Below are positions 1 to 51,051 of a stretch of 51,051 nucleotides of DNA, piece after piece (position 1 is the first letter of the stretch; each line of letters starts with the position of its first letter). A program made the position numbers and the translations under genes. This DNA is from a virus. The stretch spans positions 1 through 51,051 of the IMG/VR virus record IMGVR_UViG_3300043420_001612. The stretch is one strand, 5' to 3'. The notes beneath the pieces are model-generated. The model was not told the DNA's origin and ran no database searches. It saw only the letters and a program-made list of their open reading frames with translations.

Positions 1-119
1 AGAGTTCTTTACACCTTGTGGAAAACTTGATCTATTCTTTATACTTTGTAGAGTTCTTTACACCTTGTGGAAAACTTGATCTATTCTTTATACTTTGTAG
101 AGTTCTTTACACCTTGTGG
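1..119. repeat. 49-bp tandem repeat, about 2.4 copies
   Basis: The unit starting AGAGTTCTTTACACCTTGTG begins at 1, 50 and 99. The first two copies are complete and identical. The third breaks off after about 21 nt and continues into different sequence. The left end lies at the window edge, so more copies may exist upstream. Each unit contains two TTCTTTA(C/T)A cores, similar to the TTCGTTA cores further right, which suggests both derive from one degenerate short motif. Confidence 0.9.
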
Positions 120-278
120 GAAACTATTCGTGTTTTATAGCACTTCGTCATGAGAATTCATTATACAAATCAATTCGTTATATCTTATCAGTTCGTCTTA
201 TTATTCGTTATATCCTCGCAGTTCGTGCATACTTATCTCTTCGTCTTATGATTCGTTGTATATACTTAACACCCTTAT

Positions 279-328
279 GAGTTCGTTACACAACCCCCCA
301 TAAGGTTTGTTATTCTTATCAGACAGTG
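279..328. repeat. 50-bp direct repeat, copy 1
   Basis: This segment is identical to 400-449, an offset of 121 nt. It contains TTCGTTACACAACCCCCCAT followed by AAGGTTTGTTATTC. ACAACC and GGTTTGT can pair into a short hairpin with one bulge and a CCCCATAA loop. The flanks of both copies are also related but diverged (for example ATAAACTGATG follows both), so a unit of about 120 nt was duplicated. Confidence 0.9.
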
Positions 329-399
329 CTATACTATTCGTGATACTCAGTTTCTGACATAAACTGATGTCGTCCTCTGAGTGTTATAAACTCTCGGAA

Positions 400-449
400 G
401 AGTTCGTTACACAACCCCCCATAAGGTTTGTTATTCTTATCAGACAGTG
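400..449. repeat. 50-bp direct repeat, copy 2 (degraded third copy near 510)
   Basis: Exact copy of 279-328. A third, degraded relative keeps AACCCCCCATAAGGTTT at 510-526 and then diverges. The core stays exact while the flanks drift, which suggests selection on the core or recent gene conversion. Confidence 0.9.
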
Positions 450-598
450 TTACATTATTCGTGTCTCCCAGTTCGTGTTATAAACTGATGCCCTCTCTTC
501 GTTATATCTAACCCCCCATAAGGTTTTGTATTAGAATAAGGCAGTAATGAATATAAACTATTCGTGATTGTTCGTTTATTATAATTAAACAGCACTGT

Positions 599-629
599 TT
601 GACAGTTATATTTTGTGTTGTTTTATTCT
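599..629 (+). promoter_or_regulatory. Possible sigma70-type promoter
   Basis: TTGACA at 599-604 matches a bacterial -35 box exactly. TATTCT at 624-629 could act as a -10, but the 19-nt spacing is longer than ideal. It would drive the small genes from 768 on, which look like early or middle accessory genes. Weak call based on motif match only. Confidence 0.25.
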
Positions 630-767
630 TATATCTAACCGATGCCCCCCTATATAAAAACAATGGGTCCTTCAAGGCTACACCGGACCAAAAACGAGAG
701 AGTAAATGTCTTTCAAATAAAAAAATTTTTCCAAAAAATTTTTCCAAAAAAGTCAAAACATAAAATT

Positions 768-869
768 ATGAATTATCCAGAAGGAACTATTAGAACTCGT
801 GAGGATGGTACTACATGGGTAAAGGAAAATGGTAAATGGGTTTATCAAAAAATAAAAAATGATATATAA
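768..869 (+). CDS. Small hypothetical protein, 33 aa
   Basis: Product begins MNYPEGTIRTREDGTTWVKE and ends with a GKWVYQ segment, a compact pattern (GTxRTRxDGxTWVK...GKWVYQ) recalled from short cyanophage proteins and domain tails. The frame stays open upstream to an ATG at 642, but that extension is translated from low-complexity A/T runs (KKFFQKIFPKK), so the ATG at 768 is preferred. No Shine-Dalgarno site is visible. Function unknown; no membrane segment or cysteine pair. Confidence 0.55.
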   Translation: MNYPEGTIRTREDGTTWVKENGKWVYQKIKNDI

Positions 870-890
870 GTTTAGAATTCAATCAAAGAA

Positions 891-1049
891 ATGACAATAA
901 AATTAGAATTTGATGACTACGAGAAAGATCTTTTAATTGATACGATTCAACATAGGTTAGACACTGATAAAATCTTAGTAATCAACAATTCTCTGAAGGA
1001 GGAACTCGAAGATCTTCTGAGAAAAGTAGAAGAAGATGAATACTTATAA
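891..1049 (+). CDS. Small acidic hypothetical protein, 52 aa
   Basis: Begins MTIKLEFDDYEKDLLIDTIQ and is strongly charged and probably all helical, with a C-terminal EELEDLLRKVEEDEYL segment rich in Glu. It starts 21 nt after the preceding gene and overlaps the next gene by 14 nt in another frame, so it sits in a compact cluster. This resembles many short cyanophage open frames with no assigned role. No catalytic motif is seen. The coding call rests on tight spacing, helix-like composition and the overlap. Confidence 0.55.
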   Translation: MTIKLEFDDYEKDLLIDTIQHRLDTDKILVINNSLKEELEDLLRKVEEDEYL

Positions 1050-1206
1050 TATCTCGGTAAAGGGGGTAAGTGTAATTCATAATGTTTCTCAGGAAGAGAT
1101 ACAAGAGAATCTGAAACTCATCAGAGGTCTTGTATGGACGAGTGGGGGAAATGATGAGGACATTACAGTGTCTATAAATAATGGGAAAGACCATTGCAAT
1201 GATTGA
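1036..1206 (+). CDS. Small conserved cyanophage-type protein, 56 aa
   Basis: Begins MNTYNISVKGVSVIHNVSQE, matching a pattern (KGVxVxHNVSxEE) recalled from many T4-like cyanophage genomes. The rest is a helix (EEIQENLKLIRGLVW) and a polar tail. It overlaps the preceding small gene by 14 nt, so the two are probably translationally coupled. Function unknown. The family resemblance comes from memory, not a search. Confidence 0.6.
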   Translation: MNTYNISVKGVSVIHNVSQEEIQENLKLIRGLVWTSGGNDEDITVSINNGKDHCND

Positions 1207-1256
1207 TTTGTAGTGGTAGAATATTAAAATAAATTATTTTTCGCAATTAATTTTTT

Positions 1257-2006
1257 ATGGCCAAAGGATTTACGGTAAAAGCAAAACTGCCCTCATCTGG
1301 AGATACTGATGAGTTCAATTTAGAGGCAGCAAAGGAAATGATTCGAGGCAAGTCAGTTGTCTTTTGTCTACCTGGAAGAGGAGTCTCTTATCTTTATTTG
1401 AAAAATTTCGTTCAATTGTGTTTTGATCTTGTTCAGAACGGAGCAAGTATTCAGATTTCACAGGACTATAGTTCAATGGTGAACTTTGCACGATGCAAGT
1501 GTCTTGGTGCAAATGTTCTCAGAGGACCCAAGCAGATTCCTTGGGATGGGAAACTGCAATATGATTATCAACTCTGGATTGATAGTGATATTGTTTTTGA
1601 TACTGAGAAGTTCTATCGTCTTGTAGCAATGGACAAGGATATTGCTGCTGGTTGGTATTGTACTGAAGATGGTCGCACCACGTCTGTTGCACATTGGTTG
1701 CAGGAAGATGACTTTAGAAATAATGGTGGAGTAATGAATCACGAAACCTTAGAGACAATGAGCAAGCGTCGCAAACCATTCACAGTTGATTACACAGGTT
1801 TCGGATGGGTTCTGATTAAGAAAGGAGTCTTTGAAAGTCTTGAGTATCCTTGGTTTGCTCCGAAGATGCAAGTGTTTGAATCTGGTGAAGTTCAAGATAT
1901 GTGCGGAGAGGATGTCTCATTCTGTCTAGATGCAAAAGAAGCAGGATTTGAGATTTGGTGTGATCCTCAGATTCGTGTGGGTCACGAGAAGACAAGAATT
2001 ATCTGA
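1257..2006 (+). CDS. Glycosyltransferase-like protein (GT-A fold), 249 aa
   Basis: Likely transfers a sugar from a nucleotide-sugar donor, perhaps onto virion, DNA or host surface glycan; the acceptor is unknown. An early strand-loop (SVVFCLPGRGVSY, about residues 32-45) is followed by LWIDSDIVFD around 105-115, where DSD fits the metal-binding DxD motif of GT-A enzymes. A later GFGWVLIKKGVFE and the acidic GEDVSFCLDAKEAGFEIW near the C-terminus match the acceptor/catalytic half of GT2-type enzymes. A final GHEKT may supply a metal-binding His. The gene is followed by an intrinsic terminator. Base composition is somewhat less AT-rich than the tail genes. Confidence 0.75.
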   Translation: MAKGFTVKAKLPSSGDTDEFNLEAAKEMIRGKSVVFCLPGRGVSYLYLKNFVQLCFDLVQNGASIQISQDYSSMVNFARCKCLGANVLRGPKQIPWDGKLQYDYQLWIDSDIVFDTEKFYRLVAMDKDIAAGWYCTEDGRTTSVAHWLQEDDFRNNGGVMNHETLETMSKRRKPFTVDYTGFGWVLIKKGVFESLEYPWFAPKMQVFESGEVQDMCGEDVSFCLDAKEAGFEIWCDPQIRVGHEKTRII

Positions 2007-2042
2007 GGTTCTTCTATTGACCATTGAAGACGTTTAAAGTAG

Positions 2043-2085
2043 AATGCACCTATGAGATTTCAAAAATCTTATGAGTGCATTTTTT
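2043..2085 (+). terminator. Intrinsic terminator after the glycosyltransferase gene
   Basis: The arms are AATGCACCTATGAGATTT (2043-2060) and AAATCTTATGAGTGCATT (2064-2081) around a CAA loop. They form an 18-position stem with one mismatch and two G-T pairs, followed by a T run at 2080-2085. It separates 768-2006 from the genes starting at 2160. Confidence 0.85.
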
Positions 2086-2159
2086 ATAAGCTAAAAGTTC
2101 TTATTAAAAATCCGTTTAAAAAACCCTTCGTAAAAACCGTAACTAAGGTATTAAAAATT

Positions 2160-2306
2160 ATGGCAAAAGCAGCAGCTGGAAAATCAGTATCTTACAATCC
2201 AGGTCCTCCGAAGAAAACTCTTCAGGGGGATGGGGATGGAACTAAATATTCAGCAACCAGTCGCAATAAAGCACGTAAAAAGTATAGAGGACAAGGAAAG
2301 GGATGA
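2160..2306 (+). CDS. Small basic Gly/Lys-rich protein, 48 aa
   Basis: Begins MAKAAAGKSVSYNPGPPKKT and ends with a strongly basic tail (SATSRNKARKKYRGQGKG). This is a short, probably disordered, positively charged protein of a type recalled from cyanophage genomes. An ATG at 2052 in the same frame is rejected because it lies inside the upstream terminator hairpin. The stop overlaps the next start by 4 nt (ATGA), indicating coupling. The charge suggests nucleic-acid binding, but no function is established. Confidence 0.65.
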   Translation: MAKAAAGKSVSYNPGPPKKTLQGDGDGTKYSATSRNKARKKYRGQGKG

Positions 2307-2794
2307 AAAATCTTCTCTTTATTTCAGAAGATAAAGAAAAATCACTAATTCAGGAGATGTCATATAAAATAGAAATGGCAGAATTAGATATACATCCATC
2401 TAAAACTTGCTTCTTGATGATTTCTCCTGACTATTCTGGTATTGTAACTCAACATCTCTCTCATTCATTATCAATGAATCGGGAGATTTTTCATATTGAA
2501 TCTGTAAATGTTCCCTTTCCTGATGAAAATGTTGAAGATTATATTGATGAATTTAAGAATAACTATGCTAAATGGGCAAAAAAATGGAATAATTTTGTTT
2601 TAATCGAAGCAGGAGTTATTCGTGGTGGTAATTATAGTTGGATTACTGAGTTGATGAATAATAATTACTACACTATTGCTCTTTGTGAAAACATCCATAG
2701 TCGGTTTAAGAGTGATTTTGTGTCTTTATATTATGATGGCAATCAAGAAGATCTTCATTTTTGGTGGGAAAAACCCAATAATCATTGGAAATAA
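2303..2794 (+). CDS. Hypothetical protein, possibly phosphoribosyltransferase-like, 163 aa
   Basis: The N-terminal half has MISPDYSGIVTQHLSHSLS; the centre has FVLIEAGVIRGGNYSWI (about 110-127), then IALCENIHSRFKSDFV and a C-terminal HFWWEKPNNHW. The VLIEAGVIRG segment and the nearby D-x-SGI loop loosely recall type I phosphoribosyltransferase loops, and I recall related proteins in cyanophages. The match is too weak to assign an activity. It overlaps the gene before it by 4 nt and lies 38 nt ahead of speD, so it may be co-expressed with polyamine synthesis. Confidence 0.6.
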   Translation: MKNLLFISEDKEKSLIQEMSYKIEMAELDIHPSKTCFLMISPDYSGIVTQHLSHSLSMNREIFHIESVNVPFPDENVEDYIDEFKNNYAKWAKKWNNFVLIEAGVIRGGNYSWITELMNNNYYTIALCENIHSRFKSDFVSLYYDGNQEDLHFWWEKPNNHWK

Positions 2795-2832
2795 ATAAAT
2801 TTTTGCGGGAAATTGAGTTGGAAAAGTTCTCA

Positions 2833-3159
2833 ATGGGAAAACATCTTCTCTTGGAGGTGTATGGTGTTAATTTTGATCTTTTGAACGACGTGATATCTCT
2901 TCAAGAAGCAATGGAAAGAGGTATTAAACGAGCAAAAATGACAATTTTGAACACTTTTTCTCATTGTTTTCTTCCTCAGGGGTGTACAATCGTCATTGCA
3001 CTTGCAGAAAGTCACGTTTCTTGTCATACTTGGCCAGAAAATGGGTGCATTGCAATTGATGTTTATACTTGTGGTGAAGGAAATCCTAAAATTGTTGCAA
3101 TTGAACTTCTAAAATACTTAAATTCGGAAAACTATAGAATTAGATATGTAGATCGTTAA
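2833..3159 (+). CDS. speD: S-adenosylmethionine decarboxylase proenzyme
   Basis: Makes decarboxylated S-adenosylmethionine, the aminopropyl donor for spermidine. The 108-aa product is the length of the short prokaryotic class. It contains ALAESHVSCHTWPENG, with the Glu59-Ser60 self-cleavage site that generates the pyruvoyl group, His65 and Cys80. Ser-to-His (5) and Ser-to-Cys (20) spacings match the bacterial enzyme (Ser63, His68, Cys83 in Thermotoga). The ATG start is preferred over an in-frame TTG at 2785 that overlaps the upstream gene. speD is a recurrent auxiliary metabolic gene of T4-like cyanophages; polyamine supply for DNA packaging or host photosystem upkeep is the usual inference. 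Confidence 0.92.
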   Translation: MGKHLLLEVYGVNFDLLNDVISLQEAMERGIKRAKMTILNTFSHCFLPQGCTIVIALAESHVSCHTWPENGCIAIDVYTCGEGNPKIVAIELLKYLNSENYRIRYVDR

Positions 3160-3220
3160 ATAGTAATAGAGATAGCAACCTCTTTAAAAGTTCCGGTTTT
3201 ACAAAAAACAGGAGTTGTAA

Positions 3221-3463
3221 ATGTCTTTTTATCAAATCGATAGAAATAAAGATTATATGAAAGAAATGTGGGGAACCACAAGTCTTATTACAGATTACAA
3301 ACAACAAAATAGTACAAAAAAAGTCCTTCAAGAGATTATGCACGATCAAGCACCGAAGCATGATTTCAAAAAGCAAACAGAATTGCACGAAAAAATTCGT
3401 AATGATGAAGACTATGATGATTGGAGTTATGGAACTGAACCAATCTACGGAAAAACCATCTGA
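3221..3463 (+). CDS. Hypothetical cyanophage protein, 80 aa
   Basis: Begins MSFYQIDRNKDYMKEMWGTT and is hydrophilic, with a helical centre (KKVLQEIMHDQAPKHDFKKQ) and an acidic, aromatic tail (DEDYDDWSYGTEPIYGK). A good Shine-Dalgarno sequence (AGGAG near 3210) precedes the ATG. It lies between speD and gp25, just before the first late promoter of the baseplate block. No known domain or catalytic residues were recognised. Confidence 0.7.
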   Translation: MSFYQIDRNKDYMKEMWGTTSLITDYKQQNSTKKVLQEIMHDQAPKHDFKKQTELHEKIRNDEDYDDWSYGTEPIYGKTI

Positions 3464-3470
3464 AAAGTAT

Positions 3471-3478
3471 TATAGATA
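3471..3478 (+). promoter_or_regulatory. Late promoter -10 element (TATAGATA) for the gp25 unit
   Basis: TATAGATA differs by one base from the T4 late consensus TATAAATA and ends 23 nt before the gp25 start, the same distance as at other late units in this window. Confidence 0.55.
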
Positions 3479-3500
3479 TATAAAAGACAATTAATCTTAG

Positions 3501-3902
3501 ATGCCAATTAGCATTTCAAGATCTTTTAAAGACATTAGTTTGTCTTTTAAACGTCATCCTGTTACTAATGATATTTTAATTTTAAAAAATGAGGATGCAA
3601 TTAAAAGATCTGTTATTAATTTAGTTCAAACTCAACTTGGTGAGAGGTTCTTCAATGATTTATTGGGAACCTCTGTTAATTCTTCTTTGTTTGAACTTGC
3701 CACAGAGGAAATAAATATTATATTACAACGAGAAATTGAAACAGTCTTAAGTAATTTTGAACCAAGAATTAGATTAAATAATATTAAGGTAGAAATAGTT
3801 GATGATTATAATGAACTTAATGTTAAAATAGTGTATGATATTGTTGGACTACCACTTCCCACACAAAATATAGAGTTTATTCTACAAGGAACTAGAGTAT
3901 AA
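3501..3902 (+). CDS. 25: Baseplate wedge subunit gp25
   Basis: Structural component of the baseplate wedge, homologous to the gpW/gp25 family also found in type VI secretion (TssE). The 133-aa length is that of the family. Diagnostic segments are ISLSFKRHPVTNDILIL, then DAIKRSVINLVQTQLGERFF and FEPRIRLNNIKVEIV, where the EPRI motif is the family hallmark. The stop overlaps the gp6 start by one base (TAATG), so the two are coupled. In T4, gp25 joins the gp6-gp7 core bundle and nucleates sheath assembly. Confidence 0.93.
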   Translation: MPISISRSFKDISLSFKRHPVTNDILILKNEDAIKRSVINLVQTQLGERFFNDLLGTSVNSSLFELATEEINIILQREIETVLSNFEPRIRLNNIKVEIVDDYNELNVKIVYDIVGLPLPTQNIEFILQGTRV

Positions 3903-5794
3903 TGTCCTTCAATAATTTTACAAATTTAGATTTTAATGATTTAAGAACTCAAATTAAAGATTATTTGAGAGCAAATGCAAATTTCACTGACTTTGATTTT
4001 GAGGGATCAAATTTTTCCGTACTTATTGATCTTTTAGCATATAATTCTTATATTACTGCATTTAACACCAATATGGTGGTAAATGAATCTTTTATTGATA
4101 GTGCAACTCTTCGTGAGAATGTTGTTTCTCTTGCACGTAATATTGGGTATGTACCAAGATCAAAAAGAGCATCAAGGGCAAAAATAAGTTTTAGTGTCAC
4201 TTCACCAAGAGATTCTACCGGAAACTTAATTTCAAAAACTATAACCCTCAAAGCAGGTATAGTTGCTTTGGGGTCGGTAGAAGGTGGTAATTATATTTTT
4301 TCAATTCCAGAAGATAAAACAGTTGTTGTAGATAATGATGGTATTGCAAATTTCACAGATTTTGATATTTACGAGGGAACTTTTTTAAAAAAAACATTTA
4401 CAGTAAATGATTCACAATTAAATCAAAAATTTTTAATTCCAAACGCAAGTGTAGATACTTCAACCATTCGTGTTAAAGTTACAAATGTTGTAAATGAAAA
4501 ATATGAGTTGTATAACAATATTTTTAACGTAGATAAGAATTCAAAATTATTTTTAGTCCAAGAAGTTAGTGATGAAAAATATGAAATTTTATTTGGAGAT
4601 AATATTTTAGGAAAAAGACCGATTAGTGGCAGCACAGTTCTCATCTCATACATTGTTACTAATGGGAAAGACGGTGATGGATGTGCTAATTTTACTTTCT
4701 CTGGTGTTTTAGTTGATAATAATCAGACAGCAATTACTAATGGTATTTCCTTAATAACTACGACTCAAATTTCTGAAAATGGTGATGATATTGAGTCGAT
4801 TGATTCTATTAAGTATTTGGGTCCAAGAGTTTATGCATCCCAATATCGTGCAGTAACTGCAAATGATTATAAGGCAATTATCCCTATGGTTTTTCCAAAT
4901 GTTGATAATGTTACTGCTTATGGTGGTGAAGAATTAAATCCTCCAGAGTATGGAAAAGTTTATATTTCAATAAAACCAAGAAATGGTAAATTTTTATCTC
5001 AAATTTCTAAAAATGAGATTAAAAAAGAATTGAAGCAATATTCAATTGCAGGAATTCAACCAGAAATTATTGATTTAAAATATCTTTATGTCGAATTGGA
5101 AACTTCTGTTTATTATGATAGGAGTTCAACTTCAAGTGTTGTTAATTTGCAATCTAGAGTTATTAATACACTAAGAAATTATGCAAAATCAACAGAATTA
5201 AATAGTTTTGGGGGTAGATTTAAATACAGTAAAGTTTCCACTTTAATTGATAATACAAGTACTTCTATTACATCAAATATCACAAAAGTAAAAATAAGAA
5301 GAGATTTACAACCAGAATATAATAAACTTGCAAATTATGAAGTATGCTTTGGAAATCAATTCCATATCCAAAAATTAATAGGAGAAAGAGGATATAATAT
5401 AAAATCTACAGGATTTACAATCAATAATATAACAGATACGTTATATCTTAGTGATGTTCCAAAAACAGATAAAGTTGGAAGTATATTTTTCTTCAAACTT
5501 GTTAATGGTATTCCAGTTGTAGTTGCAAATGAAACAGGAACAGTTGATTATATGAAGGGGGAGATAAAATTAAATCCAGTCATCATCACCTCTTCAATTA
5601 ACTCTGGTGGAATTCAAATTCAAGCAATTCCAGAATCAAATGATGTCATTGCTTTGAAAGATATATACTTAGAGTTAGACGCCACAACACTTAAAGTCAA
5701 TATGCTGGAGGATGTAATTACTTCTGGAGAAAACACATCTGCAACAGAATACCCAGTAACATCTAGTTATAACAACGGAAATTATATAAGATAA
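3902..5794 (+). CDS. 6: Baseplate wedge subunit gp6
   Basis: Forms the dimeric ring that links baseplate wedges around the hub. The 630-aa product is close to T4 gp6 (660 aa). The N-terminus (NDLRTQIKDYLRANANFTDF, then GSNFSVLIDLLAYNSYITAF and RENVVSLARNIGYVPRSKRA) is typical of gp6/gpJ-like proteins in cyanophages. Middle parts with FGDNILGKRP and SQYRAVTANDYKAIIPMVFP match the gpJ-like core. It is coupled to gp25 and followed after one base by the giant gp7-like gene. Confidence 0.92.
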   Translation: MSFNNFTNLDFNDLRTQIKDYLRANANFTDFDFEGSNFSVLIDLLAYNSYITAFNTNMVVNESFIDSATLRENVVSLARNIGYVPRSKRASRAKISFSVTSPRDSTGNLISKTITLKAGIVALGSVEGGNYIFSIPEDKTVVVDNDGIANFTDFDIYEGTFLKKTFTVNDSQLNQKFLIPNASVDTSTIRVKVTNVVNEKYELYNNIFNVDKNSKLFLVQEVSDEKYEILFGDNILGKRPISGSTVLISYIVTNGKDGDGCANFTFSGVLVDNNQTAITNGISLITTTQISENGDDIESIDSIKYLGPRVYASQYRAVTANDYKAIIPMVFPNVDNVTAYGGEELNPPEYGKVYISIKPRNGKFLSQISKNEIKKELKQYSIAGIQPEIIDLKYLYVELETSVYYDRSSTSSVVNLQSRVINTLRNYAKSTELNSFGGRFKYSKVSTLIDNTSTSITSNITKVKIRRDLQPEYNKLANYEVCFGNQFHIQKLIGERGYNIKSTGFTINNITDTLYLSDVPKTDKVGSIFFFKLVNGIPVVVANETGTVDYMKGEIKLNPVIITSSINSGGIQIQAIPESNDVIALKDIYLELDATTLKVNMLEDVITSGENTSATEYPVTSSYNNGNYIR

Positions 5795-5795
5795 A

Positions 5796-8700
5796 ATGTC
5801 AGAAATTAAAAGAGTAAAAATACAATCTTTCATTGAGTCTCAAATTCCAGAATTTTTAAATTCTGATTCTCCGTTATTCAAAGAATTTTTAGAGCAATAT
5901 TATATTTCACAAGAACACCAAACAGGTGTTGTAGATTTAACTGCAAATTTACAACAATATAAAAGTATTGAACACTTCAATACTGAAACTTTTTATAGTT
6001 TGGTTGGTATTTGTACTCTTACTTCAGATTTAGCATCTTTTAATGATACTTTATATGTCAATCACACAATAGGATTTCCTAGACAATATGGACTTTTAAA
6101 AATTGATGACGAAATTATAACTTATACAGGAATTACAACTAATTCTTTTACTGGATGCATTCGTGGTTTTTGTGGGTTAGAGAAAAATACAATCAATGAG
6201 TCATTTAAATTTTCTTCAACAGATTCTTCTGACCACACCAAAGGTTCTCAGGTAATTAATTTAAATACCTTATTCTTTCAAGAGTTATTTAAAAAATTTA
6301 AAACCCAATTTTTACCTGGATTTGAAGACAGAGATTTCACTAATGGCGTAAATTTACAAACCATTTTATCAAGAGCAAAAGATTTTTATATTACTAAAGG
6401 AACAGATACTTCATTTAAGATACTCTTTAGTATTTTGTTTAATGAATCTATATCAGTAATTAAACCTCAGGAATATGTAATATCACCATCATCAAATGAA
6501 TACCTGATAACTAAAAATATTTTAGTTGAGCAAATTCTTAGAGATGCTAATCTTGCAACTCCAGACTCAATTTTGAGAAAAGAATTAAAGGGAAAAACAA
6601 TATTTCAAACCATCGCAGATAATAAGACTGCAAGTGCTTCAATTTATAATGTTGAATATAGACCAGTAAATACTGGAGATTTTGTATATGATTCAATAGA
6701 GTTTAATCAAACTGCACAAAAAAACTATATAACAAAAGATTTTTATGAGATTTCATTAGATAGCACATCCTTTATCTTAGATTTTAAATCTACTAAAAAA
6801 ACAAAAATTTTAGAGAATACACCCAAAAACTCAACATCTATTTTAGTTGATTCTACTGTTGGATTTAAACAATCTGGAAATTTATTAATTAAACCAAAAA
6901 ATCTTTCTAATCCAATTGTTTTATATTATACTGATAAAACAATCAATGAATTCTTAAATGTAACTGGTTTAACAATAGACTTAGATTATGGTGCAGAAAT
7001 ATTTGAAGAAGAATTTTTATACTCTTACTTGGATGATGGAACAAAAGTTGAATTTAGATTAATAAACATCATTGATGATATTGATTATAGAGAAACATCA
7101 AATATAAGAATCAATGACAAAATAGAATTATCTTCTTTTGGAATTGATTTAAATGATAGACTTGAATTTAATAATTGGATTTATAATATTCCAACTACGC
7201 ACGATATAAAATCAATAGATTCATCAAATAAAAATAGAATATATTTCTATGAAACACTCAATTTTTTAATTGGAGATAAAATACTATTATTCAATCCGGA
7301 TTCATCTGATGTAGATAAAGTTGAAGTAGAGATTGAAGGATTTGGATCTAATTCATTTGGGTATTTTATTGACATTAAAGGATCCGAATCAAATACATTC
7401 GGAAAAACAAAAATAAAAAGAATAATTCATAAGGCATCAAGCAATAATAACTATTTTTCAAATATTTCTGTTTTTCCCACAGGTATACAAAATAGTTATA
7501 TCGACTACAACAATGAAAATTTTTATGTAACATCTTCTGGATTTCCAAATTATAAAGTTTATGCAACAGACAGAAAAACTTTTGTTTCTGCTGGGATTGG
7601 AGTTTCTGTATTAAATTGCCCAGATCACAATTTCTTCACTGGAGAGAAAGTATACTATAATTCAAACTCAGAAAATGTTGGTATAGAAACCTCTGCATAT
7701 TTTGTAACAAAAGTAGATGAAGATAATATTAAACTTTCATACAGTAATTCTGATTTATTTTCTAAAAATTATGTTTTTACTAAAGAAAGTATTGATGGTG
7801 ACTATATTGTAAAATTTGATTTTCAAAATAAACCTTTGGAGCATCAAAAAATCTTTAAAAAATTTAATTTAACAAAAAAATTAAATAAATTCCAAATCGA
7901 AGGTGATAGAAGTACGATTGATAAGGCAACAGGAATTTTAATTAATGGAGTTGAGGTATTTTCACCAACTCTATATGATGAAAACATTTACTATGGTAAG
8001 TTAGATTCAGTAAAAACTGCATCTGGTGGAAATGGATATGATGTTATTAATTTTTCCGGATTAGAAGTTACTGATGCCAATGGTTCCAATGCAGAAGTGA
8101 AGGCACATTTATCTGGCAGTTTAAGTGAAGTAAAAATATTAAGACCAGGAATTGGTTATCCAAGAAAACCAAAAATTACTTTGTCTGGAGGAAATGGTTC
8201 TGGTGCAGTTTTAGAATCAAATTTAGTAAAAACAAAAATTATATCTAATTTCAAAGCAAGTACTGCTGTCAGTATTGGTTTTACTACAATTGATTTCCTA
8301 AATGGACACAATTTTGATGACGGTGAGGAAGTATCATACATTAATAATTCAAATGGAAGTGTAAATCCACTCGTAAATAATTCAAATTATTTTGTTGGAA
8401 TAGTAAGTTCAACTCAATTAAAATTATATAAAACAAGAAAGAATTCATTAGAAAAAACTAACCCAATTATCTTTACTGGAATTGGGACGGGAACTCATTC
8501 TCTAAAATCATTAAATTCAAAAAATACAATTACAAAAATTTATGTAAAAAATCGTGGAGAGGGATACTCAAATAGTAGTGTTAGCATTCTTAGTCAAATT
8601 TCAGCAAATAATCAAGATAATGGAATAAACACGTTTGATGATTACATTTTTGCAAAAAATCATAATTTTAAAGATGAGGATATTGTTCAGTACCAAAACA

Positions 8701-11700
8701 ATAATACATCAATATCTGGTCTATCCACTCAAACAAATTATTATGTCAAAGTTATAGATGAGAATAAGTTTAAGTTGTCAGTTCAAGGTCCTTCGGGAAA
8801 TGAGAAAGTTAATTATAATAGTAAAAAATATGTTAAATTTAGTTCAGTAGGTGTTGGAATTCATACATTTTCTTATCCACCTATTCAGATAAATGTAGAA
8901 TATGTTTCTGGTATTACGACTACTCCTTCTTTAGAACCAATAGTTCTTGGTTCAATTGAAAATGTATTTGTAACTAATGGGGGAAAAAATTATGGTTCAT
9001 CTGATGTATTAAATTACCATAGGAGACCATATATTGGTCTTTCTTCAATATCTGAGTGTATATTAAAACCGGTATTGTTGAATGGTTCTATTGTTGATGT
9101 TCAAATATTAAATTCTGGCAGAGGATATAAAAAAGATATTGATATAAAGGTATTTGGTAAAGGAAAATATGCAGAACTTTATCCTATTATCGAAGATGGG
9201 AAAATAAAAGGTATTAATGTTTTAAATCCGGGAGTGGGGTATGATGAAAAAACTACTCTGTTTGTGCAAAGGAGAGGAAGTGGTGCGGAATTTATAGCAA
9301 ATGTTTTTGAATGGAAAATTAACCAAGTTGAAAAAAATAAAAATATAATTTCATCAAATGATGAAGGATTGATTGTTCCAAGTAAAAATAACAATTCAAC
9401 ATTAGAATTTATACATTTTTATCCATCAAAGAAATTAAGATATAATGTTAATAATTTTATAGACAAAGATGGTAATGAAATTGCCCCCGATAATAATCAG
9501 AATCCATATAAAATTTTAGGTTGGGCATATGATGGAAATCCAATTTTCGGTCCTTATGGTAAAATTGATGGTGAATCTAAATTATTGAAATCTAGTTATA
9601 AATTAAAGAATTTTGGAGATATTGGAATTTCCATTACTGAACAATTAAGACCAGATTTTCCTTCTGGGTTTTTTGTTCAAGACTACTTTTATAATAAAGG
9701 TAATGGTGACTTGGATGAATATAACGGAATGTTTATTGACGACAAAAACTTACCAAACATAAACTATGGATATTTTGCAACGTTAACAGAGGACACAAAC
9801 GAACCTCAGTATCCATATACATTGCCATTATTATTTAAAGATTTACCAATAAAAGAAAATTTCAATCCAAATTTCAATCAAGAAATCGATTTTGAAAACC
9901 TTGATATTGTTAGAAATGTTGGTCCATATTATTTAAATTCAAATAATTCTACATATGAATTAATTGATAAAGTTAATCAAAAATATAAGCAAGAATTTAT
10001 AGTTAAAGAAATAAAATCATCTGGAATTAATTCAATTTCTATTTTTGATGATGGAGATGGATATAAAGTTGGAGAGTTATTGACATTTGAAAACCAATCT
10101 TCTGGTGGTAATTCAGTTTCCGCTTCAATTTCAAGAATAAAGGGAAAATCAGTATCAAATGTTCAGGTCGGTATTTTAACTTTTACTAATGTTGATTTTA
10201 TAACTAAAGGAATTTCAATTAAAGGAATTACATCTCAACCTCATAATCTAGTGAGTGATGATGAAATTATTGTCTCAAATATATCGTCTAGTGATTTTGA
10301 TTATTTAAAAGGAACTAAGAAAATTTATGTTTTCCAAAAAACAACTGGTTTAATTGAAGACGTACAAAGTCAATCAGCAACTGGAGTTACAACATACATT
10401 AAAGTAAATGATGTAGCAGGGTTTGAAGTTGATAATTTTATAGGAATAGGAACAGAAACTTTAAAGGTAATTAATGTTTCTCCGTCAGAATCAAAACTAT
10501 ATGTTAATAGATTTGATAATTATTCTGGAATACACAGTGTTGGATTAGCAAGTGTAACTTTGTTGCCAAATTCATTCACTTTTTCTTCTGAGTTTTATGA
10601 CAACTCAATAGTAGAAAATGAAACCACATATTTTAATCCCACAAATACTATCGGAATTGGAACTACTGGTTCAATTTATTATAATATAGTTGGATTTCAA
10701 ACTGCCTTTGGAACTTTAAACTCAACAGGTCTTAGTACAGTTGGTGTAAATACTACTTTGCTGCAAGTTGGTGATTATGTTTCTGGCACTAATATACAAA
10801 ACGATACCATTATAATATCAATAGGTATTGGCACAATTGGAATATCTCCAAATCACACTCTTGGTGGTGGAATATCTACAAGTTTATTGAATTTTTCAAG
10901 AAAAGTATATGACAAAACAATACCGAGTCGTTCAATTTATATACCAAGTCACAAATATTATACAGGGCAACCAATTACGTACAATGTTGGATTAAATGGA
11001 AATGGAATTATTGTTTCGGAAACTGGAGCAGGAACAACATTCAGATTAACAGATAATCAAACAATATATGCAGTTAATTTGGGTAAAGACTATGTTGGTT
11101 TATCAACTTTAGGTTTTACAACCAATACTGGAATTGGAACTACTCAAAATTCATTATACTTCTTTAATCCTATTGATAATGTTGGCTTATCCCACTCGTT
11201 AACAACTCAATATGAAAAAATTAAAGGAGTGGTTAATAATTACTCTGTAGTTGTTTCAACATCGCAAACACACGGATTGCAGACGGGTGATAATATCAAT
11301 TTCAATTTCAATCAAAGCAATACAAAAACAATAAAAATTAGATATGATAGTGTAATCAGAAAAATAACAACCGAACTTATTGACTTCAACCCTACTTCTG
11401 GAATAAACACATCAACAAATGAAATTGAAATTCCTGGAAATAATTTAAAAACAGGAGATAAAGTTGTATATTACACTGAAGGACAAACCTCTGTTGGTGG
11501 ATTGTCAACAAACTCTGTATATTATGTACTAAAACAGGATTTGAATAAAATCAAATTGTGCAATTATCAATATGATACTAGTATTGGTATTGCAATTACT
11601 TTAACTTCTGTTGGGGTAGGTTCTTCTCATAGTTTAGCATTAATCAATCCACCAATTAATATTTTAAAGGGAAATATACTATCTTTTGATTTAAGTGATA

Positions 11701-14177
11701 GCAGTCTTTTGGATATGGATTTGAAATTATATAAAGATTCTAATTTTACTCAAGAACTTGAAACATTCAAATATTCAAATTATGACGAAAGAAAATTAGA
11801 TACGAATTTATCATCAATTCCAACTGAAATTTATTACAACTTAGTTTCATTGTCTAATGAGGAAATAGAAAAAAATCAAATATCATCGGACTATGAAGTA
11901 GTTGGGTCTAATAAAATTAAAATAATCCCAAATAATATCAACACTTATCATCCTGTAATAAAAACAGGAAATTCACAATTTAAATTCAATTTAAATGTTA
12001 TTCCAGAACCAATTACATTCATCTCTGATTTATCTACATCTAGTTATGATACAGATTCAAAAAATGTTATTGGACCTATATCAAATGTTAGGGTTAATTT
12101 TGGAGGAAGGGGATACAAAAAAGTTCCAAAAATTTCTAAAATTAACACTTTCTCCGGTAAAGGGGCATCATTAGAAGCAAAATCATCATCTATTGGTAAA
12201 ATAGAAAATTTAGAAAGAGTTAAAGATGGATTTGATTATCCAAGTGATACTACACTAAAACCATATTTAAGTGTTCCTGCTGTTGCTCAAGTTGGAGATA
12301 TAGCAAGAGTGGAATATATTGGAATTATTACTGGTGGAAAAAATTACAATACTGCACCTGTTTTAAAGGTATTAGGAAATGATAAGATTAAATTATCTGC
12401 AAATTTACAAAGTGGTAGTGTAGTTAGTGTAAATATTGTTCAAAATACAAATGATTTAATAAATCCTTTAAGAATTATACCTATAAGAAATTCTAATGGT
12501 TATGAAATTGATTCTGTCGTTTCTGCCAATAATGGGTCTAGTGTGACTTTAGAACTTCTCAACAACTCTGAATTATATCCATTAATTACAACTGGATATG
12601 GTAATACTGATGTTATATTTCCATTCTCTGTGGGTGATGAAATTTTTATAGAAAATTGCAGACAAGTCGATAGAACCAAAGATAATATAAATTCAAAAGA
12701 CTATAATTATAGATTTTTTACTATAACTTCAGTAAGTCCCGAAAATTCTACCATTACTTTTAGTATGACTGGAGTTAAAGATTCTTTAAATTTAAATCAG
12801 GATAATGGAGAATCAAATTATGAAAATGGATTTGGATATGGATATGTGGTGAATAAAAAGGATATTGCAGAATTTGAAATGAACTTGGTTGATGACTTAA
12901 GTTATATTTCTGGCGAATCTGTCGTTGGATTTGATGGGAAAGGAAATGCTGTTTTCTCTGCAAAAGTTGCAGAAGATGGATGGGATAATGAAATTAATCA
13001 ATTAAGAATGGTTGATGTGAAAGGTGAACTTGAGGTTGGAAATAAACTAAAAGGAGAAAAATCTCTATTGAATGGAACAATCAGGGATATAAACATATTC
13101 AATTTGAAAGCAAATCTTGGAGTATCTAGAAATAAAGTTAATGATAGAAAAAATGAAAGTGGATTTTTAAATGAGTATCTACAAAGAATTTCTGATAATT
13201 TTTACTATCAAAAATTTTCATATGCAATAAAGAGTCAACTTTCTTATGATGAATGGAAGGAACCCGTTCGTTCGATAATTCACCCATCAGGATTTAAAGA
13301 ATTTTCCGATTTGGATGTTGTAAGCATCCCATCGTCTTCTATGAAAGTTGGAATAAGTAGTAGCAATTTAATTTTGAACGTTTTGATGGATAATGTGCAA
13401 TCACTCTATTCTAAAAATAATTTTACTCTTGTTTCTGAAGATGAAGATAATTTATTTGAAGATGGTTCAATTGAAAGGGTTAACATTGGAGCAGAAGAAG
13501 GTATAATTGCTGGAGTTGGTACATTTGGACCAATTTTTGGAGTTCCCCTGAAGCAATATATTTTAAATAAAACCAATAAAGTTCTTTTAATGAATGATAT
13601 TAGTAATGAGTTTGATGGTTCTAATGATTATATTTCCTTAGGAACAACTTCAATAACATTTAATTCACTGACACAATATTATGTTGGAATTTCTACTGCT
13701 AATTTAAATATTGGAGATTATCTTGGTAATTCTGAATTTTTAATCCCAGAAGTTACAAGAATTGAATCTATTGGTATTAATAGTGTACGAATAAATCTAC
13801 CACATCGTCTCACGAATGGAATCAGTACAACCAGTGTAGAAATTAGGAGAAGACTTCCAGGAAATGAAGTCGTTGGTAAGAAATCTTTTGAATTGACCTC
13901 TGGAATTGGTCCAGATAAAGTTCCATTATATTATAGAGAATTTAATTCAAATTCAACTGAAATTATAAAATTAGATAATAATATTATTGAACTTAAGAAC
14001 CATAACTTCCAGACAGGTCAAAAAATATTTTATGATCAAAATGTTATTGATGTGGGACCAGTTGGTTCTGCAACAACAGAAGTTGATAATGGATTTTCTT
14101 ACACAATTTCTAATAAATTTGATTCAAATACGATTATGAGATTTGATATGACGATATTTAAGTTTGATTCAAATTAA
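5796..14177 (+). CDS. Giant gp7-like baseplate wedge protein with YHYH-type domain, 2793 aa
   Basis: Probably a baseplate wedge and peripheral structural protein at the gp7 position. The N-terminus (about 1-230; FIESQIPEFLNSDSPLFKEF, FKKFKTQFLPGF, AKDFYITKGTDTSFKILF) matches the large protein after gp6 in cyanophages. The body is repetitive. It has at least seven GxGY modules (such as GRGYKKVPKI), at least six HxFxxG(D/E)xVxY...YYV...KLS modules of about 70-90 residues, and an EIITYTG...RG module near residues 105-130. Around residues 1240-1370 GWAYDGNPIFGPYG and DEYNGMF...YGYFATL resemble the YHYH domain. T4 gp7 is 1032 aa, so this version is greatly enlarged, probably by repeat expansion. 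No frameshift is seen. Confidence 0.8.
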   Translation: MSEIKRVKIQSFIESQIPEFLNSDSPLFKEFLEQYYISQEHQTGVVDLTANLQQYKSIEHFNTETFYSLVGICTLTSDLASFNDTLYVNHTIGFPRQYGLLKIDDEIITYTGITTNSFTGCIRGFCGLEKNTINESFKFSSTDSSDHTKGSQVINLNTLFFQELFKKFKTQFLPGFEDRDFTNGVNLQTILSRAKDFYITKGTDTSFKILFSILFNESISVIKPQEYVISPSSNEYLITKNILVEQILRDANLATPDSILRKELKGKTIFQTIADNKTASASIYNVEYRPVNTGDFVYDSIEFNQTAQKNYITKDFYEISLDSTSFILDFKSTKKTKILENTPKNSTSILVDSTVGFKQSGNLLIKPKNLSNPIVLYYTDKTINEFLNVTGLTIDLDYGAEIFEEEFLYSYLDDGTKVEFRLINIIDDIDYRETSNIRINDKIELSSFGIDLNDRLEFNNWIYNIPTTHDIKSIDSSNKNRIYFYETLNFLIGDKILLFNPDSSDVDKVEVEIEGFGSNSFGYFIDIKGSESNTFGKTKIKRIIHKASSNNNYFSNISVFPTGIQNSYIDYNNENFYVTSSGFPNYKVYATDRKTFVSAGIGVSVLNCPDHNFFTGEKVYYNSNSENVGIETSAYFVTKVDEDNIKLSYSNSDLFSKNYVFTKESIDGDYIVKFDFQNKPLEHQKIFKKFNLTKKLNKFQIEGDRSTIDKATGILINGVEVFSPTLYDENIYYGKLDSVKTASGGNGYDVINFSGLEVTDANGSNAEVKAHLSGSLSEVKILRPGIGYPRKPKITLSGGNGSGAVLESNLVKTKIISNFKASTAVSIGFTTIDFLNGHNFDDGEEVSYINNSNGSVNPLVNNSNYFVGIVSSTQLKLYKTRKNSLEKTNPIIFTGIGTGTHSLKSLNSKNTITKIYVKNRGEGYSNSSVSILSQISANNQDNGINTFDDYIFAKNHNFKDEDIVQYQNNNTSISGLSTQTNYYVKVIDENKFKLSVQGPSGNEKVNYNSKKYVKFSSVGVGIHTFSYPPIQINVEYVSGITTTPSLEPIVLGSIENVFVTNGGKNYGSSDVLNYHRRPYIGLSSISECILKPVLLNGSIVDVQILNSGRGYKKDIDIKVFGKGKYAELYPIIEDGKIKGINVLNPGVGYDEKTTLFVQRRGSGAEFIANVFEWKINQVEKNKNIISSNDEGLIVPSKNNNSTLEFIHFYPSKKLRYNVNNFIDKDGNEIAPDNNQNPYKILGWAYDGNPIFGPYGKIDGESKLLKSSYKLKNFGDIGISITEQLRPDFPSGFFVQDYFYNKGNGDLDEYNGMFIDDKNLPNINYGYFATLTEDTNEPQYPYTLPLLFKDLPIKENFNPNFNQEIDFENLDIVRNVGPYYLNSNNSTYELIDKVNQKYKQEFIVKEIKSSGINSISIFDDGDGYKVGELLTFENQSSGGNSVSASISRIKGKSVSNVQVGILTFTNVDFITKGISIKGITSQPHNLVSDDEIIVSNISSSDFDYLKGTKKIYVFQKTTGLIEDVQSQSATGVTTYIKVNDVAGFEVDNFIGIGTETLKVINVSPSESKLYVNRFDNYSGIHSVGLASVTLLPNSFTFSSEFYDNSIVENETTYFNPTNTIGIGTTGSIYYNIVGFQTAFGTLNSTGLSTVGVNTTLLQVGDYVSGTNIQNDTIIISIGIGTIGISPNHTLGGGISTSLLNFSRKVYDKTIPSRSIYIPSHKYYTGQPITYNVGLNGNGIIVSETGAGTTFRLTDNQTIYAVNLGKDYVGLSTLGFTTNTGIGTTQNSLYFFNPIDNVGLSHSLTTQYEKIKGVVNNYSVVVSTSQTHGLQTGDNINFNFNQSNTKTIKIRYDSVIRKITTELIDFNPTSGINTSTNEIEIPGNNLKTGDKVVYYTEGQTSVGGLSTNSVYYVLKQDLNKIKLCNYQYDTSIGIAITLTSVGVGSSHSLALINPPINILKGNILSFDLSDSSLLDMDLKLYKDSNFTQELETFKYSNYDERKLDTNLSSIPTEIYYNLVSLSNEEIEKNQISSDYEVVGSNKIKIIPNNINTYHPVIKTGNSQFKFNLNVIPEPITFISDLSTSSYDTDSKNVIGPISNVRVNFGGRGYKKVPKISKINTFSGKGASLEAKSSSIGKIENLERVKDGFDYPSDTTLKPYLSVPAVAQVGDIARVEYIGIITGGKNYNTAPVLKVLGNDKIKLSANLQSGSVVSVNIVQNTNDLINPLRIIPIRNSNGYEIDSVVSANNGSSVTLELLNNSELYPLITTGYGNTDVIFPFSVGDEIFIENCRQVDRTKDNINSKDYNYRFFTITSVSPENSTITFSMTGVKDSLNLNQDNGESNYENGFGYGYVVNKKDIAEFEMNLVDDLSYISGESVVGFDGKGNAVFSAKVAEDGWDNEINQLRMVDVKGELEVGNKLKGEKSLLNGTIRDINIFNLKANLGVSRNKVNDRKNESGFLNEYLQRISDNFYYQKFSYAIKSQLSYDEWKEPVRSIIHPSGFKEFSDLDVVSIPSSSMKVGISSSNLILNVLMDNVQSLYSKNNFTLVSEDEDNLFEDGSIERVNIGAEEGIIAGVGTFGPIFGVPLKQYILNKTNKVLLMNDISNEFDGSNDYISLGTTSITFNSLTQYYVGISTANLNIGDYLGNSEFLIPEVTRIESIGINSVRINLPHRLTNGISTTSVEIRRRLPGNEVVGKKSFELTSGIGPDKVPLYYREFNSNSTEIIKLDNNIIELKNHNFQTGQKIFYDQNVIDVGPVGSATTEVDNGFSYTISNKFDSNTIMRFDMTIFKFDSN

Positions 14178-14179
14178 AC

Positions 14180-14187
14180 TATAAATA
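14180..14187 (+). promoter_or_regulatory. Late promoter -10 element (TATAAATA) for the fibre gene
   Basis: Exact T4 late consensus, starting just after the stop of the gp7-like gene and ending 23 nt before the ATG at 14210. No Shine-Dalgarno sequence follows. Confidence 0.75.
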
Positions 14188-14209
14188 ATCAAAAGAATTT
14201 TAATATCTA

Positions 14210-15988
14210 ATGGCAAGACTAGGGATATTTACTGGAACTACACCTAATGACGGAACTGGAGATACGTTATCTCAAGGTGCAGTGAAGGTTAATAGTAATT
14301 TTGTTGAGATTTATAATGCAATTGGTGATGGTGATAACATTACAAATACAATTTCTTTTGCAGAAACCTCAACAAATGTAGTTGGTGGAATTGCTTCAGT
14401 AACAAGTTTAGATGTTTCTTCGGGTATTGCTACAATTGGGTTTTTGACCGCAACTAATGTTAATGTTGCTGGAGTTATAACTGCTTCTAGTTTTGTTGGT
14501 AACGTTACTGGAACGGCAACCACTGCCAATAACGTAAGTTCATCTATAAACATTAATACTTCAGGCATTATAACTGCTTCTAGTTTTGTTGGTAGTGTTA
14601 TTGGCACAGCAACTACAGCATCCAGTTTACCCTCAAATATTAATATTAATACCTCAGGCATTATAACTGCTTCTAGTTTTTCTGGGAGTCTTTCTGGAAC
14701 AGCAACTACAGCATCCAGTTTACCCTCAAATATTAATATTAATACCTCAGGCATTATAACTGCTTCTAGTTTTTCTGGGAGTCTTTCTGGAACAGCAACT
14801 ACAGCAACTACAGCACTTGGTGTATCAACAACAATTAATATCAATACATCAGGTATTATAACTGCTTCTAGTTTTGTTGGTAATGTTACTGGAACAGCAA
14901 CTACAGCAACTACAGCACTTGGTGTATCAACAACAATTAATATTAATACTAGTGGTATTATAACTGCTTCTAGTTTTTCTGGGAGTCTTTCTGGAACAGC
15001 AACTACAGCAATTGGATTAGGAACAACATCTAATATTAATACTAGTGGTATTATAACTGCTTCAAATTTTGTATCAAATCAATCAGTTACAATTGACGGA
15101 TCAGCTTTGATTGGTTCTACTATACTTTCACTCTCTGGTGTTTCATCTGATTTCACCTCAGTTGGTTCTCATACTTTTACTATTCCAACAGGAGTTACAA
15201 AAATTTCAGCAATTGTAATTGCTGGTGGTGGTGGAGGTGGTGCAGGAGAAGTTGGAGGTGGAGGAGGAGGTGGTGCTGGAGGGGGATTGAGATATATCAA
15301 TGATTATCCAGTAACTCCGGGTCAAGTATTGAGCATTACAGTTGGAAATGGTGGAAATGGTGGAAATAGCATTACAGTTGGAAATGGTGGAAATGGTGGA
15401 AATGGTGGAAATGGATCTCCTGGGGGGGATTCTGAAATTACCGGAATAGTAACTGCTTTTGGTGGAAGTGGGGGAGACCTGTCTAATGGAACAAATACTC
15501 CAGGTGGAACTGGTGGAACTGGAAGTGCAATTGGAGGAAATATTGGAGGAGGAAATGGGGGTAATGGTGGACTTGGAGTATTGAGTAGAGGTGGTGGAGG
15601 AGGAGGTGCTGGTGGATATACAGGAAATGGTGGAGATGGTACATCAAATACTGGAAATAATGGTTCTGGTGGTGGTGGAGCAGGTGGTGGTGGAGTAGGA
15701 TCTGGTGGTGGTGGAGTAGGATTATTTGGAGTATCTTCAAGTGGAACTGGGGCATTAGATCAGGGAGGAGGTGGTGGTTCTGGTGGTTCATCTGGAACTA
15801 CAGGAACAGAAAATTCAAATGGAAGTCCAGGGGGCAACTATGGAGCAGGTGGTGGAGGAGGTGATAATGGCAGTATCACACTTGGTGGAAATGGATCTCA
15901 AGGTGCTGTGAGAATTTTGTGGTCTCCAAATTCAAAATTTTCAAGACTTTATCCATCACATCAAGTTGGAAACAACATAAATCAATAA
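14210..15988 (+). CDS. Tail-fibre-like protein with tandem repeats and glycine-rich tip, 592 aa
   Basis: Likely a virion fibre or adhesin. The N-terminus (GTTPNDGTGDTLSQGAVKVN, then NFVEIYNAIGDG) is a conserved attachment segment in cyanophage fibres. Residues about 85-290 hold seven copies of a 31/34-residue repeat with core SGIITASSF(V/S)G...GTATTA, typical of beta-rich trimeric fibre shafts. From about residue 320 there is a Gly-rich domain: FTIPTGVTKISAIVIAGG, many polyglycine runs, GQVLSITVGNGGNGG and a final QGAVRILW strand. Polyglycine loops recall the receptor-binding tips of T-even gp38 adhesins. Shaft and tip are repetitive at DNA level and likely to vary by recombination or slippage. 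Confidence 0.8.
   Translation: MARLGIFTGTTPNDGTGDTLSQGAVKVNSNFVEIYNAIGDGDNITNTISFAETSTNVVGGIASVTSLDVSSGIATIGFLTATNVNVAGVITASSFVGNVTGTATTANNVSSSININTSGIITASSFVGSVIGTATTASSLPSNININTSGIITASSFSGSLSGTATTASSLPSNININTSGIITASSFSGSLSGTATTATTALGVSTTININTSGIITASSFVGNVTGTATTATTALGVSTTININTSGIITASSFSGSLSGTATTAIGLGTTSNINTSGIITASNFVSNQSVTIDGSALIGSTILSLSGVSSDFTSVGSHTFTIPTGVTKISAIVIAGGGGGGAGEVGGGGGGGAGGGLRYINDYPVTPGQVLSITVGNGGNGGNSITVGNGGNGGNGGNGSPGGDSEITGIVTAFGGSGGDLSNGTNTPGGTGGTGSAIGGNIGGGNGGNGGLGVLSRGGGGGGAGGYTGNGGDGTSNTGNNGSGGGGAGGGGVGSGGGGVGLFGVSSSGTGALDQGGGGGSGGSSGTTGTENSNGSPGGNYGAGGGGGDNGSITLGGNGSQGAVRILWSPNSKFSRLYPSHQVGNNINQ
14477..15063 (+). repeat. Seven in-frame 93/102-nt repeats in the fibre gene
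   Basis: The core ATAACTGCTTC begins at 14477, 14570, 14663, 14756, 14858, 14960 and 15053. The spacings are 93, 93, 93, 102, 102 and 93 nt, all whole codons (31 or 34). A 93-nt unit starting ACAGCAACTACAGCATCCAG occurs at 14606 and again at 14699 with no visible difference. This supports recent duplication. Confidence 0.93.
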
Positions 15989-16003
15989 AGGAATTAAAGA
16001 AAA

Positions 16004-16276
16004 ATGGCAAGCAACACAGGAGTATTTTTTAATATTAATGATAATGATGGAATACCTTTGGTTGGTGTTTCAACTGATGGAAGAGTATTTCTTGATCCTT
16101 TTTATGGTAATGTTGGTGTTGGTATTACAAATCCAACATCAAAACTTCACATCATTGGTGATGCAAGAGTTGGTATTGATACATCTCAGGGTGTAATCTT
16201 AACATCAGCAAATGGAACAAAATATCGTCTAATTGTAAGTGATGCAGGGGTATTGAGTGCAATCTTAGTCCCTTAA
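16004..16276 (+). CDS. Small fibre-related structural protein, 90 aa
   Basis: Begins MASNTGVFFNINDNDGIPLV and contains GNVGVGITNPTSKLHIIGDA, a motif common in phage and bacterial fibre shafts just before the tip or chaperone region. The C-terminus (GTKYRLIVSDAGVLSAILVP) resembles a short beta-structured tail found on such proteins. It follows the fibre gene by 15 nt with an AAAGGA Shine-Dalgarno sequence, so it is probably translated from the same message. It could be a separate tip or accessory subunit, or the detached end of a longer fibre. Confidence 0.65.
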   Translation: MASNTGVFFNINDNDGIPLVGVSTDGRVFLDPFYGNVGVGITNPTSKLHIIGDARVGIDTSQGVILTSANGTKYRLIVSDAGVLSAILVP

Positions 16277-16282
16277 TAAATA
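16275..16282 (+). promoter_or_regulatory. Late promoter-like element (AATAAATA)
   Basis: One mismatch from TATAAATA. It overlaps the stop of the preceding gene and ends 20 nt before the ATG at 16303. Confidence 0.5.
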
Positions 16283-16302
16283 TAAAAAATTAGAAAATAA
16301 TA

Positions 16303-19300
16303 ATGAGAACAACTCCAGGCACTGGTGCCATATTACTTCCATTTTTTGATGAAGATTTGTACTCTGTAACAAAAATAGAGGTAATTAATGGTGGAACTGG
16401 ATATGCATCAACTGATCCTCCAAAAATTGAAATTGAGAATACTACATCTCCTCTAATTGAAGGTGTATTTTATCCAGTAATCAATCATCCAAGTAATGGT
16501 TCTATTGTATCTGTGGTTGTTGTGAATCCTGGATCTGGTTATTTTCCACTAAAAAATACATTTGGAACAAAAGTAGGAATAGCAACAACTTCTTTAGTAG
16601 AACCACAATTTGTAACTAAAGAATATGGTGCTGGAATTATAATGGGTGTAACTGGAGGAATAGGCAGTGCAATATTTGAAAATGGATATAATGTTGCAAT
16701 TAGCACTACTATAACAGGAATATCTACATTAATTCCCAATGCTCAAAGTAAAATATATGGAGTTGGAAATCCGATTCAATCATCAACCACTGGAATTGGA
16801 ACTGATGCAAAATTTGAAGTTTGGATTACTTATGATGGAACCCCCACTGGAAATCCAATATCAACTTCAATTGTATTAAAAGATGGAGGGAGGGGATATA
16901 ATATTGGTGACACAGTATCAATTGCTGGAACATACTTGGATGGGGAGAGTCCAACACACGACTTATCATTTAATGTCTCAAAAGTGTCTAGTACAATAGT
17001 TGCAGGAGCAGCAAATGGAAGTTATATAGGTATTGCAGCAAGCACTATTGTTGGAATTGGATCATCTGCAACTTTTGATGTTACTAGGGATTCTTCAGGA
17101 AAGATAAGTTCAGTTTCTGTAAAAAATGGTGGAAGAAACTACGAAATTGGGTATGGAAATACAACTACAGATATTCTTGTAGTTTCGGGTGTAGACATAG
17201 GTGGAATAACACCACAAGACGATCTTTACTTATCCCCAAATGTTTTGGGTACTGACATTCTTCCCCAAATATTGTATATTGATAAATTGAATGAAAATCA
17301 ATTTAAAGTTTCTGGTCTTTCAACTTCATCTGAACTAGATTTAAATCAACTTGGGATTGGAACTCATTCATTTACGTTTAATGACCCAAATTCAAGTTCT
17401 TTAATTGCGATTGACAATATTATCCAGACACCTTTATATAGAAAAAATCTTACACTTTCTTTAGAATCTTCAGTTGGTCTTGGTGAAACAATTTTTGTGA
17501 CATCTGGAATTTCATCTTTAACGTCTTTAGATATTTTAAAAATTGATTCTGAATATATGAGTGTTAAAGCAGTTGGAATTGGATCAACTAATGATGTTAT
17601 AGTGAAGAGGGGTCAATACGGAACTAATATTAGACCTCATAGTTTAAGTTCTCCTGTTAGAATTTATAGAGGAGATTATAATATTGAGAAAGGAAAAATT
17701 TATTTTTCAACTCCCCCATATGGAAAAATAGGTCAAGAGGGATTAAAAGTCAGTTCAAATTTCCAAGGAAGGTATTTTAGTAGAAGATTTGATCCAGGAA
17801 ATGTCAATGATAGAAATTTAGTTGTTGATGACATTTCGTTAGATTTCACAGGAAATGCAGAAAATTTAGGAATAAGAACAGGTACTTTAAACTCCAATGA
17901 TCAAGGTAGAATAACTGGAATAGACACTACCAACTTAGAAATTGGTGATGTATTAAACTTAGAATACACGACTCCATTTGTAATTAATTTAGACACTACA
18001 ATAAATTCAATTGGAATTGGAAGTATAGGAATTGCCCCAAACCACAATGTATATGTTGGAATAGCAACAACGACATTTATAATTAAAAGACTTAATTACA
18101 TTCTTAATTACGAAAACGAACCAACAACTGCACTCTTTAACAATACAAATAGTTCATCAGACATAAACAACAATCCGATTATATTAATTAATAATGTTCC
18201 GCAAATAGCAGAAAAAGATTTTAAAATAGACAATCCGGAGAATAATACTATAAAATTTATCAGTGGTGTTCCAAGTGCAGGAAGAATAGTTAGAGTTGCA
18301 ATAACTACTGGATTTGGATATCAACCACTTGTAGGTGCCTCTGCAACAGTTTCCGTTTCACCTTCTGGTGAAATATCAAATGTATTCTTAAATGGGGCAG
18401 GAAGTGGGTATAGGATTCCCCCAATCATCAGTATTGCTTCAACAGTCGGATCTGGAGCAACAATCACTGCTACAGTTGGAGTTGGGGGGACAATATCTTC
18501 CTTAGTCTTAACAAATCCAGGATCTGGATATACAACCAATTTACTTCCAACAATAAATATACCAATTCCACCAAATTATAGTGATTTACCTACTACTTAT
18601 GCTGGAATCTCCACAGGTAGTGGAGAAGGAGCAAAAGTATCAGTAGTTGTGGGAAATGGATCTAGTATTACTGGATTCACTTTAGAGAATCCAGGAAAAG
18701 GTTATAAAGTAGGTGAAATTTTAGTTGTTCCTGGAATTACAACTAATCCAAATGTTGGAGCAGGGTTAAGTGAATTTAGAATTACTGTAGAAGAAGTTTT
18801 TACTGATAAATTTGGTGGATTTTATCCGGGTCAATTCATAAAATTTGACGACATATCGAAATATTTTACAGGAAAGAAAAGAAAATTTAATTTGCTGATA
18901 AATAAAGAAACAATTTCACTAAAAGTAAATCCAGTTTCTGATTTAAAAGTAGAAAATAACTTTTTTATTTTTATAAATGATGTAATTCAAGTGCCAGAAG
19001 TATCTTATAGAATAGTTGGATCTAGAATATTTTTCACAGAACCACCAAAAAAAGATTCAAAATCTTTAGTATTATTTTATAGAGGTTCCGATTTAGATGT
19101 TGAGCAAATTGATCCACCACAAACATTAAAGGAAGGTGACACAATTCAGATACAACAAAATAAATTTGAACTTACACAAAGAGAGCAATTCGAAAGAGTA
19201 GTTAAAAAAATTGTTTCCTCCGATCAATTTGACACATTTACTTATGATAGTTTTGGAATAATCACAGATCCAAAAAAATCAAGACCATTGAAATGGACAA

Positions 19301-21288
19301 AACAAACTAAAGATAGGATTATTAATGGTGTTTTGTATTCTAAACAAAGACCAGATTTAAAATCAAGAGTTACTCCAAAAACACAAATCATTAAATCTGT
19401 TTCAAAAACAGATACTAAGATTTATGTAAATAATGCATTCCCACTTTTTGCTATAGATGAAAATTTAAATTTAAAAGAAGAATTGCGCGATGTTGTTTTA
19501 GTGTCAAATAATGATTTTACACTTGCAACTGCTTCTGCTTCCGTATCAGTAGCATCAACAATTTCCAATATTTCCATTACAAATAGTGGATCTGGGTACG
19601 AAGGATTGAGTAATCCAATTATTTCTATTTCTTCTGCAGCAATTACCAAAAAAGATCCAATTTATGACTGGAAAAATACCTCAGGGATAATAACTTCTTT
19701 TGATTTTAGATCGATTGTATATGGAAACAAATTCGTTTCAGTTGGTGGAAGTAGTCTTTTAGCAACTAGTGATGATGGAAAATTGTGGTCTAAATCTAGT
19801 GTTGGATTTGGAACAACAGTATCATTTAATTCAATATCGTTTGCATCAACCACAAATACTTATGTTGCTGTTGGAAACACTGGTAAAATAATTAAGTCTG
19901 ATAATTTAACTTCTTGGTCTGAATATAATCTGGTTCAGAGTTTATCATTTGGAAGTGGAGATTTTAATATAAATGAAGATTTAACTGAGTCTAGTCCTTT
20001 TACTGGAGAATTTTTGGATATTACTTATTCTAGCATTAAAGACACATTCGTCGCTGTTGGTTCTACAGTTATATTTTCTTCTGTTGGCACATCTTCAACA
20101 GAATTTAAAAGAAATAAATTAAATCTACAAACAAATTTAAATAGTGTTTCTAATAATAATTCAGTATTTGTTGCAGTTGGAAATAATGGAAGAATTTTTA
20201 ATTCAGCAGAACAAAATGCCTGGAAACCAATTTCACAATTTACAACCAATCATTTAAATAAAGTCATTTGGGATGGAAGTCAATTCATAGTTGTTGGAGA
20301 TAATTCGATTATTGCAACTTCTGCTACTGGTGATAATTGGTCAATACAACAAAATGTAAATATTTCAACAAATATAAAAAATATTAAATATTTTGATGGA
20401 ATTTATACAATATTAGATGATAATGGCATTTTATACTATTCATTAAATCTTTCTTATTGGGAGAGAAGAGAAACAAATCAAGCAAATGAAATTAAAGACT
20501 TGATTTATGTTCAAAATATTAACTCGGATAACATTTCTGTTGCTGTTGGAGTTGCAGGAACAATAATTTACTCAAATCCAGTTTATAATAGAGCAACAGC
20601 AACTTCAACTTCAACCAGTGGTTCTATTTCTTCTGTCGATGTAGTAAATGGTGGATTTGGTTATTCGGAGGCAATGCCACCACCCATTCTTTTTGAAAGT
20701 TTAAAACCAAATAAAGAAAAGATCATTTCTGTGAAAGCAAAGGGTGATTTTGGGAAAATTGTAGGAATTAATACATTAGGAATTGGCCAATCTTCACTTG
20801 AATTTAAATTAGAATCAGAAAATTATGATAATAGTCTTCTTGGAATTGGGTATTCATCTTTAAATAGGTTTGGAATTGAACGTAGTCAATTAAATGTTGG
20901 TGATTACTTTGTAATTTTTGATAGTAATGTTACAACTGGTTATGCTCTAACTGGAATCACAACATCAACTGGAGCAATTGTTGGATCTTCTGGAGTCTCC
21001 ACAAATACTATTGATGGATTGTATAGAGTTGAAAATGTAATTTCCGATACTTCTTCGGGAATTGTTACCGTTAGATGTGATTTTATTGTTGTTCCTGGTG
21101 GTGTTGATAATGCAATTAGCACTGGAGTTAATACTACAGGTTTCTATGGAAGATACACTTGGGGTCAAATTTTTGATTATCAAAACAGAGCAAGAGAAAA
21201 TCCAAAAGAGTTCATTGTAAATACAAGAAATGGACTGTCTGGATTATCAACTGCAGCAGAGGTCTATAGAACTCGTGGTTTAATTTAG
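16303..21288 (+). CDS. Giant virion structural protein with beta-propeller-like segment, 1661 aa
   Basis: Located between the fibre genes and gp8, so probably a baseplate-associated structural protein. At least nine GxGY modules are spread through it (for example GGTGYASTDPPKIEI, GSGYRIPPIISI, GSGYTTNLLPTINI). Residues about 390-480 hold a DSEYMSV...VKRGQYGTN module shared with other proteins here. Residues about 1140-1425 contain seven FVAVG-type repeats with WS motifs (FVSVGGSSLLATSDDGKLW, YVAVGNTGKIIKSD, FVAVGNNGRIFNS and others), as expected for a seven-bladed beta-propeller. The C-terminus (YGRYTWGQIFDYQNRARENP, then LSTAAEVYRTRGL) looks like a conserved docking tail. No signal peptide or enzyme motif was seen. 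Confidence 0.75.
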   Translation: MRTTPGTGAILLPFFDEDLYSVTKIEVINGGTGYASTDPPKIEIENTTSPLIEGVFYPVINHPSNGSIVSVVVVNPGSGYFPLKNTFGTKVGIATTSLVEPQFVTKEYGAGIIMGVTGGIGSAIFENGYNVAISTTITGISTLIPNAQSKIYGVGNPIQSSTTGIGTDAKFEVWITYDGTPTGNPISTSIVLKDGGRGYNIGDTVSIAGTYLDGESPTHDLSFNVSKVSSTIVAGAANGSYIGIAASTIVGIGSSATFDVTRDSSGKISSVSVKNGGRNYEIGYGNTTTDILVVSGVDIGGITPQDDLYLSPNVLGTDILPQILYIDKLNENQFKVSGLSTSSELDLNQLGIGTHSFTFNDPNSSSLIAIDNIIQTPLYRKNLTLSLESSVGLGETIFVTSGISSLTSLDILKIDSEYMSVKAVGIGSTNDVIVKRGQYGTNIRPHSLSSPVRIYRGDYNIEKGKIYFSTPPYGKIGQEGLKVSSNFQGRYFSRRFDPGNVNDRNLVVDDISLDFTGNAENLGIRTGTLNSNDQGRITGIDTTNLEIGDVLNLEYTTPFVINLDTTINSIGIGSIGIAPNHNVYVGIATTTFIIKRLNYILNYENEPTTALFNNTNSSSDINNNPIILINNVPQIAEKDFKIDNPENNTIKFISGVPSAGRIVRVAITTGFGYQPLVGASATVSVSPSGEISNVFLNGAGSGYRIPPIISIASTVGSGATITATVGVGGTISSLVLTNPGSGYTTNLLPTINIPIPPNYSDLPTTYAGISTGSGEGAKVSVVVGNGSSITGFTLENPGKGYKVGEILVVPGITTNPNVGAGLSEFRITVEEVFTDKFGGFYPGQFIKFDDISKYFTGKKRKFNLLINKETISLKVNPVSDLKVENNFFIFINDVIQVPEVSYRIVGSRIFFTEPPKKDSKSLVLFYRGSDLDVEQIDPPQTLKEGDTIQIQQNKFELTQREQFERVVKKIVSSDQFDTFTYDSFGIITDPKKSRPLKWTKQTKDRIINGVLYSKQRPDLKSRVTPKTQIIKSVSKTDTKIYVNNAFPLFAIDENLNLKEELRDVVLVSNNDFTLATASASVSVASTISNISITNSGSGYEGLSNPIISISSAAITKKDPIYDWKNTSGIITSFDFRSIVYGNKFVSVGGSSLLATSDDGKLWSKSSVGFGTTVSFNSISFASTTNTYVAVGNTGKIIKSDNLTSWSEYNLVQSLSFGSGDFNINEDLTESSPFTGEFLDITYSSIKDTFVAVGSTVIFSSVGTSSTEFKRNKLNLQTNLNSVSNNNSVFVAVGNNGRIFNSAEQNAWKPISQFTTNHLNKVIWDGSQFIVVGDNSIIATSATGDNWSIQQNVNISTNIKNIKYFDGIYTILDDNGILYYSLNLSYWERRETNQANEIKDLIYVQNINSDNISVAVGVAGTIIYSNPVYNRATATSTSTSGSISSVDVVNGGFGYSEAMPPPILFESLKPNKEKIISVKAKGDFGKIVGINTLGIGQSSLEFKLESENYDNSLLGIGYSSLNRFGIERSQLNVGDYFVIFDSNVTTGYALTGITTSTGAIVGSSGVSTNTIDGLYRVENVISDTSSGIVTVRCDFIVVPGGVDNAISTGVNTTGFYGRYTWGQIFDYQNRARENPKEFIVNTRNGLSGLSTAAEVYRTRGLI

Positions 21289-21289
21289 A

Positions 21290-21297
21290 GATAAATA
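21290..21297 (+). promoter_or_regulatory. Late promoter-like element (GATAAATA) for gp8
   Basis: One mismatch from TATAAATA, directly after the upstream stop and 19 nt before the gp8 ATG. Confidence 0.55.
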
Positions 21298-21316
21298 AAA
21301 AAAAGTATTTTTCACA

Positions 21317-22888
21317 ATGCCTGCGATTATATCTGATCAGTTTAGAGTTATGAATGCAGAGACTTTCAAAAAAAGTCTTGTTGCAGTTGGCAACACAAGT
21401 AACACATATTATACTTTTGTTGGACAACCAAATTCACTCAATCCACAAGCAAATGGAGTTACTGAATGGGCACTAAACCCACCACCACCACTTGATGGAT
21501 TCAAAGAAGAGAATGAGATAAAGGAAACGATTATATCTATGAAAAAAGTCACTGATAGTGATGTTAGGAGAATGATCAGAAAGGTTGTGTGGGGTTCTGG
21601 ATCAACATATGAAATGTATAGGCACGATTATTCAATTTACAATCTCTCCCCTATCACAAATTCAGCATCTTTATATGATGCAAATTATTATGTAATTAAT
21701 GAAGATTTGAGAGTTTATATTTGTTTACATAATGGATCAAATCCAGAAAACCCAAGAGGAAGACCATCAGTTGATCAACCCACATTTGTTGATTTAGAGC
21801 CAAGACCAGCAGGAACAAGTGGAGATGGATATATTTGGAAATACTTATATACAATAAAACCCTCAGAAATTGTAAAATTTGATTCTATTGAATTTATTCC
21901 TATTCCTGAAGATTGGGGAACCGTAGGAGAAAGTATTTCAACAAAGAATAATGCAATTGATGGAAAAATAGAAATTATTAATATTAAAAATAGAGGTTCT
22001 GGATATAGTCCAATTTCTCAAACTTTTACAAACGTACCAATTCTTGGTGATGGATCTGGGGGAAAAGCAACAATTACTGTAGATTCCTTCGGAAAGGTTT
22101 CTGACATTTTTGTTAGTGATGGTGGGACTGGTTACACAAAGGGAATAATTAAGTTTGAACCAGGAGCACCTGGAATATCACAAAATTTAAGTAATACTGG
22201 AACACTTGCCACATTTGAAGTTATTATTCCACCAAAAGGTGGTCACGGATATGATATTTATAGAGAACTGGGTGCATATAGAGCATTAGTTTTCTCAAGA
22301 TTTTCTACAGATTCAACAAACCCCGATACAATTATAGGAAATGATTTTGCAAGAATTGGTATTATTAAAAATCCAACGAAAAGTGGAAGTTCTGTTGATA
22401 AATTAGAAACTGCAGAAGTAAGTGCATTAAAGGCACTAAAACTAACTGGAGTTGCAACTAGCACTACCACCTATGCAGTTGATTCAGTAATCACCCAACA
22501 AGTCAGTACGGGGGTTACTGCAATCGGTTTTGTTGCTGCTTGGGATAATGTTACTGGTGTTTTAAAGTATTATCAACCAGTTGGATTGGCAACAGAAGGT
22601 GTTGGTTATGTGTTGAACAATTTTTCCTCTTCTCCTGGTTCTGGTGGAAGTTTGTCCATCATTGGGTCTTCTATGAAAGGAGATCCATTAACAATTGATT
22701 CTTCCTTTTCTGGTGGAAGTGTAGTAATAAATAATACTACATACCAACTTGGAAGTAACTTTATTTCTGGAATTTCATCATCAGAGTATAATAATAAATC
22801 TGGTGAAATCATATACATTGATAACAGATTCCCTGTGCCAAGATCAAAAAGCCAAAAAGAAGATATTAAAATCGTCCTGGAGTTTTAA
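21317..22888 (+). CDS. 8: Baseplate wedge subunit gp8
   Basis: Wedge protein that joins gp7 and gp10 in T4. The N-terminal 200 residues align by pattern with T4 gp8: a start of IISDQFRVMNAETFKKSL, a central VVWGSGSTYEMYRHDYS, DANYYVINEDLRVYICLHNG, and the diagnostic GTSGDGYIWKYLYTIKPSEI followed by FIPIPEDW. At 523 aa it is longer than T4 gp8 (334 aa). The extra length includes two GxGY modules (RGSGYSPISQTF, GGTGYTKGIIKF) and a C-terminal beta-rich part. The gene after it starts 5 nt downstream of its stop, so they are co-transcribed. Confidence 0.88.
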   Translation: MPAIISDQFRVMNAETFKKSLVAVGNTSNTYYTFVGQPNSLNPQANGVTEWALNPPPPLDGFKEENEIKETIISMKKVTDSDVRRMIRKVVWGSGSTYEMYRHDYSIYNLSPITNSASLYDANYYVINEDLRVYICLHNGSNPENPRGRPSVDQPTFVDLEPRPAGTSGDGYIWKYLYTIKPSEIVKFDSIEFIPIPEDWGTVGESISTKNNAIDGKIEIINIKNRGSGYSPISQTFTNVPILGDGSGGKATITVDSFGKVSDIFVSDGGTGYTKGIIKFEPGAPGISQNLSNTGTLATFEVIIPPKGGHGYDIYRELGAYRALVFSRFSTDSTNPDTIIGNDFARIGIIKNPTKSGSSVDKLETAEVSALKALKLTGVATSTTTYAVDSVITQQVSTGVTAIGFVAAWDNVTGVLKYYQPVGLATEGVGYVLNNFSSSPGSGGSLSIIGSSMKGDPLTIDSSFSGGSVVINNTTYQLGSNFISGISSSEYNNKSGEIIYIDNRFPVPRSKSQKEDIKIVLEF

Positions 22889-22893
22889 GTAAA

Positions 22894-25800
22894 ATGCCAC
22901 AAAATACAAATTTAAATGTATCTCCATATTTTGATGATTTTTCCGAGCAAAAAGGATATCAGAGAGTTTTATTTAAACCAGGAACTCCAATACAATCAAG
23001 GGAATTAACAACACTTCAAAGTATTTTACAAAATCAAATTGAAAAATTTGGAAAACACTTTTTCAAAGAAGGATCTGTAGTAATACCTGGCCAAATTGGT
23101 TATGATGACCAATATTATTCTGTCCAGATTGATGATTTTCATCTCGGAATTCCAGTCTCTTCATACATAGAAAAATTTGTAGGAAAAAGTATTCAAGGTG
23201 AAATTAGTGGTGTCACAGCAGTAGTAGAAAATTATATTACCAACGAACAATCCGAACGAGGAAATTATACACTTTATATAAAATATAAAAATTCAAGCAG
23301 TAGTGATTTTACTACAAGAACTTTTATTGATGGTGAAAATTTAATTTCACTAGAAGATGTAGACTATACTTTATCTACGATTCAAAGAAATACATCATTT
23401 GCAACTGCAATTTTATCAAATTCTACCTCTATTGGATCTGCAGCAAAAATAGAAGAAGGTGTTTACTTTATTAGAGGATTTTTTCTAACTGTACCTAAAC
23501 AAACAATAATATTAGATCAATATGATAATAGTCCTTCATATCGTGTAGGACTATTCATTGATGAAGAAATTGCTGTATCTTCAAATACTTATAATGATTT
23601 ATTTGATAATGCTCAAGGATTTTCAAATTACTCGGCACCGGGTGCAGACAGACTGAAAATATCTTTAAATCTAATCAAAAAACCACTTGATGATTTTAAC
23701 GATGAAAATTTTGTTGAATTGATGAGATTGGATTCTGGTATATTGATTAAATTTGTAACAAATTCTGATTACAATCTAATAAGAAGTGAATTTGCTAGAA
23801 GAACTTACGATGAATCTGGAGACTATTATGTTAAACCATTTAATGTTTTCTTGAAGGATTCACTAAATGATAAAGTGGGAAATAGTGGAATATATTCAGA
23901 AAAACAAAAAACAAGTCAAGGTAATTCCCCATCTGATGATCTTGCTTGCTTATCAATAAGTCCCGGAAAAGCATATGTTAGGGGTTATGAGATAGAAACA
24001 ATAAGCAATGTTACAGTTGATGTAGAAAAACCAAGAACAACTGAGAAGGCTTTTAATTCATCGATCCCATTTAATATTGGTAGAAAAATTATAGTCAATA
24101 ACGTTTTTGGTTCAATTCCAGTTGGATTTGGATCAACTTCCCAAGTTTCTTTGTATAGTGATAGAACATCAAGTGTTGGTGTTTCTTCTGGATCTAAAAT
24201 TGGAATAGCAAGAGTTTATGATTTTAAATTAAAAAATGCAGAATATTCCGACCCCTCCACCCAATTTGAACTTTTTCTTTATGACGTTCAAACTTATACA
24301 AAATTAACTTTAAATTCTTCTATATCCTTAAATACTCCAGCATTCATAGAAGGTAAAAGTAGTGGTGCTTCTGCATACTTAGTGAATAATGTCTCAAATT
24401 CTTCCGAATTAGTTCTATATCAAGTATCTGGTTCCTTTATTTCAAATGAACAACTCAAATCTAATGGAGATGATTTAGATAGAGTTATTGTCAATGTGAG
24501 TGATTATAATTTATCGGATGTGCATCAAATTACTGCTAATGAATCTGCAGGAATAGGAACATTCACTTCAGATCCGTTACTTTCCATTCAGACATTATTG
24601 GCACCACCAGGAACAGAGTTTACAATTAGTTCCAGTGGAACGGTAACCTCTGGTGAGTCTAACTTTTATGTAGGAATAAAAGTCGGTGATATTGTTTCAT
24701 ATACAAAGCAGGGTGATAATGTCCCAACATATAATAAAGTTTCTGCAATAAGTGCTTCAGGTAAGAACATAACAATCGTAGAAACAACGTCAGTTTCTGG
24801 AATTTGTAGTGGAACTTTACCTGCAACTGATATTATTGCAAGTGATTTTAAAAAAGTCTCATTGGAAGTTTTAAATAATCAAAATGCATTTTTATACTCT
24901 AAATTAAATAATTTAAATGTTTCCACTGTAGATTTAACAGGTTCCGAAGTCATTATAAGAAAATCATACCAAATTCCATCAAGTTCATTTTCTTCAGGGG
25001 CATATTCACAAATTTTAGAAACTGATCCAAATTTGACTTTATTGCCATTTGATGAAGAAGATTATAACTTAAGTTTTTCTGATGGGACAATTCCACCATT
25101 AGATGATCAAAAACTAACCGTAAGTGGTAGAACCATATCAATTCAAGGTATTTCTCCAAATTCAAATTCTTCCACTTTAACTGTAACATTTAAAAAAACT
25201 AATGTTTCTTCTAGAAAAAAATTATATAATAGATGCTCTTCAATAGTTGTAAATAAAACTTCATCGGGTATAAACACTTCTGTTAGTGGGTTAACAGAAA
25301 GTAGTGTTTATGGATTGAGAGTTGAAGATAAAGAAGTATCATTAAATGTTCCAGACGTGGAAAGTATTATTGGTGTATTCGAATCATCAACATCATCTGA
25401 TCCAATTTTACCAAATATTACATTAACGAATCTAAATTCAAATATTTTAAATTTAATTAAGGGTGAAAGAATTTCTGGTAGTGAAAGTAATGCTGTAGCA
25501 ATAGTGGTTTCAAGTAATTCATCTAATGTGGTAGAATTTGTCTATCTAAATGAAAACTCTTTTTATATCGGAGAAACTGTCACATTTGAGGAATCAAAAA
25601 TATCAGGAAAAATAGATTCAATTGTAGTTGGGGATAGAAATATAAAAGATAATTATACCTTAGATGAGGGACAAAAACAAGAATATTTAGATTTTTCAAA
25701 AATAATTAGAAAAAATGAATTTTCTGCTCCCACTAAAAAACTTAAAATAATCTTTAATAATTACACAATAAATTCGACAGATGATGGTGATTTAGTTAGT

Positions 25801-28800
25801 ATAGATGCATATGACAGGGATAGATATGGAAAAAATATTTCTTTTGTTGGATCTGACAGTCTAAGTGACATTATTGACTTAAGACCAAGAGTTGCTCCTT
25901 ACTCTGGATCTTATTCTCCATTTGAATATCAATCAAGGAATTTTGAATTTATAAATTCATCAAAAAATATATTATCAAATAGTAAAGATATCAATTTATC
26001 CTATGAGTATTATCTGCCAAGAATTGATAAATTATATTTAAATAAAGATGGTATCTTTTTTATCAGTAAAGGAATTCCTTCAATAGAACCCAAAGAACCA
26101 AATTCTTTGGATTCTGCTTTAGAGGTTGCTACAATTAGACTGCCTGCATATTTGTATAATACTTCAGATGCAACTATTATCCTATCTTCACATAAAAGAT
26201 ACACTATGAGAGATGTCTCCAAATTGGAGGACAGAATAAAAAATATAGAGTACTATACTTCATTGTCATTACTTGAATCAGATACACAAAACCTCTCAAT
26301 TCGTGATCCTCAAACAAAATTAGATAGATTTAAATGTGGTTTTTTTGTTGACAATTTCAGATCTTATAATGGTGGTCAAATAAGAAGCAGAGACTATAAA
26401 GCAAGTATTGATACAGAAAATGGAGTTTTAAGACCACCTCATTACACAACATCAATTGATTTACTTATAGGTTCTGAATCTGTAATTGGATTGGGAACAA
26501 TAACAAATCCAAATGCGGATCTTCGTTTTGCGGATGATTTTGGATCCCCAAATATAAAAAAAGTTGGAAGTCAGATATTACTCAACTACACTGAAGTAGA
26601 ATATGTAAAAAATATATTTGCAACAAGATCAGAGAACGTTAATCCATTTAATGTCATAAACTGGATTGGTTCTATTGAATTAAATCCACCATCTGATAGT
26701 TGGATAGAAACAAGAAGAACAGAAAAACTAATAGACATTGAGGGGAGTTACCAACAATCAATACAACAACTTGGAGTTGATACCAATACAGGTTTATCTC
26801 CAATCGATTGGAATGCCTGGGAAACAAATTGGACTGGACAAAATATATCCAATGGTCCAGAAATAGGAAGGATCCTTCAGGGGACAACTAATTTAGGAAC
26901 CACTACTTTTGATCCAAACAGACGTGGAAGAAGACTAGTTACTGATACAACTACATTTAGAGATAACTTTTTATCATTTAGTAATCAGACCGTAACCAAA
27001 ACTGGAACAAGAACAAGAGAAGGTATTCAATACAAAGTATCGGAAAGATTTGATTCAACTAATTTAGGAGATAGAGTAGTTTCTAGAGAAATTATTAAAA
27101 AAATGAGATCCAGAAACATTGAAATTATTGCAAGAAGATTAAAGCCTTCTTCTAGATTTTATTGTTTCTTTGATGATGTAGATTTAACTTCTTATATAAT
27201 CCCCAAACTTTTAGAAGTTTCTATGAGTAGTGGTACTTTTTCTTCAGGAGAAACAGTAGTTGGAACTTTGGGCACAAGAAGTATAAAGTTTAGACTGTCT
27301 CAACAAAATCATAAATATGGACCATATGATTCTGCAACAGAAGTATATACAGAGAACCCATATCAACCAGAAAATACATTATCTAGTTCTTATTCATCAA
27401 CAACAACTATTTTAAATGTTGACACTGCTAGCTTATCAATAAATTCTGAATCTAATTTTTATGGGTCAATAATTCAGGGAATGCAACTTGTTGGGCAAAC
27501 TAGTAATGCAATTGCAACTGTTTCTGAAATTAGATTGGTGAGTGATTCTTCTGGAGTCTTCATTGGATCTGTATTAATCCCCGATTCTACTATTCCATCA
27601 ACACCTTCATTTGAAACTGGAACAAAGACTCTTGTTTTAACAACCAGTCCTACAAATTCTACAGTTGTGACTTCAAATGAAAGCACTGCAGAAACTAATT
27701 TTTACTCAGAAGGTGCTTTAGATAATGTTGAAAATACAACCCTTAGAATACGAAATGCAAATATAGAAAGATTACCAATAACAGAAACAATATCAGCATC
27801 AGAAACTGAAACCAGATTGGTGGCAAATAATACTTCTGCAACTAGAACAACAACAAGTCAAAGATGGGTTGATCCTCTGGCACAATCATTTGAAGTTGCA
27901 GATAGAAATGGGGTATTTATAACAAAATGTGATATTTATTTTAAAACAAAAGACACTAAAGGAATTCCTGTAACTCTTCAAATTAGAACTATGAGGGATG
28001 GAACTCCAACCCAAGAAATTCTTCCTTTTGGTGAAGTCGTATTAGATGCAAAAGATGTAAATATCTCAGAGGATGGAACTATCCCCACTACATTCACATT
28101 TCCATCTCCGATATATCTAGAATCAGTGGGAAGTGGGTATGCAATTGCATTAGTTTCATCTTCAAATGAGTATAATGTTTGGATTTCTAGAATGGGTGAA
28201 GCAGATGTTTCTACAATCGATAGACCTGAATCTGAAAAGATAATTATTTCACAACAACCAACCCTTGGATCTTTATTTAAATCACAAAATGGTTCAACTT
28301 GGGAACCAAGTCAATTAGAAGACTTGAAATTCACCTTATATAGAGCAGATTTTGTAACTTCACCTGCATCAATTGCATTTTACAATCCAGAGCTAGCAGT
28401 TGGAAATAACCAAATAGTTTCATTAAGACCAAATCCAATTAATACAAATTCAAACTCTGCATTAGTTGGAATTGGAACAAGTTTATCTTCTGTTCAACAA
28501 AATTCTTTAGTTGTTGGAAACACAATAACTCAAACTTCAAATGCTAATTTTACTGGAAAGTTAAAATCACTTGTTGGTGCTATTGGAATCAATTCAACAC
28601 TAACTTTAACAAATTCTGGAATAGGGTTCACATCTGGACCAAAAGTATATTCTAATATAAATTTAAAAACACTTACTGGATTTGGAAATAATGCAAAAGT
28701 AAGTCTTTCAGTATCTGGTGGAGTTGCAGTTGCAGCAACAATTACTGATGGTGGTTTTGGATATAAAATTGGAGATACTCTAACTGTGAATTCTTCCGAT

Positions 28801-30366
28801 ACGGATGGATTTGGAAAGAATTTAATTTTGACAATTCCGAATAATTCAGGAATCATTTCTTCATTCAACTCAATAGTTGTTGATAACATTCAAGGAAGAT
28901 TGGACACTTCTGGTTCCTACACTTTAATAAATAATGGTTCTGAAATTACAAATGCAACAGTAATTAGTTCTTTGGAGTTGACAAATGGATTATACTTTAA
29001 AGTAAATCATAATAATCACGGAATGTATGCAGCAAATAATCAAGTAATTTTGAGTGGAATTGAATCTGATTATTCACCAGAAACTTTAGTTAGTGACTAT
29101 TCTGCTACATCTACTGACAATATTACAGTTTCCTCTGGTTCTTTATTTGCAACTTTTGAAAATGTTGCAGTTTCGGAAACCAATCCAGGATATGTTTTAA
29201 TTGATCAAGAAATTATTAAATATACTGGAGTTTCTGGAAATTCATTAACTGGAATAACAGGAAACAGAGGAATAGATGGAACAATACCCACTTTACATAA
29301 GGCAAAAACTTTAGTATTTAAATATGAAATGAATGGCATTTCATTGAGAAGAATTAATAAAACTCATACGTTCACTGATGTTGATATAATCAATTATCCA
29401 ATTGAAATGGATTCTTATTATTTAAAAGTTGATACATCATCTAATACTGGAACAGATAGAACTGTTGGAAATGCTGTTGGTCCTGAACTATTTTTCAATC
29501 AACCAAAATCTTGCGGTTCTTACTTAACAAATACACCACAACTTAATTCATTGACTGGACCAAAGGCAACTCAAAATATAGTGTTCAATAGCATTAGACC
29601 AAATATAATTACAATGTTACCAGACAGAACTTCAATAGATGCAAAAATACGTACAATATCTGCAACTAGTGTAGATGGCAATGAAATATCATTTATTGAC
29701 AATGGATTTGATTATATATCATTAAACTCAAATAATGAATTTGGGTCCTCAAGAATGATTTGTTCCAAAGTCAATGAAGATTTCCATTTAAGTTCACTGC
29801 CCGGAAATAAATCATTAACAATTGAGATGTCTTTAGAAACAACGGACTCTAAAGTTTCTCCTGTAATTGATTTTGATCGTGTAAGTTTAATTACAACTAT
29901 GAATAGAATTGATTCCCCAGTTAAAAATTATTTAACTGACCCAAGAGTCAATCAACTAACTGGTGATCCAAATTCTGCAATTTACTTATCAAAAATAGTA
30001 AAACTAGAAAAATCATCAGATAATCTAAAGGTTTTATTTGATGCTTACAGACATCGATCTAATGATATTAAAGTTCTCTATCGTCTATTAAGAAATGATA
30101 CTCCAGATGAGCAACAAGTTTGGGAGTTTTTCCCAGGTTATGATAACTTGGATCAAAATGGTAACGTTATAGATCCATCTAAAAATAATGGAAATTCAGA
30201 TAGATTTGTACAATCATCTAATACTACAGATGATTACGGAAATTATGAGTTTACTGCAAAGAATTTACCTTTATTCAATGGATTCCAAGTTAAAATCATT
30301 ATGACAGGAACAAATCAATCGAAAGTTCCTTACATCAAAGATCTTCGTATTATTGCAACAATATGA
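22894..30366 (+). CDS. Giant DUF4815-type virion structural protein, 2490 aa
   Basis: The N-terminus (NVSPYFDDFSEQKGYQRVLF, then PIQSRELTTLQSILQNQIEK and FGKHFFKEGSVVIPG) is the start of DUF4815 proteins, common in cyanophage baseplate or fibre modules. Around residues 900-1200 NRD-type segments include DLRPRVAPYSG and LEDRIKNIEYYTSLSLLE. From about residue 1650 a conserved DPLAQSFEV...GVFITKCDIYF...GSLFKSQNGSTWEP region follows. Residues about 1880-1980 carry a GFGYKIGD module, and DQEIIKYTGVSGNSLTG lies near 2100. Its position between gp8 and gp13 corresponds to gp9-gp12 of T4, so it may replace gp10 or the short fibre; that is inference. Its stop overlaps the next start by 4 nt. Confidence 0.75.
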   Translation: MPQNTNLNVSPYFDDFSEQKGYQRVLFKPGTPIQSRELTTLQSILQNQIEKFGKHFFKEGSVVIPGQIGYDDQYYSVQIDDFHLGIPVSSYIEKFVGKSIQGEISGVTAVVENYITNEQSERGNYTLYIKYKNSSSSDFTTRTFIDGENLISLEDVDYTLSTIQRNTSFATAILSNSTSIGSAAKIEEGVYFIRGFFLTVPKQTIILDQYDNSPSYRVGLFIDEEIAVSSNTYNDLFDNAQGFSNYSAPGADRLKISLNLIKKPLDDFNDENFVELMRLDSGILIKFVTNSDYNLIRSEFARRTYDESGDYYVKPFNVFLKDSLNDKVGNSGIYSEKQKTSQGNSPSDDLACLSISPGKAYVRGYEIETISNVTVDVEKPRTTEKAFNSSIPFNIGRKIIVNNVFGSIPVGFGSTSQVSLYSDRTSSVGVSSGSKIGIARVYDFKLKNAEYSDPSTQFELFLYDVQTYTKLTLNSSISLNTPAFIEGKSSGASAYLVNNVSNSSELVLYQVSGSFISNEQLKSNGDDLDRVIVNVSDYNLSDVHQITANESAGIGTFTSDPLLSIQTLLAPPGTEFTISSSGTVTSGESNFYVGIKVGDIVSYTKQGDNVPTYNKVSAISASGKNITIVETTSVSGICSGTLPATDIIASDFKKVSLEVLNNQNAFLYSKLNNLNVSTVDLTGSEVIIRKSYQIPSSSFSSGAYSQILETDPNLTLLPFDEEDYNLSFSDGTIPPLDDQKLTVSGRTISIQGISPNSNSSTLTVTFKKTNVSSRKKLYNRCSSIVVNKTSSGINTSVSGLTESSVYGLRVEDKEVSLNVPDVESIIGVFESSTSSDPILPNITLTNLNSNILNLIKGERISGSESNAVAIVVSSNSSNVVEFVYLNENSFYIGETVTFEESKISGKIDSIVVGDRNIKDNYTLDEGQKQEYLDFSKIIRKNEFSAPTKKLKIIFNNYTINSTDDGDLVSIDAYDRDRYGKNISFVGSDSLSDIIDLRPRVAPYSGSYSPFEYQSRNFEFINSSKNILSNSKDINLSYEYYLPRIDKLYLNKDGIFFISKGIPSIEPKEPNSLDSALEVATIRLPAYLYNTSDATIILSSHKRYTMRDVSKLEDRIKNIEYYTSLSLLESDTQNLSIRDPQTKLDRFKCGFFVDNFRSYNGGQIRSRDYKASIDTENGVLRPPHYTTSIDLLIGSESVIGLGTITNPNADLRFADDFGSPNIKKVGSQILLNYTEVEYVKNIFATRSENVNPFNVINWIGSIELNPPSDSWIETRRTEKLIDIEGSYQQSIQQLGVDTNTGLSPIDWNAWETNWTGQNISNGPEIGRILQGTTNLGTTTFDPNRRGRRLVTDTTTFRDNFLSFSNQTVTKTGTRTREGIQYKVSERFDSTNLGDRVVSREIIKKMRSRNIEIIARRLKPSSRFYCFFDDVDLTSYIIPKLLEVSMSSGTFSSGETVVGTLGTRSIKFRLSQQNHKYGPYDSATEVYTENPYQPENTLSSSYSSTTTILNVDTASLSINSESNFYGSIIQGMQLVGQTSNAIATVSEIRLVSDSSGVFIGSVLIPDSTIPSTPSFETGTKTLVLTTSPTNSTVVTSNESTAETNFYSEGALDNVENTTLRIRNANIERLPITETISASETETRLVANNTSATRTTTSQRWVDPLAQSFEVADRNGVFITKCDIYFKTKDTKGIPVTLQIRTMRDGTPTQEILPFGEVVLDAKDVNISEDGTIPTTFTFPSPIYLESVGSGYAIALVSSSNEYNVWISRMGEADVSTIDRPESEKIIISQQPTLGSLFKSQNGSTWEPSQLEDLKFTLYRADFVTSPASIAFYNPELAVGNNQIVSLRPNPINTNSNSALVGIGTSLSSVQQNSLVVGNTITQTSNANFTGKLKSLVGAIGINSTLTLTNSGIGFTSGPKVYSNINLKTLTGFGNNAKVSLSVSGGVAVAATITDGGFGYKIGDTLTVNSSDTDGFGKNLILTIPNNSGIISSFNSIVVDNIQGRLDTSGSYTLINNGSEITNATVISSLELTNGLYFKVNHNNHGMYAANNQVILSGIESDYSPETLVSDYSATSTDNITVSSGSLFATFENVAVSETNPGYVLIDQEIIKYTGVSGNSLTGITGNRGIDGTIPTLHKAKTLVFKYEMNGISLRRINKTHTFTDVDIINYPIEMDSYYLKVDTSSNTGTDRTVGNAVGPELFFNQPKSCGSYLTNTPQLNSLTGPKATQNIVFNSIRPNIITMLPDRTSIDAKIRTISATSVDGNEISFIDNGFDYISLNSNNEFGSSRMICSKVNEDFHLSSLPGNKSLTIEMSLETTDSKVSPVIDFDRVSLITTMNRIDSPVKNYLTDPRVNQLTGDPNSAIYLSKIVKLEKSSDNLKVLFDAYRHRSNDIKVLYRLLRNDTPDEQQVWEFFPGYDNLDQNGNVIDPSKNNGNSDRFVQSSNTTDDYGNYEFTAKNLPLFNGFQVKIIMTGTNQSKVPYIKDLRIIATI

Positions 30367-30563
30367 TACCAGTAGTAGGACATAAAGGACTTTACAGAGA
30401 CGAAAATACTAATGCAATTGTGAATTGTAATGACCATCAATATCAAGAGTATATAAAGTTAAAAACTGAATCTTTGAGTGAAAAACAAGAAATTGAAAAT
30501 TTAAAAAATGAACTATCTGAAATTAAAAATTTATTGAAAAAGATAACGGAAAATCATCCATAA
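30363..30563 (+). CDS. Small coiled-coil protein, 66 aa
   Basis: Begins MIPVVGHKGLYRDENTNAIV and ends in a heptad-like helix (EKQEIENLKNELSEIKNLLK), predicted by eye to be a coiled coil. The GLYRDENTNAIVN stretch resembles a short motif recalled from cyanophage proteins at this locus. It is translationally coupled to the DUF4815 gene (ATGA overlap), so it probably acts in the same substructure. No further function can be assigned. Confidence 0.65.
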   Translation: MIPVVGHKGLYRDENTNAIVNCNDHQYQEYIKLKTESLSEKQEIENLKNELSEIKNLLKKITENHP

Positions 30564-30566
30564 ATA
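30559..30566 (+). promoter_or_regulatory. Late promoter-like element (CATAAATA)
   Basis: One mismatch from TATAAATA. It overlaps the previous stop and lies 24 nt before the ATG at 30591, leading the neck gene unit. Confidence 0.6.
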
Positions 30567-30590
30567 CTATAAAATAAAAAAATTATTATA

Positions 30591-30944
30591 ATGTCAATAT
30601 ACGTAGTCAATATAGTAATTCCATCTGGGTCTGATTTTAGTCAGTTATTTACTCTCGAAGATGGTGAGTCAAATTCTGCTTTTAATTTGACTAACTATAG
30701 TGCCTACTCAATGCTGAAAAAAAGTCCTTTATCACTAAACACATCAGCAAATTTTAGCACATCCGTAATTTCTCCCCCATCTCAAGGAAAAATTGTAATT
30801 TCTTTAGCATCGTCCATAACTTCTACATTAAAACCAGGAAGATATTCTTATGATATTTTGATAAAAAATGATTCCACCGGAGTGAAAACAAGAGTAGTGG
30901 AGGGAAGTGCTTTAGTTACACCTGGAATTACTACAACGGCATAA
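30591..30944 (+). CDS. Small structural protein, Ig-like or BppU-N-like, 117 aa
   Basis: The pattern IVIPSGSDFSQLFTLED...FNLTNYSAYSMLKKS...GKIVISLASSITSTLKPGRY SYDI is that of small beta-sandwich domains at the N-terminus of phage baseplate upper proteins: polar input, a short 'LxxYxxxxxxKK' strand pair, then a PGxYxYD strand. It is coded just before gp13, with 4 nt between them. Probably a virion component of neck or baseplate. The fold assignment is by pattern only. Confidence 0.6.
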   Translation: MSIYVVNIVIPSGSDFSQLFTLEDGESNSAFNLTNYSAYSMLKKSPLSLNTSANFSTSVISPPSQGKIVISLASSITSTLKPGRYSYDILIKNDSTGVKTRVVEGSALVTPGITTTA

Positions 30945-30948
30945 AAAA

Positions 30949-31764
30949 ATGGCTCAACCATCAACAAGACAAGGTTTAATTGATTATTGTTTACGAAAAC
31001 TTGGATATCCAGTTTTAGAAATAAATGTAGACGACGACCAAATTGATGACTTGGTTGATGATGCCATACAATATTTCAATGAAAGGCATTTTGACGGGAT
31101 GGAAAGAGTTTATCTAAAGCATAAATTAACTCCAGAGGAAAAAAGTACAATAAGAACAGGTGTTACTACGACTAGTGCAACTACAAATGTTGGAATAACT
31201 TCAATATCATATGAGGAATCAAATAATTTTATACAACTCCCAGATAGTGTAATTGGTGTTTTTAATGTTTTTAAATCTGATGCAAATACAATATCAAGTG
31301 GACTATTTAATATAAAATATCAATTATTCTTAAATGATTTATATTATTATGGAGCATTAGATTTATTAAATTATGCAATGGTTAAAACTCACCTTGAAGA
31401 TATTAGTAGAATTATCACTCCCGACGTTCAGCTAAGATTCAACAAAAAACAACATAGATTATATTTGGATATTGATTGGGCTATGGTCAATAGTAATAGT
31501 TATATTATTATTGATTGTTTTAGATTTGTAGATCCTTCAGATTTTCCAAAGGTATATAATGATTGGTGGTTAAAAAAATATCTAACTTCATTAATTAAAA
31601 AGCAATGGGGACAAAACCTAATTAAGTTTAATGGAGTTCAACTTCCTGGGGGAATTTCATTAAATGGAAGACAAATATATGATGATGCTATAGCAGAACT
31701 AGAAAAACTTGAAGAACAATTACATAATGAATATGAATTACCACCTATGGATATGATCGGATAA
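30949..31764 (+). CDS. 13: Neck protein gp13
   Basis: Head-completion protein that forms, with gp14, the neck ring below the portal. The 271-aa product (T4: 309 aa) begins STRQGLIDYCLRKLGYPVLE followed by the acidic NVDDDQIDDLVDDAIQYFNE, characteristic of cyanophage gp13. Later segments include LDIDWAMVNSNSYIIIDCFR and a C-terminal KKQWGQNLIKFNGVQLPGGI. It overlaps gp14 by one base (TAATG), so the two partners are translated together. Confidence 0.92.
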   Translation: MAQPSTRQGLIDYCLRKLGYPVLEINVDDDQIDDLVDDAIQYFNERHFDGMERVYLKHKLTPEEKSTIRTGVTTTSATTNVGITSISYEESNNFIQLPDSVIGVFNVFKSDANTISSGLFNIKYQLFLNDLYYYGALDLLNYAMVKTHLEDISRIITPDVQLRFNKKQHRLYLDIDWAMVNSNSYIIIDCFRFVDPSDFPKVYNDWWLKKYLTSLIKKQWGQNLIKFNGVQLPGGISLNGRQIYDDAIAELEKLEEQLHNEYELPPMDMIG

Positions 31765-33140
31765 TGGCACCATTAAATCCCTATTTTTTAAATGGTTCAA
31801 CAAGTGAACAAAGACTTGTTCAGGATTTAATTAATGAACAATTGAGGATGTATGGGCAAGACATAGTTTATATGCCCAGAAAATTTATCAATGAAAAAAA
31901 TATTATTAAAGAAGTAGTAGTTTCTAGATTTGATGATGGTTTTAGATTGGAAGCATATGTAATGAACTTTGACGGATTTGGTGGGCAAGGTGATATTTTA
32001 AGTAAGTTTGGAGTAAAAACAACTGATGAATTAAATTTAATTATATCAAAAGAAAGATATGAAGATTTTATTTCCCCATTTTTAGTTTCGGACCAACAAA
32101 TAAAAGTTTCAACAAGACCACAAGAGGGTGACCTTATATATTTCCCCCTGGATAATTCACTATTTGAAATCAAATATGTAGAGGGCAAACAACCATTTTA
32201 TCAATTAAATAATCTTTATGTTTATCAATTAAAATGTGAAATATTTGAATATGAAGATGAAAATATTTCTACATCTATTAGTGAAGTTGATGAATCTGTT
32301 AAAGATTTTGGATATATTCAAACAATTACAATGGTGTCATCTGGATCTACATCAGCAACAGCAAATATTTCATATTTACCTTCAGAAAAATCGGTTCAAT
32401 ATATTGATCTCATAAATGATGGAACTGGATATTTGACAACTCCCACAATTAAAATTGAAAAAGCACCTGCTGGGGGAATAGATGCAACAGCAGTTGCAAT
32501 TATGACATATAGACCACCAAGAAAGGGTAGTTCTATTGATAAAATTGTACTTATAAATCCTGGTGCGGGATACACAACAGTACCAAAAGTTGAAATAGTA
32601 AGCGATACTGGAACCGGTGGAATTGCAACAGCAGTTATTGCTACTGGTTCTCTTGGTCAAATATCATTGCTAACTAATGGTTCTGGATACTCTTCTGCTC
32701 CAAACGTTTCAATCTCTTCTGCCCCTGCGGGTGGTGTAAATGCAACTGCACAAGCATTTATAAACTCATCAGGTATAGTGACTGCAATTAGATTTACCAA
32801 CTCTGGTGCTGGGTATATATCTATCCCAAGCATCACTTTGAGTTCTCCTGTCGGAACATCAACCGGTAATTTTATCTTCAATGAAGCAGTTCGAGGTGTT
32901 TCTACTGGAACAACAGCATATGTTAAAAATTGGGATGCAGATACAAAAGTCCTTAAAGTTTCTATTGCAAATGGAAACTTTGCCCTTGGTGAACTTATAG
33001 TTGGTTCAAAGGCAACTCATAAAGTATTTTCAATAGAAACTGACGATTTGTATGACCCTTATGCAGAAAATATTGAAATAGAAGACGAATCTGACTCAAT
33101 ATTAGATTTTACTCAAAGAAATCCTTTTGGTGATTACTAG
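31764..33140 (+). CDS. 14: Neck protein gp14 with inserted repeat modules
   Basis: Partner of gp13 in the neck. The N-terminal about 180 residues (NPYFLNGSTSEQRLVQDLIN, EQLRMYGQDIVYMPRK, GFGGQGDILSKFGVKTTDEL, RPQEGDLIYFPLDNSLFEI) are clearly gp14. T4 gp14 is 256 aa; this one is 458. The extra length (about residues 190-430) consists of four GxGY repeats (DGTGYLTTPTIKI, GAGYTTVPKVEI, GSGYSSAPNVSI, GAGYISIPSITL) and a GTTAYVKNWDADTKVLKVS module like those in the giant tail proteins. The C-terminus returns to a gp14-like acidic end (DSILDFTQRNPFGDY), so the repeats look inserted ahead of the native tail. Confidence 0.9.
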   Translation: MAPLNPYFLNGSTSEQRLVQDLINEQLRMYGQDIVYMPRKFINEKNIIKEVVVSRFDDGFRLEAYVMNFDGFGGQGDILSKFGVKTTDELNLIISKERYEDFISPFLVSDQQIKVSTRPQEGDLIYFPLDNSLFEIKYVEGKQPFYQLNNLYVYQLKCEIFEYEDENISTSISEVDESVKDFGYIQTITMVSSGSTSATANISYLPSEKSVQYIDLINDGTGYLTTPTIKIEKAPAGGIDATAVAIMTYRPPRKGSSIDKIVLINPGAGYTTVPKVEIVSDTGTGGIATAVIATGSLGQISLLTNGSGYSSAPNVSISSAPAGGVNATAQAFINSSGIVTAIRFTNSGAGYISIPSITLSSPVGTSTGNFIFNEAVRGVSTGTTAYVKNWDADTKVLKVSIANGNFALGELIVGSKATHKVFSIETDDLYDPYAENIEIEDESDSILDFTQRNPFGDY

Positions 33141-33149
33141 TTATTAATT

Positions 33150-33157
33150 ACTAAATA
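33150..33157 (+). promoter_or_regulatory. Late promoter-like element (ACTAAATA) for gp15
   Basis: Two mismatches from TATAAATA; it lies 18 nt before the gp15 ATG in an intergenic gap with no other signal. Confidence 0.45.
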
Positions 33158-33175
33158 ATTATAAAGTGTTTGATT

Positions 33176-34234
33176 ATGTTAGGAACATATAGTTATCACG
33201 AAATTATAAGAAAAACAGTAATATCTTTTGGTACGCTTTTTAATAATATTTTAATTAAGCACGAAGAACAAGATGGAACTGATTATAGTTTAATAAAAGT
33301 TCCAATTGCATATGGTCCTGTACAAAAATTTTTAGCAAGACTAGAACAAAAACCAGACTTAAGAAAAAGAGTTGCTATGACTCTTCCTCGTATGTCTTTT
33401 GAATTGTCAAGTATTAATTATGATGCAAGTAGAAAGGTTTCTACGGTACAAACATTTAAAGCATTAAATTCTGATAATCAGAATAAAGCAGTCAAAGTTT
33501 ATATGCCAGTCCCATATAATTTGGGAATAAAGTTAAGTATAATGGCCAAATATAATGATGATATGTTACAAATTTTGGAGCAAATTTTGCCATTTTTTCA
33601 ACCTTCATTCACGTTGACTATTGATTTAGTGTCATCCATTGGAGGAAAAAAAGATATTCCAATGATACTTGAAAATATTCAAATGGAAGATAATTATGAA
33701 AGTGATTTTACAACCAGAAGAGTTTTAATTTATACTTTAAATTTTGTTGCAAAAACTTACATATTTGGTCCAATTGCTGACAATACAGAAGGACTAATCA
33801 AAAAAGTTCAAGTTGATTATTATACAGATACGAATACAAAAAATTCATCAAGACAATTACGATATACGGCAACTCCAAGAGCAATTAAGGATTATAATAA
33901 TGATAATACAACCGTATTATCGGAGGAAATTAATGAATATGTTACTGAAATTGAAGTTTCCAATGCATCTTTATTGAGTACCAACACTTACATTATGATT
34001 GAAAATGAGGAAATGTTTATTAAGAGTATTGATGGAAATACATTAAAGGTATTGAGGGGACAAGATAACACTATTGCAACTCCACATTCAATAAATTCAT
34101 CAGTTGATGTCATAAATGAAACTGATGATAATTTAATTGAACCAGATGATGATTTTGGATTTAGTGAATCTCGTTTTGATTTTGGTGATGGGAAAATTTA
34201 CAGTACCACAAAGGGAGTGGATGTATCACTATGA
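33176..34234 (+). CDS. 15: Tail sheath stabiliser / tail completion protein gp15
   Basis: Caps the tail and connects it to the neck. The product (352 aa from this ATG; T4: 272 aa) has GTYSYHEIIRKTVISFGTLF, then a typical gp15 core: RVAMTLPRMSFELSSINYDA, KVYMPVPYNLGIKLSIMAKY, NDDMLQILEQILPFFQPSF and a YTLNFVAKTYIFGPI strand. An in-frame TTG at 33170 is not preferred. The C-terminal about 100 residues are an extension with a EEMFIKSIDGNTLKVLRGQD module, also seen in the giant baseplate proteins, and an acidic end. The stop overlaps gp16 by 4 nt. Confidence 0.9.
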   Translation: MLGTYSYHEIIRKTVISFGTLFNNILIKHEEQDGTDYSLIKVPIAYGPVQKFLARLEQKPDLRKRVAMTLPRMSFELSSINYDASRKVSTVQTFKALNSDNQNKAVKVYMPVPYNLGIKLSIMAKYNDDMLQILEQILPFFQPSFTLTIDLVSSIGGKKDIPMILENIQMEDNYESDFTTRRVLIYTLNFVAKTYIFGPIADNTEGLIKKVQVDYYTDTNTKNSSRQLRYTATPRAIKDYNNDNTTVLSEEINEYVTEIEVSNASLLSTNTYIMIENEEMFIKSIDGNTLKVLRGQDNTIATPHSINSSVDVINETDDNLIEPDDDFGFSESRFDFGDGKIYSTTKGVDVSL

Positions 34235-34662
34235 AAAACAACTTTGATAAAATAAATGAATCTTTAGATATAGAACCAATATCAGTTTCAAACGATATTG
34301 TTATTGGTGAATTAAAAAGTACTCAAAAAATAAATAAAAAATCCCCGATAGATTGTTACGACGAAGATTATCAATACACTAGGGGAAATCTATATTCATT
34401 AATCCAAAAAGCACAGCAAGCAGTAGATGAAGTTTTGGAAGTTGCACAGCAAAGTGATAGTCCAAGAGCATATGAAGTTGTTTTTCAGGGAATAAAACAT
34501 GCAGCAGATGTGACTGATAAGTTAATTGATTTGCAACAAAAAATGAAAAAATTAAATGAAACTGATGTAAAATCACCAAGCACAGTTAATAATACGTTAT
34601 TCGTTGGTTCTACAGCAGAATTGCAGAAATTACTTAAGCAAGAATTTACAGACAATAAATAA
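34231..34662 (+). CDS. 16: Terminase small subunit gp16
   Basis: Regulates and recruits the packaging motor to concatemeric DNA. The 143-aa product (T4 gp16: 164 aa) has a short acidic N-terminus, then the diagnostic central helices: YTRGNLYSLIQKAQQAVDEV, EVAQQSDSPRAYEVVFQGIK and a coiled-coil HAADVTDKLIDLQQKMKKLN, followed by TLFVGSTAELQKLLKQ. It is coupled to gp15 and lies ahead of gp17, with two other genes between, as in many cyanophages. Confidence 0.92.
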   Translation: MKNNFDKINESLDIEPISVSNDIVIGELKSTQKINKKSPIDCYDEDYQYTRGNLYSLIQKAQQAVDEVLEVAQQSDSPRAYEVVFQGIKHAADVTDKLIDLQQKMKKLNETDVKSPSTVNNTLFVGSTAELQKLLKQEFTDNK

Positions 34663-34673
34663 TTCAAAAACAA

Positions 34674-35762
34674 ATGAAAACTTTTTCACAATTCATAGAA
34701 GAGTCTATTGACCCAAAGGGACCTATAAAGAAGTATATGCCCCCAGAAGAAATTGCGAAAAAACATAAAATTTCATTAAAAACTTTAAATTCTCAATTGG
34801 AGATGGGAATTAAGGTCGAAAGTGAACATACTGGAAGTAAAAAAATGGCAAGAATGATTGCTTTACAGCATTTAGAAGAATTTCCCGATTACTACTCCAG
34901 ATTAAAAAAAGCAGAAAAAATTAAAGAAGCAACTGATGGAATTAAAGCAAAGGATTATAAGGGTAGGTTAGATAGATGGTTCGATGATGGTGGTTGGGTT
35001 CAAGCAGGTGGAAAGTATGATGGAAAACCATGTGCAAGACAACCAGGACAAACAACAAAACCATATTGTAGAGACCCCGATGATCGTGCTGCGATGAGTA
35101 AAGAAGAAAGAAATAAAAGAGCTACTAAAAAACGTAGAGAAGACCCAAATCCAAACGAATCGGGTAAAGCAAAAATGGTAACTCAAGAATCTGTGGGAGA
35201 AAAGGACGCTTGTTATAAAAAAGTCAAAAGTAGATATAAAAAATGGCCAAGTGCCTATGCTTCTGGAGCACTTGTAAAATGTCGTAAAGTTGGTGCAAAA
35301 AATTGGGGAAATAAAACTGAAGAGACAAATTACAATTCTCTTCCTGATTGGGAAGGTCGTATTTACGAAGACGAACAACGTTATTGCCCAAAATGCCAAA
35401 AAATGGAACGTGCAACAGAGTGTAAATATGGTCCAAAGTTTTGGTCATTATATTCTTCTGCTGTTGAACCATCAGAACAGACCAAAAACAGCATTTCTAA
35501 AATTGATGTATTAAAAAATATTGAAGAAAAATATACTAGAATACAATCAAGGGGATCTACTTATACTATAATGTTTAACTGGAGAGGTAAGTATTTAACG
35601 GCACAAATGTTTTTTCCTCAATTCACAAGACCATCAAAACCTCAAGTAACTTTTGAACTGAGGAAAATATATCCAGATGCAATTGTTTTAACTTTCAATC
35701 CTTCAATCAAAGATCCAACAAAACCTTTATTATTCACAGGAGAGATAGATGGACCCAGATAA
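34674..35762 (+). CDS. Basic modular protein with capsid-targeting-like N-terminus, 362 aa
   Basis: The first residues, MKTFSQFIEES, closely match the T4 capsid-targeting sequence (MKTYQEFIAEA in internal protein III), with IEE fitting the (I/L)xE site cut by the gp21 protease. This suggests an internal head protein. After it come a segment with TGSKKMARMIALQHLEEFPD YYSRL (DUF5661-like), a Cys-containing Arg/Lys-rich block with RQPGQTTKPYCRDPDDRA and KKRREDPNPNESGKAKMV, a YKKVKSRYKKWPSAYASGAL module (DUF5872-like), a CPKCQ...C cluster and a beta-rich C-terminal domain. High positive charge fits DNA contact in the capsid. Domain names are from memory. It lies between gp16 and gp17 and overlaps the next gene by 14 nt. 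Confidence 0.75.
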   Translation: MKTFSQFIEESIDPKGPIKKYMPPEEIAKKHKISLKTLNSQLEMGIKVESEHTGSKKMARMIALQHLEEFPDYYSRLKKAEKIKEATDGIKAKDYKGRLDRWFDDGGWVQAGGKYDGKPCARQPGQTTKPYCRDPDDRAAMSKEERNKRATKKRREDPNPNESGKAKMVTQESVGEKDACYKKVKSRYKKWPSAYASGALVKCRKVGAKNWGNKTEETNYNSLPDWEGRIYEDEQRYCPKCQKMERATECKYGPKFWSLYSSAVEPSEQTKNSISKIDVLKNIEEKYTRIQSRGSTYTIMFNWRGKYLTAQMFFPQFTRPSKPQVTFELRKIYPDAIVLTFNPSIKDPTKPLLFTGEIDGPR

Positions 35763-35937
35763 AATAATCTTAGATTGCTTAACTAAAAATTTCGAATACG
35801 AAAGAATCTCAAGAGAAGTTGATTCGTGTGAGAATATAGAACAAGTAAAAAATATAGCAAAGTCTTTTATTAAGTTATATTTACAACAACAAGAAGTTAT
35901 ATCAAAAATTGGATTAATTGATGGAAAAACATTATAA
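35749..35937 (+). CDS. Small helical protein between gp16 and gp17, 62 aa
   Basis: Begins MDPDKIILDCLTKNFEYERI, then SREVDSCENIEQVKNIAKSF and a helix with LYLQQQEVISKIGLI. It overlaps the gene before it by 14 nt and gp17 by 17 nt, so it is embedded in a coupled packaging cassette. A short protein of this shape is recalled at this position in cyanophages. Function is unknown; an accessory role in packaging is inferred only from position. Confidence 0.7.
   Translation: MDPDKIILDCLTKNFEYERISREVDSCENIEQVKNIAKSFIKLYLQQQEVISKIGLIDGKTL

Positions 35938-51051: not shown

Follow-up and report, generated by a model that had tools for sequence, protein, structure and literature searches.

A candidate capsid-targeted internal head protein encoded between the terminase genes of a freshwater T4-like virus

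Gene neighborhood of the candidate

The DNA analyzed (hereafter the window, 51,051 nucleotides) is a 51-kb fragment of a freshwater T4-like virus of the cyanophage type. Its genes run in the order gp14, gp15, gp16, the candidate, a 62-aa ORF, gp17, an endonuclease VII-like ORF, gp18, gp19 and gp20, followed by a 104-aa ORF, a 529-aa ORF, gp21, gp22 and gp23, with the names gp18, gp19, gp20 and gp23 taken from gene order and sequence. The following features were considered.

34231-34662: gp16, small terminase
34654..34661, + strand: AATAAATA, T4-type late-promoter-like site 5′ of the candidate start
34674..35762, + strand: candidate internal head protein, 362 aa (open frame and homologs)
34674..34703, + strand: capsid-targeting-like leader MKTFSQFIEE, predicted gp21 cut after Glu10 (ortholog conservation; T4 determinants)
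34743..34916, + strand: DUF5661 module, residues 24-81 (Pfam PF18905, E 1.2e-15)
34929..35177, + strand: WF..GGW module, residues 86-168, after IKE85^A (conserved block, phrog_727, boundary motif)
35202..35318, + strand: DACY module, residues 177-215, after VGE176^K (conserved block, phrog_38880/phrog_3477, boundary motif)
35379..35438, + strand: CPKC stretch, residues 236-255, after IYE232^D (shared with S-SCSM1_29; weak boundary enrichment)
35529..35708, + strand: C-terminal strand-strand-helix-strand domain, residues 286-345, after IEE285^K (HHalign to the body of the ORF at 43839; model)
35918-38548: gp17, large terminase
43839..44153, + strand: second leader protein, MKSFKQFISES..., 104 aa, phrog_1742 (leader and C-terminal domain in common with the candidate)
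44156..45745, + strand: 529-aa ORF (MAQWNK...) accompanying the small leader protein (same neighbor in DSL-LC02 and S-B43)
46006..46713, + strand: gp21 head maturation protease, presumed processing enzyme (phrog_207, E 1.4e-80)
46784..47992, + strand: gp22 scaffold, net charge -67, presumed docking partner of the leader (phrog_237, E 9e-105)

Docking of the leader on gp22 is presumed by analogy with T4. The location of the candidate between gp16 and gp17, beside the terminase genes as the sequence-only reading had placed it, says little, since hypervariable insertion is known for the stretch from gp15 to gp18 (PMC2984593). Isolate relatives of the candidate come mainly from Synechococcus phages, and close environmental relatives are present in IMG/VR.

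The gp17 gene is interrupted by an intein of 328 residues (36173-37156), which splits the Walker A loop (RQTGK/STTVV); gp17 copies without an interruption are present in other loci. The first residue of an intein is usually Cys, Ser or Ala; here it is Met (MLSLDTKIPTP), as also in L057.

Modules of the candidate protein

The candidate ORF has an in-frame stop 5 codons 5′ of its start, MKTFSQFIEES. The encoded protein has a net charge of +23, a pI of 9.5 and 7 Cys, in agreement with the strongly basic, Cys-containing body described from the sequence alone; among eleven measured neighboring structural or assembly proteins, only gp21 was likewise basic. Two small modules had been described in the body, and about five were found instead (DUF5661, WF..GGW, DACY, CPKC and the C-terminal domain), of which DUF5661 (PF18905) scored 58 bits against the Pfam gathering cut-off of 27. 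No similarity was found between the body and T4 proteins. PADLOC and NCBIfam gave no match and thus no defense function or named function, while Pfam gave DUF5661 only.

Leaderless relatives are known in hundreds of phages; they combine variable numbers of the candidate's modules and of further ones, and many of them stop immediately 5′ of the small leader protein. The T4-GC0119/phrog_727 proteins (S-SCSM1_29, S-B43, S-CREM2 gp160) are virion proteins that share the candidate's modules and, like it, lie between gp16 and gp17 in several isolates, but they differ from it in module order and number and in having no N-terminal leader.

Conservation of the ten-residue leader

The T4 internal proteins IPI, IPII and IPIII carry a capsid-targeting sequence (CTS), are cut by gp21 and are injected. 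For IPIII the first ten residues suffice for packaging, and mutation has shown that CTS residues 4 and 7 set targeting and residues 8 and 10 processing, gp21 cutting after L/I-x-E (PMC9026906). In 17 orthologs of the candidate, found by whole-protein homology, M1, K2, F4, F7 and E10 are invariant, and the remaining five leader positions are 60-86% identical to those of the candidate; 15 of the 17 have I or L at position 8 and the other two V or F, and position 11 is mostly S or A, the candidate reading IEE^S. Residues 11-35 have been rebuilt between ortholog subclades, while the five invariant leader positions stay unchanged. The conserved positions coincide with the T4 determinants (4, 7, 8 and 10), so the N-terminus fits a T4 CTS; the initial observations that it closely resembles this sequence and that IEE obeys the gp21 rule were thereby upheld. 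A chance origin of the N-terminus was ruled out by the ortholog conservation together with the reversed-pattern control described below.

A second leader protein in the window

A scan of the window for the leader gave one other real ORF, that at 43839 (MKSFKQFISES), which sits between gp20 and gp21 and keeps the leader in its homologs; a match at 32881 was rejected as spurious because it opens only a 39-codon frame. HHalign of the full alignments of the two families aligned the leaders only (16 columns, 63% identity, E 5e-4), at a probability of only 30% because the aligned stretch is very short. At the domain level, the body of the 43839 ORF matched the C-terminal domain of the candidate with a probability of 96% (E 2.2e-9), and the models of both proteins, which are poor (mean pLDDT 58 and 63), show strand-strand-helix-strand in the same order. 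The leader and domain-level matches indicate that the two proteins are related in leader and C-terminal domain. Unlike the candidate, the phrog_1742 protein is short (104 aa), acidic and without the basic modules.

Foldseek searches with both models returned no match with E below 0.05. T7 Gp2 was among the best VIA matches of both weak models (Z 4.4 and 4.7; rmsd 2.4-2.5 across about 49 residues), on a par with phi29 p6, ribosomal proteins and other folds, and the DUF5661 region gave a weak match to RNA polymerase omega (Z 5.8) on a weak model. These fold matches (Gp2, phi29 p6, omega, ribosomal) were set aside, the matches and the models being weak; a sequence profile found no Gp2.

Distribution of the leader in other genomes

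The leader was searched as DNA with the pattern M-K-x-[FY]-x-x-F-[hydrophobic]-x-E. This gave 49 matches distributed over 18 of 18 related phage records, against 0 for the reversed control; a search for the leader among cyanophage proteins had been proposed by the sequence-only reading. Apart from the window match at 32881, all matches open ORFs of at least 52 aa. The bodies behind the leader, whose comparison had also been proposed, are many and unrelated: the small protein, candidate orthologs, nucleotidyltransferases (CTP_transf_like, Pfam E 1.6e-5), SAM lyases (PF23780; S-CREM2 gp6, E 2.3e-19; L190, E 3.3e-6, slightly under the cut-off), HiPIP-like proteins and very small peptides. Letter counts at the positions fixed by the pattern are circular and were excluded from the evidence; position 11, left free in that search, is A or S in 48 of 58. 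With a stricter pattern, IMG/VR gave at least 129 leader starts, at least 126 of them with bodies of at least 50 aa, forming several dozen clusters among the matches listed and including glucosaminidase, a DPBB lytic transglycolase-like protein, an AAA kinase-like protein and DUF6267. T-even internal proteins likewise combine a single leader with highly diverse bodies (PMC3012670). A search of open-access literature found no description of a CTS in cyanophages.

In T4 the pattern recovered ipII, ipIII and 61.1; ipI, with its divergent leader (MKTFKEFTST...ITEAT), escaped it, and the pattern therefore undercounts. RB49 and phiKZ gave no match and KVP40 gave one. T4 gene 61.1 (L230:667-831, - strand; 54 aa) starts MKTFKEFIKED, an internal-protein-like leader of which no mention was found in the literature consulted.

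Further leader-bearing ORFs were noted in passing. SAM lyase family proteins with a capsid-targeting-like leader occur at L211 (S-CREM2 gp6), L190, L198, L200 and L204. Leader proteins of 66-67 aa at L172:1501-1701 and L195, with a HiPIP-like domain (Pfam E 6.2e-5), are possible packaged iron-sulfur proteins. One phage carries three leader ORFs within 3 kb (L205:134-3130); two of these carry modules (CW.GYKKKG, SIDCNNPKGFSQ) that are elsewhere internal parts of polymodular relatives, and one has a leader, MKTYQEFISEAK, that is almost that of T4 IPIII. Leader bodies at L258:1211-1858 (- strand), L255, L344 and L254 resemble ADP-ribosyltransferase, kinase and phosphatase folds by eye only, and Pfam gave no match for them.

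The T4 late promoter is TATAAATA, which the site upstream of the leader ORFs (AATAAATA in the window, NATAAATA in general) resembles in sequence. NATAAATA was present within 80 nt upstream of 70 of 277 leader ORFs, compared with 7.7 expected, and lay most often 22-31 nt before the ATG.

Protease-type sites between modules

[ILVMF]xE was enriched at 5 of the 6 module boundaries with enough data, one further boundary having two usable linkers only. At these five boundaries it was present in 29/30, 46/61, 12/13, 38/42 and 11/11 distinct linkers, compared with 9.3, 19.5, 5.3, 16.0 and 4.1 expected from shuffled linkers; the CPKC boundary was weak (21/46 versus 15.7 shuffled), and control windows were near expectation (305/1234 versus 284). 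Because the boundaries were placed by our own anchors and the sequences are related, these enrichments are strong tendencies and not exact probabilities. The candidate has an unremarkable total of [ILVMF]xE sites, and only their positions across the family are informative. Five of its sites, after residues 10, 85, 176, 232 and 285, coincide with module boundaries and with linkers that the model predicts at low confidence; the sixth, after residue 69, lies at the end of a predicted helix inside DUF5661. Full internal copies of the leader also stand directly before modules (for example KTFGDFMSE^ASAAWQ), the motif K[TS]FxxF[hydrophobic]xE being found internally ten times in the family and 0 times in 200 shuffles. 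Enrichment of protease-type sites at module boundaries implies that the candidate may be cut into pieces; from sequence, the chances that gp21 does so between the modules appear even.

Leader-bearing proteins and body relatives in virions

Published virion proteomes of relatives in other phages were compared; these cover whole CsCl-purified virions, with head, tail and contaminants together. The S-CREM2 proteome contains both pattern-positive ORFs of that phage, the leader-bearing gp6 (SAM hydrolase; 19 peptides) and gp154 (cytidylyltransferase; 3 peptides) (PMC10665884). Leader-bearing S-SM1 T4-GC190 (PMC3037559) and S-SCSM1_91 (PMC9602691) are also virion proteins. Pattern-positive S-SCSM1_30 is absent from the reported virion proteins, as is SSZBM1_191 from those in the part of its source that was covered. 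Four of six pattern-positive ORFs from four cyanophages were thus in the virion set, as far as the sources were covered, against base rates of 14-24% (P 0.012, calculated with approximate gene totals for S-SCSM1 and S-SM1). Two further detected virion proteins have near-leaders, S-CREM2 gp136 (MQTFSMFFSED) and the S-SZBM1 cytidylyltransferase (S-SZBM1_140), the frame of which contains MRFRQFIIEA; these were noticed afterwards and excluded from the P value.

Body relatives of the candidate were detected in S-CREM2 virions as gp160 (7 peptides) and gp137 (4 peptides; C-terminal domain). S-SCSM1_29 is labeled a virion protein by its record, the S-B43 relative is annotated "structural protein, T4-GC0119", and SSZBM1_194 is absent from the covered part of the S-SZBM1 virion table. 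All body relatives detected in virions are without an N-terminal leader, so the leader is dispensable for virion entry of some family members. SSZBM1_194 (L213:17254-19377) is itself modular, and in it an internal copy of the leader, ITYREFIAEG, immediately precedes C-terminal sequence resembling SAM lyase by eye.

Interpretation and alternatives

We read the candidate, with good confidence, as an internal head protein targeted by a CTS in a T4-like virus of the cyanophage type, and it would rather likely be injected with the DNA. We infer its targeting, cleavage, head location and injection; as to its action in the host, protection while bound to DNA or host takeover is a guess. With T4 IPI-IPIII it shares a ten-residue leader with K2, aromatic residues at 4 and 7, L or I at 8 and E10 followed by S or A, a basic body, the use of one leader on many unrelated bodies and a late-type promoter site. 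It is unlike them in that its body is unrelated and multi-module with protease-type sites at the module boundaries, in that it has leaderless family members and in its place between the terminase genes.

T4 genes 67 and 68 lie between genes 20 and 21, where the leader-bearing small protein and many leaderless relatives of the candidate are also found. The main rival reading, which we regard as unlikely, is that of a prohead core protein, a counterpart of gp67/gp68 that the leader would anchor and gp21 shred, most fragments leaving before packaging, so that it would serve head assembly and not the host. Several predicted L/I-x-E-type cut sites, as in T4 core proteins (PMC5694885), and the reported lack of gp67 and gp68 in cyanomyoviruses (PMC2984593) favor this reading; the candidate itself, however, lies between gp16 and gp17 and not at the 20-21 position, has a CTS-type leader on a basic protein whereas the gp22 core is acidic, and has relatives that persist in mature virions. 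Its module content is highly variable, and the leader is also found on enzymes with no plausible core role. The confidence given to the two readings overlaps, because a core protein can be CTS-targeted too. That the terminase region simply encodes an ordinary virion or packaging accessory protein, with an N-terminus that has no targeting function, is improbable: leaderless relatives recorded as virion or structural proteins do lie there, but position is uninformative in a hypervariable region (PMC2984593), conservation is focused on precisely those positions that determine a CTS, and the leader is common to a paralog elsewhere and to unrelated genes.

The remaining alternatives concern what an injected protein would do. 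An anti-defense role, in which the protein would act as T4 IPI does and block a nuclease or some other defense of the host, is doubtful, somewhat more so than a core role. The leader is of the same type as in IPI to IPIII, module content is variable, and S-CREM2 virions contain a leader-bearing SAM lyase, a different cargo that belongs to a known class of anti-restriction proteins; against this, the body gave no hint beyond DUF5661 in PADLOC, NCBIfam or Pfam, and leaderless relatives in hundreds of phages better fit a general role. Least probable, and very much so, is a C-terminal domain with a T7 Gp2/RNA polymerase epsilon-like fold through which the injected protein would bind host RNA polymerase. 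For both models Gp2 ranks with the top matches, but it ties with unrelated folds on weak models, with no Foldseek E below 0.05 and no Gp2 in the profile search.

As a CTS-targeted internal head protein, the candidate would be made late, and its leader, through the aromatic residues 4 and 7, would recruit it to the prohead core formed by acidic gp22. Gp21 would then take off the leader after Glu10 and probably also cleave part of the linkers between modules (after Glu85, Glu176, Glu232 and Glu285). The small, mostly basic modules would then stay among the packaged DNA and exit the head together with it at infection.

Implications for T4-like phages of aquatic hosts

The same tag on dozens of unrelated proteins, some of them virion enzymes, suggests a shared delivery route into the host with the DNA. 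Cyanophage virion enzymes (cytidylyltransferase/NMNAT-like, SAM hydrolase) have been reported without an account of their entry, for which the T4-type leader offers a direct, testable route; the leader also allows injected candidates to be listed for thousands of uncultured phages with nothing but their sequences. Internal leader copies and inter-module sites point to polyprotein-like chains as further substrates of the prohead protease. More tentatively, and at odds somewhat below even, T4-like phages of aquatic bacteria may rely on a single leader and a single protease to fill the head with a large set of exchangeable proteins, the candidate being a chain of modules delivered to act on the host or its defenses. 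If true, the loaded set would include SAM lyase, cytidylyltransferase, peptidoglycan enzymes and protease-cut, polyprotein-like chains of basic modules.
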